From positions 1 through 48,684 of the IMG/VR virus record IMGVR_UViG_3300015263_001317: a stretch of DNA of 48,684 bases; one strand, given 5' to 3'. Positions within the stretch are counted from its first letter, which is position 1, and each line of letters opens with the position of its first letter. The stretch comes from a virus. The notes under the pieces are model-generated. The model saw only the letters and a list, made by a program, of their open reading frames with translations, was not told where the DNA came from and did no database searches. This document shows positions 1 through 48,684 of the stretch, piece after piece. Made by a program: the position numbers and the translations under genes.

Positions 1-1
1 G

Positions 2-526
2 TACTCCGGCGCCGAGCAAGTTCTCACCCTCCTGGCGAAGCAGATGCCCTCTTTCGCCGCTGAGATCGAGAAGCGGATCGACGCAGACACGGAAATGGGC
101 GGGGAGACCGCCAACAAGGTCCGCGTCTACGTCAAGAATGTCATTGCTCGATTTCAGACCATGTGTACGGACAACGCCCGCAACCAGTACAATTCCAAGC
201 TACGGGCTGAGGGACAAATCCCGCTCCTGAAGGAGCTCGGCGAACAGATGAGGGCACGAGGGGTCAAAGAGGTTGCGGTGGCAGCCAGGAGAGAAGAGGT
301 CGAGGCTGAGCAACGGGCAAAGCACGAGGCCGACATGAAAGAGAAGGCAGAACGCTTCAAACAGGAAGCCGATGCCTCCGATGCTGCCGCAGAGGAAGCG
401 AAGGAAGCCATGGACAAGATCATGGCTGGGAGCAAGGCTCGCGCCGCCGACACGAAGGCCAAAGAGGAGACCAAGGAGGACGCCCCTCCGAATGTCACTC
501 GCAAAAGGGGACGAAAGAAAAAGTAG
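2..526 (+). CDS. Hypothetical helical protein, 5' partial
   Basis: The frame is open from the first bases of the window and no ribosome binding site precedes the first ATG at 44, so the gene probably begins upstream and only its C-terminal part is visible. The visible part is largely helical and charged, with long Glu/Lys/Ala-rich segments that suggest a coiled coil, and a very basic C-terminal tail rich in Lys and Arg. It is followed with no gap by the next gene at 527. I do not recognise a family. Its position next to fibre or baseplate-like genes suggests a virion component, but that is inference only. Confidence 0.6.
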   Translation, partial: YSGAEQVLTLLAKQMPSFAAEIEKRIDADTEMGGETANKVRVYVKNVIARFQTMCTDNARNQYNSKLRAEGQIPLLKELGEQMRARGVKEVAVAARREEVEAEQRAKHEADMKEKAERFKQEADASDAAAEEAKEAMDKIMAGSKARAADTKAKEETKEDAPPNVTRKRGRKKK

Positions 527-1018
527 ATGGGGATCACACCCGACAGGCAGGCTGGACCGCGCGAAGAGGAAGAGGTCCAGTTTGAAGATCGCACCGCCGA
601 CGGAAACCCAACCGTCACAGGTGCTCTGCGCCGATTGGGTGACGCTCTCTTGTTCAGAACCTCCTCCGGAGTCGTCGACCTAACGGCCGGCGGCTCCGGA
701 ATCAGCAAGGGAACCCATGATGCCCTCAGGTCGCTGATTCACTTCATCGACAACGGCCCGGCCGAGGGGTTCGCCTCCGGGGCCTACCGAGAGACTCTGC
801 CAGCAGCAGACCCGTTCCCAACCTCGGTGACTTGGTGGACCAGCAGTGGGAAGACCGACAAGATCGTGGAAAAGCTCATCACGTACACTGGCGCCTTTCC
901 CACGACGATCCAATGGAAGGTCTACGACACGGATGGCTCCACCGTTCTTCTCACGGTGACTGATACAATCTCCTACAGCGGTCCGTTTGAGACGAGCCGG
1001 ACGAGGGCCATCGCATGA
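527..1018 (+). CDS. Putative virion structural protein (tail/baseplate region)
   Basis: 163-residue protein whose ATG follows the upstream stop codon directly. The N-terminal part is polar; the middle contains the segment LIHFIDNGPAEGFASGAY and the C-terminal half is beta-rich (TSVTWWTS, TTIQWKVYDTDGST, TDTISYSG). I associate this kind of segment with tail or fibre-associated proteins of myophages, but this is recall without a search. The gene overlaps the next by four bases (ATGA), so the two are probably translationally coupled. Function is unknown and no catalytic motif is visible. Confidence 0.65.
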   Translation: MGITPDRQAGPREEEEVQFEDRTADGNPTVTGALRRLGDALLFRTSSGVVDLTAGGSGISKGTHDALRSLIHFIDNGPAEGFASGAYRETLPAADPFPTSVTWWTSSGKTDKIVEKLITYTGAFPTTIQWKVYDTDGSTVLLTVTDTISYSGPFETSRTRAIA

Positions 1019-2460
1019 GTGACTCCCCAGCAGTCATCCTTTACGACGCCGCGGGCAACCCGGTGTTGGTCAAGGCAGGCGACACCGTCGTCCCTGCCTC
1101 GCAGTCCTACGTGCCCATCCTCGGTCTCGACGGGACCACGGCACGGCCAATCGCCGTCGACAGTTCGGGCCGCACGAAGATGCAGGCCGATGCTCTTCCC
1201 CTCCCATCGGGTGCCGCCACCGAGACGACCCTGGCCTCCAGGGCGACAGAGGCAACCGTCGCAACCCTGGCCACCGAGACCAAGCTCGAGGCCGTCAGGG
1301 CTCTCCTGGCGACCATCGACGCCGATACCGGAGCCCTGGCGGCTGTTGATTACGCCACGCAAACGACTCTGGCATCGCTGCTCTCAGCCTTCAGTGCGGA
1401 GGACTTTGCGTCAGAGACCACGCTCGCCGCGCTCAAGACCGCATTCGATGCACGAGACCTGGCGACGCAGACCACGCTGGCCGCGTTGCTATCTGCGTTC
1501 AACGCGGAAGATTTTGCCAGCGAGACGACCCTTGCAGCCGCAAAGGCCGTCCTCGACACCATTGATGCTGTGCTCGACTCCATCAAGGATGTCGATGGCA
1601 TCAAGAAGATCACCGACCAGCTTCCAGTAGGTAGCAACCTCATCGGCAAGGTCCAGATTCGGAATCCGGCCAACGACGGGGATCTCGGCGATACATCGAA
1701 CCCGTTCGTAACCGATTCGGTCGGCAACTACACGACATCGGGCAGCATCAATGCCGTCAACGGATTCGTAGAGATCGACACCTACGGCTCAGCAATGATC
1801 ACCGCTGAGCTTACCGGAACCTGGGTTGGAACCGTGGTGGGTGAGTACACCCTTGACGGAACGACCTGGTACAGCCTGGTTGGGTTCCAGATCGGCGGCT
1901 CAGCGGTAGTTACCTCAGCCAGCGGCAACGGAAACTTCCGAGCCAACGTCGCGGGCTTCCTGAAGATGCGCATTCGTGCGTCCGCATGGACCAGTGGTAC
2001 GGTGGACATCGAGCTGCGATCTCATGTCCGCACTCCCGCCATTCCTATCGACGGCAACGGCAACATCGGCGTTCGAGTTGTTGCAACTGCGCCTCCTGCC
2101 GGTGTTGATGCTGTCATCATTTCAGCCGACACGCCTCTCACTACGGGGACCCACGACACAGACTATGTGATTCCAAACGGGGAGACCTTCTACCTTCAGC
2201 AGATCACCGGAGGAAACGAGGACCCGTCGAAGGGTGCGAAGATCGAGGTCCTCTACTACGACGGCACCACAGAGCATCTAGTCTCTCGTGACTACTTCAA
2301 CGGTGCGACCCACTCATCAACCTTCCCGGACGTGAAATTCGCCCGTGATGGAACGGAAATGGTTGGGGATGGATCGACCAAGCTCATCCGGGTTAGACGA
2401 TCCAAGTACGCCGGTTCTGACATCGCCATTGATGGAGTAGTCTTCGGGTACACGCAATGA
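1015..2460 (+). CDS. Putative tail fibre/baseplate protein with TTLA heptad-like repeats
   Basis: 481 residues. Residues 1-65 form a small beta-rich head. Residues 70-190 are a helical repeat region built on an 18-residue unit with the core TTLAxL; two 36-residue copies are nearly identical (residues 112-147 and 148-183). This pattern predicts a trimeric coiled coil or helical shaft. Residues 215-481 are beta-rich (for example GTWVGTVVGEYTLDGTTWY), as in fibre and receptor-binding tips. It overlaps both neighbours by four bases, in an apparent operon of tail-associated genes. No cysteine or enzyme motif stands out. A fibre or baseplate-spike role is likely but inferred from architecture. Confidence 0.7.
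   Translation: MSDSPAVILYDAAGNPVLVKAGDTVVPASQSYVPILGLDGTTARPIAVDSSGRTKMQADALPLPSGAATETTLASRATEATVATLATETKLEAVRALLATIDADTGALAAVDYATQTTLASLLSAFSAEDFASETTLAALKTAFDARDLATQTTLAALLSAFNAEDFASETTLAAAKAVLDTIDAVLDSIKDVDGIKKITDQLPVGSNLIGKVQIRNPANDGDLGDTSNPFVTDSVGNYTTSGSINAVNGFVEIDTYGSAMITAELTGTWVGTVVGEYTLDGTTWYSLVGFQIGGSAVVTSASGNGNFRANVAGFLKMRIRASAWTSGTVDIELRSHVRTPAIPIDGNGNIGVRVVATAPPAGVDAVIISADTPLTTGTHDTDYVIPNGETFYLQQITGGNEDPSKGAKIEVLYYDGTTEHLVSRDYFNGATHSSTFPDVKFARDGTEMVGDGSTKLIRVRRSKYAGSDIAIDGVVFGYTQ
1348..1563 (+). repeat. Tandem 108-bp coding repeat, two copies
   Basis: Two adjacent 108-base units (1348-1455 and 1456-1563) encode the 36-residue shaft repeats of the fibre-like protein. Each unit contains two 18-residue TTLA half-repeats. 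The bases differ mostly at third codon positions, so the duplication is maintained at protein level. Such arrays commonly change copy number between related phages, altering shaft length. Confidence 0.7.
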
Positions 2461-3545
2461 GAGTCCTCTACATCAAATACTCCCTCTGGAAACAGGTTGC
2501 GCAGAACAACTCGCTTGCGGTCTACGACAAGCAGGTCATTGAGAATACCTACAAGGCTTGGGCAGGTGACCGCGACCTCGTGTATCACACCGACGTCCGC
2601 CCCACGGATGCCAGTGACTACACGACGACCTTCCCAACAAGGACCACCGTCGAGGATGAAGACGAAGCGATTGCCCTCATCGTCAATCTCAAGGCGCTGC
2701 TTACTCCTGTCGATACGAAGGGACGAGCCTACTCGGTTCCCTGGGTCACTGAAGGATCTCGAACTACGAAAATCTCTCACCGCTGGAATGACCCGACCAC
2801 CTGGATTGGACAGGCGACCCAGAAGACCAATCAGTCCTGCTCCGCAAATACGGCTGGCCAGGAATACGCCATGCCGGACCAGAACATCATCGATGTCTAC
2901 CATGGCAAGCTCTGGGAAGAGGAGGACCTCGATCCTTCGCATCGGGTTTCGGTCGAAATCGACACCGGCGGTGGATGGACTGCCGTCACCGAGAAGGACC
3001 CGCACAGTGGCGTCGGCGACTACACGGTTGACTACGCCGCAGGCACCATCACGTTCAACCCCACCATTGATGCTGGAGCCAGCGTGCGTGCAAGCTACTA
3101 CTGCGCCGGCGGGAGCCAGTACATCCTTGCTCCAGACGCAGGGAAGCGTTTGCTCATCAAATCGGCCGAGGTGCAATTCTCCTCGGACGTAGAGCAGGCA
3201 GACACGGTCATCTTCGAGACGTTCGGATACGTGGACGTCTTTGCTCCTCAGCTCATGCCAGGCATTCCGAGCGGGACAAAGATTCCTATCAAGAAGACGG
3301 TCTACAAGACCCTGCACCAGTTCATTGACGAGTCGAACGGAAGCTACCCACAGATCCCTGCCATTGGAGGGTCAAGCTGGCGTGGCGTCCAGCATCCAAT
3401 CACGGTCTTTCCGTGGAACTATGCGGCAGCCCTTCCCCTGTCATCGGCCGCAGGCATGGAGGTTCGCATCTACTGCGAGCATGACATTCCGTTTGCCGGC
3501 AGCTACGCAACCGCAACCTTCTACTGCTTGAGCGAGGACGAATAG
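2457..3545 (+). CDS. Putative tail/baseplate structural protein
   Basis: 362 residues, overlapping the preceding gene by four bases. The sequence is rich in Tyr, Trp, Thr and Val and is predicted beta-rich throughout, with segments such as VSVEIDTGGGWTAVTEKD and YTVDYAAGTITFNP that resemble an immunoglobulin-like or fibronectin-like module around residues 150-215. The C-terminal region (VEQADTVIFETFGYVDVFAP onward) looks like a carbohydrate-binding or hub domain. There is no signal peptide and no obvious catalytic triad. Location after the fibre-like gene suggests a fibre, adaptor or baseplate role. Confidence 0.65.
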   Translation: MRVLYIKYSLWKQVAQNNSLAVYDKQVIENTYKAWAGDRDLVYHTDVRPTDASDYTTTFPTRTTVEDEDEAIALIVNLKALLTPVDTKGRAYSVPWVTEGSRTTKISHRWNDPTTWIGQATQKTNQSCSANTAGQEYAMPDQNIIDVYHGKLWEEEDLDPSHRVSVEIDTGGGWTAVTEKDPHSGVGDYTVDYAAGTITFNPTIDAGASVRASYYCAGGSQYILAPDAGKRLLIKSAEVQFSSDVEQADTVIFETFGYVDVFAPQLMPGIPSGTKIPIKKTVYKTLHQFIDESNGSYPQIPAIGGSSWRGVQHPITVFPWNYAAALPLSSAAGMEVRIYCEHDIPFAGSYATATFYCLSEDE

Positions 3546-3761
3546 ATGGACTGGAAGACAGCAACCAAGTGGTTGATGATCGGCGTGATCATCATCATCG
3601 CCGTCTACGACATCGCCGCCCTGGCGATCGGCGGCAGGGATGCGACCATCTCTCACGTCATCGGCATCGAAGGGTCATTCGACTCCCCGCTCATCCCATT
3701 CGCAGTCGGGTTTGTCATGGGGCACCTATTCTGGCCCCAAAAGCGGTCTCTTCGATCCTAG
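3546..3761 (+). CDS. Small two-segment membrane protein, possible holin
   Basis: 71 residues; the ATG directly follows the upstream stop. Two hydrophobic segments are visible, about residues 9-28 (WLMIGVIIIIAVYDIAALAI) and 48-64 (PLIPFAVGFVMGHLFWP), with a short polar loop containing GGRDATIS and a basic C-terminus. Size, two transmembrane helices and a charged tail fit a class II-like holin. The endolysin is far away at 35558 and no spanin pair is adjacent, so a virion or membrane role other than lysis is equally possible. It overlaps the convergent minus-strand gene by four bases. Confidence 0.6.
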   Translation: MDWKTATKWLMIGVIIIIAVYDIAALAIGGRDATISHVIGIEGSFDSPLIPFAVGFVMGHLFWPQKRSLRS

Positions 3762-4258
3762 CGATCGCCAACTCCGGCTGAACCGGAGAAGCGGTCTCTG
3801 AGCATCTGTAGGACCGATCCGTAGAGCGCGCCGCGAGTAGCCTGGCCACCGAGCTCGGCGTGGGTCATCAGGGGCTCAAGGCCTGCTTTCGCCTTTGGAA
3901 CGTTGGGCCCGATGGCAGGCCCAGCCTGGAGCTGCTTCTGCAAGAGTGACTTTTGCCTCTTGGAACTCGTCGACTTTAGGGCCTTGATGACCGAACGATT
4001 GTGCAGGCCACGCGAAACGGCCTTGGTAGCCAAGGCTGCCGCGGGAGTTGCCAGGGCACCGAGGATTGTTGCAGCAAGGTAGTCGCGGCTTACCGGCCGC
4101 CCCTTGCCCCTGAGCGCATCGATGATTCCCTGTCCCTCGTCTCCGGCAGCGCCGCTACTTCTTGCGTCGCGCAGGGCTTTGCGCATCTGCCGCTCGAAGT
4201 CGTCTGCGGCGCCTAGTTTTTCGAGCTCGTCGGCGAACCCGTTGAGGAGAGGACCCAT
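3758..4258 (-). CDS. FADEL-tagged small protein on the minus strand
   Basis: 166 residues. It begins with MGPLLNGFADELEKLG, the shared N-terminal peptide also found at 6540, 9625, 11541, 19901 and 25035. After the tag come a basic helical segment, a hydrophobic helix (residues about 60-82, LAATILGALATPAAALATKA), and a basic region. This plan of tag, Ala/Gly-rich hydrophobic helix and basic tail matches the plus-strand tagged proteins. It lies antisense in the structural module with two other minus genes. No Shine-Dalgarno sequence is obvious upstream. It is probably a virion-associated internal protein, inferred from the tag. Confidence 0.7.
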   Translation of the reverse strand: MGPLLNGFADELEKLGAADDFERQMRKALRDARSSGAAGDEGQGIIDALRGKGRPVSRDYLAATILGALATPAAALATKAVSRGLHNRSVIKALKSTSSKRQKSLLQKQLQAGPAIGPNVPKAKAGLEPLMTHAELGGQATRGALYGSVLQMLRDRFSGSAGVGDR

Positions 4259-4304
4259 GGGCTCAGTCTACTTGATAGCTAAGAAGAGTCGCAATCTCGG
4301 GATA

Positions 4305-4332
4305 GGGGCACCACCGAAGCGGTGCCCCTTTT
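4305..4332 (+). terminator. Intrinsic terminator-like hairpin
   Basis: GGGGCACC (4305-4312) pairs perfectly with GGTGCCCC (4321-4328) around an 8-base loop and is followed by TTTT on the plus strand. It lies between two minus-strand genes, so it could stop plus-strand transcripts running through 3546-3761, or stabilise the minus-strand leader of the tagged gene at 4258. The short T-run makes it moderate at best. Confidence 0.5.
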
Positions 4333-4333
4333 G

Positions 4334-4771
4334 TTACCGAGCATAGAGCATCGGAATCGCCATCTCATTGATCTGAGACAGCAGAGACTCCGCAAACGCC
4401 CTCGCCTCATCGCCTTTCGCCCGAGCTCGCCCGAGCTGCTCGTCTGCATCCCTCCGGGCGGCTGGGCCAGCGAGCTCCTCTCCCATTCGAGCCGCAATTC
4501 TCGACTCTGCCATGTGGAACGCTGCCTTTTTGATGTAACCCTCTGCCGCCTTGAGGGCCTCAAGGGCTCCCCGCTCAGACCCCCTGGCAAGCTCCAGCTT
4601 TGCTTTCGACTTCACGATCCAAAGACCATCGGCATCAACGATGCCGGCAGCCAGCGCATCATCGAATATGCGCCACTTGCTAGCGACTTCCTCGAGCTTG
4701 GCGGATGTGGTGTCCACCAACAGCTTTGCGGCGAGGAAGAATTCCTTCGCCCTGACCATCGACTCTTCCAT
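4334..4771 (-). CDS. Hypothetical helical protein
   Basis: 145 residues, almost entirely alpha-helical and Ala/Glu/Arg-rich, with no cysteine and no transmembrane segment. AAAGGAGG lies just upstream of the ATG on the minus strand, so the start is well supported. The octamer GGCATAAG lies about 25 bases upstream of the start, a motif repeated upstream of three other minus-strand genes. It sits between the tagged gene at 4258 and the zinc-motif gene at 5485. Function is not recognisable; a helical bundle or coiled-coil structural role is plausible. Confidence 0.65.
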   Translation of the reverse strand: MEESMVRAKEFFLAAKLLVDTTSAKLEEVASKWRIFDDALAAGIVDADGLWIVKSKAKLELARGSERGALEALKAAEGYIKKAAFHMAESRIAARMGEELAGPAARRDADEQLGRARAKGDEARAFAESLLSQINEMAIPMLYAR

Positions 4772-4807
4772 AGAAACCTCCTTTGTTCCTATGGTTCTTA
4801 TGCCTGA

Positions 4808-5485
4808 TCAGGAGGGGAGCGCGACGATCTTCATTTCGACTGGAGCACCAACGCCACCCCTTCCATCGGGGCCCTGCTCGAGCAAGGTGAGGAGCTCGAG
4901 GATTCCCTCGTCGAGCCTCTCTGCGTCTTTGAACTTAGCACCAAATGCGACCATGTTCTCATCCATGAAGAACGGGTCTCCGTGTCTGGATGGATTGAGT
5001 CTCACCGGCTCCGAAAGATGCCAGCGCCGATGCTGCTTCTCTCCGCCCCAGTACTCGAGCAAGCCGTAGATAGGGCCAACGGGAACGTCATCGACGAGGC
5101 GAACCTTCCCATCGTCGAGGTCGTATCCCATCGCAGTGAACTTGTCGACGCTTCCTGGATCTCGGCCGTCCAGCAGCGCTGCGTGATAGAGTGCCCCTCC
5201 TTGCGGGACGATGTCCTTGTCGAAGGCGAGGTGAACAATTGTCGAGACGGGGCCGCCCCTCAAGACGGGCCTGAGATCTTCTGCGACTCGAAGCCCCAGC
5301 TCCGTAACCCCTGGAGGTCTGGCGGCCGCCAACCGAACGCTCTCCATGATTTCCTTCCAAATCTTCGTCTGGTCGTAATCCTTCTGGACAGAGACTGCCG
5401 GTTTTGTTGACCTTGCTGAGACCGGGGTCTTATCCACCGCAAGATACGCCGAAAGGTCCTCTCCACAATGCGGGCAGAATTTCAT
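4808..5485 (-). CDS. Hypothetical protein with N-terminal CPHCG motif
   Basis: 225 residues; the start is supported by AGGAG 8 bases upstream (minus strand). It opens with MKFCPHCGED, a CxxC knuckle typical of short zinc ribbons, but a second cysteine pair is absent, so zinc binding would need other ligands or a partner. The remainder is mixed alpha/beta without a recognised motif. It is the first gene of the three-gene minus-strand block and diverges from the plus-strand gene at 5575, sharing an 89-base intergenic region. Confidence 0.65.
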   Translation of the reverse strand: MKFCPHCGEDLSAYLAVDKTPVSARSTKPAVSVQKDYDQTKIWKEIMESVRLAAARPPGVTELGLRVAEDLRPVLRGGPVSTIVHLAFDKDIVPQGGALYHAALLDGRDPGSVDKFTAMGYDLDDGKVRLVDDVPVGPIYGLLEYWGGEKQHRRWHLSEPVRLNPSRHGDPFFMDENMVAFGAKFKDAERLDEGILELLTLLEQGPDGRGGVGAPVEMKIVALPS

Positions 5486-5517
5486 GGTGCTTCTCCTATT
5501 GCCGTATTTACGGTTGC

Positions 5518-5544
5518 TTGACCGGGTTCGCGATAGCTTATACT
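5518..5544 (+). promoter_or_regulatory. Sigma70-like promoter, divergent intergenic region
   Basis: TTGACC (5518-5523) and TATACT (5539-5544) are separated by 15 bases, in the only sizeable gap between divergent genes in this area. An alternative upstream hexamer TTGCTT would give a spacer of 19. The placement, about 30 bases ahead of the start at 5575, supports a promoter for the plus-strand operon of internal-protein candidates. Confidence 0.45.
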
Positions 5545-5574
5545 TTCAAGTGCATCCTGCACAGCGAGGTTCCA

Positions 5575-6543
5575 ATGAGCGTAGGCCACTTCCAGTACCT
5601 TTTCGAGGGTAGCAGCCAGACGAAAGTCGCATCTTCCGATCGTCTTGAGCTGCTAGCGAAAACAGCAGCCAAGCGGTACCTCCAAGAGGGGGTCAACCTG
5701 AACGAAACGATTCGGAAGGTTGCCCAGGAAAATGAGCTGAACGCCAACCAGATCGAGCGCGTTTGCGAAATGGCAAACATCGCCACCCACCAAGGGCTCT
5801 GGAGCAAGACCGCGCAGAAAGAAAGCATCGCCTTTCCTCTCGCCGACTCGAAGACAATCGTGAGCGTGGTGAAGCCGAGTGCTGACGCAGAAGCCCCCGG
5901 CTCAGCTTGCAGCGGATGCAGCGGAGGCCCATGCACCTGCAACGTGCGTCCCATCTCATCCGACTATGCGGGTCCGCCGACGGGTCTGCCATCCTCTGGC
6001 CCATCCCTCATGGGACTCATGGGTGTCGATCCGGCCCAGGTCCACAACGGACTCAGCGAGGAACCGGAGCGCAAGAAGATCATCATCGTTCTTCAGAAGA
6101 AGGCACACGAGCGCAAGCTCCTCCAAGACAGCCTCACGGTCGAAGGGATGCGCCTCGAGTCCCTCGAGAAACGAGCCTTCGAAGCGGTGAAGCAGACGGT
6201 CCTTGGCGGGGCGACTTTCCGACAGGTCTACGAGGCCTGTGCCGGAGCCGGGCTCAGCAAGGTTGCCGAGAAGTACCTCCCCGCCTTCGAGGAGCGGCTC
6301 ATCGCTGACACGCATGGCGAGACGAGGCGGCGCCTCGAAAAGACCGCCATCGGCAAGGCCCCGGAAGAGCTCATCAGCGACGAGCTCGGAAACCTGTCGA
6401 TCATCAACGGGGCTCACCCGGTCCTCATCTCACTCGACACCGTCAACAGGAAGACCGGCGAAATCAAGAATGGCCTCCATAACCTCCTGCGCATCGACGA
6501 CGAGGTGAAGACCTACACCCAAAGGCTTCGTGAGCTGACATGA
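5575..6543 (+). CDS. Hypothetical virion-module protein with central cysteine cluster
   Basis: 322 residues from the ATG at 5575, chosen because the upstream part of the frame overlaps the promoter region and the divergent gene and looks non-coding. An N-terminal helical segment contains TKVASSDRLELLAKTAAK. Residues about 107-118 hold a dense cysteine cluster (CSGCSGGPCTC), unusual for a phage structural protein and suited to metal binding or disulphides. The C-terminal half is helical. It overlaps the tagged gene at 6540 by four bases and starts the operon of small internal-protein candidates. Function unknown. Confidence 0.7.
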   Translation: MSVGHFQYLFEGSSQTKVASSDRLELLAKTAAKRYLQEGVNLNETIRKVAQENELNANQIERVCEMANIATHQGLWSKTAQKESIAFPLADSKTIVSVVKPSADAEAPGSACSGCSGGPCTCNVRPISSDYAGPPTGLPSSGPSLMGLMGVDPAQVHNGLSEEPERKKIIIVLQKKAHERKLLQDSLTVEGMRLESLEKRAFEAVKQTVLGGATFRQVYEACAGAGLSKVAEKYLPAFEERLIADTHGETRRRLEKTAIGKAPEELISDELGNLSIINGAHPVLISLDTVNRKTGEIKNGLHNLLRIDDEVKTYTQRLRELT

Positions 6544-6956
6544 ATCACTTCATGGCAGGATTCGCCGATGAGCTCACCAAAGAAGCTGGGCTCATCACAG
6601 GGGCCGGCAAGGCCGTACTTGGGGCCGGCAAGCGTCTCGTCACCAAAAGCAAGGCTGGCGGCGGAAGAGAGTTTGCCCCTGGCCGCGCAATGACTGCGCT
6701 CATGGTTGCGCCCATCCTTGCCGGCACAGCCATTGCCGCCAAGGGCGGATACGAGTCCGGCCTTCAGGGTGGGGAGCGCGGCCGATACCTTCAGGCGACT
6801 CGCGACAATCCCGGAGAGGCCGCGTTCACCAACTACCACCGCTACTTCAAGCACAAGGCCAGCCCGAAGGCCATCGAGCGGATGTCTGAGTTCCACTCGC
6901 CCGGACGCTTCTCGAGCTACGGGTCTCGCCCCAAGACGAAACAGAACAAGGGATAG
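6540..6956 (+). CDS. FADEL-tagged small protein
   Basis: 138 residues beginning MNHFMAGFADELTKEAG, a member of the shared N-terminal tag family. After the tag come a basic region, a hydrophobic helix (AMTALMVAPILAGTAIAAKG, about residues 49-68), then GYESGLQGGERGRYLQ. The same order of tag, glycine-rich hydrophobic helix and GYxSG occurs in the product starting at 9625, so the two are probably paralogues. The ATGA overlap with the upstream gene indicates coupled translation. A packaged, possibly membrane-active internal protein is inferred. Confidence 0.75.
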   Translation: MNHFMAGFADELTKEAGLITGAGKAVLGAGKRLVTKSKAGGGREFAPGRAMTALMVAPILAGTAIAAKGGYESGLQGGERGRYLQATRDNPGEAAFTNYHRYFKHKASPKAIERMSEFHSPGRFSSYGSRPKTKQNKG

Positions 6957-6958
6957 CC

Positions 6959-7630
6959 ATGGACTCCGTTACACTCACAGCTCGCTGCTACAAGGAAGGC
7001 CTGCTCTCAAAAGAGGCGGCCCAGGAAGTCCTCGCTGTCCGCGAACGCCTCATCAAGGAAGCGATCGCTCGCAAGGTAGCGAGCCGGTTCGGAGCCGCTG
7101 GCAAAGCGATCGGCGAGGGCGAGGGATTCCTAGCCAGACTCAAGGGAAGCCTTGGTATGGGCGGGGCCGTCAAGAAAACAAAGTCGGGTGACTCGTCTGC
7201 GCTCGAATGGCCCCATGTCGTCGGCAACCTCGTCAAGCTCCTCGGCGCCGGCGCTGCGCTCCAGGCCGGATCGGCCGGCGTCCACGGGCTCCTGGTCCAT
7301 CGCAAAGATCAGCAGCTCAAGGGTCAAATCGAAGACTCCTACGGCAAGATGATGAAGGAGTACCCGAAGCTCCAAGAGATGGACAAGGGAAAGGTCACGC
7401 GACACTTCGGCGTCCTTGCTCGCTATGCCCCATCCCTTGCGGCAGACCCGATGGTCGCCGGCTCCTGGGTCCAGTCAACGGCTCAGATGGGATACATCGA
7501 CACCGATGCCATCAAGCGCCTCTCCGACACCCAGACTGCCATCGATCGCGCACACGAAGAACGCTCCCTTCTCCAGCCAGGCCAGTTCGGCAAAGGAATG
7601 CAGATCGCTCAGACGGCAATGGGTGGATAG
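6959..7630 (+). CDS. Hypothetical virion-module protein
   Basis: 223 residues, starting two bases after the upstream stop. The N-terminal 40 residues are an amphipathic helix (GLLSKEAAQEVLAVRERLIK). A hydrophobic stretch follows at about residues 84-105 (VGNLVKLLGAGAALQAGSAG). The C-terminal region contains HFGVLARYAPSLAADPMVAG, which I have the impression recurs in proteins of the head or internal-protein region of other large phages, though I cannot verify this here. It sits between a tagged protein and the first metallopeptidase, so it may be part of the same packaged set. Confidence 0.65.
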   Translation: MDSVTLTARCYKEGLLSKEAAQEVLAVRERLIKEAIARKVASRFGAAGKAIGEGEGFLARLKGSLGMGGAVKKTKSGDSSALEWPHVVGNLVKLLGAGAALQAGSAGVHGLLVHRKDQQLKGQIEDSYGKMMKEYPKLQEMDKGKVTRHFGVLARYAPSLAADPMVAGSWVQSTAQMGYIDTDAIKRLSDTQTAIDRAHEERSLLQPGQFGKGMQIAQTAMGG

Positions 7631-7633
7631 TCA

Positions 7634-9124
7634 ATGCGTGAAGATCCGCTCAGCTGGTTCGTCAACGAGAAGGTTGCCGCGGATCCCGAACCGCAGCCGC
7701 TCCTCGAGGACGACTACAAGATCCCCCACCGCCCCTCGTTGTCGGCTTTCGACCCAGGCGAGCGTGCGATGGCGGGCATCACAAGCGTTTCGTCGTCCCT
7801 GGGCGCGGCGATCATCCCCATGGTTGGTCGCGCCCTTTCCGTCGGCATTCTTGAGAGGAAGGACCCGGAAACAAAGATCCCAAGACACCTTGGCTGGAAC
7901 GCCACTCCGCTAGAGGACGCAAGCTCAATCAGAGAGTCGCTCAGTCAACCGCTCAAAAGCAGAGGTGGAACTGCGCGACCGCTGGGGCTGTTCGATATCG
8001 AAGGACGGCCGCGGCCATATCCGGGGCCAAACTTCCAAGCGAAGATCATGGAAATCCAGCCCGTGGTCGACTCCTTCATCGACAAGCACAACCTGAAGGA
8101 GAAGGGCGTCACCCTGAACATCAGGAAGGGTCCGCTCTCGTCGAGGGCCGGTGGCGGATTCTCTCTTGCCAACAAGCGGGTAACGCTCCCGAGTGTCGGC
8201 AAGGAGCTTGCGCTCCACGAGCTCGGTCATGCGGCGGACTACACAAAGGGGCTGGGAAAGGTTCGACGCTTCACGGACCCCATTCTCAAAAAGAGCGTTC
8301 TCACGGCACTTCCCATTGCGATGGTTGCTGGCGACCGAATCAAGGAGATGATTCCTGGGACAGTCGATGACAAGGCCATCTCATTCATGCAAGACCATGC
8401 CCCAGAGATCATGGCTGCAACGCTCACCGCGACGACGCTGATTCCAGAAGCGAAGGCTTCGATTCTTGCAGTCAAGCACCTCCGCGAAATGGAGCGTGCT
8501 GGACAGCAGCCGGCGGGCACGGCCATGAAGGCAGCGAAGAGGCTCGCACCTTTCTGGGGGACGTACCTCCTTGGTGCAATTCCGGCAGTAGTTGGGATGT
8601 CCCTTGCGCGAAAATACATGCGCGAGGCACGCGCAGAAAAAGAAGAGGCCCACGAAGACCTGAGAAAGAGCATCGAAGAGGGGCTCGGCAGTCTCGAGAA
8701 GACCTCCGGTGATCTTGTCTCTGGAATCAAAGACCTCGCCCACGTCAGCAAGCAGATCGGTCGAGGGGTCTACGACCTTGCTACCCACAAAGGAACATTG
8801 GGTCGCATTGGTAGAGCCGCCAAAGAGACCGGAACATCTCCAGAGTTCGTCTGGGGCGCAATGAATGCAGCGCTGCCTGCGACCATGGGCGCTCTCTACA
8901 TGTACGGAACCGAGGGCGGAAGTCACATTCGTAGCCGCCTTGAGCCAGGAAGCCAGGAGAAGATGCTCGAGCATAGCTCGAAGAACATCCTCGGCGCGGC
9001 CAACATGGATGAAGCGTGGCGAGAGAAGCATCCCCTTCGCTTTGCGGGGATGGTCGCTGCTGGAGCCGCTCTGTCTGGCGGAATCATGAGCAAGTTCATC
9101 CACGATCTCATGAGGGTGCTGTGA
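7634..9124 (+). CDS. HExxH metallopeptidase-like virion-module protein
   Basis: 496 residues. HELGHAADYT gives the HExxH zinc-peptidase signature at residues 195-199, preceded by a beta strand (KRVTLPSVGKELAL), the usual context in zincins. LIPEAKASILAVKHL downstream is a candidate for the glutamate third ligand. The second half has hydrophobic helices (GTYLLGAIPAVVGMSLA; FAGMVAAGAALSGGIMSKF) that could cross a membrane. Phage virions are known to carry cell-wall peptidases and injected proteins; which substrate this enzyme cuts cannot be told. It overlaps the next metallopeptidase gene by four bases (GTGA), so both are probably made together. Confidence 0.7.
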   Translation: MREDPLSWFVNEKVAADPEPQPLLEDDYKIPHRPSLSAFDPGERAMAGITSVSSSLGAAIIPMVGRALSVGILERKDPETKIPRHLGWNATPLEDASSIRESLSQPLKSRGGTARPLGLFDIEGRPRPYPGPNFQAKIMEIQPVVDSFIDKHNLKEKGVTLNIRKGPLSSRAGGGFSLANKRVTLPSVGKELALHELGHAADYTKGLGKVRRFTDPILKKSVLTALPIAMVAGDRIKEMIPGTVDDKAISFMQDHAPEIMAATLTATTLIPEAKASILAVKHLREMERAGQQPAGTAMKAAKRLAPFWGTYLLGAIPAVVGMSLARKYMREARAEKEEAHEDLRKSIEEGLGSLEKTSGDLVSGIKDLAHVSKQIGRGVYDLATHKGTLGRIGRAAKETGTSPEFVWGAMNAALPATMGALYMYGTEGGSHIRSRLEPGSQEKMLEHSSKNILGAANMDEAWREKHPLRFAGMVAAGAALSGGIMSKFIHDLMRVL

Positions 9125-9921
9125 CGGCTGTCCGTGGGATCTCGCTGAGAGGGTCGTGGAAGCCAGAGGAGCTCGAGGAGCTCGACGATGTCTTGGCCCC
9201 GCTTCCAAGCGCCTGGGTCGAAGAGAATCCAAGCTTCCGAATTCTCGCCAGAGAACCTGTGCTCAGGAACGCGCCGCCAGAAGCGCCCGGACACTCAAAG
9301 TATGAGCCCCAACTAGGCGCGATTGTTGTATACGACAAGGGCGTGTATCATGGCGGAAAGCTCGACCCCGAGCAGTTCCGCAGATCCATCTACCATGAGC
9401 TGGCCCATTCCATCATTCGCAGCAACCCCCAACTGCTCAAGCAGTGGGGTGCAGAAACCGATGGGGATGGCTTTGTCGACGACTACGCAAAAACCAGCCC
9501 GGAAGAGGATTTCGCAGATACCCTGTCAGAGTTCTTCATTCACAACCGGGAAACCGTCAAACTTGTTCCGAGAAAGGCGGCGTTCCTCGAGCGTCTGCTC
9601 AACGAGACCCAGGAGAAGGTAGCTATGCATTTCATGAACGCGTTCGCAGACGAGCTGGTGAAAACCGCAAACGTCAAAAGCCTTCTCGCTCGTGCTGCTA
9701 GGTCGAACCTTGGCAAGCTCAGTATTGGTGGCGGCATCGGCGGCATGGCGGGCCTCTATGCTGGCGAGCAAGCAGGCGAGGAAAAAGGGTACCAGTCTGG
9801 CACCAAGGACATGACCACTGTCGCTCGGTATGCGCACCAGCGCGGCATGCAGGATGGAGCTCGAGCAGTCATCCAGCACCTCCGCATGCAGCAACAGCAG
9901 ATGCAAAGCCAGAAGAAGTAA
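9121..9921 (+). CDS. Second HExxH metallopeptidase, with C-terminal FADEL-tagged region
   Basis: 266 residues from GTG at 9121, chosen because it overlaps the upstream stop as GTGA and has GAGGG before it. HELAH lies at residues 92-96 and SPEEDFADTLSEFF at about 126-139, the gluzincin arrangement with a glutamate third ligand; this EDFAD pattern is shared by several bacterial toxin-type zincins. From residue 169 the sequence changes to MHFMNAFADELVKTAN followed by a glycine-rich helix, as in the tagged protein at 6540. So this is either a peptidase fused to a tagged protein or two products from one frame. A cut at the tag would separate them. Confidence 0.75.
   Translation: MTAVRGISLRGSWKPEELEELDDVLAPLPSAWVEENPSFRILAREPVLRNAPPEAPGHSKYEPQLGAIVVYDKGVYHGGKLDPEQFRRSIYHELAHSIIRSNPQLLKQWGAETDGDGFVDDYAKTSPEEDFADTLSEFFIHNRETVKLVPRKAAFLERLLNETQEKVAMHFMNAFADELVKTANVKSLLARAARSNLGKLSIGGGIGGMAGLYAGEQAGEEKGYQSGTKDMTTVARYAHQRGMQDGARAVIQHLRMQQQQMQSQKK
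9625..9921 (+). CDS. Nested FADEL-tagged protein from an internal start
   Basis: In-frame ATG at 9625 within the metallopeptidase gene, preceded by AGGAGAAGGT (9611-9620), a strong Shine-Dalgarno sequence at suitable spacing. The 98-residue product would begin MHFMNAFADELVKTAN, placing the shared tag at the N-terminus as in its relatives. A hydrophobic glycine-rich helix (SIGGGIGGMAGLYAGEQAG) and GYQSG follow, mirroring the protein at 6540. Independent translation is inferred from the ribosome binding site and tag position; the longer fusion may also be made. Confidence 0.6.
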   Translation: MHFMNAFADELVKTANVKSLLARAARSNLGKLSIGGGIGGMAGLYAGEQAGEEKGYQSGTKDMTTVARYAHQRGMQDGARAVIQHLRMQQQQMQSQKK

Positions 9922-9925
9922 GCCC

Positions 9926-11065
9926 ATGCCCTTCAAGTCCAAAGCTCAGCAGCGCTTCATGTTCGCCACCAACCCGGAGAAGGCGAAGGAGTGGGCATCG
10001 GAGACTAAGAGCATGAAGAGTCTCCCGGAGAAGAAGCATCCGCAGGTCAATCCGCAGAAGAAGAATCTTCCTCCTATGCGGGAGAAAACTGCGGGCCTGT
10101 TCTTCGAGAAGCGAAGCCAGCCTCACGAAGGTCACTTCTTTCGCGACCTCCAGGGCCGCGACGACGCGAACTTCCATGAGAAGTCTGCGATGACTTCCTA
10201 TGCTCCTGGGCAGATCCCATCCGGAGGCGGCGCTGACGTGTCCCCCGCTGGCGGCACCATGTACGGCACTGGCTCTGCGGTCGACGACAAGTCATCCGAG
10301 ATCAAGGCCGACACAATGGATGCCGGTGCAACCGGAGCACCGATCGGTGGCATGGGACAGCGCGGGGAAGGAATGGGTGGCGGCTCTCTCTATGGCTCCG
10401 GCGAGGGCTCAGAAGAGGAAGCCTCTCCGGAGGATACCCTCAAGGCTCTCCTTGGTAAGGCTGTCGCCGAGGGTGATGAGCAGCCTCAGAAGACCGCAGC
10501 CAAGAGCCCAAACGACTGGGACGCTGATGCTGGGCTCCCTACTGGGTTCCATCGCCCCGCCGGCGATCAGCCTGAGGCCCTCGAGGCTGGTGGAGAACGC
10601 TTCCACAGCACAGAGCACAAAGGTGCCGACTTCGGCGTCGGGCACGGCCTGGTCGAGACGGGAAGCTTCAAGATGAAGGGTACGTCCAGCGGGCAAATGG
10701 GGAAGCATGCTTCGGCGCCCCTACGCTTCCTCGGTACGTCCTATGGCATCGACAAGGAAGCGACTTGGAGCGAGGACCAGGCGAACCGCTTTGTTGGCAG
10801 TGCTCGTTCTGGCATCGGCAGTATTGGCGAGGCTGCCAAAAAGGGTGTGGAGTCTGTGACTTCGAGCCCAGCCGCATCGCTCATTGCTCTCGCCCTGCTC
10901 GGCAGAGCTGGACTCAGGGGTGGAAAAGCTGGACTCAATGGCGCCAAAAAGGCGATCAACAAAGCCCGCGGAGTCCACCCTCCACCTCCGCCGCCGACGG
11001 CGGTTGAAAAATTGATGGCCGGCGCCAAGAATATTGGGGCCAAGCTAGGAATCACGACCAAGTAA
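9926..11065 (+). CDS. Hypothetical virion-module protein with MPFKSKAQQRFMFA N-terminus
   Basis: 379 residues. The start at 9926 is chosen because MPFKSKAQQRFMFATNPEKA is a recognisable N-terminal module of small phage proteins; earlier codons overlap the previous gene in another frame. After the basic N-terminus comes a long low-complexity stretch rich in Gly, Ser, Asp and Glu (residues about 95-190), then a short hydrophobic helix (ASLIALALLGRAGLRGGKAG) and a polyproline run of seven near residues 350-356. The C-terminus is basic. The composition suggests a flexible, possibly DNA-contacting internal protein. No enzymatic motif seen. Confidence 0.65.
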   Translation: MPFKSKAQQRFMFATNPEKAKEWASETKSMKSLPEKKHPQVNPQKKNLPPMREKTAGLFFEKRSQPHEGHFFRDLQGRDDANFHEKSAMTSYAPGQIPSGGGADVSPAGGTMYGTGSAVDDKSSEIKADTMDAGATGAPIGGMGQRGEGMGGGSLYGSGEGSEEEASPEDTLKALLGKAVAEGDEQPQKTAAKSPNDWDADAGLPTGFHRPAGDQPEALEAGGERFHSTEHKGADFGVGHGLVETGSFKMKGTSSGQMGKHASAPLRFLGTSYGIDKEATWSEDQANRFVGSARSGIGSIGEAAKKGVESVTSSPAASLIALALLGRAGLRGGKAGLNGAKKAINKARGVHPPPPPPTAVEKLMAGAKNIGAKLGITTK

Positions 11066-11081
11066 CCCCAAGGAGAAAGAC

Positions 11082-11522
11082 ATGAGCAACCTTACCGATA
11101 TCTACAATCAGATCAGCGATCGCGACGCGGTCTACCTCGAGAAGCAGGCTGCTGCGATCAAGATCGCCGAAGAGCAGGATGCTGCCGGCCGCATCATGGC
11201 TCGCGGCTTCGCGGACGAGCTCCACAAGCTTGCCCAGGGCCCGATGACCTTCAGCGCCAAGGGCGAGCCCGAGGTCAAAGGCGGCTTCGGCACCAAGACC
11301 AAGCCGATGGGTCCCGTTGGCGGCACTATCAAGTCTCCGGGCTACTCGGTCGGCGGTGGCAAGACGGGCCCCGGTCCCGGCCAGCTCGCCAGCCGTCCCG
11401 CTCGCGCACCGTCGCTTCCGCAGAACTCCGCTTCGGCTGGCACCGCTCCCGGTGCAACCTTCAGCCGCGCCGGTGGTCTGAAGGCGAAGATGCCGAAGGC
11501 CCCGACTCTCGCCGGCAAGTAG
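11082..11522 (+). CDS. Scaffold-like protein with internal FADEL motif (LTDIY family)
   Basis: 146 residues; AAGGAG precedes the ATG at good spacing. It starts MSNLTDIYNQISDRDAVYLE and at residues 36-51 has AGRIMARGFADELHKL, the shared tag in an internal position. The same two blocks, in the same order, occur in the genes at 14346 (from internal start 14493) and 15102, so the three are paralogues. The rest is a Gly/Pro/Lys-rich disordered tail. The family may be core or scaffold components cleaved in maturation; that is inferred from the repeated motif and the nearby protease. Confidence 0.7.
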   Translation: MSNLTDIYNQISDRDAVYLEKQAAAIKIAEEQDAAGRIMARGFADELHKLAQGPMTFSAKGEPEVKGGFGTKTKPMGPVGGTIKSPGYSVGGGKTGPGPGQLASRPARAPSLPQNSASAGTAPGATFSRAGGLKAKMPKAPTLAGK

Positions 11523-11540
11523 TCCGAGGTCTTTCTCCTG

Positions 11541-12512
11541 ATGCGACCCTTTCTACAAGGGTTCACGGATGAGCTGATCAAGCTGGGGAGGGCAGCCTCC
11601 CCAGCCGAACAGCAAAGCCGTGAGCAGGCGCAGGCATTGATGCCGAAGCAACCTTCGGTGCCAATGCCTAAACCTGCTGCAAGCTCTGGTGGGCCAACTG
11701 GTCCAATTCTTCGACAGCGTCCCTCCGAGACACCGTCGATGCCAGCAACCAAGGCGCCGCCCAAGCTTCAGCCGATCGATCCATACGGACCGGGCTACAA
11801 GCCGAAGGAGGACAAGCGCTTTGGCTTTGTTCAAAGGAAGACCACGGCTCCGGCCAGTGTCAGTCAGGAACTCGGCCGACCGAGCAATGCTGCCGGCCCG
11901 ACCCCGGATGCCTTGAAGGCCATCGGTCGACAGACGATGCATTTCGATGGGCGAAGTCCGAAGCCTCTTCTCACGAGAAGCTCCCCCACCTACATTCCGA
12001 AGGCGGCGCCTCCGAAGGAAGAGCCAAAGCCCGAGAAGCGTGGCGGGCGTGGTAGATCGAAAGACTACGGGCCAGACACGAATCTGCGAAGGAAGCCCTG
12101 GGAGACTGGCGGCGAATTCCTCAAGCGTCGGGCTAAAGAGCAGGAGAACTGGAAAGCTGAGCAAGAGAGGATTCGCGGCGAACGCTTCGAAGCCAATCCC
12201 CAGATGAAACAGCGCTCCAAGGCTATCGCCGGCGGCAGCGCCGCGCGAGCAGGAGGCTTCACTTTTTCTCCAAACGAATACCCTCGAGGTGCAACCTCCA
12301 AACAGAGGGCTGAGTGGGACGCTCAACAGGAGTACAATCGCAGGCGGTTGCAAACCCAGGCGAAGGACCGCGAAATCGAATCCATTGAGGAAGCGCATGC
12401 GCGCATCAAGAAAGAGGGTGCACGGGTCAGGGCAGAGCGTGCACGCAAGAAGTACAATTCAGAACTCCGTGCTGGGAAGCACCGGAACCTTCGCGGAATC
12501 CTGAACGACTAA
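11541..12512 (+). CDS. FADEL-tagged, proline- and lysine-rich protein
   Basis: 323 residues. The N-terminus MRPFLQGFTDELIKLGR is a clear member of the tag family with Thr replacing Ala. The remainder is highly polar, rich in Pro, Lys, Arg, Glu and Gln, and probably disordered, ending in charged helices (RAERARKKYNSELRAGK). No transmembrane segment or catalytic motif is visible. High charge and disorder fit a DNA-associated internal head protein. It overlaps the protease-like gene by one base (TAATG), linking the two in translation. Confidence 0.7.
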   Translation: MRPFLQGFTDELIKLGRAASPAEQQSREQAQALMPKQPSVPMPKPAASSGGPTGPILRQRPSETPSMPATKAPPKLQPIDPYGPGYKPKEDKRFGFVQRKTTAPASVSQELGRPSNAAGPTPDALKAIGRQTMHFDGRSPKPLLTRSSPTYIPKAAPPKEEPKPEKRGGRGRSKDYGPDTNLRRKPWETGGEFLKRRAKEQENWKAEQERIRGERFEANPQMKQRSKAIAGGSAARAGGFTFSPNEYPRGATSKQRAEWDAQQEYNRRRLQTQAKDREIESIEEAHARIKKEGARVRAERARKKYNSELRAGKHRNLRGILND

Positions 12513-14362
12513 TGTACAAGCTCGTCACATTCTCCGGCTACGACCAGAACGGTCCTCACATCTTTCCCATCGATGATGATGTCGATCGTTCTCTCGGCCA
12601 TATCAAAATGGCGCGCCCTCTTCCGCCATCCATCGAGCAGTTCATTGCGAGCGCTAAGCCAATCCCCGGCAAGACACAGCTGCTCATCGATGCGATGGGC
12701 GCCGGCGAGTACTACGGCTCCAACGTCAACGGGGACTACTTCCCCGAAGAAGCTCTCTCGCACAGAGGCTCGGACTACGGGTTCGAGACCTTCATGCACT
12801 ACGCCTATCCATACAAGCACCACGTCAACAAAGACCCGGCGCGTGCTTATGGAGAGAGGGTGCGGCTCTCTGCTTACGACCCGCACATGCACCGAGTTCT
12901 TCTGATCGTCGTGGTTGACGACATGAAGTGCCAGGACATCCTTGGCGACCTGGCTCGCAACCACTACTGGGATGTCTCGATGGGCTGCAAGGTTCCCTGG
13001 GACCAATGCTCCATCTGCAAGAACAAGGCAGCGAACCGCAGCCAGTACTGCCCCCACCTCCGCTACCAGATGAACAAGATCCTGCAGGACGGCCGGCGAG
13101 TGTTCGCCTACAACCACCTGCCCAAGTTCTTCGACATCAGCTTCGTCACGATCGGTGCTGAGAAAGCCAGCCACGTCCTCAAGAAAGTGGCTCATGCTGG
13201 TCGGCCATATGAGGTCAAGCTGTCCGCCGAGCTCGGCGAGCTCTACTACGACAAAGAGGCCCAGGCGAAGCGGGCTGCCCAGGCGAAGCGGGCGGAGATC
13301 GAGAAGGACGTCCCCTCTCAGCCTGTCGCGAATGTTCAGGGAGCGACCCCCGAGGACAAGGCCAAGCTGGTCTCCTTTATGGACGACGCCGGCGAAGCCA
13401 AGGCCTGCGAGCCAGATATACCTCCGCCCGTACTCGATCGGGTCTCGCAGTTTCCTCTCAACTCAATTTTCTCGACGCTGGCGACAATGGGCATCGGCCT
13501 GAAGCCTCACGAGTTTCAGCGCATCATCCTCATCAAGCACGGGTCCCACGAACTAGCCGAGAAGCTGGCTTCTCGACGACTTGTCTTTGATGAGCGACAG
13601 GGATCTGCGAAGGTTCCCACCTGGGCTGCGCCCCTTGGCAATCTCGACATCGGCTATGCCAACGAGAAGATCGCCATGCTCCTCGCTCCCTACCTGAGGG
13701 ACCGCTCCTGCTACCCAGAGATCCTGCTCGAGCGGCTCGGCCGAATGGAGAAGCTGGGGGGCATGAACTACGACCGCGACAGCCAGTGGTACCCGATGAC
13801 CGACGAAGGGAAGCGGGTTTCCTCCGGCATGTCTGGGCTTGTGCCAATGAGTGCAGCTCTCATGACCGGGTTCATGGTCTTCAAGAATGCCTTCCCGAAG
13901 CTGATGGAGAAGGCCCCGACGCCAGTGCAGGCTCTCGCCAAGCATCCATGGATGATCCCACTCTTGGTTGGCGCAGGCGTCGGAGCATCAGTTGGCCTTT
14001 CCCACACAAAAGAGCCGATGCCATTGACGCCCTATGGAACCGGACGTGGGGTTGACGGTAAAAACGGCGCAGCCTACCATGGGTCCAAGACTGCAGCGGC
14101 TACAAAGCTTGGGGGTTTGCCTCTCGCCTACGTCCATGCAGGGATTCGACAGCGACAATGGCAACCAAGGGAACGCATCAAGACGGCAAGCATGTTGGTG
14201 GCAATGCGACCAACCATCCTTGCCGAGTGTTCGTTCGACCAAAGCGATCGGAGCAACCGAGAGTTTCTAAAGGTTGGCTCTGCACGCTTCGACCGTGCCA
14301 TAATCCAGTCCGCTCGGCGGATCGCTGCAACCAAGGAGAAAGCAAATGGCTACACTAGGTGA
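12512..14362 (+). CDS. Probable prohead (capsid maturation) protease with zinc cluster
   Basis: 616 residues. The first 220 resemble large-phage prohead proteases: NVNGDYFPEEAL (71-82), then AYPYKHHVNKDP (98-109), a beta strand MHRVLLIVVVDD, and DVSMGCKVPW (154-163). His103/104 and Ser156 are candidate catalytic residues. A probable zinc site follows (Cys159, 166, 169, 180 with His182). The C-terminal 300 residues are extra, with hydrophobic segments near residues 445-500. It lies among tagged and scaffold-like genes upstream of the capsid genes, the usual place for a maturation protease. Assignment is from pattern recall and context; an alternative is a structural protein keeping only the fold. 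Confidence 0.55.
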   Translation: MYKLVTFSGYDQNGPHIFPIDDDVDRSLGHIKMARPLPPSIEQFIASAKPIPGKTQLLIDAMGAGEYYGSNVNGDYFPEEALSHRGSDYGFETFMHYAYPYKHHVNKDPARAYGERVRLSAYDPHMHRVLLIVVVDDMKCQDILGDLARNHYWDVSMGCKVPWDQCSICKNKAANRSQYCPHLRYQMNKILQDGRRVFAYNHLPKFFDISFVTIGAEKASHVLKKVAHAGRPYEVKLSAELGELYYDKEAQAKRAAQAKRAEIEKDVPSQPVANVQGATPEDKAKLVSFMDDAGEAKACEPDIPPPVLDRVSQFPLNSIFSTLATMGIGLKPHEFQRIILIKHGSHELAEKLASRRLVFDERQGSAKVPTWAAPLGNLDIGYANEKIAMLLAPYLRDRSCYPEILLERLGRMEKLGGMNYDRDSQWYPMTDEGKRVSSGMSGLVPMSAALMTGFMVFKNAFPKLMEKAPTPVQALAKHPWMIPLLVGAGVGASVGLSHTKEPMPLTPYGTGRGVDGKNGAAYHGSKTAAATKLGGLPLAYVHAGIRQRQWQPRERIKTASMLVAMRPTILAECSFDQSDRSNREFLKVGSARFDRAIIQSARRIAATKEKANGYTR

Positions 14363-15056
14363 ATTGATGGACCAGTTCGGTTCGGCGGCCGCTGCAACCG
14401 AAGATTTTTCCGGAAGCGAGAAGCTCGCTGCGGAGACAACCCCTGTCGCCGGGAATGGCGGCGCAACCAAACTCGCCTCTGGAGGAGACGGAATGAAATC
14501 ACTGACCGACATCTATCTCACGCTGACTGAGACCGACTTCGACAAAGAAGCCTCGGTTGCTGCCGGCATCCCTCAGTACCAGGAAGAGTACGCGTCTGAC
14601 GCGGACGACTTCGCCAAGGTGGCCGAAGCCATCGCGGAAGCCGAAGCCAACGAGGCCGTCCAATCGCAGGGTGACATCGTCAAGGTCGCCCAGGAGTACG
14701 ACTCCGCTGGTCGCATCATGGCTCGCGGTTTCTACGACGAGTTCATGAAGCTCGCCGGCGCCATGGACACCGACGTGTCGGACAACCAGATGACCGAGTC
14801 CGCCTCGGCCGCATCGACCCCCGCCCTCGGCGATCGTGGTCTTCCCACCGTCGAAACCAACTTCGCCGGCAACGAGAACCACGACGGCATGATCGAGACC
14901 GCCGGTCCCGGTCCCAAGCAGGTCTACAAAGACTCGCTCAAGCCGAGCAAGTCGATCAGCGCTGGCATGACCGGCGATGATCCCGAGGCCGCTGCCATTT
15001 CGCTCGGTGGTGGTTCGCCCGCCGGGTTCGCCACGGTGAAAGACCTCCAGGCATAG
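14346..15056 (+). CDS. Scaffold-like protein, long form (LTDIY family)
   Basis: 236 residues from ATG 14346, which has AAGGAGA upstream and overlaps the end of the protease-like gene by 17 bases. The first 49 residues (MATLGELMDQFGSAAAATED and a Gly/Ala-rich linker) are absent from the paralogues. From residue 50 the sequence is MKSLTDIYLTLTETD, and later SAGRIMARGFYDEFMKLAG, the diverged internal tag. The protein is acidic, Ala/Glu-rich and mostly helical. Position between protease and capsid genes, acidity and helicity fit a scaffold or core protein, an inference not a recognised family. Confidence 0.7.
   Translation: MATLGELMDQFGSAAAATEDFSGSEKLAAETTPVAGNGGATKLASGGDGMKSLTDIYLTLTETDFDKEASVAAGIPQYQEEYASDADDFAKVAEAIAEAEANEAVQSQGDIVKVAQEYDSAGRIMARGFYDEFMKLAGAMDTDVSDNQMTESASAASTPALGDRGLPTVETNFAGNENHDGMIETAGPGPKQVYKDSLKPSKSISAGMTGDDPEAAAISLGGGSPAGFATVKDLQA
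14493..15056 (+). CDS. Nested short form of the scaffold-like protein
   Basis: In-frame ATG at 14493 preceded by GGAGGAG (14481-14487), an excellent ribosome binding site with a 5-base spacer. The 187-residue product would start MKSLTDIYLTLTETD, aligning with the true starts of the paralogues at 11082 and 15102. A short form nested in a longer one is a known arrangement for phage scaffolds, for example lambda C and Nu3. Actual use of both starts is inferred from the sequence. Confidence 0.55.
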   Translation: MKSLTDIYLTLTETDFDKEASVAAGIPQYQEEYASDADDFAKVAEAIAEAEANEAVQSQGDIVKVAQEYDSAGRIMARGFYDEFMKLAGAMDTDVSDNQMTESASAASTPALGDRGLPTVETNFAGNENHDGMIETAGPGPKQVYKDSLKPSKSISAGMTGDDPEAAAISLGGGSPAGFATVKDLQA

Positions 15057-15101
15057 CCTGGGGGTTTCCACCCAACCGCAAACCCACACAGGGAGGACAC
15101 G

Positions 15102-15533
15102 ATGCAATCACTCAAAGACGTCTACTTCGCGATGGTCGAAGAAGACCACACCAAGATGGCTCAAGCTCGAGCCGTTCAGCAGTACGGCCACGACTTCTCT
15201 GATGTCGATCCCGGTCTGCTCAAGCAGGCCCAGGACTACGACACCATCGGTCGCATCATGGCTCACAATGTCTTCACGGACCTTGTGAAGGAAGCCATGG
15301 ACGAGGCAATGCCCGGCGCGTCCGAGGAAGAGAAGAAGAAAGAGGTCGAGAAGGTCCTCGCCAAGGCCACCGGGCAAGGTGGCGACGAAGAGGACGAAGA
15401 AGAGGAAGAGGAAGACGAGGAAGAGTCCGAAGACTCCGAGAAGAAGGCATCTGTCAAGATCGCCGTTCTTCGCCGGATGCAGCAGGACCCGGAGTACGTC
15501 TCCTATCTTCTGAGCAAGTACAACATCGGCTGA
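15102..15533 (+). CDS. Acidic scaffold-like protein (LKDVY family)
   Basis: 143 residues, start supported by GGGAGG. It opens MQSLKDVYFAMVEEDHTKMA and carries IGRIMAHNVFTDLVKEAM at about residues 50-67, the most diverged copy of the internal tag. The centre is a run of Asp and Glu (about residues 93-113) followed by a basic, helical C-terminus. Strong acidity with a short basic C-terminal helix recalls scaffold proteins that bind the capsid protein through a C-terminal helix. No transmembrane segment. Probably a scaffold or core component. Confidence 0.7.
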   Translation: MQSLKDVYFAMVEEDHTKMAQARAVQQYGHDFSDVDPGLLKQAQDYDTIGRIMAHNVFTDLVKEAMDEAMPGASEEEKKKEVEKVLAKATGQGGDEEDEEEEEEDEEESEDSEKKASVKIAVLRRMQQDPEYVSYLLSKYNIG

Positions 15534-15570
15534 TGTATCATTGGTCCGCAAGGACCGCTGGAGAACGCAG

Positions 15571-15993
15571 ATGGCGTACACACTCGACCAACTTCTTGAG
15601 GCCACGGGCGTAGACGAGCTCGCTGGCACACCGTTCAAGAAGGTCGCATCCCCGAAGGGGCCCGACCTCCTGAAGCTGGCTGCCCGTTGCCGTGAGGCAT
15701 CGGAAGCCGAAGACGCGCCGGCGGCCCCGCCCGCCGACACCGTCAACGCTCAGGGGTTGGTCGAGAAGACCGCTGCTGTCGCGATCATCCGACAGACCCT
15801 CGCCGAGATCAGTGCCATCGAAGGCACTCCTCCAGAGGCCGTGAAAACCGCGTCCGCAGGACCGGACCAGGCAGCCTTCATCAAAGCTGCTCTCGAAGAG
15901 GGCTACAGCCCCGAAGACATTGCTCGTTTCCTCGAGCAGTCCGAAGAGGCAAATCCTCGGAAGAAGAAGACCGCGACCAGCATCATTGGCTAG
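15571..15993 (+). CDS. Hypothetical capsid-region protein
   Basis: 140 residues from the ATG at 15571, preceded by GGAGA at proper spacing; an upstream TTG in the same frame has no ribosome binding site. The protein is helical with several Lys-x-Ala steps (FKKVAS, LLKLAAR, VEKTAAV, VKTASAG) resembling the end of the tag. The last gene of its transcription unit, it is followed by a strong terminator. Its position between scaffold-like and capsid genes suggests a head component. No family recognised. Confidence 0.65.
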   Translation: MAYTLDQLLEATGVDELAGTPFKKVASPKGPDLLKLAARCREASEAEDAPAAPPADTVNAQGLVEKTAAVAIIRQTLAEISAIEGTPPEAVKTASAGPDQAAFIKAALEEGYSPEDIARFLEQSEEANPRKKKTATSIIG

Positions 15994-16028
15994 ACATGCG
16001 CCGCCTCGAGGGGCAATAAGAGCGCCAG

Positions 16029-16060
16029 GAGCCCGGCCCAACACGCCGGGCTCTTTTTTT
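16029..16060 (+). terminator. Rho-independent terminator
   Basis: GAGCCCGGC (16029-16037) pairs perfectly with GCCGGGCTC (16045-16053) across a 7-base loop and is followed by seven T residues. It cleanly separates the internal/scaffold-like unit from the capsid unit, which has its own promoter downstream. Confidence 0.9.
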
Positions 16061-16100
16061 GCCAAAATGACGGTAAGGTCAGAGAATCTTCGGGGCCAAG

Positions 16101-16128
16101 TTGACGTTATGGGCCCCCCGCGTACCAT
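16101..16128 (+). promoter_or_regulatory. Sigma70-like promoter for the capsid genes
   Basis: TTGACG (16101-16106) and TACCAT (16123-16128) are spaced by 16 bases, just after the terminator at 16029-16060 and 15 bases before the start at 16143. The -10 element is imperfect, but position between a strong terminator and the capsid genes makes a promoter likely here. Confidence 0.45.
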
Positions 16129-16142
16129 GGAAAGGAATCGAG

Positions 16143-16448
16143 ATGGCGAATTCGATCGAACAGAAGGAGCTCTTCAAAGAAGCAGCAGTTGCTTTGGAAG
16201 TTGCTCACAAACGAAACGAAGCTGTGAAGCTTGCGTTCGACATGGTTGAGCGAGGGAAGGTTCCCCCGTTCGAGACGTTCGCCCAGTTCGAAGAGAAGGT
16301 CGCGTCGCTGATGACGAAAGATCTTCGTGTTGTTGAGGAGGCTCTCGAAATGGACGCATCGATGGCCGACTTTGGAAAACTCGCGTCTTCGGGCCCCGCC
16401 CCGGCGGACGCCACCGCCGCATTCTTTCACCGTTTGGCGGAAGACTAG
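16143..16448 (+). CDS. Hypothetical small helical capsid-region protein
   Basis: 101 residues from ATG 16143, which is preceded by AAAGGA. The in-frame codons upstream fall within the promoter and are not coding. The N-terminus (MANSIEQKELFKEAAVALEV) is a charged amphipathic helix; the rest is helical and ends in a short Ala/Pro-rich segment. It is the first gene after the promoter, two genes ahead of the major capsid protein. It may be a small head or scaffold component; no family is recognised. Confidence 0.65.
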   Translation: MANSIEQKELFKEAAVALEVAHKRNEAVKLAFDMVERGKVPPFETFAQFEEKVASLMTKDLRVVEEALEMDASMADFGKLASSGPAPADATAAFFHRLAED

Positions 16449-16472
16449 AACCGTTCCTGAAGGAGGACCAAG

Positions 16473-16988
16473 ATGGCATTTCCCGTACCCCCCGATGTTC
16501 GTGGCACCCGCGACTTCGAGCTCGTTCTTGGACAAGACGAGCTTCTCCGTCAAAGCATGCCTGTCGAAGATCCTGCTGCCAGCGTCGACGTTGGCGAATG
16601 GATGAAACCGGTTGACGTCTCTGGCGTCACCAAAGCCAAGAAGCTCGAGACCGGCGTCGACACGCTCGCCGCTCCCGCTCTCGGTGCGAAGGTCTCTTGG
16701 ACCAAGTACCGCCAGGGCGACTCGAACCTCGGCCAGTCGGACGCCATGGCGACCGGCACCGTGGATCTGCTCTCTGGCACCTACCAGGCGAAGACCAAGC
16801 TCTACAACACGGGCGCTGGTGGCCTGCTCGCTCCGGGCAACCTCGTTGTTGCCACCTTCCAGACTGACAAAGGCCAGCTGGATGTTCTGGACCCCGCCAC
16901 CGCGACCGTGCGTCAGCTCCAGGCTGTCGTGGGTCGTATCCTCTCCGTCGCCAACGGTCAAATGCATTACGAGGCGCCTGGCCTGTAG
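16473..16988 (+). CDS. Putative capsid decoration/stabilisation protein
   Basis: 171 residues with AAGGAGG upstream. The sequence is beta-rich and almost free of charge clusters (for example GVDTLAAPALGAKVSWTKYR, LAPGNLVVATFQTDKG), the composition of small capsid-decorating proteins. It lies directly upstream of the major capsid protein gene, where many phages encode a decoration protein. No catalytic residues are seen. Assignment rests on size, composition and gene order; a head fibre subunit is an alternative. Confidence 0.55.
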   Translation: MAFPVPPDVRGTRDFELVLGQDELLRQSMPVEDPAASVDVGEWMKPVDVSGVTKAKKLETGVDTLAAPALGAKVSWTKYRQGDSNLGQSDAMATGTVDLLSGTYQAKTKLYNTGAGGLLAPGNLVVATFQTDKGQLDVLDPATATVRQLQAVVGRILSVANGQMHYEAPGL

Positions 16989-17037
16989 GCCCGGGTTGAG
17001 GCAACCACCCAACTAGGCACCTACAAGGAGAACCAAA

Positions 17038-17931
17038 ATGGATCAGATCGACGCCGCAACTTTCAACAACCTGTTCATCTCCAGGTTGGACACCCACGAC
17101 GGGCTCGAGAAGGCAGCCCAGGCCGGTGGCGCATTCGTGCGCGAGCGCCTGCGCGAAGTCTCTTTCACCCGTTCCATCCTCCCACCCGAGTACGTCACGA
17201 AGGCGGACTGCCAGCGCTCTGTCAACCACGACACGCTGGTCAAGATCGTGGACATCGAGCCGCAGTCCAACGCGGCTGCGGTGAACTTCCGCGGCAAGGC
17301 CTTCGAGCGGTACATCGAGGGAGACCGCTACGAGATTCCGTTCTTCAAGATCGAGTCCGAGAAGTTCAAGAAGAACGAGGCCGAGCTCCTCGCCTTCGAC
17401 TACCCGGTGACCAAGGTCATCGAGGAGAACTCCGTCAAGGACATCCAGAAGATCGAGGACGGAAAGTTCATCGAGTTCACCGACGCTGTCATCGCGGCCA
17501 ACGGCAAAGCCGTTACCCCCGCGGCTGCCGGCCCGGCCACCTCGGAGAACCTCGTCGCGCTCTTCAAGGCCCTCGACACCGACGAGCTCGCCGTGGGCAC
17601 CATCCTGATGCACAAGGCGGACTGGGACGACTTCATGACCCAGGAGTCGGCCGTCATCGGTTCTCCGCTCGCGTCCGAGATTCTCGTGAACGGGTACAAG
17701 TACAACACGATTCTCGGCCACAAGTTGGTCGTGACGATCAAGTCGTCGATCGTGCCTCCAGGGAAGATCTACATCTTCACTGATCCCAAGTACCTCGGGA
17801 ACTTCTACATCCTCAACGATACGAAGTTCTACATCGAGAAGCGCGCCGACATGGTCTCCTGGCAGACCTGGGAGTACATCGGCATGGGTTACGGCAACCT
17901 GCGGGCTGCCGCGAGCATGACCCTCATCTAG
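17038..17931 (+). CDS. Major capsid protein
   Basis: 297 residues with AAGGAG at ideal spacing. The layout fits an HK97-fold capsid protein: an N-terminal helical arm (FISRLDTHDGLEKAAQAGGA), an E-loop-like region near residues 80-115 rich in Arg, Phe and Tyr (FRGKAFERYIEGDRYEIPFF), a long central helix, and a beta-rich C-terminal domain ending YIGMGYGNLRAAASMTLI. Codon choice is strongly biased to C-ending codons, as expected of a highly expressed gene. It follows the decoration candidate and precedes neck genes. I see no obvious maturation site in the N-terminal arm. Confidence 0.8.
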   Translation: MDQIDAATFNNLFISRLDTHDGLEKAAQAGGAFVRERLREVSFTRSILPPEYVTKADCQRSVNHDTLVKIVDIEPQSNAAAVNFRGKAFERYIEGDRYEIPFFKIESEKFKKNEAELLAFDYPVTKVIEENSVKDIQKIEDGKFIEFTDAVIAANGKAVTPAAAGPATSENLVALFKALDTDELAVGTILMHKADWDDFMTQESAVIGSPLASEILVNGYKYNTILGHKLVVTIKSSIVPPGKIYIFTDPKYLGNFYILNDTKFYIEKRADMVSWQTWEYIGMGYGNLRAAASMTLI

Positions 17932-17940
17932 TCGGGACCA

Positions 17941-17966
17941 GGACCGCCTTGACCCCAGGGCGGTCC
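17941..17966 (+). other. Stem-loop downstream of the major capsid gene
   Basis: GGACCGCC (17941-17948) pairs with GGCGGTCC (17959-17966) around a 10-base loop, starting 10 bases after the capsid stop codon. No T-run follows, so it is not a classical terminator. It may protect the 3' end of the capsid mRNA or reduce read-through to the next gene. Confidence 0.55.
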
Positions 17967-17985
17967 CCGACGTACCGTTAACGCC

Positions 17986-18519
17986 ATGAAATACAAGGTC
18001 ACGAATACTTCGCAGCTTTCCCAAGGAGGGGCACGCAACGTGTTCCTCACGGAAACTGGGAAGCTCTTGAAGCCGGGGGAGCACTGCGTGTGCAACCGGC
18101 TTGATTCGGGAACTCGTCGCATGGCGGACGCGAAGGTCCTGAAGGTGGAAGAGGGCAGCTTTGCCCCGGCTCCTGTCTTCACGAAGGAGCCGGTGGCACC
18201 CCCCATCCCGCCGACCAAGACGGTCAGCGACGAGAAGGCTCGTGCTGCCGCCGACGCCGCTGCCATGAAGAAACGCATGGAAGAGCAGGCGAAGGCCGAA
18301 GAAGAGGCGAAGGCGAAGGCGGAAGCCGATGCCAAAGCCGCTGCTGAGGCGAAGGCTGCCGAGGAGAAAGCCGCTGCTGAGGCGAAGGCGGAAGCCGATG
18401 CCAAGGCTGCTGCTGAGGCTCAGGCTGCCGAAGCCGACGCAGATGCTACCGAATCCCAGTCCTCGTCCAAGAAAAAGGGCAAGGGCAAGAACAAGAACAA
18501 GAGCGGTAGCGAGGACTAG
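17986..18519 (+). CDS. Putative head-associated protein with Ala/Lys/Glu helix
   Basis: 177 residues. The first 60 form a small beta domain (MKYKVTNTSQLSQGGARNVF, LLKPGEHC) of a kind seen in phage head and fibre proteins. Residues about 85-150 are a near-continuous Ala/Glu/Lys helix made of imperfect repeats of AKAEADAKAAAE. The C-terminus is Lys/Ser-rich. No clear Shine-Dalgarno sequence precedes the ATG. It lies just after the major capsid gene. A capsid-surface fibre with a long helical stalk is plausible. Confidence 0.65.
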   Translation: MKYKVTNTSQLSQGGARNVFLTETGKLLKPGEHCVCNRLDSGTRRMADAKVLKVEEGSFAPAPVFTKEPVAPPIPPTKTVSDEKARAAADAAAMKKRMEEQAKAEEEAKAKAEADAKAAAEAKAAEEKAAAEAKAEADAKAAAEAQAAEADADATESQSSSKKKGKGKNKNKSGSED

Positions 18520-18548
18520 CAGTCCGGCAGCCGCCGGGAGGCTAGACC

Positions 18549-19025
18549 GTGGCGACGACAACCGGAACTGTAGCCGATCAGAAGCAGGAGGAGGCGCGCC
18601 GTCTCCTACGCCTGTTCCTGAACGACACGCCTGAGCTCAACAGGCTGATCCGTCGTCAAGAGTCGACGCCGGAGAAGCTCGACCTTGCCATCCGCCTGGC
18701 AGTCGATGACTTCAACATCACCCCACCGCTTCTTGGGCAAGCGCGGGTGGACAACTTCCCCTCACTGTTCCTGCTGATCTATGGGGCATCCATCCAGGTG
18801 CTCCGCAGCGCAGGCCTCCTGCACTCTCGGAACGAGCTCGTCTACTCGTCCGGGGGTGTTTCCGTTCGCATCTTCGACAAGACCGCTCTTTACCAGAGCT
18901 GGATTGCTCAGTTTGTCGCCGAGTACGAGCGGAAGAAGGCCAACTACAAGATCGCCGCCAACGTGAACAACTCGCTCGCCAGCGGTGTCGCGTCGGAGTA
19001 CTCGATCTTGAGCTACTTCTGGTAG
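18549..19025 (+). CDS. Putative head-tail connector protein
   Basis: 158 residues from GTG 18549, supported by GGGAGG upstream. The protein is mainly helical with aromatic-rich segments (NFPSLFLLIYGASIQVLRSA, IFDKTALYQSWIAQFVAEYE) and ends SEYSILSYFW. Size, helicity and position two genes after the major capsid protein fit a connector or head-completion subunit of the kind that forms a ring under the portal. There is no enzyme motif. The exact type is not certain. Confidence 0.55.
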   Translation: MATTTGTVADQKQEEARRLLRLFLNDTPELNRLIRRQESTPEKLDLAIRLAVDDFNITPPLLGQARVDNFPSLFLLIYGASIQVLRSAGLLHSRNELVYSSGGVSVRIFDKTALYQSWIAQFVAEYERKKANYKIAANVNNSLASGVASEYSILSYFW

Positions 19026-19028
19026 GCC

Positions 19029-19901
19029 ATGCTGGCGTTCGAGAGACTAGACGTCATCATCGCCTCCGTCGGGGGCCCAGACACCAATGCGAATGTGATG
19101 GTGTGCTGGGAGCTCGTGACGCAGCACAGCGGCCTGGACGAGACGTCATTCTCTATCGAGCGGTCCCTGTCTCCGGCCTTCGCCGACGGCGAGGTCGACG
19201 AGATCGAGGTTGGAATTCCTGGCGCCGCCGGGCAGCTCGTCTACAGCTTCACCGATCTCACGCCGAATCTCATCAACTGGTGGCGGCTCTACTACTACCG
19301 GATCAAGGCCGACACCCCAGATGGGGTCATCTACTCCGATGCCAAGACCTGGGAAACCAGCCCTCGACCCCACGAGCTCGCGATCATCGAGCGCCATGAC
19401 TTCGTTCTGCGCTATCTCCAGGGGACCCCGTCGTTTGCCTTCATTGAGCGCACGGCCGACTCTGCGAAATGTCCTTCCTGCTACGACCCTACGGCCGGCC
19501 GCGTCACACGATCGAACTGCCAACTCTGCCTTGGCACTGGTCGACAAAGACCCTACTTCGAGCCCATCAAGTTCTTTGTGGACTACAACCCTGACGAGCG
19601 GCTGACTCAGATCGCAAGCTTCGGGGAGATGCAGTCCAAGGAAAAGGACTGCTGGTTCTCTGCCTTTCCCCAACTAAAGCCTGGCGACATCATCTACGAG
19701 GTCATGCAGGCTGTGCTCTGGAGGATTGTCCGGGTCACGACGATTCAGCCCATGGGCACGACGATCCAGCATGTTGCACGGATCACCGCAATCGGACGAG
19801 ACGAAGTGGAGTACACCCGTCTGGTTCATGAGATTTCCCAGGAGACCCTCAAGGAAGTCGTGCAAGAATGGGAGAGTATCAAGCAGGAGCGCATGTTCTA
19901 A
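19029..19901 (+). CDS. Putative neck/head-tail adaptor protein with zinc ribbon
   Basis: 290 residues. Residues 1-105 look like a fibronectin-type III module (VMVCWELVTQHSGLDETSFS, NWWRLYYYRIKADTPDGV). A four-cysteine zinc ribbon follows at about residues 149-170 (KCPSCYDP then NCQLCLGTG). The C-terminal part is beta-rich with KPGDIIYEVMQAVLWRIVRV. I recall similar cysteine-containing proteins from neck regions of large myophages. It overlaps the next tagged gene by one base (TAATG). A structural neck component is the best guess. Confidence 0.6.
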   Translation: MLAFERLDVIIASVGGPDTNANVMVCWELVTQHSGLDETSFSIERSLSPAFADGEVDEIEVGIPGAAGQLVYSFTDLTPNLINWWRLYYYRIKADTPDGVIYSDAKTWETSPRPHELAIIERHDFVLRYLQGTPSFAFIERTADSAKCPSCYDPTAGRVTRSNCQLCLGTGRQRPYFEPIKFFVDYNPDERLTQIASFGEMQSKEKDCWFSAFPQLKPGDIIYEVMQAVLWRIVRVTTIQPMGTTIQHVARITAIGRDEVEYTRLVHEISQETLKEVVQEWESIKQERMF

Positions 19902-20167
19902 TGGGTCCATTTCTTACAGGCTTCGCCGACGAGCTCGTCAAGCTCGGTGCATTCGGCGCGCAGCACACAGAGGCTGACCCTTACAACGCAAGCGAGCCCG
20001 TCGCTCAGGCGATGAACAAGTACTACGGCACCGAAGCCAAGACCGGTTTGAAGTCTCCTCCCCTCCAGGTTGCTCCGGCCAGCAGAAACCCTGCAGCGCC
20101 AAGTCCGCTCACAACCCCGCGCCCCATGACGAACACGGTCTCCACCCCCGAAGGGAAGACCGAGTGA
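19901..20167 (+). CDS. FADEL-tagged small protein
   Basis: 88 residues starting MGPFLTGFADELVKLG, one of the closest copies of the shared N-terminal tag. The start is fixed by the TAATG overlap with the upstream gene and by the tag. The remainder is short, polar and Pro/Thr-rich, without a hydrophobic helix, so it is mostly tag plus a flexible tail. It is inserted between neck-type genes, far from the main cluster of tagged genes, showing that the tag is scattered through the module. Confidence 0.7.
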   Translation: MGPFLTGFADELVKLGAFGAQHTEADPYNASEPVAQAMNKYYGTEAKTGLKSPPLQVAPASRNPAAPSPLTTPRPMTNTVSTPEGKTE

Positions 20168-20691
20168 TCGACCTCCAGAATCTCATCCAGATCGAGGAGA
20201 AAGAGACGGGCCCTAGCCGCCTCTCCGAGGTGGACGAGGATGCCAAGAACCGCCTGGCCGAGATGGTCCAGCAGCGGCTCCGCGGGAAAATCGACCCCGG
20301 CATCGATCTCAAGTCTGCTAAGCGCTCCCAGGGCGTGCGGGTCACGGCCAAGGGCAGCCGCCTTGTCATCGACGAGAAGGACCAGGCTGCCGTTCTTCGC
20401 GGAGGAATGCAGCCACAGCGAGACATCTCGGAAAGCCGCGCCGGCGGGATGGCGGACCTGTTCACGATGAGCTCCGGGGTCCCTCAGGCCGTTCGAAACC
20501 CTGACGGAACAACCACGCTTGCATTCCGCTCCGTGGCGGCCGAGGACCTGTTCAACATCCAGAAGCAAAACGAGCAGAACCGCATGGTTGAAGAAACCGT
20601 GACAGAGACTCTGCGTATGGGTATCGTGGATGCATTCGAAGATGCAGCCACCGAGGTAGATCGACGACATCCTGAGGACAAACTGAAGTGA
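20164..20691 (+). CDS. Hypothetical neck-region protein
   Basis: 175 residues from GTG 20164, overlapping the upstream stop by four bases (GTGA). The first 110 residues are polar (DPGIDLKSAKRSQGVRVTAK) and the last 60 form a long helix (AAEDLFNIQKQNEQNRMVEE). No cysteine or catalytic pattern. It overlaps the next gene by four bases too, so translation of 19901-21353 is likely coupled. Function is not recognised; gene order places it among connector or tail-completion proteins. Confidence 0.6.
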   Translation: MIDLQNLIQIEEKETGPSRLSEVDEDAKNRLAEMVQQRLRGKIDPGIDLKSAKRSQGVRVTAKGSRLVIDEKDQAAVLRGGMQPQRDISESRAGGMADLFTMSSGVPQAVRNPDGTTTLAFRSVAAEDLFNIQKQNEQNRMVEETVTETLRMGIVDAFEDAATEVDRRHPEDKLK

Positions 20692-21353
20692 GCGACCCGG
20701 CACCAGCACAGGACAATGCGCGCAGCTTGCACGACGAGCAGCGTCGCTATCCTTTGCCGCACCAGGTCATCAAGAACTACTGCCTCGAGATCTGCCAGCT
20801 CCTCTTCTCCGAGAACAACCCGACTGGCATGTGCTGGAATCCCGACCAGGAAAAGACCCAGCTCATGATTGTGGACAAGCATTCCTTCGACCTGGAGGCC
20901 GTTGGAACCACTCCCACGATCGTTGCCAACCGCGGGCCCCAGGGGTGGATGCGGACCTCAGGGTTCCGCCAGCTCCAGAGCCTGGATTTCAGAAACGACC
21001 GGCGTACCTATGCAGACCTCATCCGGGGTGGCGTAATCCTTTCCTGTTTCTCCCGGCACGGCCTCGAGGCCGAGGACATGGCAGGCTATTTGTTCGAGTC
21101 GTTTCAAGTGTTCCGAGACGTCCTGCGGAAAATCGCAAGAAGGGGTATCATGGTCCCCAACCACCTAGGTTTTTTCCGAATCGAGGCAACCAATATGGGC
21201 GAAGAGGCCCTTGTCCAAAGCGACTCAAGACCAAGTTTATCCGTTGTTCCAGTGGCAATTCAGGCCACTGTTCAACGACACTACGCCGTGGAGCCACGCG
21301 ACGCCAGGAAGCTGCAGAACATCAATGTACGGACAAGCAGGAGTGGCACCTAG
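20688..21353 (+). CDS. Putative tail completion/terminator protein
   Basis: 221 residues from GTG 20688 (GTGA overlap). The central part WMRTSGFRQLQSLDFRNDRR and the pattern of alternating strands and helices (LIRGGVILSCFSRHGLEAED, LFESFQVFRDVLRKI) are typical in my experience of proteins encoded directly before the sheath in large myophages, where the tail terminator lies. The C-terminal segment ends in a basic strand. No enzyme motif. The position immediately before the sheath gene is the main support. Confidence 0.5.
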   Translation: MSDPAPAQDNARSLHDEQRRYPLPHQVIKNYCLEICQLLFSENNPTGMCWNPDQEKTQLMIVDKHSFDLEAVGTTPTIVANRGPQGWMRTSGFRQLQSLDFRNDRRTYADLIRGGVILSCFSRHGLEAEDMAGYLFESFQVFRDVLRKIARRGIMVPNHLGFFRIEATNMGEEALVQSDSRPSLSVVPVAIQATVQRHYAVEPRDARKLQNINVRTSRSGT

Positions 21354-21376
21354 CCAACTAACAGGAGGAGCATCAG

Positions 21377-24214
21377 ATGGCATACCGCCGACCTGCAATT
21401 GAAGTCATCCAGGAATTCCAAGAGGCAGCTGCTGCTCTTGCACTTCCTTCCCTTCCCGCGTGCGTTGTCGGACCTGGCTTCCAGGTCGAAGACGATGTCA
21501 ACGCTGGCATCTATTCCGAGGAAAACCTCGCGATCACGACCTACTCCTATGTGGGGTTGGAGACTGGCGCAGTCGTGGACCTCACCGACGCACCCACGAG
21601 CGAAGCGGAGGCCAACGCACACAAAGGCGTTTCTCTGAAGCTCCAAAACGCCTTCGTCGTCAAGGAGCCTGCGCTTCCGTCGACCTCGAAGATTACTGGC
21701 GTCCTTGCATCTCCCAACCTGTTTCAGGACGGCGAGACCGGCGCGTTCTCTTCCTTCGATCCCGATGCGGCTGGAGCTCCGACCTTCTACATCGATGTCA
21801 TCGGTGGCATCGGCATCGATCCGTCCGACATCGGACGCAAGCTTGTCATCGACAAGAACGATGACAACGAGCTCGTGGTCGCCGCTGAGTGGAAGAGCTC
21901 CCTTCCGCTCACCAACGTCGAGTACCGAGTTCTCGAGTTCCGCGAGGAAGAGGTCTACGCCGAGAGCGTGTTCGGCGACAACGGCATCTCGAAGACTGCG
22001 ACTGGCGTCGACGTCAACCCCGGCCTGAAGACCGTATCGGATGCTTCTCCTCTGCCCGTCGTCGAAGCCGACGTGCTCATTGGCTGGCGTGCACTTCGCC
22101 CGGACTTGGCCGGAACCCTCACGGTGTTCACCGACCTCGACTCCCTCGAGGCCGTCTTCGGCATTGGCTCGGTTGTTCCCTCGAACATCGGCGCATTCGC
22201 CGTGAACCTGGCGCTCCTCAACACGACCACCGAAGTCAACTTCGCCGGTCTCGGGTCGGGCTACTTCACCAACGAAGAGCAGGCCTACCAGGATGCGCTC
22301 GAGTTCCTCGAGACCAAGGACGTCTATGGCATCGCCCTGACGACCCACCTCACCGCAGTTCATCAGACTCTCAAGTCTCACGTCGAAGGCCAGTCCGCTT
22401 CCTCTGTCGGCAAGGAGCGAGTCGGCTTCATCAGCCGCAAGCTCGTCGAAGAGGAAGTCCTCATCCCTGCCTCTGGCATCGGCAACGTCACGTCTGCCGG
22501 CACTGGCAACGGTGTGAGCGGGACCGGGAACCTCGACTTCAAGGATCCCGACAATGGCTCGTTCATCACGGACGACGTCAACACGGGACACTTCCTCGAG
22601 ATCGAGAGCTATACCGCGGTCCAAGGCGTCCAGCGCTCCATCACCCCGAACGAGAAGGACTACTTCGGCACCGGTCCCGACCGCATCCAAATGGGCAATG
22701 CGGCATTCGCGGGAACCGATGTCGGCAAGAACATCCTCATCCGGGGGGCGACGACCGCTGGCAACAACATCAAGTTCTCGATCGCCAGCATCATCAGCGC
22801 AGTCCAGGCGGGCGTCACCCCGACTCCGCCGGCTGCCGAGGTCATGCTTTCCACTACTCGCGCATGGATCACCGACCTCAACCGGTCGCTGTCCATGGGC
22901 GGCTCCGACAGCATCACCGCCGCAACCAAGACCTGGGTGATCTCCACCGGCGCATTCACCTCGGCTGACATCGGCCGACTGATGTATGTCACCGGCACCT
23001 CGGGTGCCACGAATGACGGCATCTTCACCATCGGCGCCGTCCTCAACTCGACCACGGTTACGACCATTGAGGCCCCCGGAGCCGACGACAACCCGGTCAC
23101 CGGCACTCCCACGGTCGAGATTCACTCGGTTGCTCGCGAGCCCGCCCGGGACTCCAACTCGGACTCGGTCAACGCAACCTCTCGGGAGTGGACCATTCTC
23201 AATGGTCTCTTCACCTCGGAGGATGTTGGTCGCCAGCTCACCATCGCTGGCACCCTGGGTGCGGCCAACGACGGCAACTACGTCATCGAGGCTGTCGTCT
23301 CTTCGACGGTCATCCGAACGGACAACTCCAACGTCCCCGCCGGCGACGAAACCTTCGACGGCCTCGCGACCGTACTCACCACCCTCGACATTGTCTCGCT
23401 CACCCCGAGCACGGCCGAGGACGAGTACATCACCGGCACCCGCCACGAGATCGCCGGCGTCACGTCGGAGAGCCAGCTCACCCTCGGCACCGATCCGCTC
23501 GGTGGGTTCGGTGGAACCATCGAGAGCGTGGTCTATCGGATCACCAAGGACCTGAGCCTCACGGAGCAGGCAGATCTGATCGGCGGCTACTCGGCCTCCA
23601 TCGGAAGCCGACGCATCGTGGCTACCTGGCCCGACGTCCTGGCCGTCTCGGTCAACGGCGTCGCGACCAAGGTCCCCGGCTACTTTGCCGGTCCGGTCCT
23701 GTCGGGCCTCACCGCCGGACTTCCGAGCCAGGCTGGTTTCACCAACCTGCTGGTCACCGGGTTCGTTGGCCGCGAAAACTCGGACGACAAGTTCTCCGAC
23801 ACGCAGCTCGACGCCATCGCCGGAGGCGGCACGATGATCTTCCTGCAGCCCGTCCCGGACGCGGCTCTGCAGATCCGCCACCAGCTCACCACCGACGTCT
23901 CGACCATCTACTTCCAGGAGTTCTCGGTCACCAAGAACGTCGACCTCATCGCCCGATTCTTCCGTGGTCTGTACCAGCCGTTCCTCGGCATCTACAACAT
24001 CACGGACGGGCTTCTCGACCTGCTCAAGACCCGGGGCGAGGGAGGCATTGCCTTCCTTCTGGCCCAGCGAGCTCCTCGAGTCGGCGCTCCCCTCCGTGGC
24101 GGGCAGCTCACTCGAATCGAGGAATCCTCGCTTCAGCCTGATACAGTTGAGATCGACATCGACATCAACGTGCCGCTGCCCCTCAACAACATCAAGTTGA
24201 CGCTCCTCGTATAA
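21377..24214 (+). CDS. Contractile tail sheath protein with internal beta-domain insertion
   Basis: 945 residues, start supported by AGGAGGAG. The N-terminal part (residues 1-360) contains tail sheath-like segments, and the C-terminal part (about 720-945) is diagnostic: FTNLLVTGFVGRENSDD, HQLTTDVSTIYFQEFSVTKN, a helical arm GIYNITDGLLDLLKT, and the final strand VPLPLNNIKLTLLV that donates to a neighbouring subunit in sheath assembly. Residues about 365-715 are an insertion of two or three related beta modules with the core F-x-S-x-DIGR-x-x-x-I-x-G-T. The sheath is thus much longer than the 659-residue T4 protein. It identifies the phage as a myovirus. Confidence 0.88.
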   Translation: MAYRRPAIEVIQEFQEAAAALALPSLPACVVGPGFQVEDDVNAGIYSEENLAITTYSYVGLETGAVVDLTDAPTSEAEANAHKGVSLKLQNAFVVKEPALPSTSKITGVLASPNLFQDGETGAFSSFDPDAAGAPTFYIDVIGGIGIDPSDIGRKLVIDKNDDNELVVAAEWKSSLPLTNVEYRVLEFREEEVYAESVFGDNGISKTATGVDVNPGLKTVSDASPLPVVEADVLIGWRALRPDLAGTLTVFTDLDSLEAVFGIGSVVPSNIGAFAVNLALLNTTTEVNFAGLGSGYFTNEEQAYQDALEFLETKDVYGIALTTHLTAVHQTLKSHVEGQSASSVGKERVGFISRKLVEEEVLIPASGIGNVTSAGTGNGVSGTGNLDFKDPDNGSFITDDVNTGHFLEIESYTAVQGVQRSITPNEKDYFGTGPDRIQMGNAAFAGTDVGKNILIRGATTAGNNIKFSIASIISAVQAGVTPTPPAAEVMLSTTRAWITDLNRSLSMGGSDSITAATKTWVISTGAFTSADIGRLMYVTGTSGATNDGIFTIGAVLNSTTVTTIEAPGADDNPVTGTPTVEIHSVAREPARDSNSDSVNATSREWTILNGLFTSEDVGRQLTIAGTLGAANDGNYVIEAVVSSTVIRTDNSNVPAGDETFDGLATVLTTLDIVSLTPSTAEDEYITGTRHEIAGVTSESQLTLGTDPLGGFGGTIESVVYRITKDLSLTEQADLIGGYSASIGSRRIVATWPDVLAVSVNGVATKVPGYFAGPVLSGLTAGLPSQAGFTNLLVTGFVGRENSDDKFSDTQLDAIAGGGTMIFLQPVPDAALQIRHQLTTDVSTIYFQEFSVTKNVDLIARFFRGLYQPFLGIYNITDGLLDLLKTRGEGGIAFLLAQRAPRVGAPLRGGQLTRIEESSLQPDTVEIDIDINVPLPLNNIKLTLLV

Positions 24215-24239
24215 GGAAGCCCACTAAGGAGAAACGCCG

Positions 24240-25031
24240 ATGCCTCTTCGTCCACAAGCAACTACGTCCTTCAACAACTGGGACTTCCACAACCACCACG
24301 TTCAGGAGGAACTCCTGGGCGGAGAGTTTGTCTCGGCAGAGACGACTCTCATCGCCGCGGGGCCGCCGCGCCTCACCGACATCACCGGTGGGGCAGGTGG
24401 CGACGATGCCACCATCGATACGCCGGACGAGGGGGACATGGTCTTCCCGATCGGCGTCCTCGAAAACGTCGGTCTCAGTCAGTCCAAGCAGCTTCAGCGG
24501 ATCTTCGAGATCGGCTCGAGCCGCTCGTACTTCATCCCTGGCCGAACCATCGGCTCGATCACGCTCGGTCGCGTGCTCTACCACGGTCCGTCGCTGCTCA
24601 AGGTGCTCTACGCTCACTACAAGCAGAGTGCCGGCGACGCCTCGTTCAACTTCATGCACAAGGGCAAGGGCTCGACGGTCAACGTCGGTGGCGTGGACAT
24701 TCCCGACCCCAACGCGACCCTCCTCGAGCTCCCGCAGCTTCAGCAAGAACTCCACCGGGTGAAGTTCAACCCCGGCTTCGATGACCTCTGGCTGAACCTG
24801 GCCTCGGACATCTTCAACCAGCCGACGGGCATTGCGATCTACTTCCGCAACCAGCTCGATATGACCATCGGCGCGGTGTACCTCGAGGAGTGCTACATCC
24901 AGGGTCACCAGATGAGCATCAGCTCCGGCTCGGTCCTCATCATGGAAGGCGTCAGCCTCCAGTTTGACCAGGCTCGACCGATCCGCATCTTCCTCGAGGG
25001 TGCCGGCCAGCCGCTCTTTGCCAACGGGTAA
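24240..25031 (+). CDS. Tail tube protein
   Basis: 263 residues with AAGGAG at good spacing, directly after the sheath gene, where myoviruses place the tube. The sequence is beta-rich with several Ser/Gly turns (GSSRSYFIPGRTIGSITLGR, YLEECYIQGHQMSISSGSVL, LIMEGVSLQFDQARPIRIFL), a pattern typical of tube monomers. No cysteine pair except Cys in EECYIQ, and no catalytic motif. High C-ending codon bias suggests strong expression. The assignment rests on gene order plus fold-like composition. Confidence 0.75.
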   Translation: MPLRPQATTSFNNWDFHNHHVQEELLGGEFVSAETTLIAAGPPRLTDITGGAGGDDATIDTPDEGDMVFPIGVLENVGLSQSKQLQRIFEIGSSRSYFIPGRTIGSITLGRVLYHGPSLLKVLYAHYKQSAGDASFNFMHKGKGSTVNVGGVDIPDPNATLLELPQLQQELHRVKFNPGFDDLWLNLASDIFNQPTGIAIYFRNQLDMTIGAVYLEECYIQGHQMSISSGSVLIMEGVSLQFDQARPIRIFLEGAGQPLFANG

Positions 25032-25034
25032 CCC

Positions 25035-25328
25035 GTGAACCTCGAGTCCTTCGCAGACGAGCTCCTCCGCCTCAGGGCGGGGGAGTCGTTCGTCAAGTCG
25101 GCCAAGGCGTCCGACATGCTGCTAAGCCGCTTCGGCGTCATTGGCGGCGCAGCTGGGCTCGGGAGTCATGCCCTTCAGCACGGCAAAGCCATGTTTACTG
25201 GCAACCCCTGGGACGCCCCCAGGGACACAGCTGTTGGCGCTGCCACCAAGGGCGCCCTGGGCGGCCTCACAGCAGCGGGAGCCCTCAAGCTCCTGGCGAT
25301 GATGGCCACCAAGAAAAAGCGTCGCTAG
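25035..25328 (+). CDS. Small protein with FADEL-like N-terminus
   Basis: 97 residues from GTG 25035. It begins MNLESFADELLRLRAGE, a shorter variant of the tag. Two Gly/Ala-rich hydrophobic stretches follow (FGVIGGAAGLGSHALQHG and ALGGLTAAGALKLLAMMA), then a basic tail of Lys and Arg. This is the same plan as the tagged proteins at 3758-4258, 6540 and 9625. It is the last gene of the plus-strand structural module and its stop overlaps the convergent minus-strand gene by four bases. No clear ribosome binding site. Confidence 0.6.
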   Translation: MNLESFADELLRLRAGESFVKSAKASDMLLSRFGVIGGAAGLGSHALQHGKAMFTGNPWDAPRDTAVGAATKGALGGLTAAGALKLLAMMATKKKRR

Positions 25329-25843
25329 GGCTCTTCCTGGGCCTCGGGCACCGTCCAGGCGTCTGTAGTCGACAAGGCTGCCAGGGCCCTGTCTCGAGCC
25401 GTCTCCCAGCCAGGAAGCCCCACGGTCCCCTCGACGCGGATCGTGTAGTACTTGAGCTGGTAGCGCTCGCTGGGCGGCGTGTAGCGGATCTCGATGGACC
25501 GGGGGAAGATTGCCTCCATGGCGTCGATAAAAGCCAGGATTACGTCCTTCCAGTGCATCCGCGGCGGCCGCAGCGGAAATAGCTGAAACACATAGTCCGG
25601 GCCAACCTCCGCGTGCTCGATGTTCCACTTGGATCCTCGAGCTCGGTAGGCCTTGTACCGAATGGCCTGGACGGCCTGGACGCTGCCGAGCTGGGCCCCA
25701 AGGGCTTTGCTCCCCTCCTCGAGCTCGAGCTCCTCCTGGATGGCCCTCTCGGCCTCCTCTGCTCGCTTGCGAACCTCGTTCCGCGAACGCCGAGAGTCCT
25801 CGGCGTCGCGACTTCTCTGGCCTGCGTCAAACAGTCTTCCCAT
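25325..25843 (-). CDS. Hypothetical protein
   Basis: 172 residues from the ATG at 25843; a TTG two codons upstream is possible. The N-terminal 55 residues are a charged helix (RNEVRKRAEEAERAIQEELE), then a mixed alpha/beta domain containing YVFQLFPLRPPRMHWKDVIL and a C-terminal strand-helix segment. It is the last gene of the minus-strand array, converging on the tail operon. No recognised domain. Possibly a virion or tail-associated protein by location only. Confidence 0.55.
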   Translation of the reverse strand: MGRLFDAGQRSRDAEDSRRSRNEVRKRAEEAERAIQEELELEEGSKALGAQLGSVQAVQAIRYKAYRARGSKWNIEHAEVGPDYVFQLFPLRPPRMHWKDVILAFIDAMEAIFPRSIEIRYTPPSERYQLKYYTIRVEGTVGLPGWETARDRALAALSTTDAWTVPEAQEEP

Positions 25844-25898
25844 GCGCAAAACCTACGAAGCCATGACGTTTCCGTCAATAGCTAAAAAAAGGTTTTGA

Positions 25899-26252
25899 TC
25901 AAGAGAACATGTAGAGGCGGAACTTCGCCGAGGCCGTCGTCGAGACGGTGAGGGCGGTCAACCCACCGTTGGGGTTGAACCAGACCCAGAAGCCACCATC
26001 GGCCGAGATCGGCATGGTCACGGCCGCGCCGTTGACCTTGAGCTCGCCCGCGCCCTGGTCGACCTCGATGTAGCAGGCCTTCGCATCGGTGATGCGGCCC
26101 ATGAGGTCGATGTCGGACTGAGCTCCGGTGAGCTGCACGTCGTCGACGTTGCGCTCGGTGTAGTTCAGGGACGCGCTGTAGCTGCGAGAAGGAGGGCTTG
26201 CCTCCTCCCCGAGAGGGAACGATATGGTGCCGGCAATCGTGAGAGTGGCCAT
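25899..26252 (-). CDS. Small beta-rich putative virion protein
   Basis: 117 residues, strongly beta-rich: LTIAGTISFPLGEEASPPSR, LMGRITDAKACYIEVDQGAG, GGFWVWFNPNGGLTALTVST. The alternation of strands and Gly turns resembles small structural or spike-like subunits of phages. It carries no helix, transmembrane segment or catalytic residues. It sits between the hypothetical gene at 25325 and the exonuclease gene, at the junction of the structural and replication modules. Similar in character to the plus-strand protein at 40967. Confidence 0.55.
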   Translation of the reverse strand: MATLTIAGTISFPLGEEASPPSRSYSASLNYTERNVDDVQLTGAQSDIDLMGRITDAKACYIEVDQGAGELKVNGAAVTMPISADGGFWVWFNPNGGLTALTVSTTASAKFRLYMFS

Positions 26253-26267
26253 GCCACGATGCTACAC

Positions 26268-27062
26268 CTACTCGATCATGAGCGCAGCCTTGTCGATGCT
26301 CTCAAGGAACTCCTTGTGCCCATCGTCTTTCTCGATGAGCTCGAGCATCCCGGTCACCGCCTCGCGGTAGCCATCCAGGTCCAGCGTCCCCTTCATGTAG
26401 TGAAACCGCTGAAAAATGAAGGCTGTCTGGAAAACGTCCTGCATGCAGTAAGTGTCGATTTCCACGTACTGCTTGTCTTTGTACGCCTGGTGGACCTTGC
26501 TCCCGTCAATTCCAACCTTCCCTGGAAGCCCCATCAGACGTGCGAGGTTCGCGAGGTGCGGATACCGGAAGGCTCCTTTGTTGGTCCAGAGGTCCTGGAC
26601 GTCGATGTGATTGCCACCATAGCGATCGCGGTACTCCTTCGACCAGGTCGAGATGCCACCCTTGTTGTCGGGCAGCAGACCGAAGTACCACGGCAGCTGC
26701 ACGCCATAGCGGAAGGCCCTGGTCTGAAGCACCGGGACATCGAAGCCTCGGCCGTTGTAGTCGACCATCTTCAGCGGCGAGCTCTGCTCGAACGGCTTGC
26801 CAGAAGCCAGGTTGCTCCAGCTCTCGATCATCTCCTTCTCGGACTTGCCACCCTGGAGACCTCCCGCTGCACATGCGCCCTTGCGAGGGCGGAATTTCGC
26901 ATCGAGCGCAAGCATCCCGATGCAGATGACCTTGTGACACCAAATGGGTGGGAAGGGGTCGCGGTCCGGGTACCGCTCCTTGTCCGCCTCGCTGGGCGTC
27001 CACATGTCTACAATTTCACTCTCCGGAATCGTCTCGATGTCCTGAACCAAGTAGCTGATCAT
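26268..27062 (-). CDS. 3'-5' exonuclease, PolB-exonuclease-like (DEDDy)
   Basis: 264 residues. Exo I motif VQDIETIP (Asp8, Glu10), Exo II motif DYNGRGFDVPVL (Asp108), and Exo III YCMQDVFQT (Tyr205, Asp209) are all present with correct order and spacing, matching stand-alone PolB-type proofreading exonucleases (Pfam DNA_pol_B_exo2). The reaction would be 3'-5' removal of nucleotides from single-stranded or mismatched ends, on two metal ions. No polymerase domain is attached. Start ATG has GGGAG upstream and overlaps the next nuclease gene by 47 bases. Together they may act in recombination or replication repair. Confidence 0.82.
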   Translation of the reverse strand: MISYLVQDIETIPESEIVDMWTPSEADKERYPDRDPFPPIWCHKVICIGMLALDAKFRPRKGACAAGGLQGGKSEKEMIESWSNLASGKPFEQSSPLKMVDYNGRGFDVPVLQTRAFRYGVQLPWYFGLLPDNKGGISTWSKEYRDRYGGNHIDVQDLWTNKGAFRYPHLANLARLMGLPGKVGIDGSKVHQAYKDKQYVEIDTYCMQDVFQTAFIFQRFHYMKGTLDLDGYREAVTGMLELIEKDDGHKEFLESIDKAALMIE

Positions 27063-27525
27063 AGCTTTGCTCCCAAAATATCCATGTCCCGTTCGTTCGG
27101 TACACTGGCTTGCCGAACTCCACGAGCTCTTCGTGCGTGAAGTTTCCTGTCTTAGCCGGAATGTCCTCGGGCTCTATCCGGAACGCAGTATCGCTCGACA
27201 CTCTGACAAGGCCGAACGCATCAATACCGGCCGCCTTCATCTTCCTCAACATCGAGATCTGCGGCCCACTGAAAGGGTGCTTCAGCATCTTCCCCGTCCT
27301 GCGCCCCTTGTGGAATGGATCTTCCATCAACGGCCGAAGCTGCTTCGCCTCGATGCCCAGCGCCCAAACAATCGGCGGACCCATTCCAGGCTGAGTCACT
27401 GGAATCCAGGCCAGGAGGTCTGGAATGCCAAGCGAGAAGTTGTCCGATGGCCTCACGACAACTGAGCCATGAAACAACTTCTGGATCTGGCTCTGCAACG
27501 AATCAACGAAACCTTTCTCAACCAT
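27016..27525 (-). CDS. PD-(D/E)XK nuclease (VRR-NUC/resolvase-like)
   Basis: 169 residues, GAGGAG upstream. GIPDLLAWIP (Pro35-Asp36) and ALGIEAKQL (Glu59, Lys61) form the PD...ExK active site, with an upstream glutamine/histidine-rich helix and the DNA-binding segment HPFSGPQISMLRKMK, similar to VRR-NUC endonucleases and phage Holliday-junction-like nucleases. It probably cuts branched or flap DNA. It overlaps the exonuclease gene, so the two are co-translated. The substrate is inferred from the family. Confidence 0.7.
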   Translation of the reverse strand: MVEKGFVDSLQSQIQKLFHGSVVVRPSDNFSLGIPDLLAWIPVTQPGMGPPIVWALGIEAKQLRPLMEDPFHKGRRTGKMLKHPFSGPQISMLRKMKAAGIDAFGLVRVSSDTAFRIEPEDIPAKTGNFTHEELVEFGKPVYRTNGTWIFWEQSYDQLLGSGHRDDSGE

Positions 27526-27528
27526 GTG

Positions 27529-28101
27529 CTAGCTCCTCTTCGGAAGAATGTACCGCACCTTCATCTCTTCTCCGGTGAGGTCGATCTCCATGTGCTTCTC
27601 ACCTTGCCTTGGGCCCTCGAGGCTATCCGGCCTCACAGGAAGCTGGCCGAAGAGCTCGATGGCCTTGGCCGTTGCGGGATGCATCATGTCCAGCATCTCG
27701 TCTGCCGTGAACCAGTGCTCGACCTTCGGCTTTCGCCGCGGCTTTCGCGGGAAGACGTAGAACTCTCCCATGGGACTGTCGCATCGCATGTACGTCACTT
27801 TGCTCATCCATTTGAAGTACCTCCACTCCCACTGATAGGGGTCCTTGTTCGCCAGCCGGTACTCCTCAGCAACAACCTCATTGACTCGAAACCATGCCTT
27901 CCTCCAGCCAGCGAGAGCTCTCTCTAGGCGGACTTCATCGTTGTCTCTGCAAGCCTCTGCGATCCTTCCCTCCTGCTCTTCTATGTGAATCCTTGCTTTC
28001 TCGTTCGATGCTAAAAAGGCCTCCCAACCGGGAAGCCTTTTTCTCTCCATATCCGCGAATGCCTCGTCACGGATTTTGTCTACTCGATCTTCTCCATTCA
28101 T
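27529..28101 (-). CDS. Hypothetical protein next to SSB and nuclease genes
   Basis: 190 residues from ATG 28101, which has GGGAG seven bases upstream; the GTG two codons earlier is less likely. The N-terminal 70 residues are helical and charged. The C-terminal part contains FPRKPRRKPKVEHWFTADEM, a basic tract suited to nucleic acid, and EIDLTGEEMKVRYILPK. It overlaps the SSB gene by 35 bases and precedes the PD-(D/E)XK nuclease gene, so a role in DNA processing is likely. No domain is recognised. Confidence 0.55.
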   Translation of the reverse strand: MNGEDRVDKIRDEAFADMERKRLPGWEAFLASNEKARIHIEEQEGRIAEACRDNDEVRLERALAGWRKAWFRVNEVVAEEYRLANKDPYQWEWRYFKWMSKVTYMRCDSPMGEFYVFPRKPRRKPKVEHWFTADEMLDMMHPATAKAIELFGQLPVRPDSLEGPRQGEKHMEIDLTGEEMKVRYILPKRS

Positions 28102-28435
28102 CTTCACTCTCCCAAACGTCTACTTGGAAGGTTCTCACCTTCGTGAACTCTTGGCCCTTTGCTTGCTCTGACCGGATGTACCCCACGATGGTCACCCAGG
28201 AGCCAAGCTTTGCTTTCTCCGCAACATCAGCAGAGTCCTTGCCGACCACTTCGATGGAGACTCTGTTCTTGCGCTCGCGAACGCTGCCGTCGGTGTTACG
28301 CCAGCTTTCGACATGCGTTATCTGAAACGCTGTGAGTCGCGTCCTGGAATTGAGCGACTTCACCGTTGGTGTCGATGTGATTCGGCCCTGGAGCCAAACC
28401 CGGTTTACATAGCGTGGGTCGATCTGATCGGTCAT
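28067..28435 (-). CDS. ssb: Single-stranded DNA-binding protein
   Basis: 122 residues from ATG 28435. The N-terminal core NRVWLQGRITSTPTVKSLNS, then LTAFQITHVESWR, VSIEVVGKDSADVAEKAKLG and VTIVGYIRSEQA follow the strand order of the bacterial SSB OB-fold, and the C-terminus is short and charged rather than the acidic tip of E. coli SSB. It would coat single-stranded DNA in replication and recombination. The gene begins inside the region-4-like gene, in another frame, with no strong ribosome binding site, so it is probably translated by coupling. Confidence 0.78.
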   Translation of the reverse strand: MTDQIDPRYVNRVWLQGRITSTPTVKSLNSRTRLTAFQITHVESWRNTDGSVRERKNRVSIEVVGKDSADVAEKAKLGSWVTIVGYIRSEQAKGQEFTKVRTFQVDVWESEDEWRRSSRQNP

Positions 28436-28742
28436 TGTTTTGCAGCTTGTCCATGCCCTCACGGAACTTCCGCAGGGCGCGCTCTTCGATTTTGCGAATC
28501 CCCTCCCTGGAGACTCCCATCATCTCTCCGATGGCTTCGAGCGTGTGCTCGCTGACCTCGGCGGCGACGAAGCTGCAGTTCATGTACCCGGGCTCGTTGA
28601 TGGCGTATTCGCAGCCGCAGTTTGCACAAGGAGCAATCGGGAAAACAGAACGTAGGTCTGGGCAGCGGTCGGCGAGCTCGCGGCTCGTCAACCCCTTGAT
28701 CCTCTCGACCCCCCTAGTGTTCAGTTCCTTTTTGACTCTCAC
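28296..28742 (-). CDS. Zinc-finger and sigma region 4-like helix-turn-helix protein
   Basis: 148 residues from GTG 28742. Residues about 39-56 hold a zinc knuckle (CANCGCEY with a later Cys at MNCSF), and residues 67-95, TLEAIGEMMGVSREGIRKIE with its flanks, are a clear sigma-70 region 4 type helix-turn-helix. It probably binds promoter DNA or recruits RNA polymerase as a phage transcription regulator. After residue 101 the frame continues for 140 bases into the SSB gene; that tail is low-complexity and unlike the domains, so the true C-terminus may be shorter. Confidence 0.65.
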   Translation of the reverse strand: MRVKKELNTRGVERIKGLTSRELADRCPDLRSVFPIAPCANCGCEYAINEPGYMNCSFVAAEVSEHTLEAIGEMMGVSREGIRKIEERALRKFREGMDKLQNNDRSDRPTLCKPGLAPGPNHIDTNGEVAQFQDATHSVSDNACRKLA

Positions 28743-28800
28743 GGCTGCGAAGTCTCTTTTTACCGGCTCTCGGCTGGATAGCCAAGGCCCCTCGACTCTA

Positions 28801-28986
28801 TCACGATCCCTTCCTGTGAGGAGTCAATGTCTTGAGAAGACACTCCAAGTGCATGTAGCTGACGACCATCACTGAGTCGTCGATGATAAAAAACTCGGGA
28901 TCCTGCGGGTCGAAGAAGCCGCCCGCGAGCTCAACCCCGGGGCGGCCGGCTTCGAGAGCGGTCCTACAAAGTGCGCACTCCTTCAT
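28801..28986 (-). CDS. Small zinc-binding protein
   Basis: 61 residues: MKECALCRTALEAG at the N-terminus and SYMHLECLLKTL later give a CxxC...HxxC zinc-knuckle arrangement. GGAGGATAGGG upstream supports the start. It overlaps the next gene by four bases (ATGA). Such tiny treble-clef-like proteins are common in phage early regions, often of unknown role. Confidence 0.65.
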   Translation of the reverse strand: MKECALCRTALEAGRPGVELAGGFFDPQDPEFFIIDDSVMVVSYMHLECLLKTLTPHRKGS

Positions 28987-29618
28987 AGGACCCTATCCTC
29001 CCGGAACTCGAAGTAGAGTCTCGGCTCGTACTGAAACATCAGAGTCCCCCTGGCCCCGTCAAAGAGTCTCTCCACGACAACGAACGGATCCCTGTACCCA
29101 AGGACGTTGAAGTCGAGTTCGAGCTCGGACTCGTCCCAGACCTCCATGCCGAGCATCTCCAGCTCCCTCCTCCCCTTTGGCTGGAGATTCACCTGGTCAA
29201 TCATTTCCTTCCGCCTCTTGTCGACGAAGACATCGCCCTCCGAGGCCATGGTGACCATGTGCTCCTCGGCAAGCCCATGCGGATACCAAGGCGGCTTTGG
29301 CCAAGAGTCCTCCGTGTGCTCACTGGGAAAGCAGAGCCTCAGCACTTCGTCGAGACGCCAGTGCACGCCCCAGTTCCCCGCGTCTTCGTGATCGTGGTGC
29401 TCCATGATCGCGTCGTCGAGCCTGTAGGCATATCGAAGTGCGCTTTCGTAGTGGTTCTTCACATTGATGAGAACCGGCATCCCGCACACCCGGCACCATG
29501 TCTTGACCGGGAAGTCTCTCCACCGAAGGCGCATGAGCTGGCGCACTCGGCGGAGACCCATCCTGCAATGGGAGCAATCAGTCGGACGGGGATACCGCCG
29601 CGTCAACAAGTTCATCAT
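28983..29618 (-). CDS. Hypothetical protein with N-terminal zinc ribbon
   Basis: 211 residues, with GAGGTGTGAAG before the ATG. CSHC and CRVCGM (about residues 15-46) form a four-cysteine ribbon; the remainder is mixed and Trp/Glu-rich (NWGVHWRLDEVLRLCFPSEH) with an acidic C-terminus. The N-terminus is basic, which would suit nucleic-acid binding by the ribbon. It overlaps both neighbours. Function is not recognised; the zinc ribbon places it with the many small cysteine-pair proteins of this array. Confidence 0.6.
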   Translation of the reverse strand: MMNLLTRRYPRPTDCSHCRMGLRRVRQLMRLRWRDFPVKTWCRVCGMPVLINVKNHYESALRYAYRLDDAIMEHHDHEDAGNWGVHWRLDEVLRLCFPSEHTEDSWPKPPWYPHGLAEEHMVTMASEGDVFVDKRRKEMIDQVNLQPKGRRELEMLGMEVWDESELELDFNVLGYRDPFVVVERLFDGARGTLMFQYEPRLYFEFREDRVL

Positions 29619-30075
29619 TCTTCACACCTCGTCCTGAAGGGGGTCGCGTCGAGACAAGCTCGCGCGCCTCTCTGAGAGCGTTCAGACCCTCGGCCGCGCG
29701 ATCGTCGACCAGGTCCATGCCCGTGAAACAAGCGATCGCACTGTCGATCCGATTCTCCAGCATATGCAATACGGTGCGGAAACCACCGGCCGCTGAAGCC
29801 AGGTCCATCTGCAGGAACCTCGTGATGTTCTCGTAGATGTCGATGAAGTTCGTCACCTGTGCGACATGCGGCTGAGAGATTGCTGCCTTCACCCTGTCGT
29901 CGCCAAGACTGTGACGCTCGAGCAGTGTGCCGATGGGCATCATCGATTCATCGACAAGCTGCGCGACCTCTTTGCAATCGACGCAGGTGTAGATGTTGTA
30001 CTTCGGAATGTCCGACTTCTTCATCTCCCCGTCGCAGACAGGGCACTTTGGGAATTCTGGTCTCATGTCACTCAT
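29578..30075 (-). CDS. Hypothetical protein with N-terminal zinc ribbon
   Basis: 165 residues, AGGAG upstream. CPVCDGEM and CVDCKE near residues 11-34 form a rubredoxin-like zinc ribbon. The rest is helical with a moderately hydrophobic centre (NFIDIYENITRFLQMDLASA). Its end overlaps the next gene by 41 bases. It lies downstream of the sliding clamp gene, likely in one transcript. Zinc binding is inferred from cysteine spacing. No other motif is visible. Confidence 0.65.
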   Translation of the reverse strand: MSDMRPEFPKCPVCDGEMKKSDIPKYNIYTCVDCKEVAQLVDESMMPIGTLLERHSLGDDRVKAAISQPHVAQVTNFIDIYENITRFLQMDLASAAGGFRTVLHMLENRIDSAIACFTGMDLVDDRAAEGLNALREARELVSTRPPSGRGVKNDELVDAAVSPSD

Positions 30076-30084
30076 CTGTTTCTC

Positions 30085-31476
30085 CTAGTTGATCGGCATT
30101 ACGATTGCCTTGAATTGCTCGTCCTCTCCACGGAGTACCATGCCAGTTTGGTCCTGGTCATCGAGCTCGTGGCTGAAGCTGAGCCTTATGAGGCCGCTCT
30201 GGCAGGCGGAAATCGCCTGAAGCAAGTACCTCCCATTGATCTGTACGTGAACCGCCGGGGGACCGTCGAACCGACGCACCGGGACCCAGTCCTTGAACTT
30301 GTTCCCGTCTCCCCATGCTGTGAGCTCGAGGCGCTCGACCATGGCATCAATCTTGAGCCTCACCGATCCATCTCGGCTGGATTCAAGCGCGGCCTGGGCG
30401 AGCCTTTCTAGCTCCCCGCGGTCCGCCGTCCAGTAGCCAGGATGGTCGATGTCAACCTCTCGCCAGTTCATGACGCTGCGGACACCCTTGCCGCGCATCG
30501 TGGCATTGGCCACAGCAATGTAGTCTTCGCCCCTCCCGATCACCTGGGACTCCGACAGCTCGAGCGCGGCCCATTCCCCGTTTCCAACGGCCTCGAGGTA
30601 GCGAAACAGGCGGTCTGGGATGATGACCGCTGGCGGCAGAACGCTGTCATCCTTGAGCTGCACTTGCATCCTTGGGAGCTGCAGGATGTGCATCCTCCCC
30701 GCGTCGGTTGCTACGGCAGTACACAGGACCCTCGGGTGTCCCTCGAACTCAACAACGTCAAAGTCGAGGAGTACTCCTTTGAGCTCCTCGTCCTTTGGGT
30801 CTTCGCTTCGTGACTGGGCCGGCATCACCCTTGAGCAGATCTCCTTCGCATAGAACGACGGCATTGCCGCTCTTGCCTCCCAGTCCCTGAGCACGGGCTG
30901 CTCGGGAAAGTCTTCGACGCGTCCTCCATAGGGAACAAGCGTTGGCCCCAGACAGAGCTTGTCGTCGTTCAGGCCAACCGCTACGCTCTTGTAGTTGAGC
31001 CGCATCGCATTCACAGCGTTCTTGGCATGCCTCAGCGGCATCATTGCAATGAACCCTGCGCTCGAGCTCGGGCGGGCCTCGATGGCCACAAGAGTCCAGA
31101 TGTCGAGGCTCGAGGATTCGAGGTACAGCCTCGAGGCATCGCCGCCTCGATATGTCACCTTCGAGCTCGAGAGGATCGGCGTATTTGCCCCTTCGGGAAG
31201 AATGAGCTCTGCCGCCGCCAGGAAGCCTAGTAGCGTCTCGCAGCTCACCTCGGCGCCAGGGAACTTGGGAACTCCCTCGGGAGCCTTCTTGAAAAACGTC
31301 TCCGGTGCCTTGGCCTTGGGTTTGACCTGCTCCTCATAGCGGAGCTCTTTGTCGGACACGATCTCCACGGCCGGCCTTGGCACCGCATCTTCTTCGTCGA
31401 TGCAAGCTCTTCTCTCTGCTCGTGGCCCAGGAGCAGAGATATCGCCCCTCAGTGGAACGAGTGCATTTTCTGCCAT
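30085..31476 (-). CDS. dnaN: DNA polymerase sliding clamp (DnaN-like)
   Basis: 463 residues, AAGGAG upstream. The C-terminal domain has the beta-clamp signature: HVQINGRYLLQAISACQSGL, then LIRLSFSHELDDQ and the final FKAIVMPIN, which corresponds to the MPMR end of bacterial clamps. The middle has ATDAGRMHILQLP, the conserved ATDxxR element. The N-terminal 80 residues are an extra low-complexity extension. A phage-encoded clamp would hold a polymerase or nucleases on DNA; no polymerase is in the window. A structured RNA and terminator lie just upstream and may regulate it. Confidence 0.82.
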   Translation of the reverse strand: MAENALVPLRGDISAPGPRAERRACIDEEDAVPRPAVEIVSDKELRYEEQVKPKAKAPETFFKKAPEGVPKFPGAEVSCETLLGFLAAAELILPEGANTPILSSSKVTYRGGDASRLYLESSSLDIWTLVAIEARPSSSAGFIAMMPLRHAKNAVNAMRLNYKSVAVGLNDDKLCLGPTLVPYGGRVEDFPEQPVLRDWEARAAMPSFYAKEICSRVMPAQSRSEDPKDEELKGVLLDFDVVEFEGHPRVLCTAVATDAGRMHILQLPRMQVQLKDDSVLPPAVIIPDRLFRYLEAVGNGEWAALELSESQVIGRGEDYIAVANATMRGKGVRSVMNWREVDIDHPGYWTADRGELERLAQAALESSRDGSVRLKIDAMVERLELTAWGDGNKFKDWVPVRRFDGPPAVHVQINGRYLLQAISACQSGLIRLSFSHELDDQDQTGMVLRGEDEQFKAIVMPIN

Positions 31477-31522
31477 AGCAGACTCCTTCTAGTTGGTGTG
31501 TTTCCTATCCTCCTTATGCCCT

Positions 31523-31562
31523 AAAAAAAATGAGCCTCCCCCGAACAGGACGGGAGAGGCTC
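31523..31562 (-). terminator. Rho-independent terminator upstream of the clamp gene
   Basis: On the minus strand a 12-bp stem (31551-31562 with 31532-31543, one G-U pair) with a 7-base loop is followed by a run of eight T residues (31523-31530). It ends the transcript of 31667-32134 or of the structured RNA, 47 bases before the clamp start codon. Confidence 0.88.
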
Positions 31563-31666
31563 GACAAGACACAGGGTTCCTGCACCCCTTCCCGCCATAG
31601 GCGGAGGTTCCCAGCTGCGCGTCCACCTAACGCAGCAACAATTCAACCTGTAGCGAGTGTGTCTTG
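31563..31666 (-). ncRNA. Structured non-coding RNA candidate, multi-helix junction
   Basis: About 104 bases between the stop of the gene at 31667 and the terminator stem at 31562. CAAGACACA / TGTGTCTTG (31565-31573 with 31658-31666) form a 9-bp closing helix. Inside are GGGT/ACCC (31574-31577 with 31584-31587), CCGCC/GGCGG (31592-31596 with 31600-31604), AGGTT/AACCT (31605-31609 with 31645-31649) and GCTGCG/CGCAGC (31614-31619 with 31631-31636). All are nested and compatible, 29 pairs in total. No tRNA features or open reading frame are seen. The strand is inferred from the downstream terminator. It could be a small RNA or a riboswitch-like leader. Confidence 0.55.
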
Positions 31667-32134
31667 CTAACTCAAACCGGAAAGGTCGAGAGGCGTATTC
31701 TTGGGCAGCATGTCGATCGTGGTCGGGTCGAAGTACTCGACATCCGCCAGGCCGCGATCGTCGACGATGTCGCGATAGCTGATGCTGAACTCCACGATGA
31801 TAGAGGACGACTTGTCGTCGGGATGACAGACGCCAACACGACAGCGGCCCCGAGCGTTGTAGCTCTGCGCCTCGCCCTTCTTGCCAGCCGTTGTGGTCGG
31901 CATCTTGAGCATCTGCACCTTGCCGTTCGCAATGAAGTAGCGGCATCCGCGCTGGTCGCCATCGCTCATGTCAGCCAAGGCCTTGCGCAGGGCGCAGAGC
32001 ATCTTCTCGTGTGGCTGGAGAGGATCGAGTAGACCCTTCTTCTTGTTGAGCTTGAAGCGAATCGTCGACGGAATGACGGTGGAGTCCGGCGCCTTTTTCT
32101 TCGCGTTGAACAGCATTTCTTTTCGTGTTGGCAT
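31667..32134 (-). CDS. Hypothetical protein
   Basis: 155 residues; GGGAG precedes the ATG. The sequence is mixed alpha/beta with a basic N-terminus (RKEMLFNAKKKAPDS) and VEFSISYRDIVDDRGLADVE near the end. Two cysteines in the centre (GRCRVGVCHPDD) and others are present but do not form a clear zinc motif. It lies between the Cas4/RecB-like nuclease and the structured RNA, in the replication/recombination cluster. No family recognised. Confidence 0.6.
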   Translation of the reverse strand: MPTRKEMLFNAKKKAPDSTVIPSTIRFKLNKKKGLLDPLQPHEKMLCALRKALADMSDGDQRGCRYFIANGKVQMLKMPTTTAGKKGEAQSYNARGRCRVGVCHPDDKSSSIIVEFSISYRDIVDDRGLADVEYFDPTTIDMLPKNTPLDLSGLS

Positions 32135-32145
32135 CTGTCTTCTCC

Positions 32146-33321
32146 CTACTTGTCAGGCTTCTGCTGGTAGCCCTCGAAGCGAGTGTACCGCTTCGTCTCC
32201 TCCACTTCCCTCAGGGCATCTGCGAGGAGTGGATTTTCTTTCTCCACCTGTTTTAGCAGTTTCTGCATCTTACGGGAATCGACGTTTGCGATATCCCCCA
32301 GGGAGTGGCCCTCAAACTCTTCGAGAACCTCCTGAACCTTGTCTGCCGGCCAGGTTCGCGACTCCTTCTTGCAAAAGCCGTAGACCCAATTCTCTCCGAT
32401 CCGGACCTCGTCGTTGGCGTCGACGTAGTCCTTCAGCTTCTCCTTGAGGCCCTTCGAGAGGGAGTCCATTACCGTGATCCGCTGGGCAGCCTGAACAGCC
32501 TGCTCCTGGCTGATGATCTGGTTGTTCTCGATGGACAGGTCGTTCGCCAGAGGGCACATATGGATGAAGTCGCAGTACTGGCAGTGCTTGCCCGGGATTG
32601 GATCCCAGCTGTCGATCTCGGAGATCTTCTCCTCCTTGATGAGAAGGGCCTGCTCGAACAGATCCAGGTCCTCCGGGGTTCGCTTGGTCTCGTCGTAGAA
32701 GCCGTAGCGGTTGTAGAAGATCCGAGCCGAGAACGTCTCGAGGTACGGGTAGACCTTCGATGCAAGCCAGCAATAGTTGGTGAGCTGCTCCGGCACGCCA
32801 TAGGCCAGCGGATTGTCGAGGTCCGTCCTGGAGATGATGTGTGGCTGGCTCTTCCAGTCGGTTACGGTGCAGTGCGTTCCGTTGATGTCGATGACATCGA
32901 GGATCCCTCGGTAGGAAGCATCCGACCAGTCACACTCTTCGAACTCATCATCGAGAGCCAGCTTCTCCTCGTGGCCGTAGTAGTGCTTGGAAATCTTCCA
33001 CCGCGAGGCCCAGAGCTTCACCCACTCCATGATTGTCCCGACCTCGCTCACGACAACCTGGGGAGTGCACTCCGCAACCGCCTCCGATAGCTGCTCGAGC
33101 TCCAGGTCGCATGGCTGAATCTCTTCCGTCCTGCAGGTGTGGATCAGGCTCGACAGCGCGTCATGGAGACCCTTCCCGCGCTCAGCGGCCACCCGAACAT
33201 ACCGCTCGTCCACCTTGTCCACGTAGTGAAGCTTGAGGTAGAGCGGGCAAGCCGCATTGTTGGCGAAAGAGTGAGACATCTTGATGGCGAGTTCTTCGCC
33301 GAGCACCTTGATGTACTTCAT
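32146..33321 (-). CDS. Cas4/RecB-like PD-(D/E)XK nuclease with Fe-S cluster
   Basis: 391 residues. The catalytic core is visible: His53 (GKGLHDALSSLI), Asp142 (YRGILDVIDI) and DWKS with Asp155 and Lys157, then the helical Q motif QLTNYCWLA. Four cysteines in the Cas4/AddB arrangement, Cys25 (AACPLYLK) and Cys247, Cys250, Cys256 (CQYCDFIHMC), predict a 4Fe-4S cluster. The enzyme would degrade or trim DNA ends. Downstream residues 260-391 are a helical tail. It directly follows the Sak4-like ATPase gene, a known neighbour pairing for phage recombination nucleases. Confidence 0.82.
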   Translation of the reverse strand: MKYIKVLGEELAIKMSHSFANNAACPLYLKLHYVDKVDERYVRVAAERGKGLHDALSSLIHTCRTEEIQPCDLELEQLSEAVAECTPQVVVSEVGTIMEWVKLWASRWKISKHYYGHEEKLALDDEFEECDWSDASYRGILDVIDINGTHCTVTDWKSQPHIISRTDLDNPLAYGVPEQLTNYCWLASKVYPYLETFSARIFYNRYGFYDETKRTPEDLDLFEQALLIKEEKISEIDSWDPIPGKHCQYCDFIHMCPLANDLSIENNQIISQEQAVQAAQRITVMDSLSKGLKEKLKDYVDANDEVRIGENWVYGFCKKESRTWPADKVQEVLEEFEGHSLGDIANVDSRKMQKLLKQVEKENPLLADALREVEETKRYTRFEGYQQKPDK

Positions 33322-34464
33322 CTACTTGCCACCTTTCTTCGCGACAGCCTTCTTCAGGATCGCGACGATCTTGTCTTTGTTGCCACCGTGCTCGCGAATG
33401 GTCGCGATACGCTTCTTCTGATTCGCATCGAGCTGGTCGAACAAAGACTTGATGTCCTCGTCCTCGAGGATCTTGTTCACCGTCTCGACCTTGCTCTTTA
33501 ACGAAGCGATCAGTGACTCGTCGCTTGGATGTTTTGCGAGCTCGGCGTTGACCTTTGCCTCCGGCCAGTGAAGCTGCTCGAGGAGGCTCTTGATGTCTGG
33601 GTTGTCCAACCTTGCCGCGGCTGCAGCCTTGGCATTCTTCTCCTGCGCGACAGAGCTGATGGGAGCGCTCTGCGTGGGCATGTCGCCCTCGTCGTGAGTC
33701 TTTGCGTACTGGGCGATCTTGTCCACCAATCCGCGCGCTGTCGGCGGCTCAACGGGCTCGAGGGCCGGATGGGTTTTCGTGTAGTACTCGTCGCCGGCGT
33801 CGAACACCGACTCGTACACCGCACCTCCGACCGCACTCGGATCGCGCTGTTTGCGCTGGAAGCAGCACAGGTTGAAGTACTGCACCAGGCTCGACGGCAG
33901 TTTCTTGCCAGCCAGCTGAGGGCGGAAGATGAGCCGCTGGTTGTTGTCCTGGACCTCGTCGGACAGACAGATGACGCCGACGTGCATGTTCAGGTTTCGA
34001 AGCTGGACGACCAGGTGCTTGGTCTTGTCGATGAGCTTGCCCCATTCCTGGAGCGAAACCTGGGCGCCAGGCTTGCCGCCCTTCATGTCGCTCAGGAGAA
34101 TCTGCTGCATGTCGGTGAGAGAGTCCAGCGCCACAGACACAAATGGATGCTCCTCTGTCCCAAGGCGCTCGAGCACCTCGTAAAGGACATCAGCCGCCTT
34201 CTTGATGACCTGGACCTTCCCGTTGACGATCTTCTTCTTGTCCTCGATGAAGATGATCTTCGCATTCGGGTTCACGCGTTTGACGGTCATCGCACCGTGC
34301 TTCTCGGTGAGAAGGACCACCAACGGGTCCGGCAGCGTTGAAAGCAAGTTCGTCTTGCCCGAGCCGGGTGCGCCGTACACCAGCAGCTTTATCCAATCGA
34401 CCTGGGCTTCGCCCGCATCGATTACCTCAATGTCGTCTCCAAAGGAGAAATTCTCTACGCTCAT
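33322..34464 (-). CDS. Sak4-like RecA-family ATPase (recombination)
   Basis: 380 residues from ATG 34464, preceded by AAAGGAAG. Walker A is GAPGSGKT (31-38), Walker B is SVALDSL with Asp114, and the order of strands fits RecA-like ATPases of the AAA_24/Sak4 type used by phages for single-strand annealing or strand exchange. Residues 260-380 are a Lys/Ala-rich helical tail. With SSB and the Cas4-like nuclease it makes a compact recombination module. An upstream in-frame segment to 34500 overlaps a hairpin and is not part of the gene. Confidence 0.72.
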   Translation of the reverse strand: MSVENFSFGDDIEVIDAGEAQVDWIKLLVYGAPGSGKTNLLSTLPDPLVVLLTEKHGAMTVKRVNPNAKIIFIEDKKKIVNGKVQVIKKAADVLYEVLERLGTEEHPFVSVALDSLTDMQQILLSDMKGGKPGAQVSLQEWGKLIDKTKHLVVQLRNLNMHVGVICLSDEVQDNNQRLIFRPQLAGKKLPSSLVQYFNLCCFQRKQRDPSAVGGAVYESVFDAGDEYYTKTHPALEPVEPPTARGLVDKIAQYAKTHDEGDMPTQSAPISSVAQEKNAKAAAAARLDNPDIKSLLEQLHWPEAKVNAELAKHPSDESLIASLKSKVETVNKILEDEDIKSLFDQLDANQKKRIATIREHGGNKDKIVAILKKAVAKKGGK

Positions 34465-34481
34465 CGTCGCTTCCTTTCTGT

Positions 34482-34499
34482 TGCCAGGTTCTCCTGGCA
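34482..34499 (-). promoter_or_regulatory. Leader hairpin ahead of the Sak4-like gene
   Basis: TGCCAGG (34482-34488) and CCTGGCA (34493-34499) form a 7-bp stem with a 4-base loop. On the minus strand it lies just upstream of the ribosome binding site at about 34475, where it could affect initiation or protect the 5' end. The octamer GGCATAAG lies upstream at 34560-34567. Confidence 0.4.
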
Positions 34500-34576
34500 C
34501 GCCACAGATTGAAGATGGTCGCCGGCACTATCACGGGCGCCCCATCTGGTGACAAAAGCCTTATGCCTGTTGGGTA

Positions 34577-34774
34577 TTACTGGTCGTCAGACCCTCCGGT
34601 GTACGAGCGAAGCTCGACCGTGAGCTCATGCTCTCGCTGCTCGAGCTCCTTGAGCTCGGGTGTTGGCTCAGCAGTCTTGTCCAAGGTCGACCTGACCTCG
34701 CGCAAGCGCGCCTTCACCTCGCGGAGCTCTTGCTCCTGGAGCAGCTTCTTGTCTTCGACTCCGTACTTTTCCAT
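34577..34774 (-). CDS. Small coiled-coil protein
   Basis: 65 residues, nearly all charged heptad-like helix (KLLQEQELREVKARLREVRS, then TPELKELEQREHELTVELRS). No cysteine or hydrophobic segment. Its ATG overlaps the upstream stop by one base (TGATG), so translation is coupled. A dimeric coiled coil is predicted; function unknown. Confidence 0.6.
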   Translation of the reverse strand: MEKYGVEDKKLLQEQELREVKARLREVRSTLDKTAEPTPELKELEQREHELTVELRSYTGGSDDQ

Positions 34775-34959
34775 CAGACGCTCTTGAGGTGTCGTCGGTT
34801 GTTGCCCCAGCCCATCTTGTCGAACCAGTTGCCGATGATGGCGCTGAAGTTGATCTCGCCGACGAGTTCCCCATTCTGCCTCAGCTCTACGACAGCATCT
34901 CCGTTTTCACGGATGACGGGGGCAGGCTGCGGCATGGGTAGGTGTGGTTTTTGGCTCAT
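34774..34959 (-). CDS. Small hypothetical protein
   Basis: 61 residues from ATG 34959, which overlaps the previous stop as ATGA and has GGAG upstream; an ATG three codons earlier is a possible alternative. The N-terminus is proline-rich (SQKPHLPMPQPAPV), followed by a short beta hairpin (GDAVVELRQNGELVGEINFS) and a basic end. No motif recognised. It is one of several very short genes between the recombination and lysis genes. Confidence 0.55.
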   Translation of the reverse strand: MSQKPHLPMPQPAPVIRENGDAVVELRQNGELVGEINFSAIIGNWFDKMGWGNNRRHLKSV

Positions 34960-35378
34960 TTTCTCCATCCTCTCCCCTTCGATAAGAAGCGGGTGTTCGG
35001 GTTCAGTGGGTCGTAGCGCCCTTCCCGCGCTGCGTCCCTGTTTCGACCTAGACCGTGGTCCAGGATGTTCCTTGGGTTGTTGTGCGTTCCAACGACGAGC
35101 TTCGCCTTCAGCATGCAAGGCACCACCTTGACTACGACCGCAGCCGAGTCGTCTGGAGCCTCTCCCTCCGGGTATTCCAGTGGGACCATCTTGAGCTCGA
35201 CGCCGTCCATGATCACGGGCTCGCTCTCCTCGACGAGGCGCTTGAATTCCTCACGCTCCTCGTCACTGGCAAGCTGGTTCACCTGGCCCTCGCAGGGCAC
35301 CTCTTCATTGCGCTCTGCGATGAGGCACTGCCGCTCGAAGCGGTGGCCATGGGGGCACTCAAAATCGTACAGCGGCAT
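34956..35378 (-). CDS. FmdB-like zinc-ribbon N-terminus protein
   Basis: 140 residues. MPLYDFECPHGHRFER is characteristic of FmdB-type putative regulatory zinc ribbons, though the second CxxC of the family is replaced here by a later PCEG. The rest is acidic and mixed, with VVVKVVPCMLKAKLVVGT in the centre and a basic C-terminus. It overlaps the next gene by four bases (ATGA). Function is unclear; FmdB-like proteins are mostly uncharacterised. Confidence 0.6.
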   Translation of the reverse strand: MPLYDFECPHGHRFERQCLIAERNEEVPCEGQVNQLASDEEREEFKRLVEESEPVIMDGVELKMVPLEYPEGEAPDDSAAVVVKVVPCMLKAKLVVGTHNNPRNILDHGLGRNRDAAREGRYDPLNPNTRFLSKGRGWRK

Positions 35379-35561
35379 CTACTTGGTCCTCTTCTTTTCC
35401 TGCTTGGAGACATGAGCCTCGAGCGCCCTCGTGACGAGAACAGACATGCTCAGCTCCGGGTCATGCTCGAGCAGCGCATCGCTACGCTTCACGAGCTCGG
35501 CGGGAAGGCTCACCGTCTTGCGGACGTAGCCTCCATCGATCGATGAGCGATTCCGGCTCAT
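35379..35561 (-). CDS. Ribbon-helix-helix DNA-binding protein
   Basis: 60 residues: VRKTVSLPAELVKRSDALLE and SMSVLVTRALEAHV form the strand-helix-helix of Arc/MetJ or CopG-type repressors. It overlaps the endolysin stop by four bases (ATGA). It probably binds operator DNA as a dimer of dimers and may control the phage's own genes. A second protein of the same class is at 38014. Confidence 0.75.
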   Translation of the reverse strand: MSRNRSSIDGGYVRKTVSLPAELVKRSDALLEHDPELSMSVLVTRALEAHVSKQEKKRTK

Positions 35562-36367
35562 ACCCCGTTCGCGTTTCCGTCCCTCGCGAGGAACTCAAAG
35601 TGCATCGGGTCGTAGAAGGTGTGGTCGTGGGAGATGCCATCCTCGTCCCAGTCAGAGCCCCAGGCGAAGCCGCAGCTCGAGAAGGCCTGGACGAGCTCCG
35701 GCGGGACCGTCTTACCCTTCGGCCAGATCTTGTAGTACTCCTCCGACCAGGCGACCGGGCCTTCACCCTTCTTGAAGGTCTTGGCTTGGTTGTAGTGGGG
35801 GTTGATGTCCACTGCGATTCCCCAGCTGTGCATCGACAGCGGGTTGCCCACCTTGTGGCGGATCGGCCGCCAGACGTAGCCGGCAATGCGCTCGATCTCG
35901 TAGTCTGGGCAGGCAATCTGGACTCGCCTCAAAGCCTCTCGCAGGTACGGCTCGACGGCCCTGTGAACGGCAACCCACCACTTCTTCGGGACACCAGGAA
36001 GTCTGGTCCCAAGGCTCTCGTGACAATGGACGATGTTCTTCTTCGCCCAGTCTTTGTCCGCGGCCGAATGACCAGGATCGCCGAACATGGCGTAGAGTTC
36101 ATTCCGGTTCCTAGGCTGCTTCTCCAGCGGTCCATCCCAGTTCGGGAAGGCAACATTGCCTCCGTTGTCCACCGGCGGATTGTCGAGAACCATGAGCTCA
36201 TCCAGAGAACTCAGGGTCAAGGGGCCGCCCTGGCCGTCGTCCTCCAAGTCGTCGCGCTGCAACTGGTAGCTGTAGACGAGAGCCGTGTAGTGCTCCATGG
36301 AAACCTTGCCGGCATCCCACTGCTTCTGGTTGTACTCGACGGCCTCTTGAAATTTCTTGCGGTTCAT
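35558..36367 (-). CDS. Endolysin, M15 (VanY/L-Ala-D-Glu peptidase-like)
   Basis: 269 residues from ATG 36367 (ATGA overlap with the upstream gene); a GTG three codons earlier is possible. The C-terminal half carries the M15 zinc peptidase motif SMHSWGIAVDINP (His180, Asp187) and DPMHFEF (His256), the HxxxxxxD...H set. Such enzymes cut cross-links or stem peptides of peptidoglycan to release progeny. Residues about 1-140 form a separate N-terminal region with no recognised domain. No signal peptide, so it would need a holin, perhaps the protein at 3546. Confidence 0.82.
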   Translation of the reverse strand: MNRKKFQEAVEYNQKQWDAGKVSMEHYTALVYSYQLQRDDLEDDGQGGPLTLSSLDELMVLDNPPVDNGGNVAFPNWDGPLEKQPRNRNELYAMFGDPGHSAADKDWAKKNIVHCHESLGTRLPGVPKKWWVAVHRAVEPYLREALRRVQIACPDYEIERIAGYVWRPIRHKVGNPLSMHSWGIAVDINPHYNQAKTFKKGEGPVAWSEEYYKIWPKGKTVPPELVQAFSSCGFAWGSDWDEDGISHDHTFYDPMHFEFLARDGNANGV

Positions 36368-36687
36368 ACTTGCCACCCCTCTCCTCGCACTGCCCGACGT
36401 GACGCATAGAATCGAAGAATCTTCTCCCCCATCTGCTGGCCGACGTCGTAGTTGTGTGCGGTAAGAGCCCCGCGAATCTTGTAGGAGGGCTCATTCTTGG
36501 GGAACTCGATGAAGAAGCGCAGTGGGGCCCCTTCTCCGATCAGATGAATCCCTGTGACCTTGAGCCCGAATCCCTCGAGCTCCTTCTTCTGCTCCTTGGC
36601 ATCGGCCTTTGCTTCGGCGCTGAGCTCTGCGTCTCCGTCGCCGCTAAAGGGAAGCCCCAGGAGTTTCCTGTCTGTCATGCCGCTCAT
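36364..36687 (-). CDS. Hypothetical protein upstream of endolysin
   Basis: 107 residues. ATG at 36687 is used; ATG at 36678 is an alternative. The first 45 residues are polar (GDGDAELSAEAKADAKEQKK), then a beta segment (FGLKVTGIHLIGEGAPLRFF). It is the first gene after a terminator and is preceded by a probable regulatory region at 36681-36708, so it probably starts the transcript that includes the endolysin. No family recognised. Confidence 0.55.
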   Translation of the reverse strand: MSGMTDRKLLGLPFSGDGDAELSAEAKADAKEQKKELEGFGLKVTGIHLIGEGAPLRFFIEFPKNEPSYKIRGALTAHNYDVGQQMGEKILRFYASRRAVRGEGWQV

Positions 36688-36708
36688 ACTCGCTCATACT
36701 CCGTGTGA
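36681..36708 (-). promoter_or_regulatory. Tandem 10-bp repeat and TCACAC-NNN-GTATGA element
   Basis: CGCTCATACT occurs twice in tandem (36681-36690 and 36691-36700), one copy overlapping the start codon of the gene at 36364. On the minus strand TCACAC, three bases, GTATGA (36694-36708) is present, and the same arrangement occurs at 43769-43783. TTGACA lies a few bases upstream. A promoter or operator is suggested, but the spacing to TTGACA is not canonical. Confidence 0.35.
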
Positions 36709-36724
36709 GTGTCAACACCCAGCT

Positions 36725-36755
36725 AAAAAAAAAGAGGGGCGACGTTGCGCCCCTC
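36725..36755 (-). terminator. Rho-independent terminator
   Basis: On the minus strand GAGGGGCG (from 36755) pairs perfectly with CGCCCCTC (to 36734) across a six-base loop, followed by nine T residues (36725-36733). It ends the transcript of the acidic gene at 36809 and separates it from the endolysin unit. The 53 bases between the acidic gene and the stem show no gene. Confidence 0.9.
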
Positions 36756-36808
36756 CGGCCTGAGCCTCGTTGGGCCCAGTGCCATTCTTGTATGCCATCA
36801 GGCTGGCA

Positions 36809-36970
36809 TTAAGAATCGTCGCCCGGCGAATCGTAGTCGTCGGAGCCTCCTCCGTCGTCACCATCGTCGTGACCGTCGCTCTCGGCTCCGTCGGTAAAGA
36901 AATCGTCGTCTCCGCCGTAGTCTTCGTCGTCTTCGTCGCCGGGTCCATTCATCATTTCGTCTTCATCCAT
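36809..36970 (-). CDS. Small highly acidic protein
   Basis: 53 residues from ATG 36970, which has AAGGAG upstream; in-frame codons farther upstream overlap the next gene and are not used. MDEDEMMNGPGDEDDEDYGG and beyond is almost half Asp/Glu with Gly and Ser, so it is acidic and disordered. Such proteins can mimic DNA, for example restriction inhibitors, or be scaffold-like, but the sequence alone does not decide. A terminator follows. Confidence 0.65.
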   Translation of the reverse strand: MDEDEMMNGPGDEDDEDYGGDDDFFTDGAESDGHDDGDDGGGSDDYDSPGDDS

Positions 36971-36983
36971 TGGGGTCTCCTTC

Positions 36984-37316
36984 TCAGGTGATCGCTTCAT
37001 CGCCGGCGGAATCCGCCGAGGGGTTCTTCTGCTTGGCCTTCTTTTCAGCCTTGTCCGCCTTGGCCTTGCTGGGCTGGGCCTTCTTCTCCTGCTCCTTCTC
37101 GTCCTTGTCGAGGCGGATCTGCTTGAGCAGGGTTGAGAAGATGCGCTCTTCGCACTTGGTGCAAAGGTCATCGAACTTGATGGGCTCCTCGCCCTTTGCC
37201 TCGATGTAGAGCAGGGGCTTGCCATTGCGCTCATCGCTGGAGCTGGCGTCGCCAATCTCCTCGAACACACTCTTGCATCGATCGCAGATCGTTCGCGTCA
37301 CAGTTTCGACTGCCAT
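36984..37316 (-). CDS. Zinc-ribbon protein with Lys-rich tail
   Basis: 110 residues, AAGGAG upstream. CDRCKSVFEE (residues 11-20) and CTKCEE near residue 52 form a four-cysteine zinc ribbon with a beta segment PLLYIEAKGEEPIKF between. The C-terminal 45 residues are a Lys/Ala/Glu helix (PSKAKADKAEKKAKQKNPSA) likely to contact nucleic acid. Function unknown. Confidence 0.65.
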   Translation of the reverse strand: MAVETVTRTICDRCKSVFEEIGDASSSDERNGKPLLYIEAKGEEPIKFDDLCTKCEERIFSTLLKQIRLDKDEKEQEKKAQPSKAKADKAEKKAKQKNPSADSAGDEAIT

Positions 37317-37317
37317 T

Positions 37318-37524
37318 TCAGATTCTCCTTGGTCTTCTTCTTCGGTTGCTTGGTTTGACTGGTTGTTTTGGTTCGTTCGTCCAGACGTAGACGATCTGGG
37401 TGTTGCAGGTGCGGCAAAGCGTATTCGACGGGGCGTAGCGCTTTGCTGGCTGTCCTTGCTCGTCGCGGCAGTCGTGAAGAACTTTCTTCAGGGGGCGGAT
37501 GTTAGTTCTGAGGATCTTGGGCAT
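37318..37524 (-). CDS. Small basic zinc-binding protein
   Basis: 68 residues from ATG 37524, with GGAGAAG before it. CRTCNTQIVYV plus an earlier Cys-Asp pair (HDCRDE) gives a possible zinc knuckle. The C-terminus is very basic (KPSNRRRRPRRI) and would suit nucleic-acid binding. The gene overlaps the end of the upstream gene by 23 bases. No family recognised. Confidence 0.55.
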   Translation of the reverse strand: MPKILRTNIRPLKKVLHDCRDEQGQPAKRYAPSNTLCRTCNTQIVYVWTNEPKQPVKPSNRRRRPRRI

Positions 37525-38014
37525 TCGGCTTCTCCGGTGCGACGCTGAGTGTGAGCAGCTTCTCGAACTCAGTATACGCCTCGACCGGAAGCAAGACCCC
37601 GCGCAGATCGTGCTTGCCTGGCCGCCGGTCGGCGACTTCGACAGCCTCGCTCCAGAGCTCACGCATCCTTCGGATTCTCCCTTCCTTGGCATGGTGCTGG
37701 TAGAAGGCAAGGCACCTGAAAAAGCCGTCGAGGTACCCGCGCTCATAGACGTTGGCGAAGTACTTCTCGATCCGCATTGCCTTCGGATCCTCGTCCTCGA
37801 GCTCCTTGCGCGCCTCCTTTCCCGCAAGCTCGGCGGCCTCTGCCATCTGAACAGCCTGGGCCTCCATCTCGCTGGGAAGGCTCAGCGGCTTTCCGTCGAC
37901 GGTGATCTGTCCGCACCTCCGGCACACCAGGGGGAGTGCGGCCGCGCGAACCTGAACCCCTTTCGAAGCTTCGAACTGGTAGAGCCGGTCCGAGCCACAG
38001 CGTGAGCAGGCCAT
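37502..38014 (-). CDS. Hypothetical protein with N-terminal zinc ribbon
   Basis: 170 residues from ATG 38014, whose A overlaps the stop of the RHH gene (TGATG). CSRCGSDRLY and CRRCGQITVD (residues about 3-37) form a classic four-cysteine zinc ribbon. The rest is helical, with AMRIEKYFANVYERGYLDGF and a C-terminal charged helix. Likely regulatory or nucleic-acid related, unproven. Confidence 0.65.
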   Translation of the reverse strand: MACSRCGSDRLYQFEASKGVQVRAAALPLVCRRCGQITVDGKPLSLPSEMEAQAVQMAEAAELAGKEARKELEDEDPKAMRIEKYFANVYERGYLDGFFRCLAFYQHHAKEGRIRRMRELWSEAVEVADRRPGKHDLRGVLLPVEAYTEFEKLLTLSVAPEKPNAQDPQN

Positions 38015-38205
38015 CAGCCCTTCCTCATGCCCTCTTCGTCGCGCCGAACCTTCTCCTCGAGCGCCTCGAGCGCGTAGTCCTTCAGCGAGCTCCTCTGCAT
38101 GACGCAGAGCATCTTGAGCCGCATGTGAAAGCTCTCGGGGACCTCGATATGGAGGTTCTTGACTGGTTCCTTGGTCCCACCATCCGAATGGTTTGATCCT
38201 GACAT
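38014..38205 (-). CDS. Ribbon-helix-helix DNA-binding protein
   Basis: 63 residues: VKNLHIEVPESFHMRLKMLC then SSLKDYALEALEEKV is the strand-helix-helix of small Arc-like repressors. No Shine-Dalgarno sequence precedes the ATG. A dyad (TGGGT-ACC-ACCCA) and a consensus TTGACA lie just upstream, so it may autoregulate its own promoter. It is coupled to the zinc-ribbon gene downstream. Confidence 0.75.
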   Translation of the reverse strand: MSGSNHSDGGTKEPVKNLHIEVPESFHMRLKMLCVMQRSSLKDYALEALEEKVRRDEEGMRKG

Positions 38206-38209
38206 GACT

Positions 38210-38241
38210 TGTGGGTACCACCCAAAAGATCAGACTGTCAA
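38210..38241 (-). promoter_or_regulatory. Promoter with overlapping dyad operator
   Basis: TTGACA on the minus strand (38236-38241) lies about 17-18 bases from TACCC, and a dyad TGGGT-ACC-ACCCA sits over the expected -10 region about 10 bases ahead of the start at 38205. A ribbon-helix-helix protein is encoded directly downstream, so autorepression is suggested. The -10 element is poor. Confidence 0.4.
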
Positions 38242-38378
38242 CATCGACAAAGCAGCAACAGGGCGAACAGCCCGATCGCCATTAGGCTTGCTGCTGCATT
38301 CCCCATTGAATTCAATGGCCAACGTCGACGCCAGGTCTTCTTAGGCCGGTTGCCCTCGAGCACGCTAGGCGCTCTCAT
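38238..38378 (-). CDS. Short single-span membrane protein
   Basis: 46 residues: a basic N-terminus (RPKKTWRRRWPLNSM) followed by one hydrophobic segment (AAASLMAIGLFALLLL) and a Cys-Arg-Cys end. The ATG overlaps the tmk stop as ATGA, the usual coupling in this array. A 16-bp perfect palindrome (38303-38318) lies inside it. It may be a small toxin, a lysis factor or a membrane regulator; no family is recognised. Confidence 0.55.
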   Translation of the reverse strand: MRAPSVLEGNRPKKTWRRRWPLNSMGNAAASLMAIGLFALLLLCRC

Positions 38379-38986
38379 CTGAGCTCCGCTAGCGCGATGA
38401 CTTCCTCGACGAGCTCCTCCTGGGGCAACGTGCCATCGAGAACGAAGGACTGCTTTGCCCAGCCCTTCGAGACTGACTCCTCGGTCATCCGCATGTAGCG
38501 CACGCGGCGCGTGTTGAGCAGGTCCAGGCTCTCGTCCTCGTAGACCACGTCCTTGTACTTGTCCCGACCCCTGCAGCGCTCGATCGTCACCTCCGGGGGA
38601 ACATCGACCAGGAACAGGATGTCGGGCACCAGGAGCTCCACGGTGTCGTAGACGGCATAGACGTGGCCGCGGTCGTGGTGCTCGAGCTGGAAGACCCGCC
38701 CAGACAGAACGGGGTGCCTGTCGCAGATGACGTGGCGATCCTCGAGGGTCTTCCGCAGGTGGGGGTCCTGCATGTGACCGTCGGCCGCGAAGAGGTAGAG
38801 CATCCCCTTGATGTTCTCAAGCTCCTGGGCGCCTGTGAGATAGTCGCGGATCAGTCTCCCCACTGTCCCGTCGGAAGGGAAGCGGGTTTGATGGCAGTAC
38901 CCGAGTTCAGTCGCCAGGTTCTGGCAGAGCGTGCTCTTTCCGCTTCCGTCCACGCCTTCGAAGCAGAGGTACTTGAACTCAGACAT
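38375..38986 (-). CDS. tmk: Thymidylate kinase
   Basis: 203 residues, GGAGAGG upstream. P-loop FEGVDGSGKST (9-19), DRH motif in CDRHPVLSG, and the LID-like arginine segment near IERCRGRDKYKDV match dTMP kinases (ATP + dTMP to ADP + dTDP), a nucleotide-supply step for phage replication. Length is typical. It overlaps the next gene's stop by eight bases. Nothing suggests loss of activity. Confidence 0.85.
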   Translation of the reverse strand: MSEFKYLCFEGVDGSGKSTLCQNLATELGYCHQTRFPSDGTVGRLIRDYLTGAQELENIKGMLYLFAADGHMQDPHLRKTLEDRHVICDRHPVLSGRVFQLEHHDRGHVYAVYDTVELLVPDILFLVDVPPEVTIERCRGRDKYKDVVYEDESLDLLNTRRVRYMRMTEESVSKGWAKQSFVLDGTLPQEELVEEVIALAELR

Positions 38987-39311
38987 TGGCCACCTCTCCC
39001 CTGGCCTCTTCGACGAGTGCTGTCGCCTCTCCCGCCGTTCTCTGCAGGCTATCGGCCTGCCGAACCAGCGCTTGCCCGAGTCGTGTGTGCGACTCCCCCC
39101 ACTTCTTCAGAATCCTCGACGCCTCCATCGCCTCCGTCGGATCCCAGCTCTCGATTCCCCTCCCCGCTGGGGCCAGCGGCACTCGCGCTAGCTTCGCCTT
39201 TGCCTCCTGGGAGATCTCCAGGAACTCCCGGCGGGCGTCCGTTACCTCCGCGCAGCTCTCCTGGTACTGGAGAAACGCCTCCTTGAACTTCGCTTCCTTT
39301 GTCTCGCTCAT
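38979..39311 (-). CDS. Hypothetical helical protein
   Basis: 110 residues from ATG 39311, which has AGGAGG upstream and so is well supported. It is Ala/Glu/Arg-rich and helical (KFKEAFLQYQESCAEVTDAR). No motif recognised. It lies completely within the run-on end of the gene at 39049, in a different frame, and is followed by tmk. Confidence 0.65.
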   Translation of the reverse strand: MSETKEAKFKEAFLQYQESCAEVTDARREFLEISQEAKAKLARVPLAPAGRGIESWDPTEAMEASRILKKWGESHTRLGQALVRQADSLQRTAGEATALVEEARGEVANV

Positions 39312-39609
39312 TGCCTTCACCTCCTGAGCCCAGGGCCATTGCCTCCCTGCGCTTCTTTTCTTCTTTTTCAGACAGTAGTCGCGCCCTCTGTCCCTCGAGT
39401 TGTCTTCTGAGTGTGTCTTCGTGTTCTGGGTATTCCTCCCTGAGAGTCTCGACCAGTTCGTACAACCTCTCTTCCATGTCCTCTCCTGCCATGCGTGCTG
39501 CACGGCCGCGGTCGATCAGCGCTTGGAGCTTTGGGTCGATGACATGCCAAGGCATCACCTCTGGCTTCTCTTCTTCCTCCTGGATCTCTGTTTCCTCTTC
39601 ATCTGTCAT
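39049..39609 (-). CDS. Acidic hypothetical protein with long C-terminal run-on
   Basis: Up to 186 residues from ATG 39609 (ATGA overlap with the DUF5131 gene). Residues 1-95 are plausible protein: an acidic start (MTDEEETEIQEEEEKPEV) and helices (DMEERLYELVETLREEYPEH). Beyond about residue 95 the frame runs 263 bases over the next gene and is Gly/Pro/Ser low-complexity, so the real C-terminus may be near residue 100. Function unknown. Confidence 0.5.
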   Translation of the reverse strand: MTDEEETEIQEEEEKPEVMPWHVIDPKLQALIDRGRAARMAGEDMEERLYELVETLREEYPEHEDTLRRQLEGQRARLLSEKEEKKRREAMALGSGGEGNERDKGSEVQGGVSPVPGELRGGNGRPPGVPGDLPGGKGEASASAAGPSGEGNRELGSDGGDGGVEDSEEVGGVAHTTRASAGSAGR

Positions 39610-40511
39610 CTAGGCCACTCCGTGTGTTGTCGTCCATCGAGAACGGGAAGAGAGACGGTTTTCCCCTTCTCGTCTTTGCTTTGCTTGAAGAAAAACGGGA
39701 TGTCATGAAGCTCGCATTTGTCCCGCAATTCTCGAACCCAACGCATCTCCATCTTTCGAACCTGAGAGCGCGGGCCAGTCTCACACCCAACGATAACCCA
39801 ATCAACACCTTCCTCGAGGGCGTTCAGGTACCCATTGGCGCAACGGGTTGAGTGATATGGGTCTTCGCAGATCGGGCACTCTCCTGGCTCTCCCTGTCCA
39901 CCGCTGTGGTAGATCGGGCAGGTTACAACAGTCAGGTCAAGATGCCCAATCAGGGGCTCAGCTGAGATAAACTTCACGGCCGCCGGGACCGCGATGAGAG
40001 ATGGAACTCTCTCGTCCGCGGCGTCCTGGTCCTCAACACTGACGCCAAGCCAGACGTTGGGGAGGGGCCACTCCATTCCACAGGAGCGCGAGTACTCCCT
40101 CGCTGCAACTGCGGCCGTGCTCTTGAACCACTGCTCCATGTTCTTTCCCCTCTTGGTGAGAACTTGGAACTGGTGCCGCTTTGCCATCGCCATCACCCCA
40201 AAGACATCCCGAATGAAGTCGTAGGGAACATCCTCGTGGAAGAGGTCCGACATGCTGTTCACAAAGACTCGGCGAGGAGCTCCCCAGTGAAGCGGTTCGG
40301 CAAGCTTGTGTGGCTGCGGAATGACCCTCCCCGTCCAGCGGGCACCCCTCTTGGTCATCTTCGCGACGCCCTCGAAGGGTTGCCCCGGCTTGTTGAACCG
40401 AGCCGCCATCTTCTCCGCGTAGCAGAAGCGGCATCCCTCCGAGACCCGTGCGCAGCCTCGCAGGGGATTCCAAGTGCAGTCCGTCCACTCAATGCCGGTC
40501 TTGCTAGACAT
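39606..40511 (-). CDS. DUF5131 (phage Gp37/Gp68) family, radical SAM-like
   Basis: 301 residues from ATG 40511. IEWTDCTWNPLRGC, then CARVSEGCRFCYAEKM with Cys20, Cys27 and Cys30 (Cx6CxxC), NSMSDLFHEDVP, FQVLTKR, LPNVWLGVSVEDQ, ISAEPLIG and the end FFFKQ are hallmarks of the Gp37/Gp68 family, common in phages. The cysteine motif resembles the Fe-S site of radical SAM enzymes, but activity is not established. No partner genes nearby indicate its role. Confidence 0.75.
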   Translation of the reverse strand: MSSKTGIEWTDCTWNPLRGCARVSEGCRFCYAEKMAARFNKPGQPFEGVAKMTKRGARWTGRVIPQPHKLAEPLHWGAPRRVFVNSMSDLFHEDVPYDFIRDVFGVMAMAKRHQFQVLTKRGKNMEQWFKSTAAVAAREYSRSCGMEWPLPNVWLGVSVEDQDAADERVPSLIAVPAAVKFISAEPLIGHLDLTVVTCPIYHSGGQGEPGECPICEDPYHSTRCANGYLNALEEGVDWVIVGCETGPRSQVRKMEMRWVRELRDKCELHDIPFFFKQSKDEKGKTVSLPVLDGRQHTEWPR

Positions 40512-40875
40512 CGCCGAACCTGCTTGTGAATGGGGATAGATCTTCAGTGCTGTTGATGTTGCCATCTGCTTCCTCGTACCAAATTCGAGCCATCATCTCG
40601 GCGCCACGAGCCGTCTCTTCGATGGAGTCCATGTTTGACTCCTCGCAGAGCCTCAGGTCTGTCATCGCGTCAACAATGTCCTGGTACCACCTAAGCAGCC
40701 TTCCCCTTGGCTCCGGCCTGCTGAGCTCGAGAGCCGTCATGTAGAGCGCCCTCGACTTGAGCAGGCACGAATACCGAATGCGCTCGGCAGACCGCCTGTA
40801 GGCGGCCCAGAACATTGCAGCTCTCTGCATCTGTGTCTGCGCCTCCCGTTTGGCCCTATCCCTGTCGTTTTCCAT
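40504..40875 (-). CDS. Hypothetical helical protein
   Basis: 123 residues from ATG 40875, preceded by AGGAGG. Helical and Arg/Glu-rich (QRAAMFWAAYRRSAERIRYS, LRLCEESNMDSIEETARGAE). Codons upstream in frame belong to the antisense of the plus gene at 40967. It overlaps the DUF5131 gene by eight bases. No domain recognised. Confidence 0.6.
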   Translation of the reverse strand: MENDRDRAKREAQTQMQRAAMFWAAYRRSAERIRYSCLLKSRALYMTALELSRPEPRGRLLRWYQDIVDAMTDLRLCEESNMDSIEETARGAEMMARIWYEEADGNINSTEDLSPFTSRFGDV

Positions 40876-40922
40876 CCTGCCTCCTAGTTGACGGCATCCA
40901 AGCTCGCCCTGATAATTGGGCC

Positions 40923-40951
40923 TTGGCTGCAGTGAAATTCTGCTGTGTAAC
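40923..40951 (+). promoter_or_regulatory. Sigma70-like promoter for the plus-strand insert gene
   Basis: TTGGCT (40923-40928) and TGTAAC (40946-40951) are separated by 17 bases, 15 bases before the start at 40967. The gene is alone between this promoter and the terminator at 41364-41406. Confidence 0.5.
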
Positions 40952-40966
40952 TCAAAAGGAGAACCC

Positions 40967-41344
40967 ATGAGCCTGACCCTGAAAGAAGTCCGTAATCCTG
41001 TTCCCCGCGTCCGCGCGGAGAAAGTCCTTGCCGCCCTGCTCGCAGGTGGCGATTTCAACGAGTACAACGCCGCTGGCGCGATTGCTCCCACCGACTCGAT
41101 CGCAATGATCGATGGCACTGTCGATGCCCAGGCGATGACCCTGGCCGACGGCACCATTCCGGGTGAAGCGATTCGCCTCCAGCTCCGCAGCCTGGCTGCC
41201 GGCGTGAACAGCGTTGTGATCACCCCCACCACGTTCGCCGACGGCACCACCCTGACCTTCGATGCTGAGGACGAATACGCTGTCCTCATCTGGGTCACCA
41301 CCAACGGCTGGACCCAGCGCGTTGGCAACGGAACCATCGCGTAA
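40967..41344 (+). CDS. Small beta-rich putative structural protein, single-gene unit
   Basis: 125 residues with AAAAGGAG upstream. The sequence is beta-rich with DG-rich turns (TPTTFADGTTLTFDAEDEYA, VLIWVTTNGWTQRVG), as in small phage structural or decoration subunits. It lies on the plus strand in a minus-strand array, with its own promoter and a strong terminator, the layout of a separately regulated late or accessory gene. C-ending codon bias suggests good expression. No family recognised. Confidence 0.65.
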   Translation: MSLTLKEVRNPVPRVRAEKVLAALLAGGDFNEYNAAGAIAPTDSIAMIDGTVDAQAMTLADGTIPGEAIRLQLRSLAAGVNSVVITPTTFADGTTLTFDAEDEYAVLIWVTTNGWTQRVGNGTIA

Positions 41345-41363
41345 TCCTTCGCGATATTCCTTT

Positions 41364-41406
41364 ACGCCCTTCTTATGCCATCATTGGCGTAGGGAGGGCG
41401 TTTTTT
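41364..41406 (+). terminator. Rho-independent terminator
   Basis: ACGCCCT (41364-41370) pairs with AGGGCGT (41395-41401) and TATGCCA with TGGCGTA inside, a long interrupted stem, followed by six T residues at 41401-41406. It ends transcription of the gene at 40967. The next plus-strand ATG follows one base after the T-run. Confidence 0.88.
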
Positions 41407-41407
41407 C

Positions 41408-42016
41408 ATGGCCGACAGATATCAGCTGCTCACAGACAAGGTGAAGCGTGAGTTCCCGCGCTTCGGGGTAAAGAAAAGGGACAGCTCATGGCTTGCCCCC
41501 ATCTTCTTCGTGCTGAAGAAGATCACGGGACAGAGCTACGAGACATTCACAACGACCGTCTTCTCGACGATGTACGTTGGCCCCTCGTGGGACAAGAAGA
41601 GCCCGGACGAGAAGTACAAGACTCTCCGCCACGAGAAGAAGCACATCCGGCAGTTCCACTGTTTCCCGTTTGGCCGATGGGCGTGGCCCCTCAACCACCT
41701 CATCATGGCGATCTTCTACCTACTCATCCTGCCCGTTCGGTGGACGTTCCGGGCCAAGTTCGAGCGTGAGGGCTACACCCAGTCCATGCTCGTCCACTAC
41801 GAGCTCAATGGTCCGTTCTCCGAGAGCGAGATGGAGGGCTGGGCACGCTGGCTGGCCGACACATTTGGCGGCTCAGCCTATGCGTGGATGTGGAGCAAGC
41901 AGAAGGCCTACGCCTGGGCGATGAAGACTATGAAGGCCATCAACGCCGGCGAGATCACGAATCCGCAAGATCGGGTTGACCTGCCACAAAGCGGGTCTGC
42001 TCAATCTTCTGGATGA
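41408..42016 (+). CDS. HExxH metallopeptidase-like membrane protein
   Basis: 202 residues. HEKKH at residues 75-79 (LRHEKKHIRQFHCF) is an HExxH zinc site; EREGYTQ around residue 118-124 is a candidate third ligand. A transmembrane segment lies between (LIMAIFYLLILPVRW, about 98-112). The start at 41408 has no Shine-Dalgarno sequence and follows the terminator by one base, so expression depends on read-through or another start. It overlaps the minus gene at 41955 by 62 bases. A small membrane peptidase is suggested; substrate unknown. Confidence 0.55.
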   Translation: MADRYQLLTDKVKREFPRFGVKKRDSSWLAPIFFVLKKITGQSYETFTTTVFSTMYVGPSWDKKSPDEKYKTLRHEKKHIRQFHCFPFGRWAWPLNHLIMAIFYLLILPVRWTFRAKFEREGYTQSMLVHYELNGPFSESEMEGWARWLADTFGGSAYAWMWSKQKAYAWAMKTMKAINAGEITNPQDRVDLPQSGSAQSSG

Positions 42017-42470
42017 GTTCCTTGGCTTCTGTCTTGTCGACGTCGTCGAGCTCGTACTTCTCGGAGACCCTCATCAGAAGGCCGGCGAGGCGGCCGGCCA
42101 CGCTGGCCCAGTAGGCAGTGACTTCCTTCTCCCGCTCATGCGGCGAGAAGTCGGCTACCTCCCGATACTTTTTCAGCAGGGCTGCAAAGACCCCAGAGAC
42201 CTGCTGTCCGGGGACCTGCAGCCTCTTCCCGCTCTCGGGGTCGAAGACGTGATAGCTGACCCCAACCTCTGGATCCAGGGACAGCTCCTCGAGGGCCCTG
42301 AGGAAGTGGATCGAAAGGTCCATCCCAAGTTGCTCCGCGGACGTGCGCTGTCTCAGCATCGCCTTCCGCAAAGCCCGGATGCAGTCCTGGGGCGTGAGGT
42401 GCTTATCCTGCCTCTCACTCCAGTCAGCCAGGCCGCACGATTCACAGACATGGGGTTCTTCATTCGCCAT
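41955..42470 (-). CDS. Hypothetical protein with N-terminal CxxC
   Basis: 171 residues from ATG 42470, with GGAGGAG upstream. CESCGLADW gives one CxxC pair near the N-terminus. The remainder is helical (LGMDLSIHFLRALEELSLDP, KEVTAYWASVAGRLAGLLMR). It converges with the plus-strand peptidase-like gene, overlapping its 3' end by 62 bases. No family recognised. Confidence 0.6.
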   Translation of the reverse strand: MANEEPHVCESCGLADWSERQDKHLTPQDCIRALRKAMLRQRTSAEQLGMDLSIHFLRALEELSLDPEVGVSYHVFDPESGKRLQVPGQQVSGVFAALLKKYREVADFSPHEREKEVTAYWASVAGRLAGLLMRVSEKYELDDVDKTEAKELIQKIEQTRFVAGQPDLADS

Positions 42471-42978
42471 CGGTCTTCTCCTCTTTGAAAAGCTGCGGCC
42501 TCTCGTCCTCGAGGTGGGCCTGGAGCTTGATTTTGGCGTCCTCCCATTCCTGGGAGCCCAGCTTCTCCATCCCCTGCCACAGCTCAACCAGGAGGTCCGT
42601 GGCGGCCACCAGCTTCGAGCTGAGCCGCCTCGTCCTGGCCTCGGCGTCGTACCTAGCTGTCCGGTCGTTGCGGGCCTGTCGCTCGAGCTCCCAGTACTTC
42701 TCCTGCATGAGCCTGAGCCGCTCAGGGATCTCCTTGTCCTGCTTCGGCAGGCGGGTTCCATACTGGTCGCGGGTGTAGAAGGGGATCTGCATCTCCTGCA
42801 GGAAATTGAGCGTGGCCATGACCCACTGCTCGTGCTTCTTCTCCATGCCAGTTTGCTGCTGGCGCTTGTTCCAGTAGTTCGGCCGACCCGAGTAGAGGCT
42901 GTCCGGGTCTTCCGCCTTCACCTCGGCCGGTTCAACCGACCCGGCGATCTTCGACATCGGGTGCTCTTTGTTGCTCAT
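42460..42978 (-). CDS. Hypothetical helical protein
   Basis: 172 residues from ATG 42978, overlapping the upstream gene by four bases (ATGA). Largely helical with charged heptads (LPKQDKEIPERLRLMQEKYW, LSSKLVAATDLLVELWQGME). Its end overlaps the ribosome binding site and start of the gene at 42470. No motif recognised. Confidence 0.6.
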   Translation of the reverse strand: MSNKEHPMSKIAGSVEPAEVKAEDPDSLYSGRPNYWNKRQQQTGMEKKHEQWVMATLNFLQEMQIPFYTRDQYGTRLPKQDKEIPERLRLMQEKYWELERQARNDRTARYDAEARTRRLSSKLVAATDLLVELWQGMEKLGSQEWEDAKIKLQAHLEDERPQLFKEEKTDGE

Positions 42979-43184
42979 GGCACGCGCTCCGTCGGCTTGA
43001 GCTCCTTGTCGAGGCCAACTTGGGCCAGCATGTACTCCATCGATCCGCAGATCCCCTTGGAGCACTCTCGCCAGTGACCGGCATCGTCGCCGTGGAATCC
43101 TTGATGATGACGTTCGCACGCCCACACCAGGTTCTTGGCCGTCGTCATTACGTCGGCTTTTGCTTGCTTCAGCTTATCGTCCAT
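42975..43184 (-). CDS. Small Cys/His-containing protein
   Basis: 69 residues, AAGGAG upstream. It is helical with C, H, H, C and C residues in WACERHHQGFHGDDAGHWRE followed by CSKGICGS, which could bind zinc. It overlaps both neighbours. Function unknown. Confidence 0.55.
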   Translation of the reverse strand: MDDKLKQAKADVMTTAKNLVWACERHHQGFHGDDAGHWRECSKGICGSMEYMLAQVGLDKELKPTERVP

Positions 43185-43740
43185 CTTCCATCTCCTTCAG
43201 TTTCACCAGGATCGCTTCAACGCGTTCCCATACCTCGAGCTTGCGGTTGCCGAGCTCGTTGTAGACAGGGGCCCCGGCGGAATCCAGGGCCTCCTTGATC
43301 CTGTCGACGATGAGGGTCGCCGACGCTGCCTTGCTCAAAACCTCGATGCGCTGAGACGAGCCCACAAGGGCAAGCCCAAGCTGGCTGTTGGCATCGCAGA
43401 TGCGAAGCAGTACTTGGTCTCCGATGGGCATCTCCTCCGGTTCCTCTTCTTCTGGATCGTCCGGCGCATAGAACGGACGAATGATCTCCGCGAAGGCCCA
43501 ACTCTCGACGTAGCGAGATCTGTGATCGAGCAGCGTTCGCGGATCCGGCTCGAGCCCCTTGTTTCCCGTGAGCCACTCCGAGATATCCTCGGCATAGTAT
43601 TCCCGGGCCTGGGCCAAACGGAGCTGGTCGCCCTCCTTTGTAATCTCACCAGCCTCCTCTCCCACAGCGACCCTCAGCCGCTCAATGATGCGATGTTGAC
43701 CATGCTCCTTCAGGAGCGACTCAATCTCTTCGTATGTCAT
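43174..43740 (-). CDS. Hypothetical protein, first gene of a minus-strand unit
   Basis: 188 residues from ATG 43740; earlier codons fall within the promoter. The protein is helical and acidic, with FYAPDDPEEEEPEEMPIGDQ in the middle. It lies directly downstream of a good promoter (43768-43797), so it leads the transcript that continues toward 41955. No domain recognised. Confidence 0.6.
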   Translation of the reverse strand: MTYEEIESLLKEHGQHRIIERLRVAVGEEAGEITKEGDQLRLAQAREYYAEDISEWLTGNKGLEPDPRTLLDHRSRYVESWAFAEIIRPFYAPDDPEEEEPEEMPIGDQVLLRICDANSQLGLALVGSSQRIEVLSKAASATLIVDRIKEALDSAGAPVYNELGNRKLEVWERVEAILVKLKEMEDGR

Positions 43741-43767
43741 GTGTTTCCCCGCCCTCGGTGTGAGCAA

Positions 43768-43797
43768 ATCATACCGGGTGTGAATTTCCTCCTACAA
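43768..43797 (-). promoter_or_regulatory. Sigma70-like promoter flanked by GGTGTGA repeats
   Basis: On the minus strand TTGTAG (43792-43797), an 18-base spacer, and TATGAT (43768-43773). Direct copies of GGTGTGA on the plus strand (43758-43764 and 43777-43783) flank the -10 element and may be operator half-sites. It drives the gene at 43740. Confidence 0.55.
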
Positions 43798-43843
43798 CAT
43801 AGAGGGGTTCCGATTATCGGTCCGTTGCCTTACCATTTTGACA

Positions 43844-44365
43844 ATGGGGGAACGACTGCAAAAGCTGCCGCTGTGGGCACGTAGGCTGCTCATTGTCATC
43901 AGTATTGCTGGCCCGTCGGCTGGTGCTGTAGCCACCGTCGTGGGCACCTACTTCGACCTCAAGGCGCGTGCTGCCGAAGCGAGCAAGAAGTCGGAGGTTG
44001 GGTACGAGACCCTTGCCCCCGCTGTCGCCGAGCTCCAGGAGCTCCTCGAGGATAGCCAGAAGCGGATCGTCCGCCTCGAGGCCTACATCGACATCATGAC
44101 TAAGATGGGATCGCCGATGGCCCTCGTCGGCCCAGACAGTGATGGCGATGGAATCCTTGAACCAGACGAGAATCCCGAGCACAACGATGTTGTCGCCGAC
44201 GCAAGGCCGTCTGAGCCTGCGGCGTTTCTGCCGGCCATCCCCGATGAGCCTCCGGCCAAAAAAGCCAAGCGCCCTGTCCCGCAAGAGCTAGACAAGGCGC
44301 AGATGTATCAGCAGCAGAGGGTCGAGATGCAGTGCCAGAAAGACGACCCGCTGTGCGGACTTTAG
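43844..44365 (+). CDS. Membrane-anchored coiled-coil protein with DxDxDG loop
   Basis: 173 residues from ATG 43844. An N-terminal anchor (LLIVISIAGPSAGAVATVVG) is followed by a coiled coil (residues about 45-85), then DSDGDGILEPDE, a calcium-binding EF-hand-like loop, and a C-terminal Cys pair (CQKDDPLC). N-terminal anchor plus coiled coil resembles an inner-membrane spanin, but no outer partner is next to it. No ribosome binding site is clear. It converges on the SNase gene, overlapping by four bases. Confidence 0.6.
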   Translation: MGERLQKLPLWARRLLIVISIAGPSAGAVATVVGTYFDLKARAAEASKKSEVGYETLAPAVAELQELLEDSQKRIVRLEAYIDIMTKMGSPMALVGPDSDGDGILEPDENPEHNDVVADARPSEPAAFLPAIPDEPPAKKAKRPVPQELDKAQMYQQQRVEMQCQKDDPLCGL

Positions 44366-44769
44366 CGCTCGTAGGGTTTGGCGAGACCCTGCTCGAGCAG
44401 AACGGCATTGACGCCCTTCTCCTCCTCGCCGTCCATGAAATAGATGCGAGCCAGCCACCGGCCAAAGTTGTCGGGGTCCTTGGCGGTCTCGATGCGTAGC
44501 GGCCAGTGTCCAAGGTTGACCATCATGGTCTTTTCGAAACAGTCGAGAAGCTCTTTTACCAGCTCCTTTGCCTCATTGGCCTGGGCACGCTCTTCTTCGT
44601 CTTTACTGTTCAGCTCCGGTGTATCGATGCCCAGGAACCGGAACCTGAAGAGGTGGTAGCCCCGGAAGCCTGTGTCCACGAACAGGTCGGCCGTGTCCCC
44701 GTCGACCACCTTCAAAGCCTGTGCTCTGAATGACGGCTGCTGGAATGGGTAGCTGTGAGAGTTGCTCAT
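44362..44769 (-). CDS. Staphylococcal nuclease-like protein (SNase)
   Basis: 135 residues. VVDGDTADL, FRFLGIDTPEL and GRWLARIYF match the SNase fold; Arg44, Asp49, Thr50 and Glu52 have the spacing of Arg35, Asp40, Thr41 and Glu43 of nuclease A, and Arg104 corresponds to Arg87. It should be a calcium-dependent nuclease acting on DNA and RNA. No signal peptide, so it is probably cytoplasmic and may degrade host nucleic acid. Its start lies within the upstream gene. Confidence 0.8.
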   Translation of the reverse strand: MSNSHSYPFQQPSFRAQALKVVDGDTADLFVDTGFRGYHLFRFRFLGIDTPELNSKDEEERAQANEAKELVKELLDCFEKTMMVNLGHWPLRIETAKDPDNFGRWLARIYFMDGEEEKGVNAVLLEQGLAKPYER

Positions 44770-44968
44770 TGTCTCCTCCTGGAATCCTGTAGACCGTCAC
44801 CTCGCCACGTCGGACCTCGACGGCACTCCCATTGTACAACGAAGTCAACTCGGCCTCGACGGCAGGGAGCTCGGTGCCAAGGCACTCCGCTATCTCTGCC
44901 GCCGACATCGCGTCAGGCTGCGCGCGAAGCAGGCTGATCACCTGCCCTCTGATGGACATCCCCCTCAT
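44603..44968 (-). CDS. Winged helix-turn-helix protein with run-on tail
   Basis: Up to 121 residues. Residues 5-64 (IRGQVISLLRAQPDAMSAAE, IAECLGTELPAVEAELTSLY, GEVTVYRIPGG) form a winged helix-turn-helix. After about residue 66 the frame runs on 167 bases over the SNase gene and reads as Gly/Arg/Pro low complexity; the real end may be near the SNase start. It probably regulates transcription. Confidence 0.55.
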   Translation of the reverse strand: MRGMSIRGQVISLLRAQPDAMSAAEIAECLGTELPAVEAELTSLYNGSAVEVRRGEVTVYRIPGGDNEQLSQLPIPAAVIQSTGFEGGRRGHGRPVRGHRLPGLPPLQVPVPGHRYTGAEQ

Positions 44969-45191
44969 GAAGGGATGATTCTTCTCTCACATCCGATGCG
45001 TCGTCAAGGCTCTTGAGCTTGGCAACGGCACCGATGAGATTGAGTCGAATCTCTTGAGCGCGCTGCGCCTCTTCGATCAGGAGATCGACGAGTTCCCACT
45101 TGTCCTTCTCGAAGGCAATGATGGTCTTGCCCGAGGCCTTTGCCTCTTTCCATCGCCTAGCGAAGATGTCTACAGCTTCCATTTTCGTCAT
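44913..45191 (-). CDS. Hypothetical small helical protein
   Basis: 92 residues from ATG 45191 (ATG 45182 is possible). MTKMEAVDIFARRWKEAKAS and KDKWELVDLLIEEAQRAQEI are amphipathic helices. Its last 56 bases overlap the helix-turn-helix gene start. No domain is recognised. Confidence 0.5.
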   Translation of the reverse strand: MTKMEAVDIFARRWKEAKASGKTIIAFEKDKWELVDLLIEEAQRAQEIRLNLIGAVAKLKSLDDASDVREESSLHEGDVHQRAGDQPASRAA

Positions 45192-45222
45192 AGCTATGTC
45201 CTGGGTCTGGACGACGAGCACG

Positions 45223-45438
45223 TCAATCCTCGTCGTCTCCTCTGGGAGGAGCCGCGGGCATTTCGTCCGTTGGCTCGTGGTCTCTGCACATCGCCTTCCC
45301 CGGCATCGCTTCTTGATTGCAACCGGGCTCGAGGCATGTGAGGTCAACTGTAACCTGACCTGGGACGTTTTTGGGACCGTGCTTAACTGGCATGATTGCC
45401 GGATTCTCGCACACGACGAGTATGGTAATGCGAGTCAT
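45223..45438 (-). CDS. Small cysteine-containing protein
   Basis: 71 residues. Cys residues in CLEPGCNQEAMPGKAMCRDH (CxxxxC, then C and H) suggest a zinc-binding knuckle. GAGAAAG precedes the ATG. It overlaps the upstream gene by 56 bases. Function unknown. Confidence 0.55.
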   Translation of the reverse strand: MTRITILVVCENPAIMPVKHGPKNVPGQVTVDLTCLEPGCNQEAMPGKAMCRDHEPTDEMPAAPPRGDDED

Positions 45439-45592
45439 ACTTTCTCAGGAGGTCGTCGATCTGCTTGGACGTTTCAAAATCGGTCTTTCCGATGAGACGC
45501 CAGAGCAGCTCGAGCAGCTCCTTGACTTCGGACTCGCAGTAGTGTCCATCGCCGCAGGCGCAGACGTTACCTCCTGCCTGGTCGCTGGGCAC
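45383..45592 (-). CDS. Small protein with N-terminal CxC and C-residues
   Basis: 69 residues from GTG 45592, with GGAG upstream; TTG one codon before is an alternative. NVCACGDGHYCESEVKELLE contains three cysteines and a histidine, a possible metal site. The centre is a charged helix. It overlaps both neighbours. Confidence 0.5.
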   Translation of the reverse strand: MPSDQAGGNVCACGDGHYCESEVKELLELLWRLIGKTDFETSKQIDDLLRKYDSHYHTRRVRESGNHAS

Positions 45593-45782
45593 CAACCGTC
45601 TCCTTGTAGAACAGGGTAATCGTGAGGCAGTGGAACTCGTTGTCTGAGCTCTGCGTGATTGCCTTGTCGATCACCTCTGCCTTTGGGTTGGCCCTAAGCC
45701 AGTCGGTGATCTTTTCACCCAACTCATCCCTGTCTCTTGCTTTCGTTGCCGAAAACACCATCACTCCATTGAACTGATCCAT
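45567..45782 (-). CDS. Hypothetical small protein
   Basis: 71 residues from ATG 45782, which has AAGGAG and lies just downstream of a terminator; in-frame codons upstream overlap that terminator. It contains VMVFSATKARDRDELGEKIT and a beta strand FHCLTITLFYKE, suggesting a small alpha/beta fold. No motif recognised. Confidence 0.6.
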   Translation of the reverse strand: MDQFNGVMVFSATKARDRDELGEKITDWLRANPKAEVIDKAITQSSDNEFHCLTITLFYKETVGAQRPGRR

Positions 45783-45796
45783 CCCTATCTCCTTGC

Positions 45797-45822
45797 AAAA
45801 AAGGGGGCTCGATGGCCCCCTT
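45797..45822 (-). terminator. Rho-independent terminator
   Basis: On the minus strand GGGGGC and GCCCCC (45815-45820 with 45803-45808), extended by two A-T pairs, form a stem with a 6-base loop followed by T residues. It ends the transcript of 45845-46153 and may allow partial read-through to the gene at 45782. Confidence 0.85.
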
Positions 45823-45844
45823 GTTGGCGGGCGAGCCCGCATGG

Positions 45845-46153
45845 TTATTCATCGATCTCGTAGGGCACGCAACCCCATTTGATCTGCCTGGCCACGAACC
45901 TGTCGATCAGGTCGATCCCGCTGTCTACCTTCATCGCATCGATGATGTGGGCCACGAACTGCTCGGCCCTCATACCGCTTGCAAATGCGTCTCTCACCTC
46001 CGACTCGGTGTACGAATATCTCGGCACCGATAGCAAGTCCTGATCAAGAATCCTCAGACACAGGTCGTCGACCTTCTTGAGCCAGGAAGCGAACTCACAA
46101 TCTCCCTGCGCAATCTCCCAGAAATGGGGATCGCGACAATCTGTTGGGCGCAT
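45845..46153 (-). CDS. Hypothetical protein
   Basis: 102 residues with AAGGAGG upstream. Mainly helical with FWEIAQGDCEFASWLKKVDD and an end VARQIKWGCVPYEIDE. The octamer GGCATAAG is about 25 bases upstream of its start. It is followed by a terminator. No family recognised. Confidence 0.6.
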   Translation of the reverse strand: MRPTDCRDPHFWEIAQGDCEFASWLKKVDDLCLRILDQDLLSVPRYSYTESEVRDAFASGMRAEQFVAHIIDAMKVDSGIDLIDRFVARQIKWGCVPYEIDE

Positions 46154-46185
46154 GGGGAACCTCCTTCTAGGAGACCTTATGCCTG

Positions 46186-48417
46186 CTATAAAGCCCCGAC
46201 ACTCTTCAAGAATGGGACAATCTGGTCGATGTCGCGCGTCCTGCGAACGTCTGGGATGGACCGAATGAAGCGGTGCTTGTAGTGCTTTGTCTCCAGCCTG
46301 TCGTCGAGCACAACGACAACGCCACAGTCATCAACCGTTCGGATGAGCCGTCCCAGCCGCTGCTTGAAGCTGATGATTGCCTTCGGCACGGAGTACTCGC
46401 GGAATGCGATGAGCCCCCCTTTGCTGTAGCTCACGTTGTCTTCTTCAGCCCGGAGCTCGCCGATTGCCAGCATCACCGGGTCGTTTGGTTGCTCGAAGGG
46501 GAGTCGGTCAATGATGACGCAGGTGCACGACTCCCCTTGAACATCGATACCCTCCGAGAACCGCTTGGTTCCCAGGAGCACGGAGGTTCTGTCCTCGATG
46601 AACTGATTCTTCACCTCGTTGTGAGCGGAGTCCCTCTGGGCGTAGACGTTGAACGGAAGATCGACGCCGGCCAGGTGGTCTCGTACCATCCGCAGCCTGC
46701 TCTTCGCCGTGAAGAGAACCATCGTCCGACCGCCAACCATACGAACGATCTTCTCGACCGCAGGACCCAGTGCACTGTCCCAGTCTTCCTCTGCCTTCTT
46801 TCTCTTCTCGGGCTCCTTCTTGCGGTCAATGTCCATGACCTTTGTGAGAGACGGCATCACATCCTGGCCGGGGATGACCAAAAGAGATTGCTCCTTCCAT
46901 CTGAACGGAGACTCTACGGCGAGCTCGATAGGGTCGAGCCCCATCATCCCCATCTCCTCCTTGATGTGCGAGAAGGGATCGCCGTCGCCTCCAATGGCGA
47001 TCGTCGCCGATGTCTGCACAACGGTACTGAAGGGCTTGAACAGCTTGTGGTGGAGGTGCTGCCCAACGAACAGGGTCTTCGACATGAGCTTCGGGGTCTT
47101 TTGCCCTTCCTCCCGCTCCACGTAGTAGACCTGCCTCTTCCAGCGGTTCTCTGATGCAAGAGGCATGGTCCTGAAGTTCGTTAGCTTGCTGCGGATGTCT
47201 TTGCACTTGTCCGCCCGCTTGTAGAACTTCTTTGCCTGGGCCTTGGCTTCGTCATCCTTGCTGTCCTTGCCAGGATCAAGGGCGCGGCCAACGCCTGCAT
47301 AGATGATCTCCGCGTCCTCCATCAGGTCTTCGAGCCTCTTGGAGTCGATCGGGTACCTTGGGCGAATTCGACGGTCCCGCTGCTTCTCCCTTTGCTCGAT
47401 GTCAAGCCAGAGCCTGTCTGCGGCATCATTGCACTTCCTCCACAGGACCTCGGCGTCACCGGCGTAGCGGTTAAGGTCGATCTTCCGAAGCCCTGAGAGT
47501 GCATTGCGAATGGACCAAATCGACAGATCCATCCCCCAGAAGCCCATCGCAATCTCGGCGGCGTTGTGCGCTTCGTCAAAGATCACAACGTCGACCGGAG
47601 GAAGGATGGGGCTTTGCTGGCCGTCCTTCGAATTCCTGACGTGGAGATAGAACAGCCAGTAGTTGGTCACAATGATGTTGGCATCCTCGGAGTACTGCTT
47701 GGCCGCCCGGGGGAAACAGTTCTCCGAGAATTCACAGTAGGCCCCGTCGCACGCATCGCTATCCGTAGAGAAGGCGTTCCATACTCGACGGCTAGGAGGC
47801 ATGCCAACGATTTCCTCTGAGTCTCCATCGGTTGTCGTGTCCGCCCAGGCCAGCGTTGCATGTACCTCCTCGATGAGCCTCTCGTTGTACCGAATGTCGT
47901 CCTGGCGACGCTCGATCTCATCCTTCGGCAAGTACTCTTTGAGGTCCTCCAGGTTCTTCGTCTCGAACTTCACCTTCCGCTTTGCCTCGGAGAGGATCTT
48001 CTTGTAGTCCTTCGCCTCGAGGTTGCGATTGCAGAGGTAGCTCTTGATGCCCTTCCGCAGCGCAAACTTGAAGGGCCAGCTGACTGCTTCCTGCAGCATC
48101 TTCAGGTCCTTCTTGTAGATCTGCGACTGCAGCGTCTTGTTGCTGGTCACGATACAGACCCGCTTGCCACGGAAGGCGGCGTGGAAGGCGGCCGGAACCG
48201 AGTAGGCAAAGCTCTTGCCGGTTCCCGTCGGGCCCTCGGCGATGACGTGCTTTTCCTCTCGGATTGCACGGTCGATGGCCCGAGACAGCGCCACCTGGCT
48301 CGGACGAGGGTTGTAGTTCGGGATGAGTCGCGCCAGCGCACCCTTCTCCCCAAAGACGGATTCGATGTAGTCGCCCTTCGGCTCTTCCATTCCTCCCTGT
48401 ATGACTTTCAGCTCCAT
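46186..48417 (-). CDS. dinG: DinG/XPD-family DNA helicase with Fe-S cluster
   Basis: 743 residues, AAGGAG upstream. Walker A GPTGTGKS (62-69), DEAHN box (281-285), and QRLGRLIRT near the C-terminus are superfamily 2 helicase motifs. Cys129, Cys223, Cys228 and Cys234 lie between motif I and the DEAH box, the 4Fe-4S arrangement of XPD/DinG 5'-3' helicases. It would unwind DNA in replication or recombination. The full length and motif set suggest a functional enzyme. No nuclease domain is present. Confidence 0.85.
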   Translation of the reverse strand: MELKVIQGGMEEPKGDYIESVFGEKGALARLIPNYNPRPSQVALSRAIDRAIREEKHVIAEGPTGTGKSFAYSVPAAFHAAFRGKRVCIVTSNKTLQSQIYKKDLKMLQEAVSWPFKFALRKGIKSYLCNRNLEAKDYKKILSEAKRKVKFETKNLEDLKEYLPKDEIERRQDDIRYNERLIEEVHATLAWADTTTDGDSEEIVGMPPSRRVWNAFSTDSDACDGAYCEFSENCFPRAAKQYSEDANIIVTNYWLFYLHVRNSKDGQQSPILPPVDVVIFDEAHNAAEIAMGFWGMDLSIWSIRNALSGLRKIDLNRYAGDAEVLWRKCNDAADRLWLDIEQREKQRDRRIRPRYPIDSKRLEDLMEDAEIIYAGVGRALDPGKDSKDDEAKAQAKKFYKRADKCKDIRSKLTNFRTMPLASENRWKRQVYYVEREEGQKTPKLMSKTLFVGQHLHHKLFKPFSTVVQTSATIAIGGDGDPFSHIKEEMGMMGLDPIELAVESPFRWKEQSLLVIPGQDVMPSLTKVMDIDRKKEPEKRKKAEEDWDSALGPAVEKIVRMVGGRTMVLFTAKSRLRMVRDHLAGVDLPFNVYAQRDSAHNEVKNQFIEDRTSVLLGTKRFSEGIDVQGESCTCVIIDRLPFEQPNDPVMLAIGELRAEEDNVSYSKGGLIAFREYSVPKAIISFKQRLGRLIRTVDDCGVVVVLDDRLETKHYKHRFIRSIPDVRRTRDIDQIVPFLKSVGAL

Positions 48418-48427
48418 GCGGATCTCC

Positions 48428-48544
48428 TTACCACCCCGACCACGGAGCAGGATAGTTGTTCAAAATGCAATGCCACCTCCACTCGTAGTAGGGGTGGCAC
48501 AACCAATACCGGCACCGTAGCAGCCGGGTATGTAACCAGTTCAC
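48428..48544 (-). CDS. Very short Cys/His/Trp-rich protein
   Basis: 38 residues from GTG 48544, starting directly after the stop of the upstream gene and ending 10 bases before the helicase start, so it fills the gap exactly. CRYWLCHPYYEWRWHC contains CxxxxC, H and HxC residues, compatible with a zinc site, and an unusual density of Trp and Tyr. It is too short to classify. Confidence 0.45.
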   Translation of the reverse strand: MNWLHTRLLRCRYWLCHPYYEWRWHCILNNYPAPWSGW

Positions 48545-48684
48545 CTAGAGCCAGACCTCAACGATCACCGGGTCGTCGTCTGGGTGGCGAGCGGTGCAGA
48601 CCAGCCCCTCGGGGAGCTGCCTGCGAAGACTCTCGAGCGTGTCCGCCTTGATCGTGTCCTCCGTCGGGCACGACTCGTTCGGGC
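48545..48684 (-). CDS. Hypothetical protein, 5' part beyond window
   Basis: The visible 45 residues (ending LPEGLVCTARHPDDDPVIVE and VWL) are clearly coding by composition, and the stop is followed immediately by the next gene. The upstream part of the gene lies beyond the window, so family and length cannot be judged. Confidence 0.5.
   Translation of the reverse strand, partial: PNESCPTEDTIKADTLESLRRQLPEGLVCTARHPDDDPVIVEVWL

Follow-up and report, generated by a model that had tools for sequence, protein, structure and literature searches.

A candidate structured RNA between two replication genes of a bacterial virus, with a terminator that may belong to its fold

The DNA analysed here is a stretch of 48,684 nt (IMG/VR virus record IMGVR_UViG_3300015263_001317), referred to below as the window. 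On its minus strand a 190-nt gap separates a 155-aa gene (31667-32134, stop codon included) from a sliding-clamp-like gene (30085-31476). We suggest, on balance, that this gap between two replication genes of a bacterial virus carries a non-coding structured RNA of ~133-160 nt. The features of the locus and the copies of the motif GGCATAAG are as follows.

34560..34567, minus strand: GGCATAAG, probable promoter of the operon ending in the RNA
33322..34500, minus strand: Sak4-like recombinase gene, start at 34464 or 34500 (phrog_124, E 4e-29)
32146..33321, minus strand: PD-(D/E)XK exonuclease gene (PF12705, E 5e-18)
31667..32134, minus strand: 155-aa gene that closes the upstream operon (identity of 51-58% over the whole length in five distinct relatives)
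31565..31666, minus strand: core RNA domain, three-way junction P1/P2/P3, 102 nt (fold z-score; same architecture in relatives G001/G007 and G002)
31658..31666, minus strand: P1 closing stem, 5' strand CAAGACACA (sequence; pairs 1-8 with probability 0.94-1.0)
31591..31657, minus strand: P2 arm, variable, two near-isoenergetic folds (ensemble fold)
31573..31588, minus strand: P3 hairpin, flush with the P1 3' strand, loop GCAGGA at 31578-31583 (ensemble fold; flush 5-bp 3' hairpin conserved)
31565..31573, minus strand: P1 closing stem, 3' strand UGUGUCUUG (sequence and ensemble pairing)
31532..31562, minus strand: intrinsic terminator, a 12-bp hairpin whose loop UCCUGUU (31544-31550) is complementary to that of P3
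31523..31530, minus strand: T-run of the terminator (sequence)
31513..31520, minus strand: GGCATAAG, putative clamp-unit promoter with a predicted start near 31506
30085..31476, minus strand: sliding-clamp-like gene, DNA polymerase processivity factor (phrog_947, E 2.7e-9)
4797-4804, 41372-41379 and 46176-46183, minus strand: further copies of GGCATAAG

The first base of P1 directly adjoins the TAG that ends the 155-aa gene, and the clamp ATG at 31476 lies 46 nt past the T-run. Against Pfam the clamp-like protein gives a weak, sub-cutoff match to DNA_pol3_beta_3. A sequence-only reading of this region had described five nested helices with a 9-bp closing stem directly after the stop codon and a terminator two bases beyond it. 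This observation is confirmed as a whole: the helices (9+5+6+5+4 = 29 pairs) are present at this place on the minus strand, P1 (CAAGACACA/UGUGUCUUG, 31666-31658 / 31573-31565) follows the TAG, and the 12-bp terminator hairpin (31562-31532) stands two bases past P1.

The 102-nt domain has a minimum free energy of -43.5 kcal/mol (z about -2.9, from -2.87 to -2.97), and 1 of 200 shuffles is equally stable; the exact five-helix set proposed earlier scores -37.3. The predicted ensemble retains P1 and the GGGU/ACCC hairpin (P3), with pairs mostly at p > 0.93 and the innermost P1 pair at only 0.33. The helices AGGUU/AACCU and CCGCC/GGCGG survive only as minor alternatives and are displaced by a longer arm (CUCGCUA/UGGCGGG...) in ~85% of the ensemble. 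A four-branch variant of the domain is just 0.3 kcal/mol off. Beside the folded domain the terminator forms with a probability above 0.99, and P1, P3 and the terminator are predicted to be the robust parts of the fold. A perfect 9-bp stem closing a 102-nt span occurs at 2 of 48,582 positions, P1 among the two. However, 4.9% of all 102-nt windows of this phage are equally stable (1.6% after G+C correction), so the stability of the domain alone is modest against the whole phage, and the case had to rest on relatives and placement. The most stable predicted fold of the window is found elsewhere, at 11523-11690 on both strands, as several long hairpins in series that are intergenic or fall at the beginning of the 11541/11739 reading frame.

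Relatives were sought via the clamp, 155-aa, helicase and phrog_2045 proteins, the first three tested in viral contigs, and none of use was obtained; the Sak4 alignment is too divergent to serve as a search query. The phrog_2045 protein itself (39606-40565, minus strand; E 4e-91) has counterparts of ~45% identity in many Gordonia and Mycobacterium phages. With the capsid-like protein (17038-17931, plus strand) as the query ten viral contigs are recovered, seven of them 87-96% identical in that protein, as compared with 36-46% for the clamp. The annotated major capsid protein of Salmonella phage Arash shares 32% identity with the capsid-like protein, as do proteins of the Vibrio phages D69/D148/D181. 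Six of the contigs carry the clamp with the adjoining 155-aa protein (55-59% identical over the matched part), and no homologue of either was found in G003, G008 or G009. Since G001 equals G007 over the gap, there are five further distinct versions of the gap beyond that of the window.

In G001/G007 and in G002 the gap contains a closed, branched RNA with a terminator behind it. Its layout is common to the window, G001 and G002: P1, 1-3 nt, a long P2, 0-2 nt and P3 of 5-6 pairs, then without a spacer the P1 3' strand, 2-3 nt and the terminator. P1 is CAAGACACA/UGUGUCUUG in the window, UGAGCAC/GUGCUCA in G001 and GCAGGU/ACCUGU in G002, so the helix is kept while its sequence is replaced. The P2 arm is not conserved among the three. 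Fold z-scores are -4.43 for G001 and -2.45 for G002. The layout (a three-way junction with a framed P1 of at least 6 pairs and, flush with P1, a simple 3' hairpin of 5 pairs or more) is reached by 1.2%, 0.4% and 1.1% of shuffles of the window, G001 and G002 RNAs, respectively; these percentages are somewhat flattering, because all three folds were known when the layout was defined. The comparison comprises three distinct RNA sequences, and the same shape in nearly wholly different sequence suggests a real, so far undescribed element rather than an accident. The RNA has no counterpart at the locus in other lineages: the gaps of G004 and G006 consist of ~20 nt and a plain terminator, and that of G005 has neither RNA nor clear terminator. 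The two relatives with only a plain terminator indicate that the RNA is dispensable. In G005 (L074 2200-2435, plus strand) two copies of GGCATAAG at a distance of 228 nt enclose a stretch between the 155-aa and clamp genes that appears to be non-coding and possibly corresponds to a different RNA.

The most telling feature, absent from the sequence-only reading, is the complementarity between the loops of P3 and the terminator. In the window GCAGGA faces UCCUGU (one G-U), in G001 GACAGG faces CCUGUC, and in G002 the loop pairing is fully re-sequenced, with GUGUGGGG facing CCCCACGC (one G-U). A scan of 754 kb (window and relatives, overlapping pieces) for a hairpin 4-16 nt upstream of a terminator with at least 6 complementary loop bases covered 99 terminator-like sites, and only these three RNAs were returned (five entries, two of them duplicates). 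A candidate in G004 (L130), with 5 complementary bases and a long P1, was rejected, as it falls within a long coding frame, apparently that of a terminase. A second strong terminator of the window (36733-36756, within 36688-36808, minus strand) follows two hairpins that come right behind a stop codon; neither of them has a loop complementary to the terminator loop. With loop composition held fixed, the probability of the pairing is 0.057, 0.076 and 0.054 per RNA and about 2e-4 jointly; since the window and G001 share a CAGG/CCUG core, independent re-pairing rests on G002. The lengths of the stems match as well (12-14 bp for P1+P3 and 10-12 bp for the terminator stem), making it possible for the terminator to lie alongside the P1-P3 stack. 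Hence, we suggest from the sequences that the P3 and terminator loops kiss within one molecule.

The motif GGCATAAG occurs 5 times in the window, with 0.76 copies expected, and none of 100 shuffles reached 5. Over the window (5) and six relatives (9, 10, 11, 9, 5 and 5) the strand bias is 54:0, and a reversed control pattern gives 0-2 copies per record. The more distant G008 has two copies and G009 none. In an alignment the copies agree in CA at -15/-14, in a T-rich stretch and in T(G/A)AA-like bases at +13 to +16; they are often closely followed by a Shine-Dalgarno sequence and a start codon. Judged by its position and strand, GGCATAAG is probably a phage promoter; no phage study of the motif was found among the matches listed. 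A copy is placed between the RNA region or terminator and the clamp in the window, G001, G002 and G006, a one-base variant, GGCACAAG, in G004, and in G005 GGCATAAG precedes the clamp start. In G002 a further copy overlaps the 155-aa stop codon just before the RNA, and the transcript predicted from about 54168 has no ATG, GTG or TTG in its first 30 nt. No copy directly before the RNA was found in the window or G001. With this second copy the RNA of G002 looks like a stand-alone small-RNA gene.

Searches for a known family gave no match. None of the Rfam 15 covariance models reaches its gathering score in the window. Under relaxed settings sroE (20.8 bits against 51), RAGATH-32 (10.9 against 41.8) and ctRNA, also far below threshold, appear and were rejected, and the RNAs of the relatives give far-below-threshold matches only. 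ARAGORN reports no tRNA or tmRNA in the window or relatives, nothing in phage records resembles the window RNA, a BLAST search with the G001 and G002 RNAs finds no match among phages, and no peptide is shared among the three RNAs. DNA pattern scans for the RNA yield 17, 11 and 0 matches in viral contigs, on inspection unrelated and mostly coding sequence, and 8 matches in genomes. The earlier statement that the region fits neither a tRNA nor a known RNA family thus stands.

We favour, with guarded confidence, the interpretation that this is a structured phage RNA, not previously described, with the terminator as a part of its fold. The transcript of the Sak4 / PD-(D/E)XK / 155-aa operon would start at GGCATAAG near 34567 and end near 31523, and the window RNA would be its 3' end. 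The 3' end has the form expected of a 3' UTR-derived sRNA, as a terminator and T-run follow the last operon gene. Because P1 starts at the stop codon in the window, a terminating ribosome would hold P1 open, and folding would take place once the last ribosome is released. The kissing of the P3 and terminator loops would then lay the terminator hairpin beside the P1-P3 stack and into the fold, and the docked terminator may shield the 3' end of the RNA from exonucleases. The clamp would be transcribed anew from the separate GGCATAAG past the terminator, near 31506. In G002 the RNA, with its own GGCATAAG, would be a separate small-RNA gene from about 54168 to its terminator. The product would be a stable RNA, released with or from the operon transcript or made by itself, which may act post-transcriptionally by binding a protein or a target RNA. 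We infer that a stable, post-transcriptionally acting RNA with a protected 3' end is the likeliest molecular task. More tentatively, this might be a new class of phage RNA in which the terminator, beyond marking the end, is a structural module that kisses the three-way junction, providing either an exonuclease-proof trans-acting RNA or control of termination by the upstream fold via the terminator loop, in place of an antiterminator.

Another role, which we consider rather unlikely though deserving of attention, is that of a 3' UTR stabiliser, which protects the 3' end of the recombination operon mRNA and insulates it from the clamp unit with no action in trans. In the window and G001 the RNA indeed comes right after the stop of the last operon gene, ends in the terminator and lacks its own promoter motif, and P2, the expected place of a target or ligand site, is not conserved. 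However, the promoter motif directly before the RNA of G002 would be superfluous for an mRNA stabiliser, and G004 and G006 manage with a plain terminator. A fold arisen by chance next to an ordinary terminator is very improbable: while folds of like stability occur in 1.6-4.9% of 102-nt windows of this GC-rich phage and G004 and G006 lack the RNA, the architecture and the loop complementarity are repeated at the same locus in three diverged lineages.

The sequence-only reading had offered a discrete small RNA or a riboswitch/attenuator. The former is supported by the architecture common to three diverged lineages and by the putative promoter before and terminator after the RNA of G002. In the latter case the P3 loop would pair with the emerging terminator loop and delay or help termination, tuning read-through into the clamp, with a ligand, a protein or translation of the 155-aa gene (a ribosome at the stop codon would cover P1) as the cue. 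The location ahead of the clamp, the complementarity of the two loops, the start of P1 at the stop codon and the G002 promoter, which would turn the RNA into a leader, all speak for such control. Nevertheless, GGCATAAG between the terminator and the clamp makes a clamp riboswitch unlikely, since in the window and relatives the clamp would have a promoter past the terminator, as far as its promoter role, itself deduced, holds. No convincing mutually exclusive antiterminator was found in the window, G001 or G002: the best upstream pairing of the terminator 5' strand reaches -15.9, -9.8 and -12.0 against -25.6, -18.1 and -21.9 for the hairpin, and pairing as good is found in 9.4% of random windows. 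Moreover, the terminator forms almost always next to the folded domain, P2 shows no aptamer-like conservation and some relatives lack the RNA. We therefore regard the attenuator or riboswitch as improbable, and of the earlier interpretation the small RNA and the absence of a known family remain.

Among known systems, 3' UTR-derived sRNAs are mostly loosely structured Hfq/ProQ base-pairing RNAs, and the phage sRNAs with a described function stem for the most part from prophages or temperate phages and work by base pairing. Like the former, the window RNA is located at the 3' end of an operon and ends in an intrinsic terminator, with a possible promoter of its own in G002; unlike them, it has a closed three-way junction, and its terminator loop is complementary to one of the loops within the fold. 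Like the latter, it is a short non-coding RNA carried by a phage. The sRNAs derived from 3' UTRs that share the mRNA terminator are reviewed in PMC9438474 and the phage-derived ones in PMC12197685, where the word 'kissing' is absent. These two are the nearest kinds, and the docked terminator sets the window RNA apart from them. The purine riboswitch aptamer is a P1-closed three-way junction with two helices held side by side via a loop-loop contact. Both of its kissing helices are inside the junction, whereas here one is the terminator outside P1, and there is no Rfam match. The pRNA of phi29, likewise a small RNA of a phage, combines a three-way junction with two hairpin loops that are complementary to each other; these loops pair between molecules, and the RNA serves packaging. 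The window RNA shares the junction and the complementary loops (which might pair within or between molecules) but lies in a replication region, and some relatives have no RNA at the locus.

Structured RNAs of uncultivated phages are poorly catalogued, and a sequence search cannot find this one, because its copies share the architecture and the loop pairing and almost no sequence. If GGCATAAG is a promoter, it would provide a transcription map for a phage group whose genomes measure at least 110-120 kb. Should the loop-loop contact be real, a terminator hairpin would serve here as a building block of an RNA fold.
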